Positions 1 to 64,000 of a stretch of DNA of 64,000 nt are shown here, in pieces. The number at the start of each line of letters is the position of its first letter. The first letter of the stretch is position 1. This DNA is from a bacterium. Lineage in GTDB: Bacteria; Vulcanimicrobiota; Vulcanimicrobiia; Vulcanimicrobiales; Vulcanimicrobiaceae. Under the pieces are notes generated by a model. That model was not told the origin of the DNA and did not search any database. It saw only the letters and a list, made by a program, of their open reading frames with translations. The stretch is from contig JAJYFL010000011.1 of NCBI GenBank assembly GCA_021790935.1, positions 1 to 64,000 of the forward strand, written 5' to 3'. Position numbers and translations under genes: made by a program.

Positions 1-390
1 GGCGGCGATGCGATGCTCGCGCACGGTGCGCCGCGCTACGTCGACTACGAGGAATGCATCGGCATTCGCACCGGCCACGAGGACGTGGGAGGCGTCGATC
101 CAAACCGGTTTGCCGAAGGCGCCGGGACGCGGGATCGAACCCAGGCCGCGCAGACCGCGTGCCGCGAACAACGAAAGCGCCGGCGGATTGAAGCCGGACT
201 CGACGACGGCTAGCAGCCGCCCGTCGGGCGAGACGGCAAGTCCCTGCGGCATGGTTCCGGTGGCCGCGAGCGCTCCGGCCGGCGGATCCAGCCGCCAACC
301 GCTCGGTAAGATGTCAGGAGCCTTGGCGGCGAGAACGCCGACCGAACAGAGTACGGCCAAGACGGATGCGAGAAGCGTCGTTCGGATCAT
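1..390 (-). CDS. Beta-propeller (YncE/YVTN-like) exported protein, 3' end cut by window
   Basis: The frame is open from an ATG at 390 to the window edge (130 codons) with no stop. It begins with a short hydrophobic signal-like stretch (MIRTTLLASVLAVLCSVGV, residues 1-19). The mature part reads like propeller blades: PQGLAVSPDGRLLAVVESG, then a W-I-D-A-S-H-V-L-V-A-G blade strand near residue 95. Proteins of this type are seven-bladed YncE/YVTN-like propellers, sometimes fused to a phosphatase domain, but any such domain would lie outside the window. Seen: signal peptide and two blade-like repeats. Inferred: export and propeller fold. It is divergent from ilvE with a 73-base gap. Confidence 0.6.
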   Translation of the reverse strand, partial: MIRTTLLASVLAVLCSVGVLAAKAPDILPSGWRLDPPAGALAATGTMPQGLAVSPDGRLLAVVESGFNPPALSLFAARGLRGLGSIPRPGAFGKPVWIDASHVLVAGANADAFLVVDVARRTVREHRIAA

Positions 391-463
391 AGCGGTCACT
401 TCGCCAGGAGGCGGCATTCCCCGTGCCGCAGGAAGCGGCCGGGTGTGAGATTGCGTCGGGGCG

Positions 464-1441
464 ATGGGAGGTTGGAAGGGCGTGGAGTTAGGCAGCACCA
501 CCGTGTACGCAGGCGGCCGCTATTGCGCGTACGACGAGGCGCGCGTCGGCCTGTTGACGCACGGCCTTCAATACGGTACCGGCTGCTTCGAGGGCATCCG
601 CGGCTTCTGGGTTCCGGAGGACCGCGAACTCTATCTCTTGCTGTTGCGCGAGCATTACGAACGCCTTGCGGTCTCCGCGAAGATACTCATGATGCAGCTG
701 CCGCACACGATCGACGAGTTGGTCGAGATCACTGCGGAACTCTGTGCCCGCAACCATTTCGAGACCGACGTGTACGTACGGCCCTTCATCTATAAATCCG
801 CCGAGGATATCGGCGTACGGCTGCACAACGTGCCGGACGCCTTCGCGATCGTTCCCGTACCCTTCACCCGCTATCTCGACGCGGCACAGGGGCTGCGCGC
901 CGGGACCAGCTCGTGGCGCCGCGCGGACGATTCGGCCGCGCCGCCGCGTGCCAAGATCACGGGGCTCTACGTGAACAGCGCGCTCGCCAAGAGCGAAGCG
1001 GTCGCCAACGGTTTCGACGAGGCGATCATGCTGTCGGCGGACGGCCACGTGAGCGAGGGATCGGCTGAGAACATATTTTTGGTCAAGAGAGGCGTGCTCT
1101 ACACGCCCGATCCGTCCCAAAACGTTTTGGAAGGCTGCACTCGGCGTGCGATCGTCGAAATCGCGCAACGCGAATTCGGCTTGGAGGTGGTCGAGCGCGC
1201 CATCGACCGCAGCGAGCTCTACGCCGCCGACGAGGTCTTCTTCACCGGTACCGCGGCGGGCATCGTGCACGCGCAATCGGTGGACCACCGTCTCGTCGGC
1301 GACGGAACGATCGGCCCGGTCGCGCGCAAACTTGCCGAGTATTACGGTCGCGTGGTACGTAACCGCGTACCGTCGTACGCGGGCTGGCTCACTCCGGCCT
1401 ATGCAGGGCGCCGGGCCGCGGGTCTTTCGGCAGCGGGCTAG
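464..1441 (+). CDS. ilvE: Branched-chain amino acid aminotransferase
   Basis: A PLP fold-type IV aminotransferase of 325 residues, matching the usual length for IlvE. It transfers the amino group between glutamate and the 2-oxo acids of leucine, isoleucine and valine in the cytoplasm. Visible family marks are the early THGLQYGTGCFEGIR segment (32-46), the PLP lysine at 164 in PRAKITGLYVNSALAK, SEGSAENIF, and the late FFTGTAAGI phosphate-binding segment. The ATG at 464 is used. A GTG six codons on would also keep the domain. Its stop codon interlocks with that of the converging beta-lactamase-like gene. The family also contains D-amino acid transaminases, but the segments seen fit IlvE better. 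Confidence 0.9.
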   Translation: MGGWKGVELGSTTVYAGGRYCAYDEARVGLLTHGLQYGTGCFEGIRGFWVPEDRELYLLLLREHYERLAVSAKILMMQLPHTIDELVEITAELCARNHFETDVYVRPFIYKSAEDIGVRLHNVPDAFAIVPVPFTRYLDAAQGLRAGTSSWRRADDSAAPPRAKITGLYVNSALAKSEAVANGFDEAIMLSADGHVSEGSAENIFLVKRGVLYTPDPSQNVLEGCTRRAIVEIAQREFGLEVVERAIDRSELYAADEVFFTGTAAGIVHAQSVDHRLVGDGTIGPVARKLAEYYGRVVRNRVPSYAGWLTPAYAGRRAAGLSAAG

Positions 1442-2388
1442 ATCCCGCCGGCCTGTCCCCAGAGCGGGACGTCTTGCGGCACGGTGAGATCGCCGCTCTC
1501 GGCGCGCCACGCCGCGAAACGTTCGATGTCGCCGAACGCGAGTTTCGAGATGTGGTGGATGAAGGTGCGCCCGGCCGACAGGGTCGGCAGATCGGTCGTC
1601 ATCACCGCGATGACGTAAGGCGCCGGGTGCGCGTAGACGATGCCCACGTCGTCGAGCGTGTCGTCAAAGGAGCCGGTCTTATGCGCGATCGGGATACCTT
1701 CGGGAAGCGGTTCGGGGAGCAGCGTATTGATCTGCTGATCTTCGAGTATTGCGATCATCGCCCGCGACGACCAGGCGTCGACGAGCTCGCCGCGGGCCAT
1801 CAGCGTGAGCAGTCTCACCATATCGGCCGGCGACGTGCGCAGCGTCCTGCGAATACTGTAATGCTGCGTGTAGATATAGCTCGCGAGTTCGGTGTGGTCG
1901 AGGCCGAGTTCGTGCATCGCTGCGTTGACGTTTCCGCGCCCCACCAGCCTGATAAGCATGTTTGCGGCGGTATTGTCGCTGACCGTGATCATGAGTTTGA
2001 GCAGGTGCGATACGGAATAGGTGCTGCCGACGGGAGCGTCGCACAGCCAGCCCGACCCCCAGTCGCGGTCTCGCGCCAAGAGCGTGACGCGCGTGTTCAA
2101 ATCGAACCTGCCGAGTTCAAGTTGACGGAAGACCTCCACCATTACGGGGATCTTGATGGTCGATGCCGCCGGCATCGCCGCGTTGGCGTTGATCGCCGTC
2201 GTATAACCGGTGGTGAGGTCCTTGATCTCCATCGCGACTCGGCCCGGCGCCCGCGCCGACGCGCGATGGAGCGCCTGCTGCAGCCGCTCGATGGGCAGCG
2301 GAACGTATGCGTTTGCGGCCGCGCCGGCCGGTGCCGGCGCGAGCGCGAGCGCGAGAGCGAGAGCGAACAGGAGCGCTGCGCTTCGCAT
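1438..2388 (-). CDS. Serine beta-lactamase-fold protein (class A-like), exported
   Basis: 316 residues with a clear signal peptide (MRSAALLFALALALALAPAP). The three active-site motifs of penicillin-interacting serine enzymes are present: STIK (Ser76-Lys79), SDN (137-139) and KTG (237-239). The omega-loop region after LGLDHTEL has no recognisable E-x-x-x-N, so the general-base Glu166 of true class A beta-lactamases is not evident. It may be a weak or non-hydrolytic penicillin-binding or peptidase relative. The start ATG overlaps the stop of the upstream permease (TGATG), so it is the last gene of the nucleoside importer unit. Family membership is secure; antibiotic resistance is not established. 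Confidence 0.8.
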   Translation of the reverse strand: MRSAALLFALALALALAPAPAGAAANAYVPLPIERLQQALHRASARAPGRVAMEIKDLTTGYTTAINANAAMPAASTIKIPVMVEVFRQLELGRFDLNTRVTLLARDRDWGSGWLCDAPVGSTYSVSHLLKLMITVSDNTAANMLIRLVGRGNVNAAMHELGLDHTELASYIYTQHYSIRRTLRTSPADMVRLLTLMARGELVDAWSSRAMIAILEDQQINTLLPEPLPEGIPIAHKTGSFDDTLDDVGIVYAHPAPYVIAVMTTDLPTLSAGRTFIHHISKLAFGDIERFAAWRAESGDLTVPQDVPLWGQAGGI

Positions 2389-3260
2389 CAATATGGGACC
2401 CCATCGGAAGCGGGAGCGCGCACTTTCCCAACCAGACCGCAGAGCGCGACGAGAGCGGCGAGGTACGGAAGCGCCTGCATCGCCTCGCTCGGCAGCCAAG
2501 CGACGCGGCCCTGCAGAACGAATTGAAGCGCTTCGAAGAAACCGAAGAACACCGCGGCTCCGGTCGCGCCCCACGGAGTCCAGCGCCCGAAGATCACGGC
2601 CGCCAATGCGATGAAGCCGCGTCCGGCCGTCATGCCCTCGGAGTAGATGTTCACTTCGCCGATCGAGAGAAAGGCGCCGCCCAGGCCCGCAAGCGCTCCG
2701 CTGATCACCGCCGCGTAGAGCCGGAAGCGCAGGGGATCGAGTCCCGCCGAGGTTACCGCGCGCGGGTTCTCACCGCAGGCCCGCACGCGCAGCCCCCACG
2801 GCGTGCGGTAGAGGACGTGGTGCAATGCGAAGGCGCAGACGAACGCGAACAGGATCAGTAACCAGTACCAACGCCCGAGTGCGTGAACTTGCGGGCTCGC
2901 GCCCGGCTGGTTGTAGAGGAGCACGAGGCCGTAGGCTGCACCGCCGGCAGCGATGAGGTTGATGCCCATGCCGGCGACGATCTGGTCGACTTTGAACTTC
3001 GTCGCCCCATAACCGAGGACGAAACCGAGGAGCGCACCGACGGCGACGCCGGCGACGAGGCCGACGGCCGCGTTACCGGTCGCGTACGAGGCGACGACGG
3101 CCGCAAAGGCGCCCCCGGTCATCATCCCCTCCAAGCCGATGTTGACGATCCCCGACCTCTCGGATATCACCCCGCCCAGCGCCGCGTAGACGATCGGCGC
3201 CGATTTCACGAGCGTCAGCAGAACGAGCGTGGCGAGCGCTCCATGCACGAAGTCCATCAT
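2388..3260 (-). CDS. BMP-family nucleoside ABC transporter, second permease (YufQ/NupQ-like)
   Basis: A 290-residue polytopic protein of the branched-chain/ribose-type permease superfamily. The family signature is GGVISERSGIVNIGLEGMM near the N-terminus, then many hydrophobic helices, a cytoplasmic RACGENPRAVTSAGLD loop (the ATPase-coupling EAA-like loop) and GRGFIALAAVIFGRW near the C-terminus. It would pair with the permease encoded upstream to form the membrane channel. The start is the first of two tandem ATGs at 3260, which overlaps the previous stop by four bases (ATGATGA). The substrate is inferred from the YufNOPQ/BmpDABC families (purine or other nucleosides). Confidence 0.9.
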   Translation of the reverse strand: MMDFVHGALATLVLLTLVKSAPIVYAALGGVISERSGIVNIGLEGMMTGGAFAAVVASYATGNAAVGLVAGVAVGALLGFVLGYGATKFKVDQIVAGMGINLIAAGGAAYGLVLLYNQPGASPQVHALGRWYWLLILFAFVCAFALHHVLYRTPWGLRVRACGENPRAVTSAGLDPLRFRLYAAVISGALAGLGGAFLSIGEVNIYSEGMTAGRGFIALAAVIFGRWTPWGATGAAVFFGFFEALQFVLQGRVAWLPSEAMQALPYLAALVALCGLVGKVRAPASDGVPY

Positions 3261-4282
3261 ACGGGTGCACTCTCCGTTCGCGTAGCGACGTAACGGCGCG
3301 CCGCCAAGATTAGAATGATACACCCTTCGATGACGTGGATCGCGTCCTTGGGTACTTGGGCGACCGCTTGCATCGCGAGTCCTCCCGATTCCAGGATGCC
3401 GAAACCGAATGCCGCAACGCAGACCCAGAGAGGATCCAAGTCGCCGACCAGCGCGACGGCGATCGCCGTGAAGCCGTACCCCGGCGAGAGTTCGGTGTTG
3501 AACGTGTGCATCACGCCGGTCACGATCGTGGCGCCGCCCAGACCGGAGATCGCACCCGAGAGCGCGAGCGTCAACCACGTCATGCGCCGCATCTGCACGC
3601 CGTTGCGGCGCGCCGCCTCGGGTGCCTCCCCAACCGCGCGCAGCTCGTATCCGAAGATGGTGCGCGTTAGGACGAAGCGCAGGAGAAATGCGAGCGCTAT
3701 GGCGATGAGGATCGAGATCGAGAGGCGCGTGTCGGGGACGATCAGCGGAAGCCACGCGCTATGAGGCAGCGGGGCGGTCTCGGCGCCCGTTGCCTGGGGG
3801 CTGCGCAGCGGGCCGACGACCAAGTAGCTCGCCAGCGCAGCCGCAACGAAATTGAGCATCAGCGTAGAGATGATTTCGTTGGCGTTGAAGTACGCTTTCA
3901 TCCAGCCGGCCAGGCCGCCCCACACGCCGCCGGCGATCGCACCCAAACCGAGCAGCACGACGGCCGCTACCGCGGTCGGTGCGTGCAGGTGCGCGCCGAC
4001 CGCACCGGCGGCCAGACCGCCGATCAGGAGTTGCCCCTCCGCGCCGATGTTGAAGAGCCCGCCGCGGAACGCGAGCGTGATCCCCAGTGCCGGGAAGAGC
4101 AGCGCCGTCGTCTGGACCAGCGTCTCGGCGATATCCGACGTTCCGCCGAGCGCCCCGCCGAAGAGCGCCGAGAATCCCGCGATCGGGCTGACTCCGGCGA
4201 CGATCATCGCGAGCGCTGCGAGTGCGACGGCAATGGCGATCGCGCCGAGCGGCCCCGAAAAGAGGCGGCGATACGCGTTCAT
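3257..4282 (-). CDS. BMP-family nucleoside ABC transporter, first permease (YufP/NupP-like)
   Basis: 341 residues with an N-terminal hydrophobic segment (GAIAIAVALAALAMIVAGV) and the conserved LGITLAFRGGLFNIGAEGQL segment, diagnostic of permeases in nucleoside importers of the BMP type. The cytoplasmic coupling loop reads RAVGEAPEAARRNGVQ. It ends in a short basic tail. It overlaps the ATPase gene upstream and the second permease downstream by four bases each, which indicates translational coupling. Together with its partner it forms the inner-membrane pore for nucleoside uptake. Confidence 0.9.
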   Translation of the reverse strand: MNAYRRLFSGPLGAIAIAVALAALAMIVAGVSPIAGFSALFGGALGGTSDIAETLVQTTALLFPALGITLAFRGGLFNIGAEGQLLIGGLAAGAVGAHLHAPTAVAAVVLLGLGAIAGGVWGGLAGWMKAYFNANEIISTLMLNFVAAALASYLVVGPLRSPQATGAETAPLPHSAWLPLIVPDTRLSISILIAIALAFLLRFVLTRTIFGYELRAVGEAPEAARRNGVQMRRMTWLTLALSGAISGLGGATIVTGVMHTFNTELSPGYGFTAIAVALVGDLDPLWVCVAAFGFGILESGGLAMQAVAQVPKDAIHVIEGCIILILAARRYVATRTESAPV

Positions 4283-5694
4283 TGCGACCCCGCCATCAGG
4301 CGGCCGATCGTCGCGCGGTCGACGTTCGCCCGTTCGAACTCGCCGACGATCGCGCCGCGGTACATCACGAGGATACGGTCGGCGACTGCGAGGATCTCGT
4401 CGAGTTCGAAGGATATCAAGAGGACCGCCGCACCGCCGTTGCGAGCCTCGATCAAGCGCGACTGGACGAGAGCCGCGGCACCGACGTCGATGCCGCGCGT
4501 CGGATTGTACGCGAGCACGAAGCGCGGCTCGCCGAAGAGCGAGCGGCCGACGACGAGCTTCTGCTGGTTACCGCCGGAGAGCGTCTTGACGGCGACGTCG
4601 AGCGTCGCGCAGCGCACGTCGAGGCGATCGACGATGACCTGCGCGTCGGCACGCGCAACGCTTCTGTCGAGCAAGAGGCCGTGCCGCACTCGAGAGGTAT
4701 GCTGCCGGCCGAGGAGTGCGTTATCGACGATCGACCAGTTCATCACCAGCGCTTCTTTATTGCGGTCCTGAGGAATGATGCCGACATCGCCGGCGATGTG
4801 GATCGTTCCGCGATACGGGATCATTCCGGCGACGGCATCGGCGAGGGTCGTCTGGCCGTTGCCTTCGACGCCGGCTATGCCGACGATCTCGCCGGAACGT
4901 ACGGCGAAACTGATTCCTGCGATCGCGGTCTCGCTCTCGCCCGCGAAGAGCCCGTCGGCGACGAAGCACGGCGAAGGCGCCGTCGCGGCGCGAGCCGCCA
5001 CGTCGGGCAGGTTCCCCCCGACCATCGCCCGCGCGATCTCGTCGACGCTGGTCTTGGCCGTCTCGAAATGGGCGACGATCTTACCGTGGCGCATCACGGT
5101 TACGCGCTTGCTGTAGTTGATGACTTCCTGAAGTTTGTGGGTGACGACGAGTACCGCCGTCCCGCGCGCGGCCAGTTGCACGATCGTGCCGAAGAACGCA
5201 TCGATTTCGGCCGGTGCGAGCGCGGCGGTCGGCTCGTCCAGCAGCAATACGGATGGCTCGCGCTCGAGTTCGCGCAGCAATTCGACGCGTTGCTGGATCC
5301 CGATCGCGAGTTCGTCGACGTAGGCGTCGGGGTCGATCGGCAAGCCGTTGCGCCGCGCGAGTTCCGCCACGCGCACGCGTGCCGCGTTTGCGTCGACGTG
5401 CCAGCCTTTGCGCGGTTCGCGGCCGAGCATGATGTTCTGCCAGACGCGCAGCCTGCCGACCAGTTCGAAATGCTGGTGGACCAGGCCCACCGTTCCGCCC
5501 GCGCTGACGGTGCCCGCGTCGGGCGCTATCGAACCGAAGGCGATGCCTGCGAGCGTCGACTTACCGGCACCGTTCTCGCCGACCAGCGCGTGAATCTCGC
5601 CCGCCGAGACGTCGAGATCTACCCCGTCGACGGCCTTGACGCCGGGATACCATTTGCGGATACCGCGGAGCTGGAGCGCGCTGCCGGAGTGCAG
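4279..5694 (-). CDS. BMP-family nucleoside ABC transporter, double-domain ATPase (YufO/NupO-like); apparent CTG start
   Basis: Two fused ABC domains. The first has Walker A GENGAGKST (39-47 from the proposed start), a Q-loop LVHQHF and Walker B VLLLDEPTAAL. The second has a degenerate P-loop, GVEGNGQTTL, and signature LSGGNQQK, as is normal for this sugar/nucleoside ATPase class. It energises the two permeases downstream. The first ATG, GTG or TTG in frame is the GTG at 5490, which would remove Walker A entirely. The coding similarity continues to a CTG at 5694, four codons past AAGGTCTAG of the preceding gene, with AAGG as a plausible ribosome site. I extend to 5694 on that basis. The exact start codon is inferred. 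Confidence 0.88.
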   Translation of the reverse strand: MHSGSALQLRGIRKWYPGVKAVDGVDLDVSAGEIHALVGENGAGKSTLAGIAFGSIAPDAGTVSAGGTVGLVHQHFELVGRLRVWQNIMLGREPRKGWHVDANAARVRVAELARRNGLPIDPDAYVDELAIGIQQRVELLRELEREPSVLLLDEPTAALAPAEIDAFFGTIVQLAARGTAVLVVTHKLQEVINYSKRVTVMRHGKIVAHFETAKTSVDEIARAMVGGNLPDVAARAATAPSPCFVADGLFAGESETAIAGISFAVRSGEIVGIAGVEGNGQTTLADAVAGMIPYRGTIHIAGDVGIIPQDRNKEALVMNWSIVDNALLGRQHTSRVRHGLLLDRSVARADAQVIVDRLDVRCATLDVAVKTLSGGNQQKLVVGRSLFGEPRFVLAYNPTRGIDVGAAALVQSRLIEARNGGAAVLLISFELDEILAVADRILVMYRGAIVGEFERANVDRATIGRLMAGSQ

Positions 5695-5698
5695 GTGT

Positions 5699-6724
5699 CT
5701 AGACCTTGACGGGTTTCCAGACGGCGAGCTCCGCCCGCGTTGCGGGCGGCACGATCTTGCCGTCGACGATCGCGCGTTTCAACTGGTGGAGACGGCGGAT
5801 GCGGGCCGCACCGATCAGCGCGCGCGTGTACTTGAAATGAGTCAGGCTCACGCCGTTGTCTTTCAGCCCGAGCACGATGTGACCGGTGAGTGGGTGACCG
5901 TTCTGCAGCGCCTTCGCAACGTCGAAAACGCCGACGTCGACGCGCTTGACCATCGACGTGAGGATCTTGCCCGGCGCCAGCCCGTCTTGGTTCGAGTCAA
6001 CGCCGATCAGGTAGTCGTTTTGCCGGGATTTCACCGCGTCGATCGCGCCCAGGTTGGCTTTACCGGCCGCGGCGTAGATGATGTCCGCGCCGGAGTCGTA
6101 GAGCACGTTGGCGAGCTCTTTGCCGGACGCCACGTCGTCGAACGAACCGACCCATTTTACGTCCACCTTGATCTTTGGGTCGATCTCGCGCGCGCCCGCG
6201 ATATATCCCGCTTCAAACTTATGCAGCAGCGGGATATCCTGCCCGCCGAGAAAGGCGATCTGATGCGTCTTCGTCATCATCGCCGCGAGCGCGCCGGCCA
6301 AGAACGAGCCGTCCTGTTCTTTGAACGTGACTGAAACGACGTTGGGTTCGTTGACGATGGCGTCGATGATCGCATAATGCTGCGTGGGATTCTGCTTGGC
6401 GATCTGATCGAGATCGCGATTCATCAGGAAGCCGATCGCGTAGATCATGTTGAAGTGCTGGTTGGTCAGCGCGATCAGATTCGGCTGGTAATCGGCGGCC
6501 GAACGCGATTGCAGGACCCGGATATAGGCGCCGAGCTTCGCTTTGGAAAGCAACAGCCCACGGTAAGCCGAGTCGTTGAAGGACTTGTCGCCCAAACCGC
6601 CCACGTCGGTAACCATGCCAAGTTTCAACTGCCCGGGCCGCGGCCCGGCCTGGTGATGCGCGCATCCGCTCAGTGCTAGCGCCAGTGCCGCCATTGCGAG
6701 CGGAACTATCCCCTTATGCTTCAT
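5699..6724 (-). CDS. BMP-family lipoprotein, nucleoside-binding component
   Basis: 341 residues starting at the ATG at 6724. The N-terminus is a lipoprotein signal with lipobox LSGC (residues 19-22), so the protein is probably anchored to the membrane and catches substrate outside it. The mature part has the BMP/Med signature VTDVGGLGDKSFNDSAYRG and a periplasmic-binding-protein pattern through GADIIYAAAGKANLGAIDAV and YLIGVDSNQ. It is the first gene of the five-gene minus-strand unit with the ATPase, two permeases and the beta-lactamase-fold protein. Substrate is inferred from the family (nucleosides such as guanosine). Confidence 0.9.
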   Translation of the reverse strand: MKHKGIVPLAMAALALALSGCAHHQAGPRPGQLKLGMVTDVGGLGDKSFNDSAYRGLLLSKAKLGAYIRVLQSRSAADYQPNLIALTNQHFNMIYAIGFLMNRDLDQIAKQNPTQHYAIIDAIVNEPNVVSVTFKEQDGSFLAGALAAMMTKTHQIAFLGGQDIPLLHKFEAGYIAGAREIDPKIKVDVKWVGSFDDVASGKELANVLYDSGADIIYAAAGKANLGAIDAVKSRQNDYLIGVDSNQDGLAPGKILTSMVKRVDVGVFDVAKALQNGHPLTGHIVLGLKDNGVSLTHFKYTRALIGAARIRRLHQLKRAIVDGKIVPPATRAELAVWKPVKV

Positions 6725-6801
6725 ACGGGGAGTGTACGCAATGGCGCGCTCAAATGCCTCCGCGACCGGAGGGGCGCGGCCGGACGGCGAAGCGGCAGCT
6801 G

Positions 6802-7281
6802 ATGCAGGTAAGAGACCTGACCGTGCAACCGCCGCGGCGCTGGAGCGAAGAGGTCGGCTCGATTCGTTGGCTGCCACGCTTGATCGACAAGACGCGGGCG
6901 GCGCTGGCCGGCACGCTGGGCGATTATCTCTACGGCCAGAGCCCGATGGATCGCGAGCTCTTGCGGGCGCTGGGATTACGCTATCGGGAGTTCACTCGCA
7001 TCGTGCGCGAAGCGCCCGACGACGCGGCCGTGCTCGCGGCTCTGGAGCGCGAGGTCCCCGGCGGCATGCGCCGCGCGCGGCTCTGGAGCGCGGCTCTGCC
7101 GCGCAGGCACCGGCTCTTTCTCTTCGCGATCGACATCGACGATGGATATGCCGGTGGCCTTTGGGCGGCGCTCAAACGGCCATCTAACGCACTCGCGTCG
7201 CTCGCGACGCGGCTGCTCAAGCGCGCCTACCCGTCAAAAGCGACCCAGGTCGACGACGGCTCACCGCCGTCCGGACCGTAG
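6802..7281 (+). CDS. DUF5069-family protein
   Basis: A 159-residue soluble protein. The first hundred residues match DUF5069: DLTVQPPRRWSEEVGSIRWL, PRLIDKTRAALAGTLGDYLY, then DRELLRALGL. The family has no established function that I know of. The ATG at 6802 was chosen because it puts the conserved DLT at residue 5. The C-terminal third (GMRRARLWSAALPRRHRLFL onward) looks like an added tail typical of the longer members. It is divergent from the nucleoside importer unit (77-base gap) and two bases ahead of the AI-2E permease gene, so the two are probably one transcript. Confidence 0.8.
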   Translation: MQVRDLTVQPPRRWSEEVGSIRWLPRLIDKTRAALAGTLGDYLYGQSPMDRELLRALGLRYREFTRIVREAPDDAAVLAALEREVPGGMRRARLWSAALPRRHRLFLFAIDIDDGYAGGLWAALKRPSNALASLATRLLKRAYPSKATQVDDGSPPSGP

Positions 7282-7283
7282 CC

Positions 7284-8420
7284 ATGAGCCCGGAGGATGA
7301 ACGCATTCCGGCGAAGTACGGCTGGCTCACCGAGCGGCGCCTGACCTTTGCGCTCAAGTTCTTGCTCGCGGTCGTGCTCGTATCTTACATCGTCGCCGGC
7401 GTGCTGCACTTCCTCGAGCGGATCGGCGCGATCACGATCCTGCTGGTCGCCGCAATTTTCTTTGCGTATCTCATCTATCCGGCGGTCCGGCGGCTCAACC
7501 GCAAGATGCCGCTCATCCTTGCGATCTTGTCGGTCTATGCGGCGATCGTCTTACTGCTGATCGCGCTCTTCTCGATCGTCGTTCCGGCAATTTCGAGCGA
7601 CGTGTCGATGCTGGTCCGGCAGTACCCCGTCATCGCCGCGGCAGTTCGAACCTTCGTCGACGACCCGAACAACGTCGTCATGCGCCATCTTCCAAACGCG
7701 CTCAAGAACGAGCTTGCGAAGGTGCCGAGCCAGGTCGTCGAATGGGCGAGGCTCCACGGCCTGGAGGCCGCCTCGCACGCGGTCACGCTGCTCGTGGGCA
7801 CCGTGGCGGCGCTGGCGGCCTTCGTCGTCGTTCCGGTGCTGGCCGCGTATCTGCTCTTGGAGGCGGACGGCGTCAAACGAGCGTTTATCGCTGCGATTCC
7901 GGGATCGCAGCGTGAAGCAACGCTGAGGATCCTCGGCGAGCTCGAAAGCGTTATCGGCGGCTTTATCCGAGGGCAGCTGCTGGTCGGCCTCTCGGTCGGG
8001 ATCATGATCGCGATCGCCTTGTTGATCTTGCGCGTCCCCTACGCCGTACTGATCGGCGCCATCGCGGCGGTCTTCGATTTCATTCCGTACGTGGGTCCCG
8101 TGCTTGCCTTCGTACCGGCGTTCTTTATCGCGCTCTTTTACAACGGCTGGCTCTCCGCAAGTTTGGTGACGCTGGTCTTCATTCTCGCCAATCAAGTCGA
8201 AGGGCACTTCATCGCACCCAACATCGTGAGCCGTACGGTCTCGCTGAGCCCGCTCGCGGTGCTGCTGGCGATTTTGATCGGAGGGGAACTCGGCGGCCTC
8301 CTCGGGATGCTCGTCGCGGTTCCCATCGCCGGCATGCTGCGCGTGCTCGTGCTGCACGCGCTCGCTGAACGCGCGCCCGAGGGCGACGCCTCGGACGGCG
8401 CGAACTCCACGTCACCGTGA
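7284..8420 (+). CDS. AI-2E family transporter (PerM/YhhT-like)
   Basis: 378 residues with about eight membrane segments. Family landmarks are the early hydrophobic pair, a soluble region around residues 110-160, then GFIRGQLLVGLSVGIMIAIA, PYVGPVLAFVPAFFIALF, and the C-terminal NIVSRTVSLSPLAVLLAILI and GELGGLLGMLVAVPIAGML. Members export small molecules or ions. The autoinducer-2 label comes from one E. coli protein and should not be read as a substrate call here. The stop overlaps the GTG of the arginase gene by four bases. Confidence 0.88.
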   Translation: MSPEDERIPAKYGWLTERRLTFALKFLLAVVLVSYIVAGVLHFLERIGAITILLVAAIFFAYLIYPAVRRLNRKMPLILAILSVYAAIVLLLIALFSIVVPAISSDVSMLVRQYPVIAAAVRTFVDDPNNVVMRHLPNALKNELAKVPSQVVEWARLHGLEAASHAVTLLVGTVAALAAFVVVPVLAAYLLLEADGVKRAFIAAIPGSQREATLRILGELESVIGGFIRGQLLVGLSVGIMIAIALLILRVPYAVLIGAIAAVFDFIPYVGPVLAFVPAFFIALFYNGWLSASLVTLVFILANQVEGHFIAPNIVSRTVSLSPLAVLLAILIGGELGGLLGMLVAVPIAGMLRVLVLHALAERAPEGDASDGANSTSP

Positions 8421-9304
8421 GCGAGAGCATCTCGCGCGCTTCGCGCGTCGATATCATCGGCGTCCCCATGGATCTTGGTGCCAGCCGTCGCGGCGTCGAC
8501 ATGGGCCCCTCCGCGGTCCGCTATGCCAAGTTGCACGACAAGCTGCGGGCGCTCGGCATCGCCCAGGTCAACGATCACGGAAACCTCCAAGTTCCCATCC
8601 GCGAAGCTGCCACAGCGGACGATCGGCAGGCGCGGTATTTGGACGTCATCGAGCGCGTCTGCGACGAGCTCGCGGGCATCGTCGAAGCCAGCGTAACGGA
8701 GAACGGCGTACCGATCGTCTTGGGTGGAGACCACTCGATTGCGATCGGCACGCTGGCCGGCCTCACACGCGCGCGTGGGGGGCCGCCGGGGCTGGTCTGG
8801 ATCGACGCTCACAGTGACATGAACGATCCGCAGTCCTCGCTAACCGGGAACGTGCACGGCATGCCGATGTGGTTTGCGTTGCAGAACGGCTGCGCCGACC
8901 CCAAGCGGACGGTGCAAATCGGGCTGCGTGACGTCGATCCCATCGAAAAAGAGCATCTCCGCGAATGGGGCGTTGCGGCATACACCATGAGCGAGGTCGA
9001 CCGGCTCGGCATGACGCGCGTGATGGAGGAAGCGATCGAGATCGCGGGCGCGGGCGGGCAACGGCTCCACGTTTCGTTCGATATGGACGGGATCGATCCG
9101 AGTGAAGCGCCCGGTACGGGGACGCCGGTCAAAGGGGGCCTGAGCTACCGCGAAGCGCATCTCGCCATGGAGATGCTGGCCGAGAGCGGCAGACTCGGCT
9201 CCATCGAGATGGTGGAGATCAACCCGATCCTGGACACACGCAACCAAACGGCTGTGCTGGCCGTCGGACTGATCTGCTCGGGCCTGGGGAAATCGATCCT
9301 TTAA
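8417..9304 (+). CDS. rocF: Arginase
   Basis: A ureohydrolase of 295 residues that would cleave arginine to ornithine and urea with a two-manganese centre. All metal ligands are visible: His106 in GGDHS, Asp130/His132/Asp134 in DAHSD, and Asp222/Asp224 in SFDMDGIDP. The N-terminal GVPMDLGASRRGVDMGPSAV and the GNVHGMP loop are typical of arginases of the RocF type rather than agmatinases. It starts with GTG overlapping the permease stop (GTGA). Close linkage to a transporter is seen, but whether they act together is unknown. Confidence 0.92.
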   Translation: MSESISRASRVDIIGVPMDLGASRRGVDMGPSAVRYAKLHDKLRALGIAQVNDHGNLQVPIREAATADDRQARYLDVIERVCDELAGIVEASVTENGVPIVLGGDHSIAIGTLAGLTRARGGPPGLVWIDAHSDMNDPQSSLTGNVHGMPMWFALQNGCADPKRTVQIGLRDVDPIEKEHLREWGVAAYTMSEVDRLGMTRVMEEAIEIAGAGGQRLHVSFDMDGIDPSEAPGTGTPVKGGLSYREAHLAMEMLAESGRLGSIEMVEINPILDTRNQTAVLAVGLICSGLGKSIL

Positions 9305-9312
9305 AGGAACCC

Positions 9313-9897
9313 CTGACCGTTGCGTACCTTCGTGCCTACGGTTTGGCCCGAGCGGGTGCGATGCGGTCGCTTGCGGCGTTCGTTGCAAGGCACCAGCCGT
9401 CTATTCTCGCGGTCTGTGAGGTCGATGCCGGGGATGCGCTTGCGCTCGCGACGAGATTCGCGCTGCAATGGGCCTACCGAGGAAAGCAGGCGCTGTTTTG
9501 GGGGCAGCGCTTCGAGGCATTCGCCGTGCGCGATCTCTTCTTGCCGTTCGTGGCGGCCAGACCGTTCGACCGGCGCGGCCTTCTGCGCGTGGACGGTACG
9601 CTCGCCGGCGAGCCTTGCTCGCTTTTCGCCACGCAGATTGCGGAGGCGCGCGCGCAACGGGTTATCGAGCTGCGCTTCGCGCGCCTCCGCGTGCGGGAGA
9701 CTTCAACCCCCGCTATCCTTTTCGTTCGCCTACCCGATCGCCGCATCTCGTTTGGGGATCGCGGATTCTCCGATGTATTGGGCGCGCACGGCGCGAGCGA
9801 GCGCATCTTCGTGCGTGGATTCGGTATAGCGGAGGCTACGGTCGAAGCCGCACTGCTGGGGATCGGCGCGCCGGTCCTGGCGCGCCTCACAGCTTGA
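9313..9897 (+). CDS. Endonuclease/exonuclease/phosphatase-like protein, reduced; apparent CTG start
   Basis: About 194 residues. LTVAYLRAYGLARAGAM followed by RHQPSILAVCEVDAGD resembles the first strand and metal-binding Glu segment of the endonuclease/exonuclease/phosphatase fold. RGLLRVDGTLAGEPCSLFAT then fits the middle strands. The terminal Asp-His pair of the family is not recognisable, so enzymatic activity is doubtful. The fold-like sequence begins at a CTG at 9313, a few bases after AAGGAA and nine bases beyond the arginase stop. The first conventional starts are TTG 9343 and ATG 9361. The 3' end overlaps the converging TonB-like gene by 11 bases. Confidence 0.6.
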   Translation: MTVAYLRAYGLARAGAMRSLAAFVARHQPSILAVCEVDAGDALALATRFALQWAYRGKQALFWGQRFEAFAVRDLFLPFVAARPFDRRGLLRVDGTLAGEPCSLFATQIAEARAQRVIELRFARLRVRETSTPAILFVRLPDRRISFGDRGFSDVLGAHGASERIFVRGFGIAEATVEAALLGIGAPVLARLTA

Positions 9898-10552
9898 TGA
9901 CGGCGCGCCCCGGGCAGGCGATGCCGCCGCCGCAGACGGCGGCATCCCAGGCGGCATCGCTCAGAAGCGCGACGATGCGCTGCTCGACCAGCGGATCGAG
10001 CGGTGGCTGGAAGACGACGCTCTTGGTACGCCCATCGTTGCCGACGGTGACGAGCAAGGTGACGCGCACGTGCAGGCGGCGCAACCGTTCGACGACGCGC
10101 GGGTCGAGCACCGGGACCGGCAGCTCGGCACCGAAAGGCATGAGCCCGCCGACGTCGCTGGTCCCCTGAGCGTTTGCGACGACGCGCGGGGCGGCCGTTG
10201 GTTGCGCGGCTTGCGTTGCGGCCGCTGTGGGCTGGGCCGCCGCGGCCACCGGTGCCGCCGGCGGATTCGGCGCGCGCACGGCAAGCCGGGGGACGGCTAT
10301 CGCGCGTTTCGCGGGCGCTGCTTTCGGTAACGCAGGTCGCGGAGCGCGGTTGACGCGCGTTCGCGTTATGGAGACGGGCTCCGGGCGAAGGGGGCGTAGG
10401 CGCGCAAAGGAGATCGTCTCTACCGGTTCGGCGACCCGAGTCCGAAGCGTGGAGGCCGCCGGGAAGAACGCCGCGAGGAACGCATGGAGACAGAGCGACG
10501 CGACGAAGGCTCGCCGCAGGGTGATCGGTCGGAGCCAACCGTGCGCGATCAT
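9887..10552 (-). CDS. TonB-like energy transducer
   Basis: 221 residues from the ATG at 10552 (a TTG five codons upstream is also possible). A short cytoplasmic N-terminus leads into one membrane helix (about 15-33). Next comes a long Pro/Ala-rich, basic periplasmic linker (40-130, repeated PxxA and AAQPTAA), and last a C-terminal domain with VRVTLLVTVGNDGRTKSVVF, as in TonB C-terminal domains. Such proteins pass inner-membrane proton-motive energy to outer-membrane receptors. No ExbB or ExbD lies in the window. A VxxAxxxxW-like end is absent and the C-terminus contains two cysteines (VCGGGIAC), so receptor coupling is inferred. Confidence 0.65.
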   Translation of the reverse strand: MIAHGWLRPITLRRAFVASLCLHAFLAAFFPAASTLRTRVAEPVETISFARLRPLRPEPVSITRTRVNRAPRPALPKAAPAKRAIAVPRLAVRAPNPPAAPVAAAAQPTAAATQAAQPTAAPRVVANAQGTSDVGGLMPFGAELPVPVLDPRVVERLRRLHVRVTLLVTVGNDGRTKSVVFQPPLDPLVEQRIVALLSDAAWDAAVCGGGIACPGRAVIKL

Positions 10553-10635
10553 AAATATACGGCCCAAACGAAACTACGACCGGCCCCGTGACGGTCCCTA
10601 GGGACCGAATCCACTCACCCACCCGGGAGACCTTC

Positions 10636-10887
10636 TTGCGCGAAACCGATATCGTCCTGTACCAAGCCGAATGGTGCCCCTACTGCGCTCGCGTCCGGTC
10701 CAAGATGACCGACCTTCTACTCGCTTATAAAGTCGTCAACGTTCCGCGCGACCGCAGCCTGCGAACCGAGGTCGCGGAGGTCTCCGGGCAGACGGGGATT
10801 CCGGTGATGGTTGACGGCGACGTCGTCATCGCCGACGACGACGACAAGATCGTCGCGTACTTAGAAAAGACGTACGGCCGGCGGTAA
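10636..10887 (+). CDS. Glutaredoxin-like thiol-disulfide protein
   Basis: An 83-residue protein of thioredoxin fold with the active-site CPYC motif in VLYQAEWCPYCARVRSKM and the cis-proline loop TGIPVMV. It would reduce disulfides or glutathione-type mixed disulfides in the cytoplasm. The TTG at 10636 is chosen because GGGAG lies six bases before it. A GTG at 10588 would add 16 residues unlike the family and has no ribosome site. It may equally be described as a glutathione S-transferase N-terminal-like domain. The 3' end overlaps the converging DUF92 gene by 27 bases. Confidence 0.8.
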   Translation: MRETDIVLYQAEWCPYCARVRSKMTDLLLAYKVVNVPRDRSLRTEVAEVSGQTGIPVMVDGDVVIADDDDKIVAYLEKTYGRR

Positions 10888-11670
10888 GAGCGCATAGGCC
10901 GTTCCTGCGGCGATCGCCCCCGCGAGCGTCGCGGCGCCGTTGACGGCGTCGTTGGTCATCCATTCCGCGCCGCGCACGAGTTGCGCCGGCGTTCCGCAGA
11001 TATGCGGGTTGGTCTCGCAGGCTCGCCGGCAGCGCGGACAATGGCGCAGCGCCTGCAGCGTTGCGCCGAGCAGCGAGTCGGCGAGCGCGCCCGCAACTCC
11101 GCCGATCGCGACCGGCAGCCATGCTGCCACGCCGCCTGCGCCGGCGACGGCGCCGACCGCGAGGGCGCCGGCGATCTCGGCCAGCGTGCCGGCGATCGTC
11201 ACGCCGCCGGAGAGTCCCGCCGGGATTCGAGCGAGCGTTAGGATCGAGCGCGGGCGGCCGCCGAAGACCGTGCCGATCTCGGTGCCCCACGTGTCGGCGG
11301 CGGCAGCCGCGAACGCGCCGGCGAAGGCTGCACCGAACGCGCCCGGCCCGAAGCGCAGCGCCGCCAGCGCGCAGAGGCTCGCAATGCCGCCGTTGGCGAG
11401 AACCTGCAAGGCATCGCGAGCGCCGGCTTTGCCGATATTGACGAGCGCGCGTTTGCGTGCGATCCCGACGCGTGAGAGCGCGATCGACGGTAGGAAGAAC
11501 GCGAAGAGCACCGCCGCGAAGGGCCATCCGCCGGAGGAGAAAACCACCGCGCCTACGAGCGCGGCGGCGATCGCTCCGCTGCGCGTAAGGAGCCCCGCGC
11601 GCCAGGCGAGCAGTGCGATCAGGACCGCAGCCGGCGCGCCGACGGCGAAGATCGCTACGGCGTGGGCGAT
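10861..11670 (-). CDS. DUF92 family membrane protein; N-terminus without a conventional start
   Basis: About 269 residues with six or more hydrophobic helices. DUF92 features are RSGAIAAALVGAVVFSSGGW, FFLPSIALSRVG, the AAAADTWGTEIGTVFG motif and a C-terminal TNDAVNGAATLAGA segment. A Cys-rich loop (HCPRCRRACETNPHICG) is notable. Family members have been linked to polyprenol/phytol kinase-like or unknown functions. The first conventional start is GTG 11547, but helix-forming DUF92-like sequence continues upstream to about 11670, into the end of hemD. No ATG, GTG or TTG is found there. An ATC at 11670, nine bases after AGGGG, is one candidate. The start is therefore uncertain. Confidence 0.78.
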   Translation of the reverse strand: MAHAVAIFAVGAPAAVLIALLAWRAGLLTRSGAIAAALVGAVVFSSGGWPFAAVLFAFFLPSIALSRVGIARKRALVNIGKAGARDALQVLANGGIASLCALAALRFGPGAFGAAFAGAFAAAAADTWGTEIGTVFGGRPRSILTLARIPAGLSGGVTIAGTLAEIAGALAVGAVAGAGGVAAWLPVAIGGVAGALADSLLGATLQALRHCPRCRRACETNPHICGTPAQLVRGAEWMTNDAVNGAATLAGAIAAGTAYALLPPAVRLF

Positions 11671-13190
11671 GAGAGGTGCCCCTGCAGTGCGGCGAGCAGC
11701 CCGTCGGCCGTGTACTCCGCGGCCACGACATCGACGCAGAGTCCGAGTTCGCGCGCGGAGCGTGCGGCAATCGGGCCGATGCAGGCGACGATCTTTCCGC
11801 GAGCGGCCTGCAGCGCAGCCGGTGCGCCGCCGCAGTTGTGCGCGAATCCGTTTACGGTGCTTGCGCTGGTGAAGGTCAGAACGTCGCAGCCGGCGACCTT
11901 CTCCGCAAATGCGGGATCGTAGGTAAACGACGTCTTGTAGGCGTGGACGACGTCCACCGTGCGCGCGCGCTTGGCGAGCAGGAGCGGGAGTTCTTCGCGC
12001 GCGACTTGCGCGCGAAAGATGAGGATGCGTTCGCGTTCCTTCGTAACCGCCAGCAGTGCCGTCGCCACATCCTCGGCGACGTAGCGTGCGGGGACGAGGT
12101 CCGCGGCTACCCCGTAGCGCTGCAGAGCCGCCGCGGTCATCGGCCCGATGGCGGCGACCCGCAACGGCGCGAGCGCGCGGGTATCGCGGCCGCGTTCCCT
12201 CAAGGCCGAGAAGAGCGCATCGACGCCGTTGCGCGAGGTGAAGACCAGCCAGTCATACTCCCCGAGATGGTCGAGCGCATACGCGGCCGCATCCGGATGT
12301 TCGTCCGGCGGACCGATCTCGATCGTGGGTGCGAGCACCGGCTGCGCACCCAGCGCCCAAAGAGCTGCGGCGAACTCCTCGCTTTGATGCGCGGGACGCG
12401 TAACCAGCACGCGCTTGCCGAAGAGCGGCGACGTATCGAACCAGCGAAGCTGCTCGCGCACGCGCACGACGTCGCCGATCACCACGATTGCCGGCGCTCC
12501 GATGCCCGCGCGCTCCACCGCGTCGACGATGGTGTCGAGCGTTGCCACGACCGTCTGCTGCGAGGGCCGCGTGCCGTCCGCTATGACGGCCGCCGGACGT
12601 TCGCCCGGCAGGCCGCGCTCGCGCAGTCGTGCGACGATCTGGGTGAGGTTCGCCATCGCCATGAGAAATACGAGCGTCTGGTGTGAGTCGGCAAGCCCGC
12701 TCCAGTCGAGGGTCGATTCTGGTTTGGAAGGGTCTTCGTGCCCGGTGACGACCGTGAACGCCGTGTTGTAGTCGCGATGCGTTACCGGGATGCCGGCGTA
12801 AGCCGGAGCGGCAATCGCAGACGTGATACCCGGAACGATCTCGAACGGCACGCCGGCGGCGTGCAGAGCCTGCGCCTCCTCGCCCCCGCGCCCGAAGACG
12901 AACGGATCGCCACCTTTCAACCGCACGACGCGGTTGCCTTCGCGTGCCTTGCGGACCATCAGCGCCTCGATCTCAGCCTGCGGCATCGCGTGGTTGCCGC
13001 CGCGTTTGCCGACGAAGATCCGCTCGCAGGCCGGCGCCGCGAGCGCTACGGCCGGATCCGATGCGAGCGCATCGTAGAGTAGTACGTCGGCGGTTCGCAG
13101 CGCGTGCGCGGCTCGCAACGTTAACAGACCCGGATCGCCCGGGCCCGCTCCTACGAGGTAGACCTTTCCTTCACCGTTACTCGTCGGCAT
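11655..13190 (-). CDS. cobA-hemD: Uroporphyrinogen-III C-methyltransferase / uroporphyrinogen-III synthase fusion
   Basis: 511 residues with two domains. Residues 1-250 are a SUMT methyltransferase: VGAGPGDPGLLT (13-24), RLKGGDPFVFGRGGEE, and GITSAIAAPAYAGIPVTHR. Residues about 262-511 are HemD: GKRVLVTRPAHQSEEF, DWLVFTSRNGVDALF, VAAIGPMTAAAL and LTFTSASTVNGF. The first domain methylates uroporphyrinogen III to precorrin-2 with SAM. The second closes hydroxymethylbilane to uroporphyrinogen III. The ATG at 13190 lies 14 bases inside hemA. This CobA-HemD fusion is known in other bacteria. Confidence 0.93.
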   Translation of the reverse strand: MPTSNGEGKVYLVGAGPGDPGLLTLRAAHALRTADVLLYDALASDPAVALAAPACERIFVGKRGGNHAMPQAEIEALMVRKAREGNRVVRLKGGDPFVFGRGGEEAQALHAAGVPFEIVPGITSAIAAPAYAGIPVTHRDYNTAFTVVTGHEDPSKPESTLDWSGLADSHQTLVFLMAMANLTQIVARLRERGLPGERPAAVIADGTRPSQQTVVATLDTIVDAVERAGIGAPAIVVIGDVVRVREQLRWFDTSPLFGKRVLVTRPAHQSEEFAAALWALGAQPVLAPTIEIGPPDEHPDAAAYALDHLGEYDWLVFTSRNGVDALFSALRERGRDTRALAPLRVAAIGPMTAAALQRYGVAADLVPARYVAEDVATALLAVTKERERILIFRAQVAREELPLLLAKRARTVDVVHAYKTSFTYDPAFAEKVAGCDVLTFTSASTVNGFAHNCGGAPAALQAARGKIVACIGPIAARSARELGLCVDVVAAEYTADGLLAALQGHLSSPTP

Positions 13191-14508
13191 CGAACCCGCT
13201 CGCCAGCGGGAGGAGCGTGGCGAGTTCGTCGGCGAGGTTCAGCTCGAAGAGCTCGTCGAGAACGCGCGCGTGGGCCAGCGCTTCGGTGCGGTTGGCGGCA
13301 GCTTTATCGCGCACTTTCGTGACGACCGTGTGAAGCAGTTTGGAGATAATCGTCATCGACATGCCGGCGATGAGCATCTTCTCGCGGTCGCCGAGATCGG
13401 GGCAGCGTGCGAAGAGGCGCTCGATCTCCGCTTCGCGCAAAGCCTCGGCTTTCTGCGTGAGCGATGCGATGACCGGGATCGCCAGGCGCGATTGATACCA
13501 GCTCTGAAAGCGATCGATGTACTCGGTTATGATCTCCTCGACTTGCGGTATCGCCTCGCGACGAATCCCGAGCTTTTCGTCGACGACCGATTTCAATCCG
13601 TCGATATCGACGAGATGCACGTTCGGTAGCTCCGCAACCTCGGGTTGCACGTCGCGGGGTACCGCGATATCGATGATGCAGAGCGGGCGCGCCGGACGCC
13701 CGGCCATCGCGCGCCCGACGTTTTCACGCGTCAGCACGAAGTGGGAGGCGCCGGTAGAGGTGATGACGACGTCCGCTGCGGCGAGCGCGTCGGTCAGCCC
13801 GGGCATCTCGACGGCGTGGCCGAAGCCGATCTCCTCGACCACCGCTTGCGCGTGCTGCATCGTACGGTTGGTGACGACGAGATTGCGAGCGCCTTCTGCC
13901 CGCAGGCGCTTGGCGGCGGTGCGCCCCATCTTGCCCGCGCCGATCACGACGACCGACCGTTCGTCGAGCGTCCCCAGGCGATCTTTCGCGGCTTCGATTG
14001 CAGCGGTGGCGATCGACGTCGACGCGTCTCCGATGTGCGTCTGCGAGCGCGCCGTCTTCCCCGCGTTGAGCGCTTCGCGAAAGAGGCGGTGCAGCGATTT
14101 CCCGATCGAGCGCGCGCGCTGAGCCTCGACGTACGCGTCCTTGACCTGTCCGAGAATCTCCGCCTCACCGATGAGCATCGAGTCGAGTCCGGTGCTCACG
14201 CGAAAGAGATGCTCGATCGCCTGCCGGCCGAGGAGCGTATAGAGGTAGGATTCGAGGTCGTAGCCGACCGCACCGTGACGGAAGTTCAGCAGGAAGGACT
14301 TCAGCTGTGCGACGCCCGCTTCGTAGTCTTCGAGTTCGGCGTAGATCTCGAGGCGGCCGCAGGTTTGCAGCATCACGGCTTCCAGGACGGCCTCATAATC
14401 GTGCAGCGCAACCAGCGCTTCGGCCATGCGCGATGCCGGAAAGACGTGGTGCTCGCGGACGTCGACCGGCGCGGTGTGGTGCGATAACCCGAGGCAAACC
14501 AGCGGCAT
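13177..14508 (-). CDS. hemA: Glutamyl-tRNA reductase
   Basis: 443 residues, normal length. This is the first committed enzyme of the C5 tetrapyrrole route, reducing glutamyl-tRNA to glutamate-1-semialdehyde with NADPH. The N-terminal GLSHHTAPVDVRE and the catalytic Cys50 in QTCGRLEIYA are present. The NADPH domain carries VVVIGAGKMGRTAAKRL, and the C-terminal dimerisation helix region follows from about 330. Start ATG at 14508, ten bases downstream of rex. The stop overlaps the start of cobA-hemD. Sitting directly behind rex suggests the redox sensor may control its own operon. Confidence 0.95.
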   Translation of the reverse strand: MPLVCLGLSHHTAPVDVREHHVFPASRMAEALVALHDYEAVLEAVMLQTCGRLEIYAELEDYEAGVAQLKSFLLNFRHGAVGYDLESYLYTLLGRQAIEHLFRVSTGLDSMLIGEAEILGQVKDAYVEAQRARSIGKSLHRLFREALNAGKTARSQTHIGDASTSIATAAIEAAKDRLGTLDERSVVVIGAGKMGRTAAKRLRAEGARNLVVTNRTMQHAQAVVEEIGFGHAVEMPGLTDALAAADVVITSTGASHFVLTRENVGRAMAGRPARPLCIIDIAVPRDVQPEVAELPNVHLVDIDGLKSVVDEKLGIRREAIPQVEEIITEYIDRFQSWYQSRLAIPVIASLTQKAEALREAEIERLFARCPDLGDREKMLIAGMSMTIISKLLHTVVTKVRDKAAANRTEALAHARVLDELFELNLADELATLLPLASGFDADE

Positions 14509-14518
14509 GAGTGCGGTG

Positions 14519-15193
14519 CTAGCCCCGTCTTTCCAGGCCGAGACGATGCGTCAGGATCGAGAGTTCGCCGGCGAGATCGATATTGCGCACGAGGACCGGC
14601 GCGCGGACGTCGAGCGAGATGGGCGCGAAATTCAAGAGCGCCCGCAGCCCGAGCTTCGCGAGGCGCTGGGCCGTAACGGGCGCGGCTTCGGCCGGCACGG
14701 CGATCACGCCGATGTTGCAGCCGATCTCCGGAAGCGTCGTCTCCAGGTCGGCGACGTCGCGTACGGTGAGGCCTTGCCAGATTTGCCCGACGACCGATGC
14801 GGAGCGGTCGTAGACGGCGACCACTTTGAAGCGCTCCTCGCGGGCGGTAATGAACGTGGCGACGGCGTGGCCGAGATAACCGAATCCGACGATCGCGATC
14901 CGCCAGTCGCGCTCCAAACCCAAGACCAGCGCGAGCTGTTCGACCAAGGGATCTATCGCATACCCGCGTCCGCGCAGGCCGAGCGGGCCGAGTGCGGAGA
15001 GATCCTTGCGAATCTGCGTGCTCGCAATCGTATGGCCCAGCAGCGCCGCGAGGCCGTGCGAGGTGATGACGGTCGTTCCTGCAGCGGCCGCGCGAGCCAA
15101 GGCGCGGTGATAGGCGAAGAGCCGAGGGATCGAGACCTCGTTGAAGCCCATGCGCGACACTCCCGGAGCCTGGACGCCGCTCAGGTCGATCAT
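14519..15193 (-). CDS. rex: Redox-sensing transcriptional repressor Rex
   Basis: 224 residues. The N-terminal winged helix reads VSIPRLFAYHRAL, then SHGLAALLGHTIASTQIRKD and LSALGPLGLRGRGY. The Rossmann domain reads IAIVGFGYLGHAVATF, with the acidic D of VAVYDRS ending strand 2, as in NADH-binding Rex. The C-terminal helix supports dimer formation. Rex releases its operators when NADH is high and so ties expression to respiratory state. Its ATG overlaps the hemL stop (ATGA). A second ATG 14 codons in would also retain the domain. Location between hemL and hemA is seen; regulation of this operon is inferred. Confidence 0.92.
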   Translation of the reverse strand: MIDLSGVQAPGVSRMGFNEVSIPRLFAYHRALARAAAAGTTVITSHGLAALLGHTIASTQIRKDLSALGPLGLRGRGYAIDPLVEQLALVLGLERDWRIAIVGFGYLGHAVATFITAREERFKVVAVYDRSASVVGQIWQGLTVRDVADLETTLPEIGCNIGVIAVPAEAAPVTAQRLAKLGLRALLNFAPISLDVRAPVLVRNIDLAGELSILTHRLGLERRG

Positions 15194-16488
15194 CGCTCGG
15201 CCGCCAACCGCCCGAGCGACCGGTCGGCCGCATCGAGCGTGAGCTCGATATCGTGCGTGCCGTGTGCGGCCGAGAGGAACCCGGTTTCGAACTGGGCCGG
15301 GGCAAGGTAGATGCCGCTGTCGATCATGGCGTGGAAGTACTTCGCGTAGAAGGCCGTATCCGACTTCATCGCGCTCTCCAAATCCGAGACGGGGCCGGCG
15401 GTAAAGAACGTGCACATCATAGAGCCTACCCTGTTCGTACAGTGCGGGATTCCATGCTTCGAGAAGATCTCGTGCAGGCCGTCGCACAGAAGCTTCGTGA
15501 GGACTTCCAGGCGGTCGTAGATCGTGGCGTCGTTCGCAATCGTGCGCAGGGTCGCAAGCCCCGCGGCCATGGCGAGGGGGTTGCCCGAAAGAGTGCCGGC
15601 CTGGTAGACCGGGCCGTCGGGCGAGAGGTGCAGCATCACCTCGGCGCTCCCGCCGAAGGCCCCGACCGGAAGCCCGCCGCCCAGCACCTTTCCGAGCGTG
15701 GTGAGATCCGGCAGTACGCCCTCGCGCTCTTGGGCGCCCCCTCGGGCCACGCGGAAACCCGTCATGACCTCGTCGAAGATCAGCATCGCGCCATACCGCG
15801 AGCAGAGCTCGCGCAGCGCTTGCAGGTACCCGTCCCGGGGGAGCACCAGGCCCATGTTTCCGGCGTACGGCTCGACGATGACGGCCGCGATCTCCTCCGG
15901 GTGCGCTTCGAAGGCTGCGCCCACCGCCGCCGGGTCGTTGTACGGCAAGACCAGCGTGTCGCGCGCGGTGCCGTGCGTCACGCCGGGTGAGTTTGGTTCG
16001 CCGTTGGTCAGCGCGCCGGAGCCCGCCGCGATCAGGAACGAGTCACCGTGGCCGTGGTAGCCTCCCGCGAACTTCACGATCTTCTCGCGTTTGGTGTAGC
16101 CGCGCGCGAGCCGAATCGCGCTCATCGTCGCCTCGGTGCCGCTTGAGGTGAAGCGCACGCGCTCGACCGACGGCACCATCGCGCAGACGAGCTCCGCCAG
16201 TTCCGTCTCGGCCTCCGTCGGCGTACCGAAGGAGCTGCCGCGCTGCGCCGCTCGTACGATCGCCCTGACGACCTCGGGGTGCGCGTGCCCGAGGATGAGC
16301 GGTCCCCACGAGAGCACGTAATCGATGTATTCGTGCCCGTCGAGGTCGTAGAGGATGGGGCCCGCGCCGCCCTTCATGAAGATCGGCGATCCGCCGACCG
16401 CCCGGAAGGCGCGCACCGGCGAGTTGACGCCGCCCGAGATGACGCGGCGCGCGCGTGCGAACGCGGAGATGGACCGCTCTATGTTCAC
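15190..16488 (-). CDS. hemL: Glutamate-1-semialdehyde 2,1-aminomutase
   Basis: 432 residues, the usual size. A PLP fold-type I enzyme converting glutamate-1-semialdehyde to 5-aminolevulinate. Marks are VISGGVNSPVRAF, FTSSGTEATMSAIRLARG, the PLP-binding IFDEVMTGFR, and Lys267 in GKVLGGGLPVG as the Schiff-base lysine. The GTG at 16488 is used because it overlaps the upstream stop (GTGA) and yields NIERS, the normal beginning. Longer upstream frames have no hemL-like sequence. Confidence 0.95.
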   Translation of the reverse strand: MNIERSISAFARARRVISGGVNSPVRAFRAVGGSPIFMKGGAGPILYDLDGHEYIDYVLSWGPLILGHAHPEVVRAIVRAAQRGSSFGTPTEAETELAELVCAMVPSVERVRFTSSGTEATMSAIRLARGYTKREKIVKFAGGYHGHGDSFLIAAGSGALTNGEPNSPGVTHGTARDTLVLPYNDPAAVGAAFEAHPEEIAAVIVEPYAGNMGLVLPRDGYLQALRELCSRYGAMLIFDEVMTGFRVARGGAQEREGVLPDLTTLGKVLGGGLPVGAFGGSAEVMLHLSPDGPVYQAGTLSGNPLAMAAGLATLRTIANDATIYDRLEVLTKLLCDGLHEIFSKHGIPHCTNRVGSMMCTFFTAGPVSDLESAMKSDTAFYAKYFHAMIDSGIYLAPAQFETGFLSAAHGTHDIELTLDAADRSLGRLAAER

Positions 16489-17063
16489 GCGAGTACCGCA
16501 CCATCGGCGGAGGTGTTGACGTTCGTGAAGGCGTGCTGCGACGCGAGGCGCACGCGTCTTGCACGCAGCCGGTCGACGACTTCGGCGACGGCCGCGGAAC
16601 CGTGCGTTAGGACCGCGTAACCCTCGCGCAAGAACGCGATGCGGTCGTAGATCGCGCACAGCGGTTCGAGGCGCAGACGGCCGTCGCGTTCCCGTACCGG
16701 GACGACGGCTTCGCAGCGATCGTCCCAGTGCCGTGCGAGCTCTTCGTAGACGCCGGTATCGACGAACGGCGCATCGCCCGCCACCACGAAGACGCGGCGC
16801 GCGGCAATCTCTCCAAACGTACTGACGAGCCCTCCCAGCGGCCCGCGCCCGGGGAGGCGGTCGATGACGATGGCGCATGCGAGCTGCGCGTCGATCGCCG
16901 GCGAAAAACCCGCTCGCGCCGAGACGTATACCGTTGCGATCGGCGCGACGTTGCGATAGACGCGCAACAACAGCGGCGTGCCGCCCACGTCGCTTTCGAG
17001 TTTCCCTGGAAAGCGCGTAGCGTTGCCGCCGGCGAGGATGACGACGGCGAGATCGTCAGGCAC
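16485..17063 (-). CDS. MobA-like nucleotidyltransferase
   Basis: About 192 residues. The start has the NTP-binding loop [18 protein letters not shown], followed by [20 protein letters not shown] and VVAGDAPFV, as in molybdenum cofactor guanylyltransferase MobA and its relatives. MobA adds GMP to molybdopterin. I cannot tell MobA from a related sugar-phosphate or cofactor nucleotidyltransferase by sequence alone. Tandem GTGs at 17066 and 17063 overlap the end of hemB; I use 17063. It is translationally coupled on both sides inside the heme unit, an odd place for a molybdopterin gene. Confidence 0.75.
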
Positions 17064-18048
17064 CACGGCGCGCGGCGTACTCCTTCGCAAAGTAGGTGAT
17101 GACGATATCCGCGCCGGCACGAACGAAGCTCGTCAGCATCTCGTCGACGGCGCGCTCCTCGTCGATCCAACCGTTTGCCGCGGCGGCCTTTACCATCGAG
17201 TACTCTCCGCTCACGTTGTAAACCGCGATCGGCACGTCGAAACGATCGCGTGCGGCGCGCACGATGTCGAGATAGGGCAACCCCGGCTTGACCATGACGA
17301 TATCCGCGCCCTCGTCGATGTCGAGCGCGATCTCGCGGAGCGCCTCGCGCGCGTTCGGTGGATCCATCTGGTAGGTGCGGCGGTCCCCGAACTGCGGCGT
17401 CGAGCCGGCAGCCTCGCGAAACGGTCCGTAGAACGCGGAGGCATACTTTGCGCTGTATGCCATGATCGCGGTTCCGGTGAAACCCTCGGCATCGAGCGCC
17501 TCCCGGATCGCACGCACCCGTCCGTCCATCATATCCGACGGGGCGATGACGTCGACGCCGTTGCGCGCGTAGCTGAGCGCCGTCTTCACTAGCAGTTCGA
17601 CGGTCGCGTCGTTGTCGACGTCGCCCTCGGGCGTGACGATGCCGCAGTGCCCGTGGTCGGTGTACTCGCAGTTACAGAGATCGGCGGCGACTAAAACCTG
17701 CGGGTAGGCCTTTTTTATGGCGCGCGCCGCGCGCTGAACGACGCCGTTCGGGTCGTAGTTTGCGGTGGCCCCTGCATCCTTGTTTTCGGGGATGCCGAAG
17801 AGCAGCACGCTGCGGATGCCGAGCGCGTCGAGCACGCCGGTCTCCTCGACCGCGCCTTCGACCGTGAAGCGATCGATGCCGGGCATCGAGCCGATCGGTC
17901 CGGCGTCTGCGGACCGATCCACGACGAAGAGCGGCGCGACCAGGTGGTCGATACGCACGTTATGCTCGCGTACGAGAGCGCGAAGCGCCGGAGTTCGCCG
18001 CAGGCGCCGCGGGCGCACGGGGATCTGCAGGCGAGTCTGCGCGCTCAC
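17056..18048 (-). CDS. hemB: Porphobilinogen synthase (5-aminolevulinate dehydratase)
   Basis: 330 residues. Condenses two 5-aminolevulinates to porphobilinogen. The two Schiff-base lysines are Lys201 (AYSAKYAS) and Lys254 ([10 protein letters not shown]). Cys125, Cys127 and Cys135 in [14 protein letters not shown] are the zinc triad, so this is a zinc-dependent type rather than the magnesium-only type. Start ATG overlaps the stop of the HemC fusion (ATGA, 18048-18045). Confidence 0.96.
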
Positions 18049-20000
18049 CGTTCGTCCTCGGCAATGGTTTGTAGATACTCGCGCACGCAGCGCAGCAAAG
18101 CCTCGGCGGCGGCCTCGGGTGCGACGACGTCCGGCGTAAAACCAGCTGCGTGGGCCGCGGCGGAGCTCGCGGGGCCCATCGTGGCGACTGCGGGGCGGCG
18201 GCCCCGGAGATGGACGCGCTGGAGGTAGTCAGACGCAGCCGCGACGCAACCGCTCGACGGAAAGAGGATCATATCGGGTATGCGTTCGCCGAGCAGCGCG
18301 GGAGACGCTTCCCCCGAGCGCAGCTCGACGACTTCGACGCCGTCGGCGCGCAGGGCCGCTGCGATGCGGCTGGGGCGCTCCTGCGTGCGCGGGAGAAGCA
18401 CGAGCCGCCCGGCTAGCGGGAGCGAGGCCGGGCTTGGATTGGTGTCGATGATATCGCCTGCACCGTTCTCGAGCAGGTCGCGTGCCAGCGCCATGCCGGT
18501 CGCCTCGGCTTCGGCGAGGCCGCCGGCCGCGTCCGTGCGCCGGCTGCCGACGACGCGCGACCCGTCGGGCGAAGCGACGGCCGCCCGTACGGAGAGCGTG
18601 GCGCCTTCTACGATCGCGTAGATGCCGATCGGCGCTTGGCAGCCGCCCCGGAGTTCGCGCAGCGCCGCTCGCTCGCAGGCGACGGCGATCTCGGCCGCCG
18701 GGTCGTTGACGGCTTCGCGCAGCCGCCGGACGAGTTCCGCGCTCTCAGCGCGCGTTTCGACGGCGAGCGCGCCTTGCGCGACCGCGGGGACGATCTGGTC
18801 GATCGCAAACGGCACCGTATGCCGTGCGCGGAGGTTCAAGCGGCTCAAGCCCGCCATGGCGAGGACGATCGCATCGTACTCTCCTTCGCGCAGCTTGCGC
18901 AGACGCGTATCGACGTTTCCGCGCACGTCGGCGTAAGCGAGATCGTCGCGCAAGGCGGCGAGCTGCGCCCGTCGCCGCGGGCTCGACGTGCCGACGCGGG
19001 CGCCGGCCGGGAGTTCCATGAAATGCTGAAAACGCTCGCTGCAAAATGCGTCGCGCGGGTCTTCGCGGGCGGATACCGCCGCCAAGCACATGTCGTCCGG
19101 GAGCCGGCTCGGCAAGTCTTTGCACGAGTGTACGGCGTAATCGGCTCGGCCCTCTCGAAGCGCGAGTTCGAGTTCCTTGACGAATAGGCTCTCGGTTCCG
19201 ATCGACGCAAGCGAGCGGTCCTGCACGCGGTCTCCGGTCGTCTTGACGTTGACGATCGTCGTTGCAGTACCGTAGCGCGCAAGGCGCGCGGCGACCTGGC
19301 GCGTCTGCGTCATGGCGAGAGCGCTCGCGCGCGAGGCGCAGACGACCGTACGGGTTGGTGCCGGCGGCGGCGCCGGGTGCAAGCGCTCGATGACCGCTTC
19401 GACCTCGTTTTCCGCCTGCGCCGGATCGAGCGTCGCGAGGCGTTCGATGGGCAGCTCCGCGAGCTCCCGAAGAACGTCGCCGCGCTCCTTGGCCGGCAGC
19501 ACGATCTTGACGTATGCGCGCATGCGCGCGAGCGTTCGCGCCGCGGCACCGTAGCCTTCACCGAAACGCTCGCGAAGTTCGCGCGCGATGCGCTTGGCGA
19601 AGGCCGGAGTGCCGCCACCCGTGTCGATCGTGAACGTAACGTCGCCGACGCGCACGACGGCTTGCATCGTAAAATCGCCGCGGTCGGCATCGCTCGCGTC
19701 GCATACCAGCACGCCTCGCACGCTCGCATCGCCCACGATGCGGGCATTGACGGCGTCGAGGCCGGTGGCGGCTATGGCAAGCGCAACGTCCGCAAGATCG
19801 CTCGAGTCGTAGGCGCGTTCTCGCACCTCCGCATCGGTCGGTGCGAGCAGCCGGCGCAGTTCGGGAAGCAGCTGCGGGCTGACGACGCGCAGGCGCGCAC
19901 CGGCTTCCAGCAGCGCGATGGCCTTACGATACGCTACCGATCCGCCGCCGGCGACGAGCACGCGGCGACCGCGAAGGTGTAGGTTGATGGGCAAAGGCAT
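18045..20000 (-). CDS. hemC: Precorrin-2 dehydrogenase / porphobilinogen deaminase / partial uroporphyrinogen-III synthase fusion
   Basis: 651 residues, three parts. Residues 1-210 resemble Met8/Cys[22 protein letters not shown], then [20 protein letters not shown], a dehydrogenase making sirohydrochlorin. Residues about 218-515 are Hem[38 protein letters not shown], and Cys454 in [10 protein letters not shown], which binds the dipyrromethane cofactor. From about 525 a 125-residue HemD-like part follows ([20 protein letters not shown], then [12 protein letters not shown] and [16 protein letters not shown]), only half the usual HemD length. Start ATG at 20000 was chosen since it begins the Met8 pattern. 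First gene of the heme unit, divergent from the glycosyltransferase with 47 bases between. Confidence 0.9.
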
Positions 20001-20047
20001 AGGCTCGGCGCATGACTTCGATACCCGGGTGCCCAAAACTGCCGCTC

Positions 20048-21718
20048 ATGCGCAAACCCGCCCGTGCGGCACTCGTCGGCGTCGCCGTCGCCGCGCTCAT
20101 AACGCTGCCCGGGCTCGGCAACGGGACGCTCTGGGACAACAGCGAGACCGCCTACGGTGAGGTGGCGCGGGAGATCCTGCTCTACCACGACTGGATCGTG
20201 ATGCACCTGAACGGCGCTCCCTGGTTCGTACAGCCGCCGCTGTATTTTTGGATCGGTGCGCTCTTCGCCAAACTTTTTGGCGTAAGCAGTTTCGCACTGC
20301 GACTTCCGTCGGCTTTGGCAACGATCGCGATGGGCGGGATGACCGGCTGGGCGCTCACCCGGCAGGCCGGGATGCGTGCGGGCATCTACGCGAGCGTCAT
20401 CCTTTCGACGTGCCTCATGCAGGCGATCGTGGGCCGTCTCGCCATCATGGACGCGCTCCTCGATCTCGCCGTCGCGCTCTCGATTTTCTGGTGGTTCCGT
20501 GCTCTGCAGAGTGGCCGAGACCGCTATTTCGTCTACGGTTGGGTTGCGGCGGGCTTCGGCTTCCTGGCCAAGGGACCGGTGGCCCCGGTCATCGCCTTGA
20601 TGGTTATCGTTCCGTATTACCTGTGGAACCGGCGCGCGACCCAGACCAGGACGCCGACGTGGCGCGGATGGGTCGTGGGACTGGCGCTCTTCGGTGCGGT
20701 CGTGGTGCCGTGGTTTGCCGCCTTGATCGTCCGCACCGGACTTCACTCGGTGGTCGAGCTGATCGGGCATTACACCTTCGGCCGGTACACCGGGACGATC
20801 GAGAACCAAAGCGGCCCGCTCTGGTACTACGTGCCGGTTCTCGTGCTCGGCTTCTTTCCGTGGGTCGCGTTCTTTCCGTCGGCGATCTCGTACGGCATCG
20901 ACCGCTTGAAACGCGTTGCGCGCGACGAAGGCGAGCGGAACGTTCAGCAGATGCTCCGCCTCGCGTTCGTTTGGGTCGTCGTGCCGTTCGTATTCTTCAG
21001 CTTTGCGAAGACCAAGTTGCCGAACTACATCGCGCTTGAGTTCCCCGCGCTCGCGCTCGTCGTCGCACTCTACTTCGACGCGGTCGTACGTAGGGGCAGG
21101 AGCCGCTCGGTGGTCATCTCGGCCGTGGCCGTTCCGGTGACCATCGCGATGGTCGCCGTGGCCATCGTGTGGTTCTCGCGCGACAACGGCCTGACGGCGG
21201 ATTTGCAGACGCTCGCGACCGATCTTCTACTAATGGGCGCTGCAATTTTCGTGGGATCGATCGTCACCGCGGCGTTGCTCGCGCGCAACGAGACCATGGG
21301 CTACGCGCCGTACGTCCTGGGAGGCGCCACGACGCTCGCGGTGCTCTTTCTCGCGCTCTTGGCCCTTCCCAATGCCGAACGCTTCAAACCGATTCCCACG
21401 CTGGCAGCGGCGATCGACGCGCATAGCCGGCCCGGCGACGCGATCGCGATTCAGAGCGTCGCCGGCAGCAACGCCCTGCTGTTCTATACGCGTCCGAAAG
21501 TTTACGTGCTGGCCTCGCCCGGAAGCTCGGCGACCGGCAGTCTGCGCGATCCGCGCAGCGTCATCTGCGCGGCGCCGCGAGCGTGGGTCGTCGCACCGAA
21601 GACGCCGCGCCCGTACGATCCTGCATACGGGCGCGAGCGCACGCTGGTCGCGCACTCCGGCGATGCGGTGCTCTATCTCTTTCACGGGCCACGATGCACG
21701 GCCCGCATGTCAACCTGA
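20048..21718 (+). CDS. ArnT/PMT-family membrane glycosyltransferase
   Basis: 556 residues, GT-C fold. A first helix is followed by the catalytic-loop pattern LWDNSETAYGEVAREILL, in which the Asp and Glu are the family's key acidic residues, and then PPLYFWIGALFAKLFGVSSF. About eleven hydrophobic helices follow, with a C-terminal periplasmic domain. Such enzymes move sugars from a lipid-phosphate donor to lipid A or protein outside the membrane. The acceptor here is unknown. ATG 20048 is preferred to an ATG 12 codons earlier, as it begins the basic cap before helix 1. The last codons and stop lie inside a repeat (21709-21750). Confidence 0.82.
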   Translation: MRKPARAALVGVAVAALITLPGLGNGTLWDNSETAYGEVAREILLYHDWIVMHLNGAPWFVQPPLYFWIGALFAKLFGVSSFALRLPSALATIAMGGMTGWALTRQAGMRAGIYASVILSTCLMQAIVGRLAIMDALLDLAVALSIFWWFRALQSGRDRYFVYGWVAAGFGFLAKGPVAPVIALMVIVPYYLWNRRATQTRTPTWRGWVVGLALFGAVVVPWFAALIVRTGLHSVVELIGHYTFGRYTGTIENQSGPLWYYVPVLVLGFFPWVAFFPSAISYGIDRLKRVARDEGERNVQQMLRLAFVWVVVPFVFFSFAKTKLPNYIALEFPALALVVALYFDAVVRRGRSRSVVISAVAVPVTIAMVAVAIVWFSRDNGLTADLQTLATDLLLMGAAIFVGSIVTAALLARNETMGYAPYVLGGATTLAVLFLALLALPNAERFKPIPTLAAAIDAHSRPGDAIAIQSVAGSNALLFYTRPKVYVLASPGSSATGSLRDPRSVICAAPRAWVVAPKTPRPYDPAYGRERTLVAHSGDAVLYLFHGPRCTARMST

Positions 21719-21775
21719 GCTTGTCATCCTGAGCTTGTCATCCTGAGCTTGTCGAGGGACGAAGGACGAAGGACG
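21709..21775 (+). repeat. Tandem 14-base units plus GAAGGAC tail
   Basis: Three 14-base units stand head to tail at 21709-21722, 21723-21736 and 21737-21750 (consensus GTCATCCTGAGCTT, first copy one mismatch). They are followed by GTCGAGGGAC and short GAAGGAC iterations. The same unit plus tail recurs once at 21986. The final codons of the glycosyltransferase gene fall within the first unit. Dispersed intergenic repeats of this type are common in uncultured bacterial genomes; no function is evident. Confidence 0.85.
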
Positions 21776-21808
21776 GCGGGCGGGGAGTGGGCGTTGGTTT
21801 TGTGCGGG

Positions 21809-21955
21809 CGCGGCGGGGGCGGAGTGCGTTGCGCGAGCGCCGTTCGTCGCTCCGCCATCCTGGCTGCGCTCCTACTGCTGTGCCTCCTCGCTCCGCCATC
21901 CTGGCTGCGCTCGTCGGTCACAGCCGCTCGTGCAACGCACTCCGCCCCCGCCGCG
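21809..21955. repeat. Inverted repeat with 31-base arms and an internal direct repeat
   Basis: Arms at 21809-21839 and 21925-21955 are reverse complements with a single mismatch. The 85-base loop contains a 25-base direct repeat at 21847-21871 and 21888-21912. The whole is bracketed by the GTCATCCTGAGCTT units on both sides. Together with the flanking units it fills the 327-base gap between the glycosyltransferase and the cytochrome b gene. No gene is seen here. It could fold into a long hairpin or be a small non-autonomous element. Confidence 0.85.
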
Positions 21956-21985
21956 CGGACGAGCTCGCGCAGTGGGGGCGGCCGT

Positions 21986-22040
21986 GTCATCCTGAGCTTG
22001 TCGAAGGACGACGGACGAAAAACGACGGACGAGCGGCGAA
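21986..22040 (+). repeat. Second copy of the GTCATCCTGAGCTT/GAAGGAC repeat
   Basis: The unit at 21986-21999 matches the copies at 21723 and 21737 exactly and continues as GTCGAAGGACGACGGACG. It has the same orientation as the left copies, so the inverted repeat between them is flanked by direct repeats. It ends just before the stop codon of the cytochrome b-c gene. Confidence 0.8.
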
Positions 22041-22045
22041 CGGCC

Positions 22046-23512
22046 CTATTTCTTGAGGGCGGCTACCTCTGAGAGGGCGACGGCGCTGGCTTTGTTGGTG
22101 CCGAGGGCGGTGCGGATGAACGTCGCGACGTCGGCGATCTGCTTGTTGCTTAGCGTCGCTTTCCACGGAGGCATCTGGCCGTTGTAGCCCTGGCCGTTCA
22201 CCGTGGTCGGTCCTTGCTTGCCGTCGAGCAGCACGCTGATGACGGCCTGCGGGTTGCCGGTTACGAACGGATTGTTGGCTAACGGCGGGAAGACGCCGGG
22301 CGTGCCCTGCCCTTGCGGGCCGTGACAGCTGGAGCAATCCTGCGCGAAGACCGCTTGGCCGGCTTTCGCCTGCAGCGAGAGAGCGGCTGGCGCGGAAGCA
22401 GTAGCCGCGGATGCCGTGGTGCTTGCCGCTGCGAGGACCTGCGCCTCGGGCACGCTGGGCGGACCGGCGGCCTGTTTCTGCATGATTCCGAGCTGGCTCC
22501 AGATCGATAATCCCCAGATGATTGCGAGCGAGACGGCCAGCATCCAGAGTATTGGTTTGCGGGAGCCGAGCGCGCGCGTCGTGCTGCGGTCGATCCACGG
22601 CAGCAAGAACAGAATCAGCGTGGCGATGCCTGGCACGACGAGCGCCCCGAGTATCTCGAACTTGCTTGGAATCAGTTGCAGCAAACCGAACAGGTCGAGG
22701 AAATACCAAGCCGGGTACGGGATAAACGCCTTTGCGGGGTCGGCCTTCATGTCGAGGTACGGCGGAGCCCAGATCGCCAGCGCCATGATGATGGCGAAGA
22801 CGATCAGCGACGCTACGGCGTCCATGAACATCTGGTCGGGCCAGAAGCGTCCCGGCTTGAGCGGGCGCGGATCGTCGACCGGCGGGCCGGCCGGGCGGTT
22901 CCAGCGGAAGATCGCCAAATGCGCTCCGACCAGCATCACGAGGACCGCCGGCATCAGCCAGACGTGCAGGCCGAAGAAGCGATTGATGGTCAGGGTGCCC
23001 ATCGTCGTGCCGTCCTGAACGAACTGCTGGATGAACTGCCCGATGACCGGGGCCTGGAGCGTCAGATTGATCGAGACCTGCGACGCGGCGTACGCATCCA
23101 TGTCCCAGGGCAACAGGTAGCCGGTCAGACCGAGTACCAGCGTTACCAGCAGCAGGAAGACGCCGACGATCCACTGGACCTCGCGCGGCGATTTGTATGC
23201 TCCCCAAATGACGACCTGCAGCAAGTGCAGGAAGACCAGCGCGATCATCGCCGATGCGCTCCAGTAGTGGATGCTCAGCACCAGGTGCTGGAACGGGTGC
23301 ATGTAGATCGAGCGCGTCGACTCCCATGCGGTAGCCGCCGAGGGAGCGTAAAAGAACGTTAGGAAAATGCCGGTCACGATCAACAGGATCATCGCGAAGA
23401 TGGTCGCGCTGCCGAAGACGTACCAGTAGCTGGCACCGCCCGGGATATCCTCGGTGAGGAAATCCTTCGTCATGCTCACGAAGCCCGTGCGCTGCTCGAT
23501 CCAGTTGAGCAT
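22046..23512 (-). CDS. qcrB: Cytochrome b with C-terminal cytochrome c domain (bc complex)
   Basis: 488 residues. Eight or so membrane helices carry the heme-b histidine pairs in SIHYWSASAMIALVFLHLL and FFGLHVWLMPAVLVML...GAH. A C-terminal, Ala/Ser-linked cytochrome c domain (about 390-475) has CSSCH and the later QMPPW Met ligand. It oxidises menaquinol and passes electrons through the Rieske protein and cytochrome c. The Qo motif, normally PEWY, reads PAWY in YPAWYFLDLFGLLQ. It lies 24 bases after the Rieske gene with an AGGAAG ribosome site. The fusion means no separate c1-type gene is needed here. Confidence 0.92.
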   Translation of the reverse strand: MLNWIEQRTGFVSMTKDFLTEDIPGGASYWYVFGSATIFAMILLIVTGIFLTFFYAPSAATAWESTRSIYMHPFQHLVLSIHYWSASAMIALVFLHLLQVVIWGAYKSPREVQWIVGVFLLLVTLVLGLTGYLLPWDMDAYAASQVSINLTLQAPVIGQFIQQFVQDGTTMGTLTINRFFGLHVWLMPAVLVMLVGAHLAIFRWNRPAGPPVDDPRPLKPGRFWPDQMFMDAVASLIVFAIIMALAIWAPPYLDMKADPAKAFIPYPAWYFLDLFGLLQLIPSKFEILGALVVPGIATLILFLLPWIDRSTTRALGSRKPILWMLAVSLAIIWGLSIWSQLGIMQKQAAGPPSVPEAQVLAAASTTASAATASAPAALSLQAKAGQAVFAQDCSSCHGPQGQGTPGVFPPLANNPFVTGNPQAVISVLLDGKQGPTTVNGQGYNGQMPPWKATLSNKQIADVATFIRTALGTNKASAVALSEVAALKK

Positions 23513-23536
23513 TATCTCACTTCCTGCTAGCTTGCG

Positions 23537-24181
23537 TTAGTTTGAATACGAGACGACGATGCGGTCGGGTATCGTAGTCTGATAGCGTATCCACATCACC
23601 TCGGCTTGACCGCTCTGCTCGCGTAGCGGCAACGGGTCGAGACCGCGCGGCGCGGGACCCGCGATATGCTTGCCGTAATAATCGAATTGCGAACCGTGGC
23701 ACGGGCAGGCGAATCTCTTGGCAGGCGCGTCTAAGAGGTAGCTGCAACCGAGGTGCGGGCAGATCGGACTGAAGATCGTGAAGCCCAGCGTCACGACCGC
23801 GTAGGGGAGTTTGCCGGACGGTGTGTACAAATCCGGACGCTCCTGCATGAACTTCGCCGGATTCGTCTTGATGCCCCAGACCGACTCGGGCAAGTTCTGC
23901 TCGGGCAGATATGCGTCTTTGCTCTTGAGGACGAAGTCGATCTTGACCGGCGTGTTCGTGGAGGCTTGCAGCTGCTTCCACTCGGTTTGATCGAGCGGGC
24001 TCCACGTGCCGCTGCCGGCGCCGACGTCGGGGATGAGCGAGCCGACGATCGGGATCGCGAGTACGAGACCGATCGCGCCGCCGATTGCGAGCGTGGCGTT
24101 TGCCATGAACTTTCGGCGGGTGATCTCTTCGGGAGTGCCTGGATCGTCGTACGATGAGGCGGCGTTCGCATGACTCGACAA
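23537..24181 (-). CDS. qcrA: Rieske iron-sulfur protein of the bc complex
   Basis: 214 residues. A twin-arginine signal (TRRKFMANATLAIGGAIG) anchors the protein after Tat export. The 2Fe-2S ligands are in CPHLGC and CPCHGS, the cysteine/histidine pairs of Rieske domains. It shuttles electrons from menaquinol bound to cytochrome b to the cytochrome c domain. The TTG at 24181 is preferred because GGAGAG lies nine bases before it and no ATG is in frame upstream of the Tat motif. The presence of tatA and tatC in the same unit fits. Confidence 0.92.
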   Translation of the reverse strand: MSSHANAASSYDDPGTPEEITRRKFMANATLAIGGAIGLVLAIPIVGSLIPDVGAGSGTWSPLDQTEWKQLQASTNTPVKIDFVLKSKDAYLPEQNLPESVWGIKTNPAKFMQERPDLYTPSGKLPYAVVTLGFTIFSPICPHLGCSYLLDAPAKRFACPCHGSQFDYYGKHIAGPAPRGLDPLPLREQSGQAEVMWIRYQTTIPDRIVVSYSN

Positions 24182-24321
24182 AGCTCAAATCTCTCCGGGA
24201 AGCCTAGAGTAAGGTAGGGGCATCTTTCCCATCGATTCTACGGACGCCTCCAAGCCGGCGCGCCGACAAACCTCGGAAGCAAGGAGACGGCAGGGCGCTC
24301 CTTCCGTCGATCGGTCGTCGG

Positions 24322-25263
24322 TCACATCTTGTAGCTGTGGAGACCGCTGATCCAGAGATTGACGCCAAAGTAGCAGAACATGATCGATATGAAGCCGATG
24401 ACGCTCACCCAAGCGCTGCGCAGCCCTCGCCACTGGTTGCGCGTGTGCAAATGCATGTAGATCGCGTAGACGATCCACGAGACGAGCGCGGCGGTCTCTT
24501 TCGGATCCCATTGCCAGTACGCGCCCCACGCTTCGTGCGCCCACATCGCTCCGGTAATGACGCCCAGCGTCAATAGCGGCAGGCCGACGGCGACGACGCG
24601 ATAGATCAAGACGTCCATCTGCGCGAGGCTCGGCAGGGTGTTGAGCCACTGCGCGGTGCCATCCCCTTGTGCGGCGGCGGCGGCGATATGCGGCGTGTCG
24701 TTGCGGATTCCGACGGCCGCGCCGCCGGGCACCGCCGCCGGCGTGGCTGCGCCGCCCGGAGTGGCCAAGCGCCGCTCGAAGTAAAATTTCACGAGATAGA
24801 GCGCGGAGAGGACGAAGGCCAGCATGAAGGCCGAGTACGACGAGACGACCAGCGGTACGTGAATCTTGGCCCAGTACGACTGCAGCGACGGAACCGCCGG
24901 CATCACGCCCTCGTTCCACGTCACGCCGTACGCTAAGAAGAGTGCTGCCAACGCCAGTACGAAACCGCCGGCGAACCACAGTTTGTAGCGGAACGCGAAT
25001 ATGAGGAAGAGGAGGACCGACATCGCCGCAAAGAGGGAGAGCGAACCGTACAGGTTCAGCAGCGGCCAGATATGCGTCAGCTCGTAGCGGGCGACCAGCT
25101 GCGCGAATTGTGCCGCGCATCCGGCGATCGCGAGCGGAATGCCGAGGTGTTTGAGCCATGCCTCGTGCGTGAAGAAGTAGCCGAGCAGCGCCAGCGCGCC
25201 GACGACGTATGAGGCTAGGGCGATCACCATGAGCACTTCGTCGAGCGGCATATAGTTGGCCAT
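24322..25263 (-). CDS. ccsA: Cytochrome c biogenesis protein CcsA (system II)
   Basis: 313 residues, eight or so membrane helices. The heme-handling signature appears as WGAYWQWDPKETAALVSW in the C-terminal half. Conserved histidines flank it (MWAHEAW and YMHLHTRNQW). With ResB it exports heme and ligates it to CxxCH apocytochromes. Start ATG at 25263 follows resB by three bases. The 140 bases between its stop and the Rieske gene hold no gene that I can recognise. Confidence 0.92.
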   Translation of the reverse strand: MANYMPLDEVLMVIALASYVVGALALLGYFFTHEAWLKHLGIPLAIAGCAAQFAQLVARYELTHIWPLLNLYGSLSLFAAMSVLLFLIFAFRYKLWFAGGFVLALAALFLAYGVTWNEGVMPAVPSLQSYWAKIHVPLVVSSYSAFMLAFVLSALYLVKFYFERRLATPGGAATPAAVPGGAAVGIRNDTPHIAAAAAQGDGTAQWLNTLPSLAQMDVLIYRVVAVGLPLLTLGVITGAMWAHEAWGAYWQWDPKETAALVSWIVYAIYMHLHTRNQWRGLRSAWVSVIGFISIMFCYFGVNLWISGLHSYKM

Positions 25264-25266
25264 GCG

Positions 25267-26661
25267 TTAAACCTCCGGAGCGGGAATCGAAGCCTTCGGG
25301 CCGGTGCTCGGATCGAGCCAGCGCTGAAATTCGGCGACGAGCTCGCCGAATTGGGTCTCGAAGATGTCGTACCCTTTTACCGTCGTCGCTGCCAAGCCGA
25401 CATCCCACCGGCTGGGCTCTCCACCGGATGCACTTCCCGGATCCACGCGAACGTATAGCCGTGCCGGCAGCAGGTAGAATGAAATTACCAGCCCCGCGAG
25501 CAGAACGAACGCGCCGATGCCCACGAGCACCGCGCCGGGGTCGTAGCGGTACTGGATGCCGGTGACCATACGGTAGCCCTCGGGCTCGACGCTCCACCCG
25601 CCGCCGATGGCGACCGTCGTACGCATCGGCACGAGCGCCGCGCCGGCAGGCCGGCCGCCGTCGAAGACGGAGAGAACGGCGCCGGGGTCGTTCACGCGCG
25701 GGTCCGAGGACGGCTGCCCGGTCTGCTTGTCGATGGTCGGAACGAATTGGGAGAACTGCACGGTTCGCTGCGTTCCGGGGATCTGAAACGCCTCGCCGGT
25801 GGCGTAGAGACGGTTCGAGAGCGACTCTACGCTCTTACCGTCGTGCGTGACGTTCAAGCGCAGCGCGAAACCGTAGCTCGCCTGGTAGTAGAGCGTGCCG
25901 TCGATATTTATGGGATGGTTGACGCGAATGATCTCGTTCTTCGGAACGCCGCTCTTCCCGACGACCGTGACGTGCGAAACGTAGTCGATCGGCTGGTAGA
26001 CCATCCCGGTCTTCGTCATGATCGGCTCGACCACGTAGCGGAAACGGTCGAGTTTGATCGTCGCGTGCGTCTGCGGAATCTCGACGGTTTGGCCGGCAAC
26101 GATCGCGGTATCCCCGGAGAAGCCCCGAGCCCAGTAGAGCGTCGTTCCGGCGGCGATGATGACGAATCCGACGTGCGCGACGAGCACGCCGCGCCGCGCC
26201 CAATTGTGCTTGTCGGCGAAGGTCCACTCCGTTCCGCCGAACTCGCGCTTGCGTACCTGCCAGCCGCGCTTGGTGAAGAACTCCTCGACGCGCGCGCGCA
26301 CCGAGGCTTCGGTGCCACGAACGCTCACGGTCGCGTTGAGGGGGATCTTGCCGATGTTCACCGGCCGAAGCGGCGGAAGGCGCGCCGGGATGACCCGCTT
26401 GAACGTGCAGGCGGCGAGCGATATGAGAATGAGCCCGATGATGCCGACGTAGTACGGCGCGTGATAGATGTTATCGAAGTTCAGGCGCAAGATCAGTCGC
26501 GCCAGCGGCGCCGCATAGCTCTGGAAATAGACGCTCGGGTCCTTGCCCTGTTCGACGACTACGCCGACGAGCGTCATCAAGCCCCAGACGAGCAGAAGCA
26601 GCACCGCAAAGAGCACGTTGCTGAACGTCCGCATGAAGTCGCCGTATAACGTTCGGAGCAT
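25267..26661 (-). CDS. resB: Cytochrome c biogenesis protein ResB (Ccs1, system II)
   Basis: 464 residues from ATG 26661. Three N-terminal membrane segments (SNVLFAVLLLLVWGLMTLVG, YYVGIIGLILISLAACTFK, and RGVLVAHVGFVIIAAGTTLY) precede a large extracytoplasmic domain. A fourth helix near the C-terminus (VLVGIGAFVLLAGLVISFYL) follows. Together with the CcsA encoded next to it, this is the heme lyase that matures the cytochrome c domain of QcrB. It follows tatC by 11 bases. Confidence 0.9.
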   Translation of the reverse strand: MLRTLYGDFMRTFSNVLFAVLLLLVWGLMTLVGVVVEQGKDPSVYFQSYAAPLARLILRLNFDNIYHAPYYVGIIGLILISLAACTFKRVIPARLPPLRPVNIGKIPLNATVSVRGTEASVRARVEEFFTKRGWQVRKREFGGTEWTFADKHNWARRGVLVAHVGFVIIAAGTTLYWARGFSGDTAIVAGQTVEIPQTHATIKLDRFRYVVEPIMTKTGMVYQPIDYVSHVTVVGKSGVPKNEIIRVNHPINIDGTLYYQASYGFALRLNVTHDGKSVESLSNRLYATGEAFQIPGTQRTVQFSQFVPTIDKQTGQPSSDPRVNDPGAVLSVFDGGRPAGAALVPMRTTVAIGGGWSVEPEGYRMVTGIQYRYDPGAVLVGIGAFVLLAGLVISFYLLPARLYVRVDPGSASGGEPSRWDVGLAATTVKGYDIFETQFGELVAEFQRWLDPSTGPKASIPAPEV

Positions 26662-26672
26662 ATCGCGCGAGC

Positions 26673-27443
26673 TTAATACGCCGGTGGTACGGCGCGCCAC
26701 GACTTCTCCAGCAGGGCGATGATCCAGATGCCTACCTCGTACAGGACGTACATCGGGCCCGCCATCATGGCCATCGTGATCGGGTTGCCGTCCGGCGCGA
26801 CGATCGCGCCGAAGGCGAAGAAGCCGAACAACGCGTATTTTCTGTACGCGCGCAGCATCCGCGAGTTGATCAGGCCGATGCGGGCTAGCGCCACCATGAC
26901 GATCGGCGTTTGGAAGATGAGCGCGAACGCCAGGAAGATGATCATGATGAAGTTCAGCGTCGATTCTATGCCGAACGTCGGGCTCGCAAGCTGCGTCGTC
27001 AAGGCCAGGAGCGTGTGCACGATCCGCGGGAGCACGAGGAAGTGCGCAAACGCGATGCCCGCGGCCGCCAGTACGATCGAGGGCGAGACGTAGACGTAGA
27101 CCAGACGCCGCGTCCGCGGGTGGACCGCCGGCACGACGAACATCCAAGCCTGGTAGAGGAGTACCGGCAAGCCGATCAGGATCGCCGCGTAGATTGAGAA
27201 TTTAAACTCGACGAAGATGACGTCGGCCGGGCTGAAAGCGTGCAGTTTCACACCGCGGAAGTAGGTTTCGGTCAACCACCTGATGATGAACTGCGACGGC
27301 CAAAACATCACGATGGCGATCGTGAAGACGGTGGCGACGGAGATCAAGAGACGCTTACGGAGCTCCCTCAGGTGCTCCGTAAGACTCATCTCTTTCTGAT
27401 CCCAGGCCGAATCGTCGGCCTGGGATGGGCGCTGAACGAGCAT
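26673..27443 (-). CDS. tatC: Sec-independent translocase TatC
   Basis: 256 residues, six membrane helices. The conserved N-terminal MSLTEHLRELRKRL contains the signal-peptide-contacting glutamate. The first periplasmic loop and the FEFKFSIYAAILIGLPVLLYQ-type segment at helix 2 are typical. TatC recognises twin-arginine signals and recruits TatA. The likely client here is the Rieske protein. Start ATG 27443; the ATG at the MSLTEHL segment (18 codons in) is an alternative. Fifteen bases after tatA. Confidence 0.94.
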   Translation of the reverse strand: MLVQRPSQADDSAWDQKEMSLTEHLRELRKRLLISVATVFTIAIVMFWPSQFIIRWLTETYFRGVKLHAFSPADVIFVEFKFSIYAAILIGLPVLLYQAWMFVVPAVHPRTRRLVYVYVSPSIVLAAAGIAFAHFLVLPRIVHTLLALTTQLASPTFGIESTLNFIMIIFLAFALIFQTPIVMVALARIGLINSRMLRAYRKYALFGFFAFGAIVAPDGNPITMAMMAGPMYVLYEVGIWIIALLEKSWRAVPPAY

Positions 27444-27458
27444 CGAGGAGGCGGGCGG

Positions 27459-27698
27459 CTAGCCGCCGGAGGCGTCCTTATCGGGTGGTGGAGTCTCGGG
27501 AGGGCGGAGCGCGTCTTCGCGCGCTTTGGCTGCGGCCGCATCGGCTTCGGCTTGACCGAGCAGGAACTCTTTCTTCGCCTGCCCCGCGCTGCGCGCCAGT
27601 TTCGGCAGCTTCTCGGCGCCGAAGAGCAGTACGCCCAAGATGACGACGATGCCGACGATCTCCGGGCTGAGGAACGCGAGGACGGGGTGGATGACCAT
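27459..27698 (-). CDS. tatA: Sec-independent translocase subunit TatA
   Basis: 79 residues. A short N-terminal helix (EIVGIVVILGVLLFGAEKLP) is followed by an amphipathic helix (KLARSAGQAKKEFLLGQAEA) and an acidic, Pro-rich tail, the standard TatA/TatB plan. The FGxxKLP hinge is present. ATG 27698 has a strong AAAGGAG site six bases upstream. It provides the pore-forming subunit for the TatC encoded next. No separate TatB is present in the window. Confidence 0.92.
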   Translation of the reverse strand: MVIHPVLAFLSPEIVGIVVILGVLLFGAEKLPKLARSAGQAKKEFLLGQAEADAAAAKAREDALRPPETPPPDKDASGG

Positions 27699-27712
27699 GG
27701 CTGACTCCTTTG

Positions 27713-28672
27713 CTAGTTCTCTACGCGCAACTCCTGGGCGAGTTTCACGAGTTCGGTCTTCGCTCCACTCTCCGGCAGCGGCGCCAGCGCGAGCTCGGCT
27801 CGCCGGGCGTAGTCGGCGATCTGCTCGCGGGTACCCGCCAAGCCGCCCTGTGCCGCGATACCCTCGACGACGAGCCCAACCACGGAGCTGTCGCCTTTGC
27901 AATACAGACGTTCGACCAACGCGTGAAAATTGCCGTCCCCGTTCGCAAGAGCAAGGATGAGCGGAATCGTCATCTTGCGTTCCTGCAGGTCGTTGCCGAC
28001 GGGCTTCCCCAAGCGGCTCGCGTCGGCCGTCACGTCGAGCAGGTCGTCCATCATCTGAAATGCGGTGCCGTACCACAGGCCGTAATCGCGCAGGGCGCCG
28101 GCGGATGCGGCCGGCGCTCCGGCCATGAGCGCGCCGCACTCCGCCGATGCCGCGAAGAGCGAAGCCGTCTTCTTGAGAACGATCTCGAGGTATGCGCGCA
28201 GCGGCAGTCCGAGATCGCCGAGCGCGTGCAGCTGCATCACCTCGCCGTCGCAGATCTCGGCCAGCGTTGCCGAGAGAATGTTTGGGACGGGGTGCGGATA
28301 CTGCGCCGTGACGTTCTTGAAGATCCAAGCAAAGAGATAATCGCCCGCTAGGACGCTGATGCGGTTGCCGTAATCCACGGCGGTCGCGTTGACGCCGCGG
28401 CGCGTGGCAGCGTTGTCGACGACGTCGTCGTGAATGAGCGTGGCGACGTGGATCAGTTCCATGTACGCGGCGAGAGGCAGGTGATCGGCTGCGGCGGCAC
28501 CGTTGGCCTCGGCGGCGAGCAAGGTCATGCGCGGGCGAAGCCGCTTGCCGCCGGCGGCCAGCATGCGCTTCACGGCCTGCGTGATCAGCGGGTTGTCGGT
28601 GGTGAACTCGCTGCGGAAGAACGTCTCGACCAACGCGTGCGTTCCGGCTCCGGCGGGCGCGCGCTCGATCAT
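27713..28672 (-). CDS. Polyprenyl diphosphate synthase (menaquinone side chain, HepT-like)
   Basis: 319 residues. Both aspartate-rich motifs are visible: DDVVD in LIHDDVVDNAATRRG and DDLLD in MMDDLLDVTAD. KRLRPRMTLLAAE (residue about 44) binds isopentenyl diphosphate. Such enzymes lengthen farnesyl diphosphate for quinone side chains. The adjacent menG makes menaquinone the likely product. Chain length cannot be read with confidence. The ATG overlaps the menG stop (ATGA). Confidence 0.9.
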   Translation of the reverse strand: MIERAPAGAGTHALVETFFRSEFTTDNPLITQAVKRMLAAGGKRLRPRMTLLAAEANGAAAADHLPLAAYMELIHVATLIHDDVVDNAATRRGVNATAVDYGNRISVLAGDYLFAWIFKNVTAQYPHPVPNILSATLAEICDGEVMQLHALGDLGLPLRAYLEIVLKKTASLFAASAECGALMAGAPAASAGALRDYGLWYGTAFQMMDDLLDVTADASRLGKPVGNDLQERKMTIPLILALANGDGNFHALVERLYCKGDSSVVGLVVEGIAAQGGLAGTREQIADYARRAELALAPLPESGAKTELVKLAQELRVEN

Positions 28673-29370
28673 CGGGGCGCCGTGCCGTAGTGAATGGCGA
28701 TCGCGCCGCCCATCAGGCTAGCGTAGCCCGCTTCGGCGAAGCCGGCGCTCGCGAAGCAGTCGCGCAAGCGGTCGGCGGTGGGGTGATGCGTGAGCGATTG
28801 CGGCAAGTACGCATAGGCCTGCTTGGACTTTCCCACGATCCCACCGACGAGGGGAACCGCTCGGTAAAAGTAGAGATCGAAGCAGGCCTTCCAGATCTTG
28901 TTCGGCGCCTTGCTGACGTCGAGGTTCACGAATCGCGCTCCCGGCTTGAGGACGCGCAACACCTCTCTGAGGGTCGCGTCGATATCCACGACGTTGCGCA
29001 GTGAGAATCCCATCGTCGCCCCGTCGAAGGCCGCGTTCGAAAACGGCAGAGCCATGGCGTCGCCCTCGACGAAGGTAGCCCGGCCGCGGGCCTCGTGCGG
29101 TGCTCGCGCGCGCGCTGCATCGAGCATCGGCGTGCAGAAGTCGAGCCCGGTCACCTCGAGGGTCGGGTCGGTGCGCAGCAGGTGGAAGACGAGGTCGCCC
29201 GTGCCGCAGCAGACGTCGAGGATGCGCCCGCCGGCGGGAGGCGCCAAGATGGCGATCGCTCGTTTGCGCCAGCGCTCGTCCATGCCCGCGGTCAACACGC
29301 GATTGGCCGCGTCGTAACGCGGCGCGATCGTCGCGAACATATCGCGGACGTAGGTCCCTTTGTCCATCAT
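28669..29370 (-). CDS. menG: Demethylmenaquinone methyltransferase (UbiE/MenG)
   Basis: 233 residues from the first of two tandem ATGs at 29370. The SAM-binding segment ILDVCCGTGDLVFHLL and the UbiE signatures GMDERWRKRA, MGFSLRNVVD and LPQSLTHHPTADRL are clear. It performs the last methylation of menaquinone; ubiquinone is less likely in this context. It begins the respiratory minus-strand unit. Confidence 0.93.
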   Translation of the reverse strand: MMDKGTYVRDMFATIAPRYDAANRVLTAGMDERWRKRAIAILAPPAGGRILDVCCGTGDLVFHLLRTDPTLEVTGLDFCTPMLDAARARAPHEARGRATFVEGDAMALPFSNAAFDGATMGFSLRNVVDIDATLREVLRVLKPGARFVNLDVSKAPNKIWKACFDLYFYRAVPLVGGIVGKSKQAYAYLPQSLTHHPTADRLRDCFASAGFAEAGYASLMGGAIAIHYGTAPR

Positions 29371-29467
29371 ACTCTGCTCTACGCTTTCCAAGAGTCCCCC
29401 GGCGTTCCTGTGCGCCGAAAGTCGCCCCGCAGGTTGCGCTCCGAACCTCCCGTCGCAGTGGAGCGCT

Positions 29468-30391
29468 ATGATCTCACTGGTGGCGACCGCGGATCTGCTC
29501 CGGGCCGTCGGCCGAGCGCGCGAGGTTAGCATGACGGCATATACGCTCGGCCGCGGGCCCGTCTTCGATGCGCTGGCCTCTGCCTGCCGCCGTGGCGCTC
29601 GCGTTCGGCTGCGCGTCGAGGACCGGCCGTTCGGGGATCCGCTCGGCGGCGTCCAGCGCGCCAACCGGTCGGCCGTAGCGGTGCTGGCCCGCGCCGGTGC
29701 CGACGCCCGGATGGTCGACGCGACCGACGCAGACGGCCCGCCGGTTCACATGAAAGCAGCGATCGTCGACGGCGTTGCGTACTTGGACGACCGCAACTGG
29801 ACCCAAGCCGGCGACACGATCGTGCGCGACGACTCCCCGCGCGACGTGCGTGCGCTGCGGTCGGCGATAGCGGGAGCGGCGCCCCACCCCGAGCCTTCCT
29901 TTTGGACCCGCAAGGCGGATGCCGTCGCGGGTGAGGCCGCGCTCTTGCGCGGTGCAACGAGCGCGCGCAGCGTCGATCTGGAGAGCGAAGCATTCGGCAC
30001 GGCCGGAAAGGCGTACGCCGCGTTGAAGGCGTTGGCTGCAGGCGGCGTGCGCTGCCGCCTGCTCGTCGCGGCGCGCGATCTAAAGCCGCAGGCGCTGCAC
30101 GGGCTGCAGCTCCTCGCGCGTGCCGGCGTCGGCGTTCGAGTCGGTCGTTCGGCCGAAAAGATGGCCGTCGTCGACGGGCGCCGTGCGTGGGTGGGTTCGG
30201 CCAACGCGACTTCGTCGTACTTCCACGGCGATCAACTGGATTGGGGGCTGCGTACGAGCCGCGCACCGATAGCGCGCGCGCTCGAGCGCCGTTTCGAAGC
30301 GGCTTGGGCGACCGGTAAACCGCTAGCGACCGTATCCGATCGGATCGTCCGATCGAAGGATGTGCAAAGTGGAGGTGCGACGCTACAATAG
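29468..30391 (+). CDS. Phospholipase D-like protein
   Basis: 307 residues with two PLD-type repeats. The first has a full HxKxxxxD motif in HMKAAIVDGVAYLDDRNW, while the second is degenerate (EKMAVVDGRRAWVGSANAT, glutamate in place of histidine). Proteins of this shape include cardiolipin synthases and nucleases, which need both motifs, so activity is uncertain. The ATG at 29468 is used; an in-frame start further upstream adds no PLD sequence. It lies divergently from menG (97 bases) and six bases before the porin gene. Confidence 0.7.
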   Translation: MISLVATADLLRAVGRAREVSMTAYTLGRGPVFDALASACRRGARVRLRVEDRPFGDPLGGVQRANRSAVAVLARAGADARMVDATDADGPPVHMKAAIVDGVAYLDDRNWTQAGDTIVRDDSPRDVRALRSAIAGAAPHPEPSFWTRKADAVAGEAALLRGATSARSVDLESEAFGTAGKAYAALKALAAGGVRCRLLVAARDLKPQALHGLQLLARAGVGVRVGRSAEKMAVVDGRRAWVGSANATSSYFHGDQLDWGLRTSRAPIARALERRFEAAWATGKPLATVSDRIVRSKDVQSGGATLQ

Positions 30392-30397
30392 CGAACG

Positions 30398-31504
30398 ATG
30401 CATCGCGCTCTCGTGTTGCCGTTCTCCGCGTCGCTCGCGGTCGTCGCCTCTACCGGCGCGGTTGCGTCGGCCGCGCCGGTTTCGAGTGTGGGATATGCCT
30501 TTACGGCCGCGGCGTTCAACTCGTCGCCGCTCGATGCCCCCGGTACGTTCGGCGGTCCCGGTCCTAGAAATCGCACCGTGGTATCGAACCTCCTTGTGTA
30601 CGCAGCGAGCGTTCTCGGTCGCCTTCGCGTCTCGATTACGGCCGGCACCTACGACTTTCCGACCGTCGGGCAGGCCATCGAGCAGGCGGCGCAGCCCGGG
30701 GCCAACGCGAGCCTCTTCTCTGCCGTTCCGCTAGCCGAAGTGCGGTACGCCGTTGGAGATCACTTGCGCGTCGCCGCGGGGAAGCTGGCGTCTCTCTTGG
30801 GGCAAGAGTCGCCGTTCACGTACCAAAATCTCAATATAGAACGCGGTTTGGCCTGGGCCATGGAGCCGACTATCAGTCGCGGCGTGCGAGCCACGTATGC
30901 CAACAAGCGATTTGCGGCCGCGTTCGAGGCCGACGATGGATATTACTCCGGCCACGATCGTGCGGTCGAATGGCTCGTCGGGTACCGGACCTCGTCGAAC
31001 GCCCGCCTGCAGTTTGCCGGCATCCTCCCCGGGCGCGGCGCCGCGCCGAATCCAACGGCCGCCGTCGCCAATAAGGCCGAGTACGACCTGATGTATACGC
31101 GCGAGATCGGTAAGCTAAGACTTGAGCCGTACCTGCTCTTGGCGAACTCCCCGGCATCCGCTCGGCTAGGGTACGCGTGCGACGAAAGGGCGAGGGCGGT
31201 GGTGCTGCTGGGCTCGTACGCGTTCTCAAGGACGTTGTCGCTCGCGGTCCGTTACGAAGATGCCGAGAACGACAGTTCGCCGTCCGATACGGGTCGAAAC
31301 GCCGATCTCATCGGATACGGTCCGGGGAGTTCGGCGCGCTCTTTCACGATAACGCCGACCGTCCGTATCCGTCGCGACGTGCTACTCCGGCTAGAATACT
31401 CGCGAGTATCGGTTTCGTCGCTTGCGCGGGGCTTGGGCTTCGGCTTGCGAGGAACCGGGAGCGCGCAGAGCCGTTTTGGGATCGAGTTCGGAGTGGTCCG
31501 GTAG
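30398..31504 (+). CDS. Outer-membrane beta-barrel porin (BBP2-like)
   Basis: 368 residues. A signal-like N-terminus ends about AVASA (residue 25). The mature protein alternates like beta strands, ends in a strand with a terminal aromatic/Arg pattern (SRFGIEFGVVR), and contains the BBP2-like AGKLASLLGQESPFTYQNLN and SRGVRATYANKRFAAAFEAD. Beta-barrel porins of this group often sit next to kdp genes. It may supply outer-membrane potassium passage for the Kdp pump; that is inferred. The upstream gap is only six bases; TACAAT at 30384-30389 could be a -10 element. Confidence 0.75.
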   Translation: MHRALVLPFSASLAVVASTGAVASAAPVSSVGYAFTAAAFNSSPLDAPGTFGGPGPRNRTVVSNLLVYAASVLGRLRVSITAGTYDFPTVGQAIEQAAQPGANASLFSAVPLAEVRYAVGDHLRVAAGKLASLLGQESPFTYQNLNIERGLAWAMEPTISRGVRATYANKRFAAAFEADDGYYSGHDRAVEWLVGYRTSSNARLQFAGILPGRGAAPNPTAAVANKAEYDLMYTREIGKLRLEPYLLLANSPASARLGYACDERARAVVLLGSYAFSRTLSLAVRYEDAENDSSPSDTGRNADLIGYGPGSSARSFTITPTVRIRRDVLLRLEYSRVSVSSLARGLGFGLRGTGSAQSRFGIEFGVVR

Positions 31505-31506
31505 CG

Positions 31507-31590
31507 ATGATCGAGACGCTGCTTCTGCTCCTCACCGTTGCATTTTTCGTTCTCATGGAACTCTACGCGCGCGCTTGCGAAAGGTTGTAA
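31507..31590 (+). CDS. 27-residue membrane peptide preceding kdpF
   Basis: A single hydrophobic helix (ETLLLLLTVAFFVLMELY) ending in ACERL. Tiny membrane proteins ending in a charged CERL- or CDRL-like tail are often found immediately before kdpF, where they are annotated only loosely as potassium-transport related. It starts two bases after the porin stop and its stop is one base before the kdpF ATG, so it is in the operon. Function unknown; probably a Kdp accessory peptide. Confidence 0.7.
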   Translation: MIETLLLLLTVAFFVLMELYARACERL

Positions 31591-31591
31591 G

Positions 31592-31678
31592 ATGACCGAC
31601 GCCGTTATAGGTTTGGTGTTTGCCGTGGCGGCACTCGCGTATCTGACGTACGCCATGATCCGTCCCGAACGGCTGTAG
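31592..31678 (+). CDS. kdpF: Potassium-transporting ATPase subunit KdpF
   Basis: 28 residues, one transmembrane helix (VIGLVFAVAALAYLTYAMI) and a RPERL tail, the typical KdpF form. KdpF stabilises the KdpABC complex. It begins one base after the upstream mini-gene and ends nine bases before kdpA. Confidence 0.88.
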   Translation: MTDAVIGLVFAVAALAYLTYAMIRPERL

Positions 31679-31687
31679 TACCGAGCT

Positions 31688-33388
31688 ATGACGTTACCCG
31701 GATGGCTTCAGGCCATCGCGCTCTTCTCCTTGGTCGCCGCAACGACCAAGCCCATCGGTCTCTACATGGCTCGCGTTTTCCAGGGCGAACGTACGTGGTT
31801 ATCACCCGTGCTGCGCCCGCTCGAGCGGGCCGTCTATCGCTTGTGCGGCGTTGACGAAGCGCTGGAAATGCCCTGGCAAACATATACGCTTGCCATGCTG
31901 GCCTTTTCCGCGGTGGGCTTCGTGTGGTTGTACGTGCTACTGCGCACGCAAGCCTGGCTCCCGTTCAATCCGCAACGTTTTCCGAATCTGCCTCCCGCTC
32001 TCGCTTGGAATACAGCCGTCAGTTTTCTTACGAACACGAACTGGCAATTCTATGCCGGAGAGAGCACGATGAGCTACCTCTCCCAGATGGCCGGGTTGGC
32101 GTGGCACAATTTTGTCTCTGCCGCAACGGGGCTTGCAATCGCGATAGCGCTGATTCGCGGTATCGCACGCACGGCATGTAAGACGATTGGAAATTTTTGG
32201 GTCGATCTGATCCGCGCGTGCCTGTATGTTCTCTTGCCGGTGTCCTGCGTATTTGCAATCGTGCTCGTGGCACAGGGCGTGCCTCAGAATTTCTCGCCGT
32301 ACCGTAGCGTCAGGACAGTTGAGGGATACCGGCAAACGATCACCGGCGGCCCGATGGCCTCGCAGGAAAGCATCAAAGAGCTGGGTACGAACGGCGGCGG
32401 CTTCGTCAACGCCAACTCCGCGTCGCCAAACGAGAACCCGACGCCGGTCAGCAATTTCTTGGAGATGTTCGCGATACTCGCCTTCGCGGCGGGCCTAACC
32501 TACACGTACGGATACATGGTGAAGGACACGCGCCAAGGCTGGGCGCTGTTCGCCGCGATGTTCGCGCTCCTAGCGGTGGGTTTTAGCGCAACCTACTGGG
32601 CGGAATCCGTAGGTAACCCCATCGTGCACCATCTGGGTATCGCGGGCGGCAACATGGAGGGGAAAGAGTGCCGGTTCGGGGTCGCCGGCTCCGCACTCTT
32701 TGCGACCGTTACGACCGCAACGTCGTGCGGCGCAGTCAATTCCATGCTCGATTCGTTTATGCCGCTCGGCGGTCTCGTGCCGCTGGTCAACATGCAACTT
32801 GGCGAAGTCGCCTTCGGCGGAGTCGGCAGCGGGCTCTACGGTATGATCGTCTTCGTCGTCATCACGGTCTTTATTGCGGGCCTCATGGTCGGGCGGACCC
32901 CGGAGTTTCTCGGTAAGAAAATCGAACGCCGAGAAGTGCAGCTCGCGCTGCTCGCTCTGTTGGTTACGCCGCTGCTCGTGCTGGTGCCGACCGCAATCGC
33001 CGTGCTCCAGCCGCAGGGGCTTGCGGCGCTCGGTAACGGCGGGCCGCACGGGTTCTCCGAGATCCTTTACGCCTTCTCGTCAACGAACGCCAATAACGGC
33101 AGCGCCTTCGGCGGACTCGGAAGTAACCTCTTTTACGACGTTGCAACGGGGATAAACATGCTGCTCGGACGCTTTCTCGTCGCTATCCCGGTGCTGGCGC
33201 TGGCCGGATCGTTGGCCGCCAAGAAGGCCGTAGCGCCTGGGGTGGGGTCGTTTTCGACGTCGTCCGCGATGTTCGTCGGCTTATTGCTCTCGACGATCGC
33301 GATTGTCGGAGCGCTTACCTTCTTACCCGCCGATGCCCTCGGCCCGGTCGCCGACCACCTGTTCGTTTTCCAGGGAAAGACGTTCTAG
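31688..33388 (+). CDS. kdpA: Potassium-transporting ATPase subunit KdpA
   Basis: 566 residues, the usual length. KdpA is the potassium-channel-like subunit of the high-affinity Kdp pump. The four selectivity-filter repeats are visible: [40 protein letters not shown] and [13 protein letters not shown]. Ten membrane segments are evident. The stop overlaps the GTG start of kdpB. Confidence 0.97.
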
Positions 33389-35451
33389 TGATTCCGGCAC
33401 GTCGTCTGCAGCGCCGGCCCAAGGAACGCCCGCTTTTCGATACGAAAATTCTCGCGGGAGCGCTTGGCGATTCGCTGCGCAAGTTAAATCCGCGCTGGAT
33501 GGTGCGCAACCCGGTCATGTTCATCGTTGAGCTCGGTGCGTTTCTAAGCACCTTCTTTTGGATGCGAGATGCCGTGCGGCGCAGCGGATCGCCGGGCTTT
33601 GATTTTGCTATCGCCATCTGGTTGTGGTTCACGGTGCTCTTCGCGAATTTCGCCGAAGCCGTCGCTGAAGGCCGCGGCAAGGCGCAAGCGGAGTACCTGC
33701 GCCGCACGAAATCCGATACGCTCGCCAAACGCATGCTGGAGGGCGGTCGCTACGAACCCGTCTCGGCCGGCACGCTCGTTAAGGGCGATGTCGTCCGCGT
33801 CGACGCGGGCGAGTTGGTACCCGCCGACGGCGAGATCGTCCAGGGAGCCGCCACCGTCGATGAGTCGGCGATAACCGGCGAATCGGCACCGGTCGTGCGC
33901 GAGGCGGGAGGCGATCGCAGCGCGGTGACGGGCGGTACGCGCTTGTTGTCCGATTGGGTTCTCGTACGTGTGAGTACGAACCCCGGCGAGAGTTTCCTGG
34001 ATCGCATGATCGCGCTCGTCGAAGGCGCACAGCGACAAAAAACGCCGAACGAAATCGCTTTGGCGATCTTGCTTGCCGGCCTGAGTATCGTTTTTCTCGT
34101 TGCGGTGGCGACCTTGTTCCCATTTATGCGCTACGCCGGTGCGGCGCCGAGCATTACGGTTCTCATCGCACTGCTCGTTTGTCTGATTCCCACGACGATC
34201 GGCGGCCTGCTTAGCGCGATCGGCATTGCCGGGATGGACCGTGTTATGCAGCGTAACGTTCTCGCAACCAGTGGCCGCGCCGTGGAAGCCGCAGGTGACG
34301 TCGATACGCTACTGCTGGATAAGACCGGGACGATTACGCTCGGAAACCGCCAGGCCGTGGATATCGTCGTTGCAGAAGCAGCCGGGGCCAGGGAGGCGGC
34401 ACGGCTCGCGTATTATTCCTCCCTCGCCGATGAGACGCCCGAGGGGCGTTCGATCGTGGCGCTCGCGCGCCGTATCGCGTCGCTGCCCGAAGAGGCCGTC
34501 CAGCCGGACGGCGCGGTCTTCATACCGTTCAGCGCTTATACGCGGATGAGCGGCGTCGATCTGCCCGATGGTACGAAGATTCGCAAGGGAGCTCCCGACT
34601 CGATTCTTGCATGGACTCGGGAGCTCGGGGGCGACGGGCAGACGTCGCTCGCTTCGGATGTCGAGCGCGTGGCGCGCAGCGGCGGCACGCCGCTGCTGCT
34701 TGCCGAGAACGATCGGGTTATCGGCCTAATCGCGCTGAAGGACGTCCTCAAGCCTCGGATGCGGGACCGCTTCGCACGCCTGCGCACCATGGGAATCCGT
34801 ACGATCATGATAACGGGAGACAATCCGCTGACAGCGGCTGCGATCGCTCACGAGGCGGGCGTAGACGAATTTCTCGCCGAGGCGACGCCCGAGACCAAGA
34901 TGCAACTCATCAAGCGCGAACAGGGCTCCGGACGGCTCGTCGCTATGACGGGCGACGGCACGAACGACGCACCGGCTCTCGCGCAAGCGGACGTCGGCGT
35001 CGCCATGAATTCGGGAACGCAGGCCGCAAAGGAAGCGGCCAATATGATCGATCTCGATTCGGACCCGACGAAATTGATCGAGGTCGTCGAGATCGGTAAA
35101 CAGTTATTGATGACCCGTGGGTCTCTAACGACGTTTTCGATCGCCAACGACGTCGCGAAGTACTTTGCAATCCTACCGGCGTTGTTCGTTTCTGCCTATC
35201 CGGCAATGGGGGCGCTCAATGTCATGCACCTCGCTACGCCACAGAGCGCGATCCTCTCCGCCGTCATTTTCAACGCCCTCGTTATCATCGCGCTCGTTCC
35301 CCTTGCGCTGCGTGGCGTGAAGTACGAACCGCGCGGTGCGGCGATCGCGTTACGAAACAACGTTCTCGTATATGGGCTTGGTGGGATCCTCGTGCCGTTC
35401 GCGGGCATAAAAGTAATCGATCTCATCTTGCAGCTCTTACATTGGACGTAG
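33388..35451 (+). CDS. kdpB: Potassium-transporting ATPase, ATP-binding subunit KdpB
   Basis: 687 residues, a P-type ATPase. The phosphorylated Asp is residue 311 in [12 protein letters not shown]. The actuator motif TGES and the hinge [20 protein letters not shown] are present. [16 protein letters not shown] gives the membrane ion-path helix. It starts with GTG sharing a base with the kdpA stop. It hydrolyses ATP to drive potassium uptake through KdpA. Confidence 0.97.
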
Positions 35452-35459
35452 GAGGCCCT

Positions 35460-36041
35460 ATGATACGACAGTTTGGTACCGCGGTGCGCATTACGATCCT
35501 CTCGATAGCGTTGCTCGGGTTTGCCTACCCCCTCGGAATTACCGCAATCGCTCGGCTCGTTTTCCCGTGGCAGGCCGACGGTTCGTATCTCAAAGTAAAA
35601 GGTCGAGTCGTTGGGTCGGCCATCATCGGCCAGCGCTGGACACAGCCGCAATACTTTCACGGCCGTCCCTCCGCTGCCGGTAAGGAAGGTTACGACCCAA
35701 CGGCAACGGGCGGGACGAACTACGGGCCCGCTTCCAAGAATTTGGTCGCTTCGACGAAAGCGGCGATTGCGGCGGTGCGCGCCGAGAACCCTCGCGCTGG
35801 TGGAATGCCGCCGATGGATCTGGTGACGACGAGCGGCAGCGGAATAGATCCCGATATCAGCCCCGCGGCCGCGTATTACCAGGCCGCGCGCGTGGCCGCC
35901 GCTCGGAAGATTCCACTTGGGACGGTGCGAGCGCTCATTTTCGCATACGAGCGGCATCGCACGATCGGGATTCTCGGGGAACCGCGCGTCAACGTGCTGG
36001 AACTCAACCTCGCCCTCGATAGGACCCTATCGCCGCGTTAA
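35460..36041 (+). CDS. kdpC: Potassium-transporting ATPase subunit KdpC
   Basis: 193 residues with one N-terminal membrane helix (AVRITILSIALLGFAYPLGI) and the KdpC signatures YFHGRPSAAG, SGLDPDISP-like SGSGIDPDISPAAAYYQ, and EPRVNVLELN. KdpC binds KdpB and raises its affinity for ATP. The ATG at 35460 follows TAGGAGG with a five-base spacer. The 3' end overlaps the converging KdpD-like gene by 15 bases. Confidence 0.95.
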   Translation: MIRQFGTAVRITILSIALLGFAYPLGITAIARLVFPWQADGSYLKVKGRVVGSAIIGQRWTQPQYFHGRPSAAGKEGYDPTATGGTNYGPASKNLVASTKAAIAAVRAENPRAGGMPPMDLVTTSGSGIDPDISPAAAYYQAARVAAARKIPLGTVRALIFAYERHRTIGILGEPRVNVLELNLALDRTLSPR

Positions 36042-38111
36042 CACCAACAGTTCGAGCGCTCCTGCGTCGAGAACGCGGCGGGCGAACGCGTTCCTTCGCG
36101 GCCAGCGCGGGATCCGGAGCGTCGTAGCTACTGCAACCACCGTTTCCGGCTCCATACGCGCGAGTTCGATGATGCGACGCGGCGTGTCTTTGACGGTCTC
36201 CTGGTGCCAGGTGGCGTTGTTTTTGCCCGTTTCCAGGCGTAGGCTTTCGATCAACGCGCTGGTGGGTGCGTCGCGAGGTTCCGTTATCATAGCAACGCCG
36301 AAGCGCACGCCTAATCGCGCGGCAATTTGACTACAGCGGCGAATTAGCGCGGCGTCTTCGGTGCGTGGACCGGCGCAGAGCAAGAGGCGTTCGAACGGGG
36401 AACGCGGCCGTTCGCGGCGGCGGGCGCGCAGCGCCTCCCGGAGCGCTAACTCGCGTAACGCCGTAAGATTGTCGATCCTAAAAAAACTGGACAACGCCTG
36501 TTCCACGCGTTCGGCGGGGTAGATCCTGCCCTCTCGGAGGCGAGATCGAAGCGTGTGCGGCGTCACGTCGATCAGAATGACTTCGTTCGCTAGCGCAAGG
36601 ATTCCGTCCGGAAGGGTCTCGCGAACGATAGTTTTTGTGAGTCTAAGGACCGTATCGTTGAGGGCCTCCAGGTGTTGTACGTTGAGCGTGGTGATCACGT
36701 CGATCCCGGCGCGCAGAATTGCGAGCACGTCTTCGAACCGCTTGCGAGAGACGGAGCTGGGAGCGTTCGTATGCGCGAGCTCGTCGATGAGTGCCACGTC
36801 TGGGTGCAGCGCGATCACACCGTCACGGTCGAGCTCTTCGTAAAGCGTTCCATCCTTTTGGACGAGCTTGCGCGGGAGTACGCGAAGGCCGTCAACCATT
36901 GCCGCCGTCTCAGAGCGGCCGTGCGTTTCGATGAACGCCGCCAGCACGTCGACACCATCGGCCTGAAGTTGATGCGCCCGGTCGAGCATGGCGTACGTCT
37001 TCCCGCAGCCTGCGACGGATCCGAGATACACGGTTAGACGACCGTAGTTCCCGCGCCCGAGCATATCCGCAGACCGAGGGATGCCTAGATACGTCTTGCT
37101 GGGATCGATTACGAAGAGATCCCGGTCCTGGTGCCGGTTAGCGAGCCGGCGGGCACCCTTGCCGTCCGGGACGATCATGAGGCTTGCGCGCAGGCGCGGA
37201 ACATCTACTCTTGCGGAATCGGGCGGCTCGCTCAAGACCTCCGCCCCGACGCGCTGCGCGCATTCATCCAGCAGCGAGCGATCGACGTTACGGTCGGGGC
37301 GCAGTTCGAGCGATAAATCGAGCGCCCGCGCGAGCGCTGCGGCTCGCTCCACAAAGGAATCGAGTGGCGTGCTTGCCGGCACGAAGGCGATGGCTGTCGA
37401 GACGCGCTCGGCCGACACGTTGGGGATGGTGACGTTGTCTACGGCCTGGAGCAGCAGTTCTCGCAAACCGTAGAGCGTGCGTTCCGAAAAAACGCTCTGC
37501 AGCGCTCCCTTCACATCCGTGTCGTTCACGACTTTTCCGGATCGCAAGCGGCTCTGTAAGAGCCGTGGAGAAACGTCCAGAGCTACCACTTCATCGGCGC
37601 TTTGTAGAAAGCGGTCGGGAACCAGGGCGCGTAGCGCATGTCCGGTCAGTCTCTCCGCGGCAGGGGCTGCGCTCTCGAGGTGCGCGATGTTGAACGCACA
37701 GAGTACGGAGACTCCCATCTCGCGCAACGCCAGCGCCTCCTCCCACCGCATCGCATAGCGCGAGCCGGGAAGGTTCTCGTGAGCGACTTCGTCGAGCATG
37801 AGGACCTGTGGTTTGCGCGCCAGGGCTGCCTCGAAGTCGAACTCCTGGAACGTGCGGCCGTTTCGCTCGACGGAACGTGCGGGGATGCGGGGCAGCCCGG
37901 CGGCGAGACGCTCGAGATCCGGGCGCCCCTTCGTCTCGATCCACCCGATGACGCCATCGCGCCCCGAGCTGCGCAGGCGCGCGAGCTCCTGTAGCAGGCG
38001 CCGCGTCTTTCCCGCGCCGGGTGCGGCCGAAAGGTAGACGACCAGGCGCGGCCGTTCGCCGTACTCGGCGAGCAGGTTCTCTGCGTCGGGACGCAGGTCT
38101 CCGGGCTCCAT
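36027..38111 (-). CDS. Tandem KdpD sensor-domain protein without a kinase
   Basis: 694 residues. Two copies of the KdpD N-terminal domain occur, the first with a P-loop SAAPGAGKT (28-36) and the second with GSVAGCGKT (364-372). Each is followed by a FDEVAHEN/IDELAHTNAP-type DE[VL]AH segment and a UspA-like stretch (about 235-345 and 575-694). No membrane helices, GAF or histidine-kinase domains follow. Known KdpD has one such module attached to its kinase. Here the kinase is encoded separately and divergently, 53 bases away. It presumably senses ATP, potassium or c-di-AMP as KdpD does, but the partner is inferred. Confidence 0.85.
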   Translation of the reverse strand: MEPGDLRPDAENLLAEYGERPRLVVYLSAAPGAGKTRRLLQELARLRSSGRDGVIGWIETKGRPDLERLAAGLPRIPARSVERNGRTFQEFDFEAALARKPQVLMLDEVAHENLPGSRYAMRWEEALALREMGVSVLCAFNIAHLESAAPAAERLTGHALRALVPDRFLQSADEVVALDVSPRLLQSRLRSGKVVNDTDVKGALQSVFSERTLYGLRELLLQAVDNVTIPNVSAERVSTAIAFVPASTPLDSFVERAAALARALDLSLELRPDRNVDRSLLDECAQRVGAEVLSEPPDSARVDVPRLRASLMIVPDGKGARRLANRHQDRDLFVIDPSKTYLGIPRSADMLGRGNYGRLTVYLGSVAGCGKTYAMLDRAHQLQADGVDVLAAFIETHGRSETAAMVDGLRVLPRKLVQKDGTLYEELDRDGVIALHPDVALIDELAHTNAPSSVSRKRFEDVLAILRAGIDVITTLNVQHLEALNDTVLRLTKTIVRETLPDGILALANEVILIDVTPHTLRSRLREGRIYPAERVEQALSSFFRIDNLTALRELALREALRARRRERPRSPFERLLLCAGPRTEDAALIRRCSQIAARLGVRFGVAMITEPRDAPTSALIESLRLETGKNNATWHQETVKDTPRRIIELARMEPETVVAVATTLRIPRWPRRNAFARRVLDAGALELLVLTRR

Positions 38112-38126
38112 CGTCTCTCCCCCAGA

Positions 38127-38158
38127 GCCCCGGTGCCCCTGCGCAGGGGCTCCGGGGC
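38127..38158. promoter_or_regulatory. 32-base near-perfect palindrome between the KdpD-like gene and the histidine kinase
   Basis: Arms of 16 bases (38127-38142 and 38143-38158) pair with a single mismatch. The palindrome fills most of the 53 bases between two divergent starts (38111 and 38165). It may be an operator for a dimeric regulator or form a hairpin in the leader of one or both transcripts. No promoter is otherwise readable in the gap. Confidence 0.75.
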
Positions 38159-38164
38159 GCGCGT

Positions 38165-39730
38165 GTGAACCGCGTATCTGTGTTGCGGGCCCTTTGTTAC
38201 GGACTACTCCTCGCGGCCTGGGTCTTGGACCTGTTCACTCCCCAGATGTTCGTCGCCGCCATCCTTTTCAACGTCCCTATCGCTCTGAGCAGCCTAGCCC
38301 TACAGCGGCGACTGACGGTATCGCTCGTCATTGCGGCCGAGGTCGCCAACGTCGTGACGGGGTACGTAAACGGCGCTCAGGCGGGTTACCGCTTCGAGGC
38401 CATCGCCATCGGGGACCGCATGTTGCTCGCGGCATCGTTCTTGCTTGTCGGCTACATGACGTTGACGACCCAACATCTTGCTCGCAGCGCGGGCCTCTCC
38501 GAAGCACGTGCGGAGCAGGCGCAGCGCGAGCGCAGGTTACGGTTATCGATCGACCGCGTGCGCGAAAGCCTGAATCTCGAATTAGTGTTGCGCGCCATCG
38601 TTAGGGAAGCCGTCGCGTTCTTTCACGCACAACGCGCCACGCTCGTGGTCGAGGCACCGTCGCTGGACGCGCCAAGACGCTACGTGGCTGAGGTCGGCGG
38701 CCGCGAGGTGGTCGTAGAACAGACACCGCTACCATCCGAGGTGCGCTCGCTTCTCGCACGTGACTGGTCCTCCGGAGGCGTGCTCCGGCGCGACGGAAAC
38801 GAAAGTATGGCACGGTACGGGCTCGAGGCACTCGGAGCCGCGGTTGCGCTGGTTACGCTGATTCGTGCGGAAGAGCGGGATTACCAGCTCCTCGTAACGG
38901 CGCAGGATCAGAGATGGGAGCGCGACGACGCCAGGATGCTCAAGTCGTTCGCCGAACGGTGCGAGGTCGCGCTGGATCAAGCTCGTTTATTCATGCGAAT
39001 ATCCGCACAGGCCGACCAGATATCGGAGCAGCATGCCGCGTTGCTCGAACGTAGTAACGTCATTCGCGACCTCGTCTACGCCCTTGCTCACGATCTTCGT
39101 ACACCGCTGGTTGCGGCAAACGTTACCATGCAGCAGGCGCGGCGCGGGGCCTTCGGACAACTCCCCGAACGCTACGTCGAGGTACTTACAACGAGCATAC
39201 GTTCCAACCAGGAGTTGCAGCGTATGGTGGAGACGCTGCTGCTCGTCGCGCGTTACGAATCTGGGGAAGCGTCGCAAACCTTCGAACCGGTGGACCTCGA
39301 GCGCGTCGCGCGCAACGTCGTCGCCGAGCTCGAGCCTACTGCGAGAGAGCGCTGCGTTCACATAGATATGCGAACGCAACGTACGTTCGTTCTCGCGGAT
39401 GAAGACGAGATGCGCCGCGCCGCACTCAACCTCGTCGCCAACGCGGTCGCCGCTTCTCCATCCGGGACGTCGGTGGTCGTATCGACCGGCGGCGACGGCA
39501 AGCGCTCGGAGTTCACGGTGGACGACGAGGGCTTCGGCGTGCCGCCCGAAGAACGGGGTTCACTCTTCCAGCGCTTCGGCGCGCGGGCGCGCAAACGCGG
39601 AGGGGGAACGGGATTGGGACTGTACGTCGTTCGTTTGATCGTTGAGAAGCACGGCGGCTCGACCGCGTACGAACCACGCGATCGTGGAAGCCGATTCGGT
39701 TTCAGCTTGCCCTCCGCAGAGACGCCTTGA
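38165..39730 (+). CDS. Sensor histidine kinase with GAF domain
   Basis: 521 residues. Four membrane helices lie in residues 5-105 (including LLLAAWVLDLFTPQMFVA), similar to the DUF4118 membrane part of KdpD. A GAF-like domain follows (about 130-280), then HisKA with His309 in ALAHDLRTPLVAAN. The ATP-binding domain has NLVANAVAASP and GGGTGLGLYVVRLIVEKHGG. The GTG at 38165 is the last in-frame start before the membrane part. It ends in a four-base overlap with the response regulator. It looks like the kinase half of a split KdpD. Confidence 0.85.
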   Translation: MNRVSVLRALCYGLLLAAWVLDLFTPQMFVAAILFNVPIALSSLALQRRLTVSLVIAAEVANVVTGYVNGAQAGYRFEAIAIGDRMLLAASFLLVGYMTLTTQHLARSAGLSEARAEQAQRERRLRLSIDRVRESLNLELVLRAIVREAVAFFHAQRATLVVEAPSLDAPRRYVAEVGGREVVVEQTPLPSEVRSLLARDWSSGGVLRRDGNESMARYGLEALGAAVALVTLIRAEERDYQLLVTAQDQRWERDDARMLKSFAERCEVALDQARLFMRISAQADQISEQHAALLERSNVIRDLVYALAHDLRTPLVAANVTMQQARRGAFGQLPERYVEVLTTSIRSNQELQRMVETLLLVARYESGEASQTFEPVDLERVARNVVAELEPTARERCVHIDMRTQRTFVLADEDEMRRAALNLVANAVAASPSGTSVVVSTGGDGKRSEFTVDDEGFGVPPEERGSLFQRFGARARKRGGGTGLGLYVVRLIVEKHGGSTAYEPRDRGSRFGFSLPSAETP

Positions 39731-40359
39731 GCCAGATTCGTGCCGCCGTGGTTGAGGACCACGCACTCACGCGAGCCGGATTGCGTACCGCGCTGCTCTC
39801 CGCCGGCATTGCGGTCGTTGCCGAGGCGTCCGATGGGATCGTCGGCCTCGAGGTGATCGAGCGGGAACGGCCCGATGTCGCCGTGATCGATATCGGGCTC
39901 CCCGGCCGCGATGGGATAGAGCTGACGCAATTGGTTCGGGAGCGGTCTCCTCGCACCCATGTCTTGATCGTTACGATGATCGATTTCCCGGAAGACGTGC
40001 TGGCGGCACTGGCGGCCGGCGCCGACGCATATTGCTTGAAGACTGCCGAACCCGAGAAGATCGCGGAAGCCGTGCGGATTACCGCCGAGGGCGGCGCGTA
40101 TTTTGATCCACGGATCGCACACGTGGTGCTGCGGCGGTTCTCGCCCACGGCGCTATCCGGGGCATCCTCGCCGCTGACCGAACGGGAGACGGCTATCCTG
40201 AGCCTCATAGCCGAGGGGAGGGCGAATCCGGAGATTGCGGAGCGCTTACACATAGGCTTGGGTACCGTCAAAGGTCATGTTCGAGAGATTCTAGGGAAAC
40301 TCTCGGCCAACGACCGGACCCAGGCGGCGGTCGTGGCGCTTCGCCGCGGTTACATCTAG
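39727..40359 (+). CDS. NarL/LuxR-type response regulator
   Basis: 210 residues. Receiver domain with the phosphorylation site Asp55 (VAVIDIGLPG), acidic pocket E10/D11 and Lys105 in YCLKTAEP. The C-terminal DNA-binding domain is LuxR-type: LTERETAILSLIAEGRANPE and LGTVKGHVREILGKL. It starts with TTG overlapping the kinase stop (TTGA). The classical KdpE is OmpR-type, so this pairing is unusual for a potassium system. Target genes are unknown; the kdp operon is the natural guess. Confidence 0.9.
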   Translation: MSQIRAAVVEDHALTRAGLRTALLSAGIAVVAEASDGIVGLEVIERERPDVAVIDIGLPGRDGIELTQLVRERSPRTHVLIVTMIDFPEDVLAALAAGADAYCLKTAEPEKIAEAVRITAEGGAYFDPRIAHVVLRRFSPTALSGASSPLTERETAILSLIAEGRANPEIAERLHIGLGTVKGHVREILGKLSANDRTQAAVVALRRGYI

Positions 40360-40379
40360 GAGGCTCCTAGGAGCCGCGA

Positions 40380-41144
40380 TCAACCTAACCCGAAGAGCGC
40401 GACCGCCGTGCGCGTGGTATGTTCGGCGACCTCGCGGAGGTCCAGCGCGAGCAGATCGGCGAGCGATGCGGCGGTCTCGGTAACGAAGGCCGGCTCGTTG
40501 CGCTGGCCACGATGCGGAACCGGCGCGAGATACGGGCAGTCCGTCTCGAGCACGAGGTGCGCGATGCCGATCGCCCGCACCGCCTCCCGTACCGGCTGCG
40601 CGCTCTTGAAGGTCAGCACGCCGCCGATGCCGAGATTCAGGCCAAACTCCTCGACGTAGGTTCGGGCTTGCAGCAAATCCCCTGTGAAGCAGTGAATCAC
40701 GCCGCGCATTCCATCGCGCCATTCTTCGCGCAGGATCGCAACGAAGTCGTCGAAGGCGTCACGGAGGTGGAAGATCGCCGGCAGCCTCCGCGCGCGCGCG
40801 ATCCGAATCTGCGCGCGCAGAACCCGTTGCTGGGCGTCGCGGGGGCTATGGTCGTAGTAGTAGTCGAGGCCGGTCTCGCCGATCGCGACGATTTCGCGAT
40901 GTTCGAAGAACGGCGCGAACGCGGAGGCGAGGTCCTCCGGCGCCTCCTTTGCCTCGTGTGGGTGGACTCCGACCGAAGCGTGCAGCCCGTAGCGCCGCGC
41001 GCACGCGAGGGCGCGATCGCTATCGGTGAGGTCGCAGCCGACTACGATCGTCCGCTCGACCCCGGCGGCCCGAGCCCGCTCGACTACGGCGTCGCGGTCC
41101 GCATCGAAGGCCTTGTCGTGCACGTGTGCGTGCGTGTCGATCAT
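40380..41144 (-). CDS. tatD: TatD-family metal-dependent hydrolase
   Basis: 254 residues. Starts MIDTHAHVHD, the metal-binding pair of TatD, followed by ASVGVHPHEA, IGETGLDYYYDH and VLETDCPYLAP, which supply further metal ligands. These proteins are 3'-5' DNases/RNases or hydrolases. The ATG at 41144 places the HxH at the very N-terminus, as is usual. An upstream TTG adds seven residues. Confidence 0.92.
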   Translation of the reverse strand: MIDTHAHVHDKAFDADRDAVVERARAAGVERTIVVGCDLTDSDRALACARRYGLHASVGVHPHEAKEAPEDLASAFAPFFEHREIVAIGETGLDYYYDHSPRDAQQRVLRAQIRIARARRLPAIFHLRDAFDDFVAILREEWRDGMRGVIHCFTGDLLQARTYVEEFGLNLGIGGVLTFKSAQPVREAVRAIGIAHLVLETDCPYLAPVPHRGQRNEPAFVTETAASLADLLALDLREVAEHTTRTAVALFGLG

Positions 41145-41250
41145 CGTCTGCGTCTTCGCATGCAAGGTGCGACCTTCATCTACGCGCCGGCGCTGGGAAA
41201 ACCCGTGCGCCGGACGTAGGCGGTGGGAGTTCGCCGTAGAAATAGCGCTC

Positions 41251-42264
41251 GTGGAACTCTACGACATTACGGTAATTGGCGGTGGCCCGAGCGGACTGTT
41301 CGCTCTGTTTTACGCCGGTCTGCGCGGCGCCAAGGCCAAGGTCATCGAAGCGCTCGCCGAGCTCGGCGGCCAGCTCTTCGCGCTCTATCCCGAGAAGTAC
41401 ATCTACGATATGCCGGGCTTCCCTGCGATTTTGGCGCGAGATTTGGTGACGGGCTGCGTCGAGCAGGCCATGCAATGGCCGCATGCGGTCTGCCTGGAAG
41501 AGCGCGTTGGAAACATCGCGGCGCGCGAAGACGGCACGTTCGAGATCGTAACCGACAAGGGCAGTCATTTCACGCGCAGCATCGTGCTCTGCTCGGGCAT
41601 CGGGGCGTTTACTCCACGTAAGTTGCCGGCTCCGACGGCGGCGTCCTTCGAAGGGCGAGGCGTCCACTATTACGCAAAGAATTTCGATGCGTTTGCCGGC
41701 AAGCGCGTCGTCATCGTGGGCGGCGGCGACTCGGCTTTGGATTACGCCCTGGCTCTCGAACCGCGCGCGGCACACGTGCTGATCGTCCATCGTTCCAAAT
41801 TCCGCGCCCACGCGCACACCGTCGCGCGCGTCGAACAATCGACCGTCGAGGTTCGGCAGCCCGACCACGAGCTGCTCGCCGTGCACGGAAACGGCGCGGT
41901 GGAGGCGGTTACCTACGTCAATCGCAAGAGCGGTGAAGAGACGACGGTTGCGTGCGACGCGGTCCTGGCCGCGCTCGGCTTCGTCTCCGACGTCGATCAG
42001 CTGCGCACGTGGGGAATCGCTACCGAGGGCACCGGCGTCGTGGTCGATCCGCTCACGATGCAGACGAGCGTCAAGGGCATCTTCGCCGCGGGCGATATCG
42101 TCGCGCACCCAGGCAAACTCAAGTTGATCGCATGCGGCGCCTCCGAAGCGGCGGTCGCCGTGAGCCAGGCGATGGCGTATCTCGATCCGAGCGGCAAGGT
42201 CTCTACGATTCACTCCTCCAACCTCACGCTGCCGATCTCGGCAAAGTTCGGCGCGGCCTCCTAG
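41251..42264 (+). CDS. Ferredoxin/flavodoxin-NADP reductase (thioredoxin-reductase-like type)
   Basis: 337 residues. FAD-binding GGGPSGLFALFYAGLRGAKA lies at the N-terminus and the NADPH-binding VIVGGGDSALDYALAL in the middle. There is no CxxC, as in FNR type 2 rather than thioredoxin reductase. The GIFAAGDIV motif near the C-terminus contacts FAD. It moves electrons between NADPH and ferredoxin or flavodoxin. The start is the GTG at 41251, directly before ELYDITVIG; a longer frame upstream overlaps tatD and is not FNR-like. Confidence 0.9.
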   Translation: MELYDITVIGGGPSGLFALFYAGLRGAKAKVIEALAELGGQLFALYPEKYIYDMPGFPAILARDLVTGCVEQAMQWPHAVCLEERVGNIAAREDGTFEIVTDKGSHFTRSIVLCSGIGAFTPRKLPAPTAASFEGRGVHYYAKNFDAFAGKRVVIVGGGDSALDYALALEPRAAHVLIVHRSKFRAHAHTVARVEQSTVEVRQPDHELLAVHGNGAVEAVTYVNRKSGEETTVACDAVLAALGFVSDVDQLRTWGIATEGTGVVVDPLTMQTSVKGIFAAGDIVAHPGKLKLIACGASEAAVAVSQAMAYLDPSGKVSTIHSSNLTLPISAKFGAAS

Positions 42265-42427
42265 GGGGGCTGTCGGAGTTGAGCCGTTTTCGGATTTGGT
42301 GCCGAATTTTGTTCGGAGACGAGGCGCGAAGAAGGAGCGAAGCCGTAGCTTCGTGACTGATGAGCAACGAAGTATTCGGGCAAAAGGCGGCCCAAAGACG
42401 GAAACGTGCTTAACTCCGACAGCCCCC
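42265..42427. repeat. Near-palindromic 163-base element
   Basis: The outer 16 bases (42265-42280) are an exact inverted repeat of 42412-42427. The likeness continues inward for about 40 more bases with mismatches, so most of the element folds on itself. A small internal hairpin with a CGAAGC stem (about 42339-42354) sits in the middle. It lies between two converging genes. It may be a bidirectional terminator or a MITE-like element. I see no reading frame of interest in it. Confidence 0.75.
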
Positions 42428-42433
42428 TCGGGG

Positions 42434-44101
42434 CTAAGCGGGCAACTCGATGACGCGGTTGCGGCCGAGGCGCTTGGCTTCGTAGAGCGCGCGGTCGGCT
42501 CGCGCTACGAGCGAATCGGCGGTATCGCTCGCGATTGCGACCGCGACGCCGACGCTGGTCGTCACGCGCCGGCCGCTGGCATGCCGCATGTCGGCGCGCT
42601 GGATCGCTTCGCGCAGTCGCTCCCCGACGACCCGCGCCGTATCGCTGTTCGTATCGGGCATCATAACGACGAACTCTTCTCCACCGATGCGGCCCGCACG
42701 ATCGTGGCCGCGGATGTTGGCGGCGATCGTCGCGCCGATGATACGCAGGCAGCGATCGCCCGTTGGGTGACCGAGTTCGTCATTGATCTTCTTGAAATAG
42801 TCGATGTCGAGTAGGAGCACCGCGCACGGATTGCCGACGGTCACGGCCTCGATATGGTCGCGCAGAAGCTCCAATATCGCGCGGCGGTTGGCAAGTCCCG
42901 TAAGCCCGTCGACCGTCGCGGCGTTCTGCGTCACCGCTATGGTGCGGAAATCGCGCAGCAACGGTGCGAGTTCTGCCGCGGCCTGTTCGAAGCGGCGTAT
43001 GGGGGTGAGCGTCGCGGTGTGCGGCGGCCGGTGCACGACCAGCGCGCCGAGCAGCATCTCGTCGACCGAGCGAACTGCGTATGCCATGGAGACGAACGTG
43101 TGGGTTTGCAGCCTGGCGGTCCCGCGCTCGCTCTGCGCGAGTTCGCGCAGAGCCAGCCGGCAAAACTCGATCTGCTCGGGGTCGGGGGCCGGGCCGATGC
43201 TTGCAAGCGGAGCGAAACGTTCGTCGCGCGCGTGCATGGTTGCGTAGATTTGCAGCGTTTCGTGCGATTCCGGCGTGTGCAGGCTCGCGAGCATCGAGTT
43301 CATCGGCGGCAGCGGGTTGCGCGCTACGAGCATCGCTTGGACCGCGTCGCGCGCCAGGCGCAGGCGATGGAGCTCGAAGCGGTAGTCGTAAACGGCACGC
43401 AGCGTGGCTGCGAGGAACGGCAGAGGAGCGAGCGCGGCGATCGCAAGCAGACCGCCGTCGCGAACGTAGATTTGGTCCGACGTCCATCCCCAGGCGGCGA
43501 GCGCGAGCGTCGAACTCCACAGGCGCGTATCGGTTGCGTGCTGCCGCCACAGGCGAATCAGAGCTGTGCCGTCGCCGAGCGTGCGTCCGGGGTCGACCAG
43601 TACCATGACGTAAGCGAAGACGCACGCGACGTAAAACGCGGCGAAACCGGCGAACGCCCGTATCGAATAGGCGTCGAGGCCCGGCATCACTCGCATGCGC
43701 AGCACCCCGATTAGCAGCCATGCCAGAGCCTCGAGGCCGCCGTCGAGCAGCCGGCGAGCGATGCTGGACCGGCCCTCGATCGGTATCGCAAGGGCGTACG
43801 AGAGCAGGATCGCGGTGGCCGTAATGACGCCGCCGTACGCACTCAGGAGCAGAATGTCGATGGGGAGCTCTAGCGGAAGCCGGCCGCCTTCGTGGCGCCT
43901 TCCGCGGCGGAACGATCCGGATACGAACCAGACGTTCGTGCGCAGCAGTACGACGTGCAGGGCGAAGAGCACGAGCACGACGATGCGGTCGCCGGTCCGT
44001 AGCCGCGCGATTTCGGCGGGCGCTCCGAGCGCGATCCAGAGCGCGGCGACGCCGAGCACGGCCAATCGCAGCAGGATCGCGATCGTGCGGCGGCTGCGCA
44101 T
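42434..44101 (-). CDS. Diguanylate cyclase (GGDEF), membrane-anchored
   Basis: 555 residues. Seven or so hydrophobic helices fill residues 1-220. A central region (about 230-380) with LYATMHARDE-like and FVSMAYAVRSVDEMLLGAL segments resembles a GAF sensory domain. The C-terminal domain has the catalytic motif RIGGEEFVVMMPD (GGEEF form, active) and DGLTGLANRRAI at its start. It makes c-di-GMP. No downstream receptor is in the window. It follows metG by seven bases. Confidence 0.88.
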   Translation of the reverse strand: MRSRRTIAILLRLAVLGVAALWIALGAPAEIARLRTGDRIVVLVLFALHVVLLRTNVWFVSGSFRRGRRHEGGRLPLELPIDILLLSAYGGVITATAILLSYALAIPIEGRSSIARRLLDGGLEALAWLLIGVLRMRVMPGLDAYSIRAFAGFAAFYVACVFAYVMVLVDPGRTLGDGTALIRLWRQHATDTRLWSSTLALAAWGWTSDQIYVRDGGLLAIAALAPLPFLAATLRAVYDYRFELHRLRLARDAVQAMLVARNPLPPMNSMLASLHTPESHETLQIYATMHARDERFAPLASIGPAPDPEQIEFCRLALRELAQSERGTARLQTHTFVSMAYAVRSVDEMLLGALVVHRPPHTATLTPIRRFEQAAAELAPLLRDFRTIAVTQNAATVDGLTGLANRRAILELLRDHIEAVTVGNPCAVLLLDIDYFKKINDELGHPTGDRCLRIIGATIAANIRGHDRAGRIGGEEFVVMMPDTNSDTARVVGERLREAIQRADMRHASGRRVTTSVGVAVAIASDTADSLVARADRALYEAKRLGRNRVIELPA

Positions 44102-44108
44102 CGTGGGG

Positions 44109-45650
44109 TTAACTCGGTGTCAACTCGACCCGTGGAAAGAGAGCGTCGCCCGCGACGGTCTGCGTCTGTGCGGGCAAGCCTCCCCATACGAGGGCTTCAT
44201 CCCAATTCGCATCGATGCGGCCGCGTAGGCCGAGCCGGTGCCACATCTCTCGCGCGCGTTCCGGCATGACGGGTGCGAGCAGGATGGCCAGCCACCGCAG
44301 CCCTTCGCACAAATCGTAGAGCAGTGCGTCGAGCTCGTCCGCGCGATTCTCCTTGTGCAAGACCCACGGCTTACGCTCGTCGATCGTGCGGTTGAGCGCC
44401 GTAACGAGTTCCCAGACGGCTTCAAGCGCGTCGCGGAAGCGCAGATCGAGAATCGACGTCCGAACGCGTACGGGCAGATCTGCGAACCGGGCCCCGAAGC
44501 CGCTCGCAATCCCGAGCTTGTCGAAGGGGGGGCGAAGGGCCGGCACGATCCCCTCGCGGTACTTGCGCAGCATCGCGAGGGTGCGGTGAAAGAGATTGCC
44601 GAGGTCGTTGCCGAGATCGCTGTTGTGGCGCTGCGCGATCTTCTCTTCCGAATAGGAGAAGTCGCTTCCGAACGGCGCCTCGCGCAGCAGAAAATAACGC
44701 AGCGAATCCGCGCCGAAGCGATCGACCTCCGCGAACGGGTCGCTTGCGTTTCCCAGGCTCTTGCCGATCTTCTGCCCGTCGGTGGTCATCCATCCGTGCG
44801 CGAATACCAGCTCCGGCGCCTCCTCGCCGAGCGCCCACAGTACCGCGGGCCAGATAATCGTGTGAAAGCGTGCGATCTCCTTGCCGATCAACTGCACCGA
44901 AGCCGGCCAAAATTTCCGGAACGTTGCATCGTCGTGCGACCAGCCGATCGCCGAGATGTAATTGAGCAGCGCGTCGAACCAAACGTAGATGACGCCGCCG
45001 CCACCCGGGACCGGCACGCCCCAATCGAAGGCTGCGCGCGAGATGCTGAAGTCTTCCAGTCCCTCCTCGAGCAGCGCGAGCATCTCGTTGTAGACTGCGC
45101 GAGGCCGCACCCACTGCGGATGTTCCTTGAAATGCCGCAACAGCCGGTCGTTGTACTTGGAGAGGCGGAAGAACCAGTCGTCTTCGGCGAGCCACTCCAC
45201 CCCGCGCCCGCAGGTCGGGCATTTCCCGCCGACGAGCTTCGAATCGAGCCAGAACGTCTCGTCGTGAACGCAGTACCAGCCCTCGTACGTGCCGCGGTAA
45301 ACGTCGCCGCTCTCGCGCAGCTGCTCGAAGACCGCCTGCACGACGCGTTCGTGCCGCGGTTCCGTCGTGCGAATCCAATCGTCGTAGGAGATCTCGAACC
45401 GAGCGAAGAGGTCTTTCCAATGCTCCACGAGGCGATCGCACCACGCTTGCGGGGCGACGCCGGCCTCGGCGGCCGCGTTCGCGACCTTCTGCCCGTGCTC
45501 GTCGGTGCCCGTGAGAAAGAACGCGTCGCCCTGCGTGCGCGCCGTGCGCGCGAGCACGTCGGCCACGACGGTGGTATAGGCGTGGCCGATATGCGGCGTG
45601 CCGTTGATGTAATAGATCGGCGTGGTGACGTAGAACGCGCGGGAGCTCAT
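44109..45650 (-). CDS. metG: Methionyl-tRNA synthetase
   Basis: 513 residues. Class I motifs: HIGH in NGTPHIGHAYT (20-23) and KMSKS-like KIGKSLGN. A zinc-knuckle pair GKCPTCGRGVEW occurs in the connective region. No C-terminal EMAP/tRNA-binding domain follows, consistent with the short bacterial form. Start ATG 45650, 18 bases after rsmI. Confidence 0.96.
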   Translation of the reverse strand: MSSRAFYVTTPIYYINGTPHIGHAYTTVVADVLARTARTQGDAFFLTGTDEHGQKVANAAAEAGVAPQAWCDRLVEHWKDLFARFEISYDDWIRTTEPRHERVVQAVFEQLRESGDVYRGTYEGWYCVHDETFWLDSKLVGGKCPTCGRGVEWLAEDDWFFRLSKYNDRLLRHFKEHPQWVRPRAVYNEMLALLEEGLEDFSISRAAFDWGVPVPGGGGVIYVWFDALLNYISAIGWSHDDATFRKFWPASVQLIGKEIARFHTIIWPAVLWALGEEAPELVFAHGWMTTDGQKIGKSLGNASDPFAEVDRFGADSLRYFLLREAPFGSDFSYSEEKIAQRHNSDLGNDLGNLFHRTLAMLRKYREGIVPALRPPFDKLGIASGFGARFADLPVRVRTSILDLRFRDALEAVWELVTALNRTIDERKPWVLHKENRADELDALLYDLCEGLRWLAILLAPVMPERAREMWHRLGLRGRIDANWDEALVWGGLPAQTQTVAGDALFPRVELTPS

Positions 45651-45668
45651 CGTTATTAACCTTAATCG

Positions 45669-46523
45669 CTACTGGCCGTTGGTCTCCCTCCGCAAGCGTT
45701 TGCGGCCGGTCGCGCGGGCGTAGATGTGGCGACGCTCTCCGTAACCGGTGCCGGCCAGCGCCTTTGCGACCGACGAAACGCTCCGGCCGCTATCGAGCAG
45801 GGCGTCGATTCGCTCGTCCAGATCGGCCGGCGCGGCTGCGGCCTCCGCCCGTTCGGCGCGAGCGCTCGGCTGCACCACCAGGGCGATCTCGCCGCGCACC
45901 GGCTCGGCGAGGCGCCCGGCCACCTCGGCGGCCGTTCCGAGCAACTGCTCCTCGAAACGTTTGGTGTACTCGCGCAGCAGAAAGACCTGCGCGTGTGGAT
46001 CGACGGCGGCGAGGTCGGCGAGCGCTGCCCGGACGCGCTGCGGCGACTCGTACCAGATACTCGGAATGCCGAGCCCGAAGCTCTCCGCGAACGCCCCGCG
46101 CCGCGCAGCGCTAGAGCGCGGTGGGAAGCCTTCGAAGACGAATCGCCGCAGCGGGAACCCCGAGAGGACGGCGGCGCCGATCGCCGCGCTCGGCCCGGGC
46201 AAGACCTCGACCGCTACGCCGGCCGAACGCGCGGCAGCCACGAGCGCCGCGCCCGGATCGGAGATGCCCGGCGTACCCGCGTCGGTGACGACCGCCACGA
46301 GCTCGGTGCGGCCGCGCTCGAGGATCGGGGGAGTCGTGGCGGCGGCGTTGTGCTCGTGGTAGGTCCAGGTCTCCTTTCCGGGCAGATTCAGCGCGGAGAG
46401 CAGTCTGCGCGATACGCGCGAGTCTTCGGCGACCAGGAGCGAGCACTCGCGCAGCACATCGAGCGCGCGAATCGTGATGTCGCGCAGGTTGCCGAGCGGA
46501 GTGGGTACGAAAACGAGCGGCAT
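45669..46523 (-). CDS. rsmI: 16S rRNA (cytidine1402-2'-O)-methyltransferase
   Basis: 284 residues, a SAM-dependent tetrapyrrole-methylase fold. VPTPLGNLRDITIRALDVL, VAEDSRVSRRLLSALN, VVTDAGTPGISDPG and FEGFPPRSSAARR are the RsmI marks. It methylates the 2'-O of C1402 in the decoding centre. The ATG at 46523 overlaps the divergent glycosyltransferase ATG (CATG), so both promoters must lie within coding sequence. Confidence 0.94.
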   Translation of the reverse strand: MPLVFVPTPLGNLRDITIRALDVLRECSLLVAEDSRVSRRLLSALNLPGKETWTYHEHNAAATTPPILERGRTELVAVVTDAGTPGISDPGAALVAAARSAGVAVEVLPGPSAAIGAAVLSGFPLRRFVFEGFPPRSSAARRGAFAESFGLGIPSIWYESPQRVRAALADLAAVDPHAQVFLLREYTKRFEEQLLGTAAEVAGRLAEPVRGEIALVVQPSARAERAEAAAAPADLDERIDALLDSGRSVSSVAKALAGTGYGERRHIYARATGRKRLRRETNGQ

Positions 46524-47940
46524 GCGGGAGATTTCGCGCGCGGTACGCGCGGCTCCGTTACCTGCGGCGCTAATCGGCGTGCTGCTCTTTGCATCGCTAA
46601 TCGGGTTGCGCGCTTACGTAAGCCGGCCGCTCCTTATCGATTTTCATGCCTTTTATTGCGGCGCGGGAGTCGCTCTTCGAGGTGCCAACCCATACCTGCA
46701 GGAGCCGATCGCGCGCTGCGAGGTGCCCCTGACGGGCGGCTCTGGGATTGCGGTCCCTGCCCCGTTGCCTGGATACGTTTTCGCGCTGGTCGCACCGCTG
46801 ACGATGCTGCCGTTCCGCGCTGCCGCCGTGCTGTGGCTGCTCGTGCTGTGCGCGGCCGTTGCGCTCACCATCGTCATACTACAACGGTTGTCTGGGCTCG
46901 CCTGGCCGATCGTTGCGCTCGCGGTCGTAAGCAGCGACGCGGCTACGTCGCTTGCGCTGGGGCAACTCGCGCCGTTGGCGGTCTTGGGTCTTGCGGCGAG
47001 CGCCCTTGCGCTGCGGCACGACCGTCCACGACGGGCTGCATGCTGCGCAGCGGCGACGTTGGTGTTGCCGCAGGTCGCCCTGCCGGTGCTGCTGGTGTTG
47101 TTTGTCCACGAACGGCGGGCTCGTGCGACGCTCGCGGCGATATTGCTTACCGCTGCGGCGATCTCTGTCGCGATGCTGGGGTGGCATGCGAACGTGGAGT
47201 ACGTGGCGCGCGTCCTTCCAGCGCATGCTCTGTCTGAGCGTAACTTCATCCGGCAGTTGGCACTCGCGCCGATGCTCTATCAGCTCGGCGTCCCCACGCG
47301 CCTGGCGTTCCTTGCGGGTGGGGCGTTGACGTTGGGTGCCCTGGTGACGGCTCTGGCCGTTACGCCGGCAGTCGTACGTGCCTACCGCGACCGCGCGTTC
47401 GTCGTGTTGGTGCCGAGCGTCTTCGCGCTGATTGGAGGCACGTTTCTCCACGTGGACGCGCTGGCGGCTGCCTTGCCGTGCGCGCTCGCGCTCAACGCGC
47501 GGGGCGCGGGAGCGAGGCCGCTGGCCAAAGTTGGCTTCGTACTCGCCGCCGTGCCATGGATGCCGTCGAGCGTCACGGTTCACCTGGCACCGTTACTCGC
47601 GCTGACCGTGTTCGTCATGGCCTATAATACCTGGCGCCTACCGTTCGCCCTCGGAGCAGGGGTAGCAGGGTTAGCCCTCTGCGTGTTGTCCCTGGAGGAT
47701 GTGTCGTTCATCAACGCGTTGTCGCCGGCACTTCAACCGGTTGCCGCGCATTTCTCGCCAAACGCGCTGGCCGAGGTATCCTGGCGTGCCTTCATGGCGG
47801 CGACGGGCTCCAACGGCGCGAGTGCCGGGATGTGGCTGGGCCGCTGGATGTGCGTGTTTGGTCCCGTCGCATTGGCCGGCGCGCTCGCCGAAGCGGCCCG
47901 CTCAGTTGGTGCTCCTAATTCAAATCGATGGGACCGGTGA
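46522..47940 (+). CDS. GT87-like (DUF2029) polytopic glycosyltransferase, copy 1
   Basis: 472 residues with about ten membrane helices. DFHAFYCGAGVALRGANPYL is the first extracytoplasmic loop, followed by PAPLPGYVFALVAPLTMLPF, a pattern shared with the other two copies in this island (49054 and 52249). Near the C-terminus NALAEVSWRAF matches LAEVSW and LAEASW in the paralogues. GT87 enzymes are GT-C mannosyltransferases using polyprenyl-phosphate sugar. The Asp of DFHAF is a candidate catalytic residue. Start ATG 46522 was taken over an earlier ATG because it begins the hydrophobic domain. Confidence 0.72.
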   Translation: MREISRAVRAAPLPAALIGVLLFASLIGLRAYVSRPLLIDFHAFYCGAGVALRGANPYLQEPIARCEVPLTGGSGIAVPAPLPGYVFALVAPLTMLPFRAAAVLWLLVLCAAVALTIVILQRLSGLAWPIVALAVVSSDAATSLALGQLAPLAVLGLAASALALRHDRPRRAACCAAATLVLPQVALPVLLVLFVHERRARATLAAILLTAAAISVAMLGWHANVEYVARVLPAHALSERNFIRQLALAPMLYQLGVPTRLAFLAGGALTLGALVTALAVTPAVVRAYRDRAFVVLVPSVFALIGGTFLHVDALAAALPCALALNARGAGARPLAKVGFVLAAVPWMPSSVTVHLAPLLALTVFVMAYNTWRLPFALGAGVAGLALCVLSLEDVSFINALSPALQPVAAHFSPNALAEVSWRAFMAATGSNGASAGMWLGRWMCVFGPVALAGALAEAARSVGAPNSNRWDR

Positions 47941-48112
47941 AGGCCTCCAATGCCTTGCCGGTCCACACGAAGGCGACTGACGGCTGCGATCTTGCCGAGT
48001 CGACGGCGCTCGGGAGAAAGAACCCGGCGCAGAGACCGTCGTGGCGGCGCACGCTCGGGTACACGATTGCGAGCGGCTTCTGGGGAGGAACCCGCTTGCT
48101 CGCCTTGTCGCG
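47915..48112 (-). pseudogene. Truncated RES-domain toxin
   Basis: A 65-codon open stretch without a start, lying after an in-frame TAA at 48113. It reads KPLAIVYPSVRRHDGLCAGF, then AVDSARSQPSVAFVWTGKAL, closely resembling the C-terminal half of RES domains, the NAD-degrading toxin family. The N-terminal half, with its catalytic Arg, is missing. It follows the DUF2442 gene directly, so the junction could mark a deletion or insertion. No antitoxin of the usual Xre/DUF2384 type is in the window. The 3' end overlaps the glycosyltransferase gene. Confidence 0.6.
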
Positions 48113-48120
48113 TTAATCGG

Positions 48121-48549
48121 CTATGTCGCGACTCTGCGCGGCCGTCCGCCCTTTCGTCCGTTCTTGCGTGCTGCCGCGCGCTTTGCCTCACTGCGAGTTG
48201 AGCCGCCACGCCGGCCGATCTCGGCCATCCAGCGCCGGGTGCCAAACACACCCTGCAACAAGCTCGGAATGTAGTGGTCAACGTCGAGCGATTCCCAATG
48301 CAGCATCTCGCCACCGAGGACTTCGAGTGCAGCAAGTTCGCTCGCGCTCGCGCTCTGTAGCCCTTGCAAACGCTTGCGCGGAAGCGTGACTTCGATTTCG
48401 CTTGCAAATCGAATGACGATCACATCGTCCTTTGCTCGATACGTTGCCGCGACGGCTCTCGGCGCGAACTGCTCATAGATTTTTCCGCGCACAATCGCGG
48501 CGTCGATCTCGGCGTCCGTGACGTCGGCGTAGGGTTTGAGTTTAGTCAT
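48121..48549 (-). CDS. DUF2442-domain protein
   Basis: 142 residues. LPRKRLQGLQSASASELAAL, then GGEMLHWESLDVDHYIPSLL match DUF2442. A basic GRKGGRPRR tail follows. It often accompanies DUF4160 proteins, and the pair is commonly suspected to be a toxin-antitoxin module, though no activity is established that I know of. It overlaps the upstream gene by eight bases, so they are translated together. Confidence 0.85.
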   Translation of the reverse strand: MTKLKPYADVTDAEIDAAIVRGKIYEQFAPRAVAATYRAKDDVIVIRFASEIEVTLPRKRLQGLQSASASELAALEVLGGEMLHWESLDVDHYIPSLLQGVFGTRRWMAEIGRRGGSTRSEAKRAAARKNGRKGGRPRRVAT

Positions 48550-48790
48550 GCATCTGCTCCCAGAGGCGCAATAGTTCGTCGAAATGTTGCACCGCGAGTC
48601 TAACTACTTTACGTACTTCGCCCGGTTTTGCGTTCTTCACCGCATCGTGTCGGCCAGGTACGATCACGCGGTTGTCGAGCGTGAGAGCGATGATAACCCG
48701 TCCATCGCCAACGAAGGCGTGTAGGTGTCGCGGATCGTGGTCGTCGGGATGCGCAACGTACAGCACGCCGCCAAATCGCTTGGAACCCAT
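48542..48790 (-). CDS. DUF4160-domain protein
   Basis: 82 residues. VLYVAHPDDHDPRHLHAFVG fits the DUF4160 core, followed by a C-terminal helix (VVRLAVQHFDELLRLWEQM). It is the first gene of the pair, with a promoter whose -10 element is only 11 bases before the ATG. Its partner is the DUF2442 protein. Function unknown; proposed as the antitoxin or toxin half. Confidence 0.85.
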   Translation of the reverse strand: MGSKRFGGVLYVAHPDDHDPRHLHAFVGDGRVIIALTLDNRVIVPGRHDAVKNAKPGEVRKVVRLAVQHFDELLRLWEQMHD

Positions 48791-48801
48791 CTAGCCGTTC
48801 T

Positions 48802-48831
48802 ATAATAACCGAACTCGGTTAGGTTCGTCAA
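48802..48831 (-). promoter_or_regulatory. Promoter with palindromic operator for the DUF4160/DUF2442 pair
   Basis: Reading on the minus strand, TTGACG (48831-48826) and TATTAT (48807-48802) are 18 bases apart, a good sigma-70-type match. The spacer holds a 14-base palindrome (48807-48820; AACCGA, two bases, TCGGTT). Transcription would begin about four bases before the ATG, so the message would be nearly leaderless. The palindrome sits where a repressor would block polymerase, consistent with autoregulation. Confidence 0.7.
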
Positions 48832-49053
48832 CCCACACCATTTCGGGTCGCCATCACTTTCCATGGGAAGCGTGGTTTGATTCTCTTGGACCGGATTCGC
48901 ACCTTAGACAAGGTTCGGCTCGTGAAACGGCTCGACGTTGCCGGTGAAAAATCCGTCGCGTCCACGTTGCGGGTTCTTCAAGAAATCTTCGCGGTATAGC
49001 AGGGCCAACGCCGAGTGGATCCGGTACGAAGGTGAGCGGCTCCTTCGGCGGAC
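48832..49053. other. Spacer with a possible gene remnant
   Basis: No gene is supported. On the minus strand a 48-codon open stretch (about 49050-48904) ends in a stop and reads in part SALALLYREDFLKNPQRGRD, then GFFTGNVEPFHEPNLV. It looks protein-like but has no start and I do not recognise it. It could be the tail of a lost gene. Confidence 0.4.
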
Positions 49054-50493
49054 TCAGCGCGCGATAGCGTGCGGGTTGCCGGCGTGGTTTCCGTTCGCCC
49101 CGGCCCACCAAAGCGCCGTGCCGAGCATCGCGAGCAGGCCCGCGCCCGTCAACGCATGCGTCAGCCACCACGTCGGTGGAAATGCGATGGCCGTGTTGTA
49201 ATGCACCCACGAGACCTCCGCCAAATCGTTTGGGGCCGTTACCGGAAAATGGAAGCGAGTACCGGCTGGGACCGATCCGATCTGAGCCCACTTGCTGCCC
49301 AGGTACGCCAGCACCAAGAATCCCGCAGCCGCGAGCGACGCGGCGGCTGCCTGCGCCTTCACGAAGTACCAGAGCAGAAAGACGAGCGCCAGCGCGGCGA
49401 ACGGCGCAAGCGCGTACCAGTCGAGTACCCTCTGCCATGGAATCGCGAGCAACGAGAGCGCGGCCCAAGCGGTATACGACGGCTTGCGCACGGCGATCGC
49501 GAGGGCGAACGGGGTCGCCATGGCGATCTGCGAGATATGGATGAACGAGCCGCCGATGACCGCGCATGCGGTCGAGGCAAGGATCAGGTACGACAGATCG
49601 CACTCTTTGGCTGCGAGGCGGATGGCCAGCCAAATGCCGGCGGTACAGGCCAGGAGGTACTCGGCGAAGCCCAATTTAACCGCGGCCGGCGCCGCAAGCC
49701 CCAGACGGTGCGCTATGGTCGAAAGACTATACTGCCCGGTATTCTCTATCTCGGAGAGCGCGTGGAGCGGCAGCACGCGCGCGAAGTACTCGACGATTAT
49801 GGACCAGGGCAGCACGGCAAGCGATATGGCAAGGCATATCGCGGCGCCGATCGCGAGCGGCAGACGCATGCGCGGCACCGCGATGCAGGCGGCGATGCAG
49901 GCCGGCAGCGCGAGGTGCGGTTCGATCATCGCGGCCGTAAGCGCAAAGGCGGCTGGCGCGAAGCGCGCCTCTTTCAAGAACGCTGCTCCCGCGCAGAGCA
50001 ACGCGATCGGCAGCGGCGCGAGCGCGCCTTGAAACAGGGCAGTTCCGGCAACGGCGACGCCGGTGCCGGCAAGGGCAAGCGGCCAACGGATCTCGAGAAT
50101 TCGGCTCATGCTCCAGGCGGCCACCCCTACCGAGATGCAGAGCGTGAGGGCCCACACTCCTCTTGCCACTGAGAACGGGAGCAGTGCGAGCGGCACGAAC
50201 GCGGCCAGCGCGTAGGGCGGCAGCGGTGCCGGCACGGCGAGGTTTACGAACGTATGTAAGAGGGCGGGTGCCATCGCGGTCTCACATGTGTGGAGTGGTT
50301 CGTAGAGATACGGATTGTGTTGTCCGAGGAGCGTCTTCGCTCCACAAAAGAAGGCGACGAAGTCGACACCGGACGCCGAAATCCTACGGATAACGACACC
50401 GGCCGCCACGATGCAAACCGCGGTCAGAACTGCCGCTACGGCGTGGTAGGCAAAACCGGCTTGACGAAAAGGCGCTGGGCGAAAGACCGCCAT
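49054..50493 (-). CDS. GT87-like (DUF2029) polytopic glycosyltransferase, copy 2
   Basis: 479 residues, ten or so membrane helices. DFVAFFCGAKTLLGQHNPYL, VPAPLPPYALAAFVPLALLP and NDLAEVSW match copies 1 and 3 in this island. The acidic residue at the first loop is conserved. Predicted to transfer a sugar outside the membrane from a polyprenyl-phosphate donor. Start ATG 50493. It is divergent from the SARP-like regulator gene, with 158 bases between. Confidence 0.72.
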   Translation of the reverse strand: MAVFRPAPFRQAGFAYHAVAAVLTAVCIVAAGVVIRRISASGVDFVAFFCGAKTLLGQHNPYLYEPLHTCETAMAPALLHTFVNLAVPAPLPPYALAAFVPLALLPFSVARGVWALTLCISVGVAAWSMSRILEIRWPLALAGTGVAVAGTALFQGALAPLPIALLCAGAAFLKEARFAPAAFALTAAMIEPHLALPACIAACIAVPRMRLPLAIGAAICLAISLAVLPWSIIVEYFARVLPLHALSEIENTGQYSLSTIAHRLGLAAPAAVKLGFAEYLLACTAGIWLAIRLAAKECDLSYLILASTACAVIGGSFIHISQIAMATPFALAIAVRKPSYTAWAALSLLAIPWQRVLDWYALAPFAALALVFLLWYFVKAQAAAASLAAAGFLVLAYLGSKWAQIGSVPAGTRFHFPVTAPNDLAEVSWVHYNTAIAFPPTWWLTHALTGAGLLAMLGTALWWAGANGNHAGNPHAIAR

Positions 50494-50602
50494 TCCAAGG
50501 AGATACCGAGGCCGGCGGGGCCGGGCCTCCTCGCGGCGGCACCCTTCGCGCGCTTGAAACGTTCATTAAGGTACGAAAAGATACGGCCGGCCCTGGGCCG
50601 TA

Positions 50603-50625
50603 GGCCTCAAGTTTCTTTCGAGGCC
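50603..50625. promoter_or_regulatory. Hairpin upstream of the SARP-like regulator
   Basis: GGCCTC (50603-50608) pairs with GAGGCC (50620-50625) around an 11-base loop, 27 bases before the ATG at 50652. It would form a small stem in the 5' leader. A possible -35, TTGAAA, is at 50554, but no good -10 is seen at the right spacing. Confidence 0.35.
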
Positions 50626-50651
50626 CTCCGAAACCCCGAGTAGTAGGTTCT

Positions 50652-52256
50652 ATGATCCGAACGCCGACTTTGCCCCGGCTCGCGCCCTCGACCGTCCGCC
50701 GCTCTCGGCTTGAGCGGTGGTTATCGACTCATGCCTCTATACCGTTGCGTCTGCTCATCGCTCCCGCCGGCTGCGGGAAGACGACCGCCGTCCTGAAGTA
50801 CCTGCCCCATAGCCAGATCGACGCGGCATACTGTGCGCTCCCCGAAGGATGCAGCGCCGGCGCTCTTCGTGAAGAGATCGCGCGCGCGCTCGCCTTGGCT
50901 GCGGTGCCGGGCTCGTACGAGGCGCTGATCGAGGCGCTGCGTGGGGCGGTCACGGTGCCGACCGAGCTGGTGGTCGACGACGCCGACAATGCAGCCTCCG
51001 ACGCCATCGCGCTCCTCGCCCGCTTGTTCGAAGACGCGCCTGCATCGCTTACGTTCGTCTACTGCCTGCGCTCGCGCGCCGCGCTCGACGCCAAACAGTG
51101 GATCGCGCGCGGGCTGGCGGTGCTCTGTGATGCGAACCGTCTCGCGTTCGATCCGGCCGAAGTGAGCCTGCTCGCCGAGGCTTGCGGCGTTCCCTATACG
51201 CACGTCGATATCGGTCGCCTGATCGAGGAGAGCGACGGCTGGGCGATCGTCGTGAGCGGCGCGATCCGCAGCGCCTCCGAGGACGAGCGATCGCTGAACG
51301 ATGCGTACGATCAGTGGCAAAACCGCTACGGCCAGTTCTTCACCGAGTTCATCGCGGCCGATCTCGACCGGGCGAGCGAGGAAGACCGGGCGCTCGTGCG
51401 CAGCATCATCGCCGGCGCGGCCTGCGACGACGAGGACCGCCTGCAGCGCCTCGAGATGCAGGGCCTTTTCGTTGTCAACGACTCGGGCGAGCGCCGGCCT
51501 CTCCGCGCGATACGGCGCTTGCGTTCCGGGCGCGGGCGCCTGAGCCCGAGCGCGCGGTTCGCGCCGATGGTCGTGCGAATGTTCGCGCGCTTTTCCGCTA
51601 GCATCGACGGCAGTGAGATCGATTGGGTACGTCGCCGCGATCAGCAGCTCGTGAAGTATCTGCTCCTCAAGCCGACCGGCAGCGCGACGCGCGGAGAGCT
51701 CGCGGCGGCGTTCTGGCCCGATGCCGATAAACACCTGGCAGCGCAGAGCGTGCGGACCGCCTGCAGCAATATCCGCAAGGCGCTTGCAAAGGTCGTGGGG
51801 TATGCGGCGGTCGACCTCTATTTTCGAGCGGATCCCGACGTCTGCCTAGATTTGAGCAACGTCGTCGCCGACGTACGGCGCTTTACCGCGCACGTGGGCG
51901 ACGGCGATGCGGATTTCGACCGCGGCGATCTCAAGGAGGCGGCCGTGCATTATCGCGCTGCCGACGAACTCTACACGGGGCGGCTGCTCGACGGCGACGT
52001 GCCGGAGCCGTGGTTCGCGGTGCAGGCGCAGTTGCTCGAGGACCGCTGCGCGTTGGTGCTCGAGCGTTTGGCCGAGGCGGCCTTCGAAGACGGCGACCTG
52101 CCAGCCGCCGCGCAGTACGCGTTGCGCGCGCAGAAGATCCACCCGGAGCAGCCGGGCATCGTGCGTCTGCTCGCGCGCGTTAGCCCGCAGCATAGCGCGG
52201 CGTCTACGGATCCGCGTTCGCTCGAGGAGCACCGTCGCCGCCGCACCAGTGCGTAA
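50652..52256 (+). CDS. SARP/MalT-like transcriptional regulator (AAA plus BTAD)
   Basis: 534 residues. A P-loop APAGCGKTT (37-45) and acidic ELVVDDADN lie in an N-terminal STAND-type AAA domain (1-310). Then a winged-helix OmpR-like DNA-binding region (VKYLLLKPTGSATRGELAAA, FWPDADKHLAAQSVRTACSN) and a BTAD domain with TPR-like helices (about 415-525) follow. It resembles SARP activators, but the AAA domain precedes the DNA-binding domain. Its stop lies 8 bases inside the downstream glycosyltransferase, indicating translational coupling. Confidence 0.82.
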   Translation: MIRTPTLPRLAPSTVRRSRLERWLSTHASIPLRLLIAPAGCGKTTAVLKYLPHSQIDAAYCALPEGCSAGALREEIARALALAAVPGSYEALIEALRGAVTVPTELVVDDADNAASDAIALLARLFEDAPASLTFVYCLRSRAALDAKQWIARGLAVLCDANRLAFDPAEVSLLAEACGVPYTHVDIGRLIEESDGWAIVVSGAIRSASEDERSLNDAYDQWQNRYGQFFTEFIAADLDRASEEDRALVRSIIAGAACDDEDRLQRLEMQGLFVVNDSGERRPLRAIRRLRSGRGRLSPSARFAPMVVRMFARFSASIDGSEIDWVRRRDQQLVKYLLLKPTGSATRGELAAAFWPDADKHLAAQSVRTACSNIRKALAKVVGYAAVDLYFRADPDVCLDLSNVVADVRRFTAHVGDGDADFDRGDLKEAAVHYRAADELYTGRLLDGDVPEPWFAVQAQLLEDRCALVLERLAEAAFEDGDLPAAAQYALRAQKIHPEQPGIVRLLARVSPQHSAASTDPRSLEEHRRRRTSA

Positions 52257-53646
52257 CGCGCTCCTCGCGCTCGCGCTGCTGGTCCTCGCCTTCGAAGTTC
52301 ACGCACGCATCGCAGCCGGCGACCTGCTAGGAGATTTTCACGCGTTTTATTGCGCGGGGCGCGTAATCGCAGGAGGCGGCGACCCGTATCGCGCCGCGCC
52401 GCTCTACGCGTGTGAATCGCAAGCGCAGCCTTGGCATCTGTACTCGGCCGCCGGAGGCGTCGCGCTCCCGGCGCCGCTGCCCGGGTATGCGCTCGCGCTC
52501 TTCGTCCCGCTGGCGTTCCTGCCGTATCCGCTCGCTGCGATCCTGTGGTTTCTCGTCTCGTCGGCTGCCGGCGCGGCGGCGGCAGCATGGTCGGCGCGGC
52601 TGGCCGGATCGAGTTTTGCCCTTGCCGGAGCCGCATTCGCGTTGCCAATCGCAGCGGTCTGCATCCCGTTCGGCGAACTCGCGGCGCTATCGGTGGCCGC
52701 CTTCGTCTGCGCGGCGCTGGCGATCCGGCGCGGTGCCTACGCTTTCGCGGCGGCGGCGCTCGGCGTTGCGGCCATCGAACCGCATCTCGCGCTGCCCGCT
52801 TTCGCGGCGTGCTTTCTGTGGCAGCCGCGCATGCGCGTCCCGCTCGCGACCTGCGCGGCGGTGCTGGCCGCGGTCTCGCTTGCGTGCGGCGGTGCGGCGA
52901 CTTTCAGCGAATATTTCGCGCGCGTGCTTCCCGCGCAGGCGCTCGCGGAGCTGCCGCGCACCTCGCAGCTCAGCTTGGCGTGGGCGCTGAGCGCGCTCGG
53001 CGCGTCCGGTCGCGTCGCGCTGACCGGCGGCGCCGTGAGTTACGTGGTGATGGTGGCCGCCGGAATTTGGGCCGTGCGCCGGGCGCGCGATGCGGCATTG
53101 GCGGTGGTGCTCCCGCCGGCGTTCGCGCTCCTCGGCGGAACGTTCATCCATCTTGCGGAGATGGTCGTGGCGATACCGCTCGCGCTGATCCTCGCTCGCG
53201 ACGCGCGCCGCCCGGTTCGCCTCTGCGCGGAGCTCGCGCTCGTGCTGCTGGCCGTTCCGTGGCTGCGTGCCGGCGTGGAGTTGCCGTTGATCGCAGCGGC
53301 CGCGGTCGTGACGTTCGCGATCGTGCGGGAGCTTGGGAGCGAACCGGTCGTCGCGCTGCGCGCGTCGCTGCTCGCGGTCCTCGCCGGCGGGGCCATCGCC
53401 TTCGCGCTCTCGGCACCGGCAGCCGCAGCGCATGCCGCTGCGGTGCACCTTCCGCCCGATCTGGCGGAAGCCTCGTGGGCGGCGGCGATCCGGGCGCACG
53501 ATGCGGTCGTCTCGCTCGGCGTATGGATCGCGAAAGCGCCCACGTGGGCGGGGCTGATCGCGCTAGCGAGCGGCGGCGCGATCGCGGCGGCGCACGAAGA
53601 CCGCGTAGCGCGCATCCCGGTAGGAGACGCGCCAGCTCGGCGTTGA
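52249..53646 (+). CDS. GT87-like (DUF2029) polytopic glycosyltransferase, copy 3
   Basis: 465 residues from the GTG at 52249, which overlaps the SARP stop by eight bases. DFHAFYCAGRVIAGGGDPYR and PAPLPGYALALFVPLAFLPY are near-identical in pattern to copy 1. DLAEASW appears near the C-terminus. Ala-rich, about ten helices. The last 28 codons overlap, on the other strand, the end of the gene at 53563. Coupling to a regulator suggests it is the regulated member of this set. Confidence 0.75.
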   Translation: MRNALLALALLVLAFEVHARIAAGDLLGDFHAFYCAGRVIAGGGDPYRAAPLYACESQAQPWHLYSAAGGVALPAPLPGYALALFVPLAFLPYPLAAILWFLVSSAAGAAAAAWSARLAGSSFALAGAAFALPIAAVCIPFGELAALSVAAFVCAALAIRRGAYAFAAAALGVAAIEPHLALPAFAACFLWQPRMRVPLATCAAVLAAVSLACGGAATFSEYFARVLPAQALAELPRTSQLSLAWALSALGASGRVALTGGAVSYVVMVAAGIWAVRRARDAALAVVLPPAFALLGGTFIHLAEMVVAIPLALILARDARRPVRLCAELALVLLAVPWLRAGVELPLIAAAAVVTFAIVRELGSEPVVALRASLLAVLAGGAIAFALSAPAAAAHAAAVHLPPDLAEASWAAAIRAHDAVVSLGVWIAKAPTWAGLIALASGGAIAAAHEDRVARIPVGDAPARR

Positions 53647-54975
53647 GGCGAGTGCCTGCGCGAGTGGCCCGCGTGCGCTCGCAAGTACGGTGTCGACGCG
53701 ATAACGATCGAGCAGCGAAGACCAGTCCGGCCGTAGGTGCGCGATCGCGAGATACGCGTGCCACACGCGCGGCGGAAACGGGTCGCAGCGGCCGTCGACA
53801 AAGGTGCGCAGATTCGGCCGCAGCAGCGCCAAGCTGCACCACGCGAAATCTTCGCAGTACAGCCTGCGCACGCCGGGTAGCTCGGCCGCGCTTGCTACCG
53901 CTTGCGCCGGCAGCGGCACGCCGGTGATGCGCGGAACCTGCATGAGGTGAATGCCGATTGCGGCTACGGCGACGGAGGTCGCGACCCACAGCAGCACCGT
54001 AACGCCGCGTTCGCGCAGCATCTCGTTGACGCGAGCGCGTGCCGGTAAGACCGCCGTCAACCGGGCCGCAACCATCGGCGCGGCCACGATTGCGAAGATC
54101 GGCGTGTTGCGAACGGCGTCGACGGCGAGGTAGAGCGTCGCGGCAAAGAGCATGCCGTCGCGCCAGCGCTCGCGCGGCGCGGCGATGCCGAAGAGCCCTG
54201 CGGCGAGCACGAGCGGTAGGACGCCGAGCGCGAAACCAGTGTCGAGAATGTCCGCGGGCTGCCACTCGACGATCGCGCGCGTGATCGGGCTGTTGAAGAG
54301 GTGCAGCGCGTAGAACGGGAGCCTCCATAGGAGCGGCGTGCAGAACGTTGCGGCGGCGAGTGCAAGCGTGAGCGCGGCGTTGCGTGCCAGGCGCGGAGAC
54401 CACCGGGGCGTCTCGGCGAAGGTCCCGATCGTCCAAGCGCCGGCCAGCGCCGGCGCGAGCAAGACGCTCGCGTGCAGATTAGCCCACACGATCGTCAGCG
54501 GAACGGCGAGCCAGATCCAGTTGCCCTCGCTCTCGAGCAAGAGCATCAGCCCGGCCAGCAACGGCCACGCGGCGATCTGCGCCCGCACGCCGAAGGACTG
54601 CAGCATCGCGAATCCCACGCAGATCGCCGTCAGCCCGATCGCGGCTTCAGATGCGCCGCGCCGGTGCGCTCGAAGCGCTACGAGATAGAAGGCAAGCGCG
54701 GCGCAGAAGACCGCCGCCAGCGCCAGCAGCGGGAAGCGACCGAACGGAAGCGTCAGCGCGACCGCGATGCTGAAGAGCCACTCTTGCGGCGTCCACGCAG
54801 CTCCCGACGCCGTAAACGTCTCGGGGCCGAGATGCGCCGGAATGCGATGGTCGTGGAGTATATGCGCTCCGAGCCACGTCTGCCAGGCGAGATCCGCATC
54901 GTGCATCGGATAGAACCACGCCGCCGCCAAAAAACGGATGCCGAAGATCGCGATGACGATCCATACGGTTCTCAC
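53563..54975 (-). CDS. Polytopic membrane protein, GT-C-like glycosyltransferase
   Basis: 470 residues, ten or so helices. The first periplasmic loop DADLAWQTWLGAHILHDHRI, then WTPQEWLF is the D-x-D / E-W pattern of a PMT-like membrane family often annotated only as hypothetical. The C-terminal domain (about 380-470) is soluble: YCEDFAWCSLALLRPNLRTF, VDGRCDPFP. The GTG start overlaps the previous stop (GTGA). The final 84 bases overlap the GT87 copy on the other strand. Confidence 0.65.
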   Translation of the reverse strand: MRTVWIVIAIFGIRFLAAAWFYPMHDADLAWQTWLGAHILHDHRIPAHLGPETFTASGAAWTPQEWLFSIAVALTLPFGRFPLLALAAVFCAALAFYLVALRAHRRGASEAAIGLTAICVGFAMLQSFGVRAQIAAWPLLAGLMLLLESEGNWIWLAVPLTIVWANLHASVLLAPALAGAWTIGTFAETPRWSPRLARNAALTLALAAATFCTPLLWRLPFYALHLFNSPITRAIVEWQPADILDTGFALGVLPLVLAAGLFGIAAPRERWRDGMLFAATLYLAVDAVRNTPIFAIVAAPMVAARLTAVLPARARVNEMLRERGVTVLLWVATSVAVAAIGIHLMQVPRITGVPLPAQAVASAAELPGVRRLYCEDFAWCSLALLRPNLRTFVDGRCDPFPPRVWHAYLAIAHLRPDWSSLLDRYRVDTVLASARGPLAQALASTPSWRVSYRDARYAVFVRRRDRAAAR

Positions 54976-56321
54976 CGCGCGCGCCTCCGGTACTCGAGCA
55001 GCGTGCGGTGAGAACCGTCGGTCGCGACGGTGCGCCAGCGGCCGGAGAGTTGCAGCAGTACGGTCACCGGCGAATCGGCCGGCGCGATGACGGCGCTTAC
55101 GCGCGCGGCTCGCAGCGCGGCCTGCCAGCCGGGGCGTACCGCGTTGAAGCGCGCTTGGATGCGGCGTTCCGGCGGAGTCGCGTGCCCGCCGCGGCCGTCC
55201 ATGACGGCTGCCACGTTGCCTCGAGCGAGGGCCGAGACGGCATCGCACCAGATCGGTTGCGCGCATATCACGCGGTGGCGGCCGGGTTGGCCCGCCAGCC
55301 GCTTCGCGAGGGCGACCGGGGCGCCCGGAGGATCGGGAAGCGCGAACCGGCGCGGCTCCGCGATGGTGACCACCATTACGAATGCGGCGACGGCGGCGAG
55401 CGCAGGCAGCACGAGCGTCGAGAACGATGCGGCCGGCACGGTGCGGCGATGGACGTAGTAGCTGGCCATCGCATCGGCGACGACGGGTGCGAGCACCAGT
55501 GCGACGAACGGCAGCATGCGCGCGTCGAGAACCGCGAGCGGCACGCCGATCGCAAAGAGCAACGCATCGGCGGCGCGATGTTTTCGGCGTACGCCGTACC
55601 ATGCGGCCAGTACGACGAGCGTGAGCAAGGCGATGGCCGGGAGATGTGCGCCGGCGGTGAAGAGGCGCAGGCGTTCGGCCCCCGGCAGCAGGCCGTCGAG
55701 ATAGAGCGCGCGCGCGCCGTAGAACGTGGCCGAAAGGCGGGTGCCGTCCACGAAGACGACCGGAATGCTGGCGGCTGCGACGATCCACCGGTCGCGCAAG
55801 CGCGCACTCCACTGCCGAGAGTCGATCGTCGCGCCGGCTGCCGCAATGACCGCGAGCAGCGCGCCGAAGGTCGCCGCGCCGTCGATCAGCCCCCACGCAT
55901 AGAGGATCGGCACGACGGCATACCACGCGCGCCGCTCGCGCCACTCCAGCATGAGTGCGACGAGCGCCGTAAACGCCCACGCGATCGGCTGGAGCCCGAT
56001 GCCGGCGCGGTCGAACAGGCAGGCGGCGATGACGATCGCCGTAAGCGCGGCGAAGGTATCGGGTGCGCCGCGCTCGCGCGTCCGGCGCGAGGCCAAGAGC
56101 AGCGCGAGGCCCGTGAAAGCGGCGCAGAGCGCGAGCGCGAACGCGAAGCCGGCGGTATGCACGAGAGCGTGAAGAAGGACGCCGCCCAACAGGCGTTGAT
56201 CGTGAAGTTGAAGCAGCGCACCGGGAAGGACGAGGCCGTGCGCGACGACGAGCGCGGCGACCACGAGCGCCGCGAGCGCGCTCGCGAACCGGCTCGCGCC
56301 TTCGCCCCGACAGGCGCCCAT
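54972..56321 (-). CDS. Polytopic membrane protein, related to the GT-C-like neighbour
   Basis: 449 residues; about ten hydrophobic helices, then a soluble C-terminal part (VICAQPIWCDAVSALARGNV, MDGRGGHATPPERRIQARF) that parallels the C-terminal part of the next gene. The D-x-D/E-W first loop is not recognisable, so it may be non-catalytic or use other residues. ATG 56321 was chosen because it overlaps the DUF192 stop (ATGA). Earlier upstream codons read as basic, non-membrane sequence. Confidence 0.6.
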   Translation of the reverse strand: MGACRGEGASRFASALAALVVAALVVAHGLVLPGALLQLHDQRLLGGVLLHALVHTAGFAFALALCAAFTGLALLLASRRTRERGAPDTFAALTAIVIAACLFDRAGIGLQPIAWAFTALVALMLEWRERRAWYAVVPILYAWGLIDGAATFGALLAVIAAAGATIDSRQWSARLRDRWIVAAASIPVVFVDGTRLSATFYGARALYLDGLLPGAERLRLFTAGAHLPAIALLTLVVLAAWYGVRRKHRAADALLFAIGVPLAVLDARMLPFVALVLAPVVADAMASYYVHRRTVPAASFSTLVLPALAAVAAFVMVVTIAEPRRFALPDPPGAPVALAKRLAGQPGRHRVICAQPIWCDAVSALARGNVAAVMDGRGGHATPPERRIQARFNAVRPGWQAALRAARVSAVIAPADSPVTVLLQLSGRWRTVATDGSHRTLLEYRRRAR

Positions 56322-56665
56322 CACTCTAAGAAGAGTCGATCGCCCGCGAGAACGTCGCGCCCATCGAGCGCGCCGGTGCCGAGTTCGACGACGCTGCGCG
56401 CGCCGGGGCATACGACGGCCAGGCGGTGTTGCGGGACCGCGCAGGCAGTGCGCATGACGCAGTCGTGCGCGTCCAAGAAGATGACGTCGATCTGAGCGCG
56501 CATTCCGAGCGTGTGAATCGCCCAACACCGATCGAACCACAGGCCGTCGTCGGGTTCGACCACGCGCTTTGGAATGAATCCCGCTAACCGGTCCCACCAG
56601 GAGTCGGCGGCGCGGACGTTGGCGGCGATGACTTCGCCGGTGGTGGCGTTGCGCAGGAGTGCCAC
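56321..56665 (-). CDS. DUF192 protein
   Basis: 114 residues. DRLAGFIPKR, LWFDRCWAIHTLGMRAQIDV and LELGTGALDGR-like VVELGTGALDG are the DUF192 signatures. The family is small and often exported, but this one has no signal peptide. Function unknown. It starts with GTG one base after the prepilin peptidase stop and is coupled to the glycosyltransferase-like gene after it. It therefore links the Tad unit to the glycosyltransferase unit. Confidence 0.85.
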   Translation of the reverse strand: MALLRNATTGEVIAANVRAADSWWDRLAGFIPKRVVEPDDGLWFDRCWAIHTLGMRAQIDVIFLDAHDCVMRTACAVPQHRLAVVCPGARSVVELGTGALDGRDVLAGDRLFLE

Positions 56666-56666
56666 G

Positions 56667-57278
56667 TTAGAGAACGACTCCGATTGGGATGGCGACCGCG
56701 ATGGCAGCCGCCATGTAGGGTGCGAAGGCGATTGGGCCGCGCGCGCGGCCTCGCAGGTAACTCACGACCACCGCGGCAAGGCATGCGATGGCGAGTGCGA
56801 GCGTGGCGGTCTGCGCGCCGAGTACGGCGCCGCCGAGCGCGGCGAGTTTCACGTCGCCCCAGCCCATGCCGCGGCCCCGCGAGAGCGCCGCGGCGGCCGC
56901 GAACGGAAGAAACGGTATCGCGGCCGAGATCAGCATCCACCACTGGTGCTGCCAGAGCGCGACCAGCACCATCAAGCCGAGCGGCCCGAGCGTGAAGACG
57001 TCGGGAACGATGCCGCAGGCGGCGTCGGCCGTCCAGGCGGCGGCGAGCGCGACGCAGACGATCGCGATCAGCACGAGCTGCGCGGGCGAAGCGGCGTGCG
57101 CGGTGACGATCGCGCCGATGAGTGCGCTGCCGGCGATCATCACTGCGTACGGCGCTCTGCCCGGCGGCGGGCCGTCGACCTGCGGCTTGGCGTCGCCGAC
57201 GACGGCGCTCCCGAGCAGGATCCCGAGATAGGCTGCGGCCGCGAAGAAGACGGCGCCCAGCAGTGCGGCGACGATCAT
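56667..57278 (-). CDS. Prepilin peptidase (A24 family), copy 1
   Basis: 203 residues, six hydrophobic segments. The two catalytic aspartates are Asp85 or Asp93 in ADAACGIVPD and the Asp of GMGWGDVKLA. It cleaves prepilin leader peptides at the membrane. The start ATG overlaps the TadC stop (ATGA). It lacks the Cys-rich methylase domain of PilD. A second, shorter peptidase is encoded at 62043. Confidence 0.85.
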   Translation of the reverse strand: MIVAALLGAVFFAAAAYLGILLGSAVVGDAKPQVDGPPPGRAPYAVMIAGSALIGAIVTAHAASPAQLVLIAIVCVALAAAWTADAACGIVPDVFTLGPLGLMVLVALWQHQWWMLISAAIPFLPFAAAAALSRGRGMGWGDVKLAALGGAVLGAQTATLALAIACLAAVVVSYLRGRARGPIAFAPYMAAAIAVAIPIGVVL

Positions 57279-58123
57279 TTCGGCGCCAGATAGTTCGCGG
57301 CGAGCGCGCCGAAGATGACGACGAAGAGCGATGGGAGCATGAAGAGCGCCATCGGCATCACCATCTTCACCGGGAGCTTCGCGGCCATCTCTTCCACGAG
57401 CATGACCCGCTGGTTGCGCACGTCCTCCGCCAGCTCGTTGAGCACTTTCGCGATATCCGTTCCCAGGCGTTCGGCTTGCGTGATCGCCGAGATCGTCGTC
57501 GAAAACTGTTGCTGCTGCAGCCGCTCGGCGGCCGCCCGCAGCGCGTCGGAGCGCGAGCGTCCGAGCCTAATCTCCGAAAGCGCGGAAGTAATCTCTTCGC
57601 CGAGCGCTCCGGGTGCGGCATCGATGGCGTAGGCGAGCGCCGCGTTGACCGAGAGACCTGCCTGCACCGTCGTCGCGACCATGTCCAAGAAATCCGGCAG
57701 CGCCTTCTGCACCGCGATCTTGCGCGCTTCGACGGCGCGCTGAAGCATCGAGAGCGGCGCGTAGGCCCCGACTCCGCCGCCAAAGAGCGTCATCACCAAG
57801 CCGATGGTGCCTGGCAGATGCAGGAAGTGTACGAAGACGAACGCGAGCACCAGGCCGCCGACGCCGCCGCCGGTGATGCGCATCCCCATGCGCGCGGGAG
57901 TGACCGTGTACCAGCCGGCCTCCGCGAGCCTGCGGCTCAGCTTTCCTTGGCTCTCTTTGCTCAGGATCTTACCGAAGGCACGAACGCTCTTTGAATCCTT
58001 GGGAGTTAGACCGCCGGCCTCGAGTTCTTCGAGCGTTTTGTCGAGCGCGCTCTTGCTCGGGATCGCCGAGAGCGCCAGAAGAAAGGCGGAGACTGCTACG
58101 GCCAGCGGTATCAGCAAAACCAT
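57275..58123 (-). CDS. tadC: Tad pilus inner-membrane protein TadC
   Basis: 282 residues, a type II secretion GspF-domain protein. Membrane helices are at the N-terminus (AVAVSAFLLALSAI), centre (GVGGLVLAFVFVHFLHLPG) and C-terminus (PMALFMLPSLFVVIFGALAA). The GspF-like core has GLSVNAALAYAIDAAPGALG, then TAERLGTDIAKVLNELA-like AERLGTDIAKVLNELAED. TadC works with TadB as the inner-membrane platform on which TadA assembles pili. It follows TadB by 10 bases. Confidence 0.9.
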   Translation of the reverse strand: MVLLIPLAVAVSAFLLALSAIPSKSALDKTLEELEAGGLTPKDSKSVRAFGKILSKESQGKLSRRLAEAGWYTVTPARMGMRITGGGVGGLVLAFVFVHFLHLPGTIGLVMTLFGGGVGAYAPLSMLQRAVEARKIAVQKALPDFLDMVATTVQAGLSVNAALAYAIDAAPGALGEEITSALSEIRLGRSRSDALRAAAERLQQQQFSTTISAITQAERLGTDIAKVLNELAEDVRNQRVMLVEEMAAKLPVKMVMPMALFMLPSLFVVIFGALAANYLAPK

Positions 58124-58133
58124 GCGATCTCCC

Positions 58134-58987
58134 TCACACCTCGACCTTGATCATCTTCAAGAGCCAGAAGACGCCGCAGCCGTCGAGTACGGCGACGAGG
58201 AGGAGCGAGATGTGCCCGGGTGTCGTGAAGAGCAGGGCATGGCCCATGTCGTGCTGGGTCAGCGAGATGAACAAGGCCAAGAAGAGCGGCAAGCCGGCCA
58301 AGATGCCGGCGCTCGCGCGGCCCTCCGCGGTCATGGCGCTGATCTTGCGAGCGATGCGGCGCCGTTCCTTGATCGTATTGGCGAGCTGCTCGAGGATCTT
58401 GCTCAAATCGCCGCCGGTCTGCGACTGGATGCGAATCACGCGCGACATCATCAGCGTCTCGTTGCTCGGCATGCGCACGGCCAGATCGTCGATTGCGTCG
58501 TAGAGGCTCACGCCGATGTTCGTCTTCCCGACGACGCGCATATATTCGTGGCGCGCCGGATCGGACATCTCGTCGATGACGATCGCGAGCGCTTGGCGCA
58601 GGCCCATGCCAATGCGCACGCCGCTCGACATCAGGCGGAGCGCGAGTTCGAGCTGCTGCACGAACCGGTCGAGGCGCTTGCGCAGCTTCGCCTGCACGAT
58701 CGCGTAGAAGCCGGCCACGGAGGCGCCGGCGCAGAGCGGCAAGAACAGCAGACCGGCCAGTATCGGCGGGCGCGCGAGCATGGCGATCGCAATCCAGAGA
58801 ATGGCCGTGGTGCCCAGCAGCGTCAAGACGATCTGCTCGGGAGGTGCGCTTATGCCCGCGCGGTCCAAGAGATCCGAGAACTGCGATAGTTTCTTGGTCG
58901 TGCGCGTGTTGACGCGTCCCCAGAGCGTATAGAAGAAGAGCACGGCGGTTCCCGCGACGCCGAGGAAGATGGCGAACGGAACGATCG

Positions 58988-58994
<7 letters not shown>
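58134..58994 (-). CDS. tadB: Tad pilus inner-membrane protein TadB
   Basis: 286 residues from ATG 58994, overlapping the stop of the TadZ-TadA gene by seven bases. Membrane helices IVPFAIFLGVAGTAVLFFYT, then a pair about residues 45-85, and two at the C-terminus (GLPLFLALFISL and ISLLLVAVLDGCGVF). The GspF core has LELALRLMSSGVRIGMGLRQ, then SQTGGDLSKILEQLANTI. Partner of TadC. Confidence 0.9.
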
Positions 58995-61185
<2,191 letters not shown>

Positions 61186-61189
<4 letters not shown>

Positions 61190-62046
61190 GGCCCCGCTCC
61201 GCTGCCGACGATGATCTCAACGCCCGACTGGTAGCGGACCGGAGAGGCAGCGGAGGCGCTGGCCGGTGCGGCGGCGGCAGCGGGAGCAGAGCCCATCGGC
61301 GCTGCGGTCAGGCCGCCCGAGGCCGCGACGGCGGCCGGCTGCATCGGCGAGGGGAAGTGCAGCGCTTCGACCGGCTCGGAGTTGATCGGCTCCTTGGGCG
61401 AGCGCAGGGCCAGCCGCAGCGTCGTATTGAGATCGGCCATCGCGAGCAGGTCGGCCTGCCTCGGCGTAACCTCCAGCGTGACGGTCGAGGAGTTTTGCCC
61501 GGCCGGCGAGGGCGTGGCGGAGTTGTACTCGATCGACTGGCCGACCGCGAGCACCCGCACCCCGCGCAAGATCGCCGAGGCCGGCGGGGGCACCTGGCCC
61601 TGCCGCGGCGGAATCGCGATGACGTCGACCCGGTCGCCCGGTTGGATCAAGCCCGCGACGTCTTCGACCGGGTTTACCCCGATGCTCACCGCGCGCATGC
61701 CGGGGGTGATCTGCACGGGGAGGCCGACGTCGATCGGGCTACCGATCTTGGAGGCCGTGATGGTGGAGCCCGCGGGGATCGCGATGAGCGAGAGCGAGCC
61801 TACCGCTTGCTGCGGCTGCGAGAGGGCGTCGGGTTCTATCGCCGCCTCGGGGCGCAGCGCGCGCTTCACCATCGCGGCCGTGATGCGGACGCGCGGTGGA
61901 ATCTGCTGCACGGCGACCAGCGTGGGTTTGAGCTGCGTGCCGGCGACGCTCGCGTGCTGGACCGACGAGATGTAGTTGAGGGTCAGCCAGCCCGTGCCGA
62001 TGGCCAGGATGATGGCGACCATCAGCGTCGTGCGCCGCGTGTTCAT
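61186..62046 (-). CDS. cpaB: Tad pilus assembly protein CpaB/RcpC
   Basis: 286 residues. An N-terminal membrane helix (TLMVAIILAIGTGWLTLNYI) anchors a periplasmic SAF domain (about 40-105: QLKPTLVAVQQIPPRVRITA) and a RcpC-like domain (TPGMRAVSIGVNPVEDVAGL, IQPGDRVDVIAIP). A low-complexity Ala/Pro tail (250-280) precedes the end. CpaB helps stabilise the outer-membrane secretin. The ATG overlaps the prepilin peptidase stop (ATGA). Confidence 0.9.
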
Positions 62047-62564
62047 GCGAAGATCCCTAACTGCGGGGCGACCGCCTTCGTTAGTGCGAGCAGGAGCGTG
62101 CCGGCGGCGATCGCGACCGCGTAGGGCATGGCGATCGACCGGGCCGGCGCCACCGGGGCGACGCCCGCCAGCATCGGCAGGAGCATCCCGTGAAGGTTGG
62201 CGAGCGTGGGCCGCAGGCGCCCGCGCAGGGCGCTCAGGGCGAGCGCGAGGAGGCCGCCGCAGAGCAGCGTGTACAAGACGAAGGGGATGCAGTCGGGGTA
62301 GTTGAGCGTGGCCGCGGCGGCCGCGAGCAGTTTCACGTCCCCGCCGCCGATCGCGCCGAGCGCGTGCGCGAAGGTCCCGGCGGCCAGCACCACCGCGGCG
62401 ATGGCGAGGCTTGCAACCAATGGTTGCCAGCCGTGCCGGGCGTTGAGCGCCAGGCCGGCGATCGCCAGCGCCGCGACCAACCCGTTCGGGATGCGCCGCC
62501 GGGCGAGGTCGGTCGCCGCCGCGCCGAGCGAGGCGGCCAGAACGATCCAGAGCGCCGGCGTCAC
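62043..62564 (-). CDS. Prepilin peptidase (A24 family), copy 2; TadV/CpaA-like
   Basis: 173 residues, five or six hydrophobic segments. Catalytic aspartates Asp19 (AATDLARRRIPN) and Asp76 (IGGGDVKLL) are visible, the compact TadV/CpaA form. It processes the Flp pilin encoded immediately upstream. It lies downstream of the hairpin that follows the pilin gene. Ends with the small hydrophobic LLLALTKAVAPQLGIFA. Confidence 0.9.
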   Translation of the reverse strand: MTPALWIVLAASLGAAATDLARRRIPNGLVAALAIAGLALNARHGWQPLVASLAIAAVVLAAGTFAHALGAIGGGDVKLLAAAAATLNYPDCIPFVLYTLLCGGLLALALSALRGRLRPTLANLHGMLLPMLAGVAPVAPARSIAMPYAVAIAAGTLLLALTKAVAPQLGIFA

Positions 62565-62585
62565 GGTTGCTCCGTGAGCCGGCAG

Positions 62586-62625
62586 TTGCGGCCGGGGACC
62601 GTCGAGCGAGTGGGCCCGGCCGCAA
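62586..62625 (-). terminator. Strong hairpin after the Flp pilin gene (attenuator or mRNA stabiliser)
   Basis: An exact 11-base inverted repeat (62586-62596 and 62615-62625; TTGCGGCCGGG and its complement) encloses an 18-base loop. It lies 30 bases after the pilin stop and 22 bases before the next start on the same strand. No U-tract follows, so it is more likely a partial terminator or 3' stabiliser that keeps pilin message in excess over the assembly genes. Confidence 0.6.
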
Positions 62626-62654
62626 GCAAGCGGTTCATTAGTGCTGCGTGTGCC

Positions 62655-62816
62655 TTAGAGGCTGGAGTTGACGCCGCTGAAGACGGCTGCGATTCTGGTG
62701 CCGAGAATCGTAACGACTCCGATTAAGAAGGCCGCGATCAGCGCGACGAGGATAGCGTATTCAACCATCGTTGCGCCCGCATCGTCGCGGAGCATGGAAC
62801 GAAGTGCCTTGATCAT
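62655..62816 (-). CDS. flp: Flp-family type IVb pilin
   Basis: 53 residues. A short basic leader (MIKALRSMLRDDAGA) precedes the Flp motif: the processed N-terminus likely begins at or near the A-T-M-V-E-Y segment (ATMVEYAILVALIAAFLIGV), with the conserved Glu at +5 and Tyr at +6. A hydrophobic helix follows and the tail is VFSGVNSSL. It is the major pilin of the Tad pilus. The ATG has a near-perfect GGAGGA site 4-5 bases upstream. Confidence 0.92.
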   Translation of the reverse strand: MIKALRSMLRDDAGATMVEYAILVALIAAFLIGVVTILGTRIAAVFSGVNSSL

Positions 62817-62861
62817 TGATGTCCTCCGATAGGTGTGGCCGTAGCCACGGTTGTTGTGTGG

Positions 62862-63545
62862 TTAATGAAAGCCGGGTTCGGGTGCGCCGAGCGTGACGTG
62901 CGCCGAGGCAGGCGCGACGCCCGGCGCAGAGGTGGCGAGCACTTCGATGGTGCTGCCTCGCAAGTAATCGGGTGCGGTCGAGATGATGGCTCCAAAGCGC
63001 CCGTTGACGTCGGTTTGGACGTCGCTGCGGCTGACGAGGACCGTCGGGATATCCGGCGAGAGCGTAGCGAGCAGGGTGATCGTCACCGGGGCGCCCGGGG
63101 GCGCCTGCCCGTTGACGGCGATCGCCTCGCTGCCCGGCAGATGCCGCGCCTCGATTTGAATCGCCCCGCTGAAGCTGCGCTGCGGCCCGCTGCCCGCCGT
63201 GGCGGCCGGCGGGCGCAGTGAGGCGCTCCGGGTGGTGCGAGCGAGGCGCTCGATATGAGCGGCCAGGCTCTGGTCGACGACGAGGTCTCCGCCGGCGTAA
63301 CGCGGCGCCCGGTCGGCGATCTCGACGCGATCGTTCACGTCGTAGAGCGTCTCCCCGGGCCGCAGCACGACGACGAGTCCAGGCCGTGAGAGGCTGACGG
63401 AGCGCTCCGGTCCGAGCCACCGATAGGCGAGCCCGGCGCGCGCCGCGACGGTCGCGAGCGGAACGCCGCTCTGCGCGCCGGCCGCAATGGCCGGAAGCAT
63501 CGAGAGCGAGAGCGCTGCCGCTAGGGCGGTCGCCGGGTTACGCAT
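62862..63545 (-). CDS. Exported protein with a copper amine oxidase N-terminal-like (stalk) domain
   Basis: 227 residues. A signal peptide (AALSLSMLPAIAAGAQS) is followed by SGVPLATVAARAGLAYRWLG, then RSVSLSRPGLVVVLRPGETL, a pattern resembling copper-amine-oxidase N-terminal (stalk) domains. The C-terminal half (about 125-225) is immunoglobulin-like, reading IAVNGQAPPGAPVTITLLAT and TDVNGRFGAII, like carboxypeptidase-regulatory or bacterial Ig domains. It opens the minus-strand Tad unit 45 bases before flp, so it may be a pilus-associated envelope protein. Function inferred. Confidence 0.6.
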   Translation of the reverse strand: MRNPATALAAALSLSMLPAIAAGAQSGVPLATVAARAGLAYRWLGPERSVSLSRPGLVVVLRPGETLYDVNDRVEIADRAPRYAGGDLVVDQSLAAHIERLARTTRSASLRPPAATAGSGPQRSFSGAIQIEARHLPGSEAIAVNGQAPPGAPVTITLLATLSPDIPTVLVSRSDVQTDVNGRFGAIISTAPDYLRGSTIEVLATSAPGVAPASAHVTLGAPEPGFH

Positions 63546-63600
63546 GGGTGTGCCTCCGTCTCTTTCGGTGGCGCCATCATGCCACTGCGACGATGCCGGT

Positions 63601-63690
63601 TCAAGGGTTATAATATGTTTAGTGGTAATTCTTTACTAAACGTCTATTGCATGTTAACGCATTAACGTATCTAAACATGGCATAATGGCA
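63601..63690. promoter_or_regulatory. AT-rich divergent promoter region of the Tad locus
   Basis: In strong contrast to its surroundings this 90-base stretch is rich in A and T. It contains an exact 7-base inverted repeat (GTTTAGT at 63618-63624, ACTAAAC at 63636-63642, 11 bases between). ATTATA-like sequences at 63610-63617 could be a -10 for the minus strand and CATAAT at about 63681 a -10 for the plus strand. It separates the pilin unit from the secretin gene. The inverted repeat is a candidate operator; the regulator is unknown. Confidence 0.5.
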
Positions 63691-63748
63691 TCCACGGCAA
63701 TCCGTGCGGTTTGCGCACGGCCGCCGCTCGATGTCGGGAGGACGCTGG

Positions 63749-64000
63749 ATGCAACTCGGGCCCTTTGGATACAGACTCGCCGCGCTGGTGCTTGTGGGCA
63801 CGCTCGCGCTCGCGGCCTCCTCCGCGCCGGCGGGAGCCGATACGCAGACGCTGCTCTCGGTCGAGTCGGGACACTCGGTCGTCTTGCGCACGCCGGGGCT
63901 GAAACGCGTCGCCGTGGGCGATGGCCGGATCGCCGGCGTCGTGCCGATCGGCCAGCGAGAGCTGGTCGTCAGCGGAAAGGCGCCCGGCCATACGACGATC
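63749..64000 (+). CDS. cpaC: Tad pilus secretin CpaC/RcpA, N-terminal part
   Basis: 84 codons run off the right edge. A signal peptide (LAALVLVGTLALAASSAPAG) leads to the N0-like domain of Tad secretins: TLLSVESGHSVVLRTPG, LKRVAVGDGRIAGVVPIG, ELVVSGKAPGHTT. The secretin makes the outer-membrane pore for the pilus. ATG 63749 has GGAGGA seven bases upstream; an in-frame ATG six codons earlier lacks a site. It is divergent from the other Tad genes. Confidence 0.85.
   Translation, partial: MQLGPFGYRLAALVLVGTLALAASSAPAGADTQTLLSVESGHSVVLRTPGLKRVAVGDGRIAGVVPIGQRELVVSGKAPGHTTI

What the first reader, a model, noticed from the sequence alone, without database searches (positions are those of the whole stretch)
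36027..40359. Split Kdp sensor: tandem KdpD modules without kinase, separate kinase and a NarL-type regulator
The KdpD sensor domain is duplicated in a stand-alone protein. A membrane histidine kinase and a LuxR-type response regulator are encoded divergently. Classical systems have KdpD plus OmpR-type KdpE. This suggests a three-part potassium or c-di-AMP sensing relay.
Basis: partly seen in the sequence, partly recalled or inferred. Interest (0 to 1): 0.7.

Follow-up and report, generated by a model that had tools for sequence, protein, structure and literature searches.

The report
Split, duplicated Kdp potassium control module
In Candidatus Eremiobacterota the usual one-piece potassium sensor KdpD is divided into a doubled stand-alone serine-kinase protein that probably switches the K+ pump off and a separate sensor kinase/NarL-type regulator pair that probably switches the pump genes on through a newly recognised operator; this is a new variant of a known kind of control.

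Summary
Confirmed and extended. The 694-aa protein is [KdpD+USP]x2 and is the only KdpD-family protein in its genome. A 4TM-GAF-HisKA-HATPase kinase and a NarL-type regulator are divergently encoded beside kdpFABC. The arrangement is class-wide in Ca. Eremiobacterota. "Without kinase" is outdated: the KdpD domain is an atypical serine kinase that phosphorylates KdpB (PMC11018627), and both modules keep its core catalytic residues. Separate serine- and histidine-kinase chains are already published; the fused duplication, the NarL-type partner and the operator found here are not, as far as I could search. The operator (CCGnnCGG-N5-CCGnnCGG, just upstream of a -10 box) matches once in the genome, at the kdp promoter; 39 of 43 near-perfect copies in 149 genomes lie upstream of kdpA. 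Tandem KdpD without kdpABC occurs at 8 independent places in its tree, each time without the HK, often beside TrkA-type RCK genes. So HK-RR and tandem KdpD look like two arms (transcriptional, post-translational), not one three-part relay. c-di-AMP control is possible (a diadenylate cyclase gene is present) but untested.

The parts
30336..30361 (+). Candidate operator CCGATCGGATCGTCCGATCGAAGGAT (two CCGnnCGG-type repeats, 13-bp period)
   Evidence: EM motif in 47 loci; top site in the 64-kb window and no other match with <=3 mismatches in the 2.65-Mb genome
30384..30389 (+). Putative -10 box TACAAT, 22 nt downstream of the operator
   Evidence: Sequence; TAnnnT is conserved at this distance across loci
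30398..31504 (+). BBP2/OmpL-like outer-membrane porin, first gene of the kdp operon here
   Evidence: PF07642 E 2.9e-39; beside kdpA in many relatives
31592..31678 (+). kdpF (28 aa), by inspection
   Evidence: Sequence, position directly before kdpA
31688..33388 (+). kdpA
   Evidence: PF03814 / TIGR00680 above cut-off
33388..35451 (+). kdpB, with the TGES motif whose Ser is the KdpD serine-kinase target in E. coli
   Evidence: TIGR01497 1028 bits; TGES in the window protein and in 46/46 relatives
35460..36041 (+). kdpC, converging on and overlapping the tandem gene by 15 nt
   Evidence: PF02669 E 8.9e-66
36027..38111 (-). Tandem protein [KdpD-USP]x2, 694 aa
37434..38057 (-). Module 1 (KdpD domain 1): GKT, D/E, R190 kept; W39->R, H63->K
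37077..37403 (-). USP-like domain 1 (diverged)
   Evidence: AF2 secondary structure and fold match
36426..37049 (-). Module 2 (KdpD domain 2), canonical serine-kinase residues
   Evidence: 2r8r Z 31.9, rmsd 1.6 over 207
36030..36401 (-). USP domain 2
   Evidence: 7ji4 (S. aureus KdpD-USP) Z 11.7, rmsd 2.4 over 122
38165..39730 (+). Membrane histidine kinase: 4 TM - GAF - HisKA (H309) - HATPase_c
39727..40359 (+). NarL/LuxR-type response regulator (D55, T83, K105 invariant)

Best explanation
A split Kdp control module with two arms. Arm 1, transcriptional: the 4TM-GAF histidine kinase senses K+ shortage or a proxy (signal inferred), autophosphorylates at H309 and phosphorylates D55 of the NarL-type regulator, which binds the CCGnnCGG direct-repeat operator abutting the -35 region of the porin-kdpFABC operon and activates it (operator shown by conservation; binding by this RR inferred). 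Arm 2, post-translational: the tandem [KdpD-USP]x2 protein is a soluble atypical serine kinase that shuts the assembled pump at high K+ by phosphorylating the KdpB TGES serine, with module 2 the canonical catalyst and module 1 a conserved, diverged partner; its two USP domains are predicted to pack as an intramolecular USP pair that reads a nucleotide, possibly c-di-AMP (inferred).
For: Only PF02702 protein in the genome. Class-wide architecture and synteny. Equivalents of G36/K37/T38, D109/E110 and R190 kept in both modules, with lapses concentrated in copies without kdpABC. KdpB TGES 46/46. Serine-kinase activity of KdpD domains established for E. coli and D. geothermalis (PMC11018627). HK present/absent together with kdpABC in 8 of 8 independent pairs, sign test p 0.008; Fisher p 2.7e-19 over genomes, not corrected for kinship. 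Operator: LLR 348 vs ~32 shuffled; top site of its locus in 29/37 leave-one-out tests; single match in the genome; 39/43 near-perfect copies in 149 genomes upstream of kdpA. RR phospho-residues and HTH conserved. USP1+USP2 match tandem USPs, Z ~16. Diadenylate cyclase gene present.
Against: No biochemistry. TGES is conserved in P-type ATPases generally, so it is weak support for phosphorylation. No operator in the 53-bp KdpD-HK intergenic region, so HK-RR autoregulation is unsupported. Tandem KdpD can exist without the pump, so KdpB may not be its only target. RR-operator pairing rests on co-conservation only. Inter-domain packing comes from one AF2 model with pTM 0.60.
Confidence: 0.66

Rival explanations
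1. One three-part relay: the tandem protein senses K+ or c-di-AMP and gates the HK by direct contact; HK then phosphorylates the NarL-type RR.
For: Conserved divergent adjacency of KdpD and HK-RR; in one-chain KdpDs the N-terminal part modulates the HK (own knowledge; see also PMC11018627).
Against: Tandem KdpD persists as an intact ORF at 8 independent places without the HK; HK has its own TM and GAF input.
Confidence: 0.2
2. The tandem protein is a general K+-transport regulator whose main target is not KdpB but the neighbouring RCK (TrkA_N/TrkA_C) proteins or the NhaP-type antiporter; the Kdp link is secondary.
For: In L054, L069, L071, L092 and L110 tandem KdpD lies directly downstream of the RCK pair, with a NhaP-type antiporter next to it in four of these, and both kdpABC and HK-RR missing from the locus.
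Against: Catalytic residues lapse in several of these copies and their branches are mostly longer than their sisters', as if constraint relaxed; in the window genome the RCK/NhaP island lies on another contig without KdpD.
Confidence: 0.2
3. Module 1 is a catalytically dead spacer and the duplication is functionally neutral.
For: W39->R/H and loss of the first Gly of G-X5-GKT in most module 1s.
Against: K37, T38, D109 and R190 invariant, E110 in 65/67, and K at position 63 in 66/67 across the class.
Confidence: 0.15

Closest known systems
Stand-alone KdpD/Usp atypical serine kinase (Deinococcus geothermalis KdpD; NCBIfam NF038185 KdpD_non_kinase)
   Same: KdpD + USP domains, no TM or histidine kinase; serine-kinase residues kept; gene beside kdpFABC; diadenylate cyclase in genome
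   Different: Two KdpD-USP units fused in one chain, module 1 diverged; 462.5 bits against the NF038185 cut-off of 550
Published split arrangement: KdpD/Usp ASK plus separate TM/GAF/DHpCA HK (PMC11018627)
   Same: Serine- and histidine-kinase activities on separate chains; HK has TM-GAF-DHp-CA order
   Different: ASK duplicated; HK TM region not detectably homologous to that of KdpD; partner RR is NarL-type; conserved operator
E. coli KdpD/KdpE
   Same: Controls an adjacent kdpFABC; same domain inventory overall
   Different: One chain, DUF4118 TM domain, OmpR-type KdpE
Tandem USP proteins (UspE, TTHA0350)
   Same: Two USP domains predicted to pack as a pair in one chain (Z ~16)
   Different: Here each is fused to a KdpD kinase domain

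Membership tests
Stand-alone KdpD/Usp serine kinase | KdpD domain with Walker A, Walker B (D/E) and adenine-binding Arg | tested here: met
   Present in both modules
Stand-alone KdpD/Usp serine kinase | USP domain follows; no TM or HisKA | tested here: met
Stand-alone KdpD/Usp serine kinase | Single KdpD-USP unit (NF038185 full-length cut-off 550 bits) | tested here: not met
   462.5 bits, two stretches; tandem
Stand-alone KdpD/Usp serine kinase | Phosphorylates KdpB Ser162-equivalent; c-di-AMP stimulated | not testable with these tools
   Biochemistry needed; KdpB TGES and a DAC gene are present
Canonical KdpD (PRK10490/NF007793) | KdpD-USP-DUF4118-GAF-HisKA-HATPase in one chain | tested here: not met
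   423 bits vs cut-off 1123; no HK domains
KdpE | OmpR-type RR (Trans_reg_C) partner | tested here: not met
   GerE/LuxR output domain
TM/GAF/DHpCA histidine kinase of published split Kdp systems | TM-GAF-HisKA-HATPase order | tested here: met
TM/GAF/DHpCA histidine kinase of published split Kdp systems | TM domain homologous to KdpD's DUF4118 | tested here: inconclusive
   No Pfam hit; hhalign of the TM region alone Prob 0.2%; GAF region aligns at E 1e-5

The most novel reading that the evidence does not exclude
A duplicated KdpD-USP serine kinase acts as an intramolecular pseudo-dimer with two specificities, one for KdpB and one for a second K+ system (the RCK/NhaP island), explaining why it is found without the pump; its partner HK/NarL pair is an independently recruited, non-KdpE controller of kdp acting through a direct-repeat operator.
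Probability: 0.25. Interest if true: 0.72.

Novelty: new variant of a known kind. Interest (0 to 1): 0.55.

Why it matters
It gives a natural separation of the two jobs fused in E. coli KdpD, so pump shut-off and pump induction can be studied apart. The 8 independent pump-less placements are a ready-made test of what a KdpD serine kinase does without KdpFABC. The operator makes a specific RR-promoter prediction in an almost uncultured phylum.

Tried and rejected
Canonical KdpD/KdpE elsewhere in the genome: no second PF02702 protein; OmpR regulators only generic relatives of KdpE. HK as a simple break-off of KdpD's C-terminus: GAF and core align but TM does not, so not shown. Rfam scan of 28-43 kb: nothing at gathering threshold, so no known c-di-AMP riboswitch there. 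Firmicutes c-di-AMP motif: absent, but also absent from the stand-alone KdpDs compared, so not discriminating. Shared operator in the KdpD-HK intergenic region: none; the recurring TTC/GAA there look like ribosome-binding sites. Single origin of the duplication: m1 and m2 are each one clade; the best tree joins m1 with m1 of more distant tandem proteins (96/85), but a class-specific duplication is not rejected (p-AU 0.43). A first module tree had wrongly cut modules for three rows and was replaced. Tandem KdpD in plasmid records: the 40 best rows are single copies by span. Four operator copies not near kdpA were looked at without a clear target.

Full report
WHAT IS THERE. The tandem gene (36027-38111, minus) encodes two PF02702 KdpD domains in one 694-aa chain. 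An AF2 model built from 48 relatives (pLDDT 86, pTM 0.60) shows KdpD-USP-KdpD-USP. Module 2 superposes on the P. syringae KdpD N-terminal domain 2r8r (Z 31.9, rmsd 1.6, 207 aligned), USP2 on the S. aureus KdpD-USP 7ji4 (Z 11.7, rmsd 2.4, 122 aligned), and USP1+USP2 together on tandem USPs such as UspE 5cb0 and TTHA0350 (Z ~16, rmsd 3.5-3.8, 212-216 aligned): a predicted intramolecular USP pair. The neighbouring HK is 4TM-GAF-HisKA-HATPase_c, the RR is Response_reg + GerE, and kdpF/A/B/C lie at 31592-36041.

GENOME CONTEXT. The genome (2.65 Mb, 98.8% complete) holds no other PF02702 protein, a diadenylate cyclase gene, no TrkH, and OmpR-type regulators that match E. coli KdpE at 32-38% over the full length. 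Named relatives are Candidatus Eremiobacterota/WPS-2.

CONSERVATION. In the phylum scan the class of the window carries the tandem architecture almost wherever PF02702 occurs, whereas other families of the phylum mostly carry one-chain or single KdpDs; more distant tandem proteins exist in G131 and G148. Most fetched class loci that reach far enough have kdpABC, tandem KdpD and the divergent HK-RR together. Strong HK matches are found only in the class.

CATALYTIC RESIDUES. PMC11018627 shows that the KdpD domain is an atypical serine kinase using Walker A G36/K37/T38, Walker B D109/E110 and W39/R190, phosphorylating KdpB S162; that shorter KdpD/Usp proteins exist; and that some species carry serine and histidine kinases on separate chains. 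Aligned to E. coli KdpD, module 2 keeps all of these except W39, which is Y in most. Module 1 keeps GKT (66/66 rows with residues), D109 (67/67), E110 (65/67) and R190 (68/68) but has R or H at W39, A/S for the first Gly in most rows, K at H63 (66/67) and other class-specific changes. It is therefore not decayed, but specialised or differently liganded. KdpB has TGES in 46/46, weak evidence because TGES is general to P-type ATPases (own knowledge).

ABSENCE PATTERN. On a tree of 69 tandem proteins, 8 copies without kdpABC lie in 8 separate places, most simply by repeated loss of the pump. The HK goes with the pump in all 8 independent pairs (sign test p 0.008). Seven of these are genomes in which the searches found neither KdpA nor a full HK; the eighth, L069, is a second copy in G086, which has a complete kdp-HK-RR module elsewhere (L068), so there the absence is at the locus. 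The HK state of four fragmentary kdp-linked loci was taken from the genome search. RR absence was judged at the locus only. G015 keeps HK and RR fragments (L033). In L054, L069, L071, L092 and L110 the KdpD gene follows an RCK1-RCK2 pair (TrkA_N/TrkA_C). This matches an island radSAM-NhaP-[kdp module]-RCK2-RCK1-ClpN-VTT-UvrC seen around kdp in many relatives, as if both flanks of KdpD were removed while KdpD stayed. Against a strong functional reading, several of these copies show changes at key positions (L175 m2 K37T, L092 E110D in both modules, L069 m1 E110D, L073 m2 H113R).

OPERATOR. EM on 350 bp upstream of 47 kdp operons gave a consensus near ATCATCCGTTCGGCGGAT (LLR 348 against ~32 for mononucleotide shuffles; kinship of the 47 not corrected). 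The alignment of 37 sites shows a second upstream CCGnnCGG, conservation falling to background outside, then a TAnnnT 22 nt downstream. The window copy CCGATCGGATCGTCCGATCGAAGGAT (30336-30361) is followed by TACAAT at 30384-30389. Left out of the model, the site is still the top hit of its locus in 29 of 37 cases. With 3 mismatches allowed it is the only match in the whole genome (that pattern was written to fit the window site, so the absence of other matches is the informative part). A stricter class-consensus pattern does not match the window itself but gives 43 near-perfect places in 149 genomes, 39 of them upstream of a kdpA. In kdp loci outside the class, which lack this HK, the best-scoring places are weaker and not upstream of the kdp operon where I checked them. 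The location next to -35 fits a class II activator; that the activator is this RR is inference from co-conservation.

EVOLUTION OF MODULES. Modules 1 and 2 are each one clade (100/100 and 100/99); module 2 lies nearest to stand-alone cyanobacterial and Deinococcota KdpDs (84/83); the age of the duplication is unresolved.

VERDICT. A split Kdp control module with two arms. Shown: anatomy, conservation, joint absence, operator. From the literature: serine-kinase function of KdpD domains and the published split arrangement. Inferred: RR-operator binding, KdpB phosphorylation by this protein, nucleotide input. Papers searched held no report of a tandem KdpD-USP, of Eremiobacterota Kdp regulation, or of a NarL-type kdp regulator; the library is open-access only, so absence there is not proof.

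Noticed in passing
30398-31504 (+): A BBP2/OmpL-like outer-membrane porin is the first gene of the kdp operon, downstream of the operator, and sits beside kdpA in about 20 relatives: perhaps an outer-membrane K+ entry route.
   Followed up: partly
31507-31590 (+): A 27-codon hydrophobic ORF lies between the porin and kdpF; function unknown.
   Followed up: no
L075, L091, L107 and contigs of G037, G047, G049, G054, G107: A second, more divergent KdpA (56-58% identity) near the kdp operon, in several genomes with an operator copy of its own 86-1028 bp upstream.
   Followed up: partly
L054, L069, L071, L092, L110: Orphan tandem KdpD directly downstream of two RCK genes, with kdpABC and HK-RR missing from the locus.
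   Followed up: yes
L176 (G000:C9:138000-156000): In the window genome the radSAM-NhaP-RCK2-RCK1 island lies on another contig with no KdpD, and the genome has no TrkH; the channel partner of the RCK pair is unknown.
   Followed up: partly
L154, L157: Public MAG records labelled Rhodospirillales carry this Eremiobacterota-type locus; their contig lengths (9002, 11338) equal those of G089:C228 and G094:C95 in the window's family, so the labels look wrong.
   Followed up: partly
L097, L098 (G131), L104 (G148): Tandem KdpD-USPx2 proteins outside the class, L097 next to kdpBC; shared or separate origin unresolved.
   Followed up: partly
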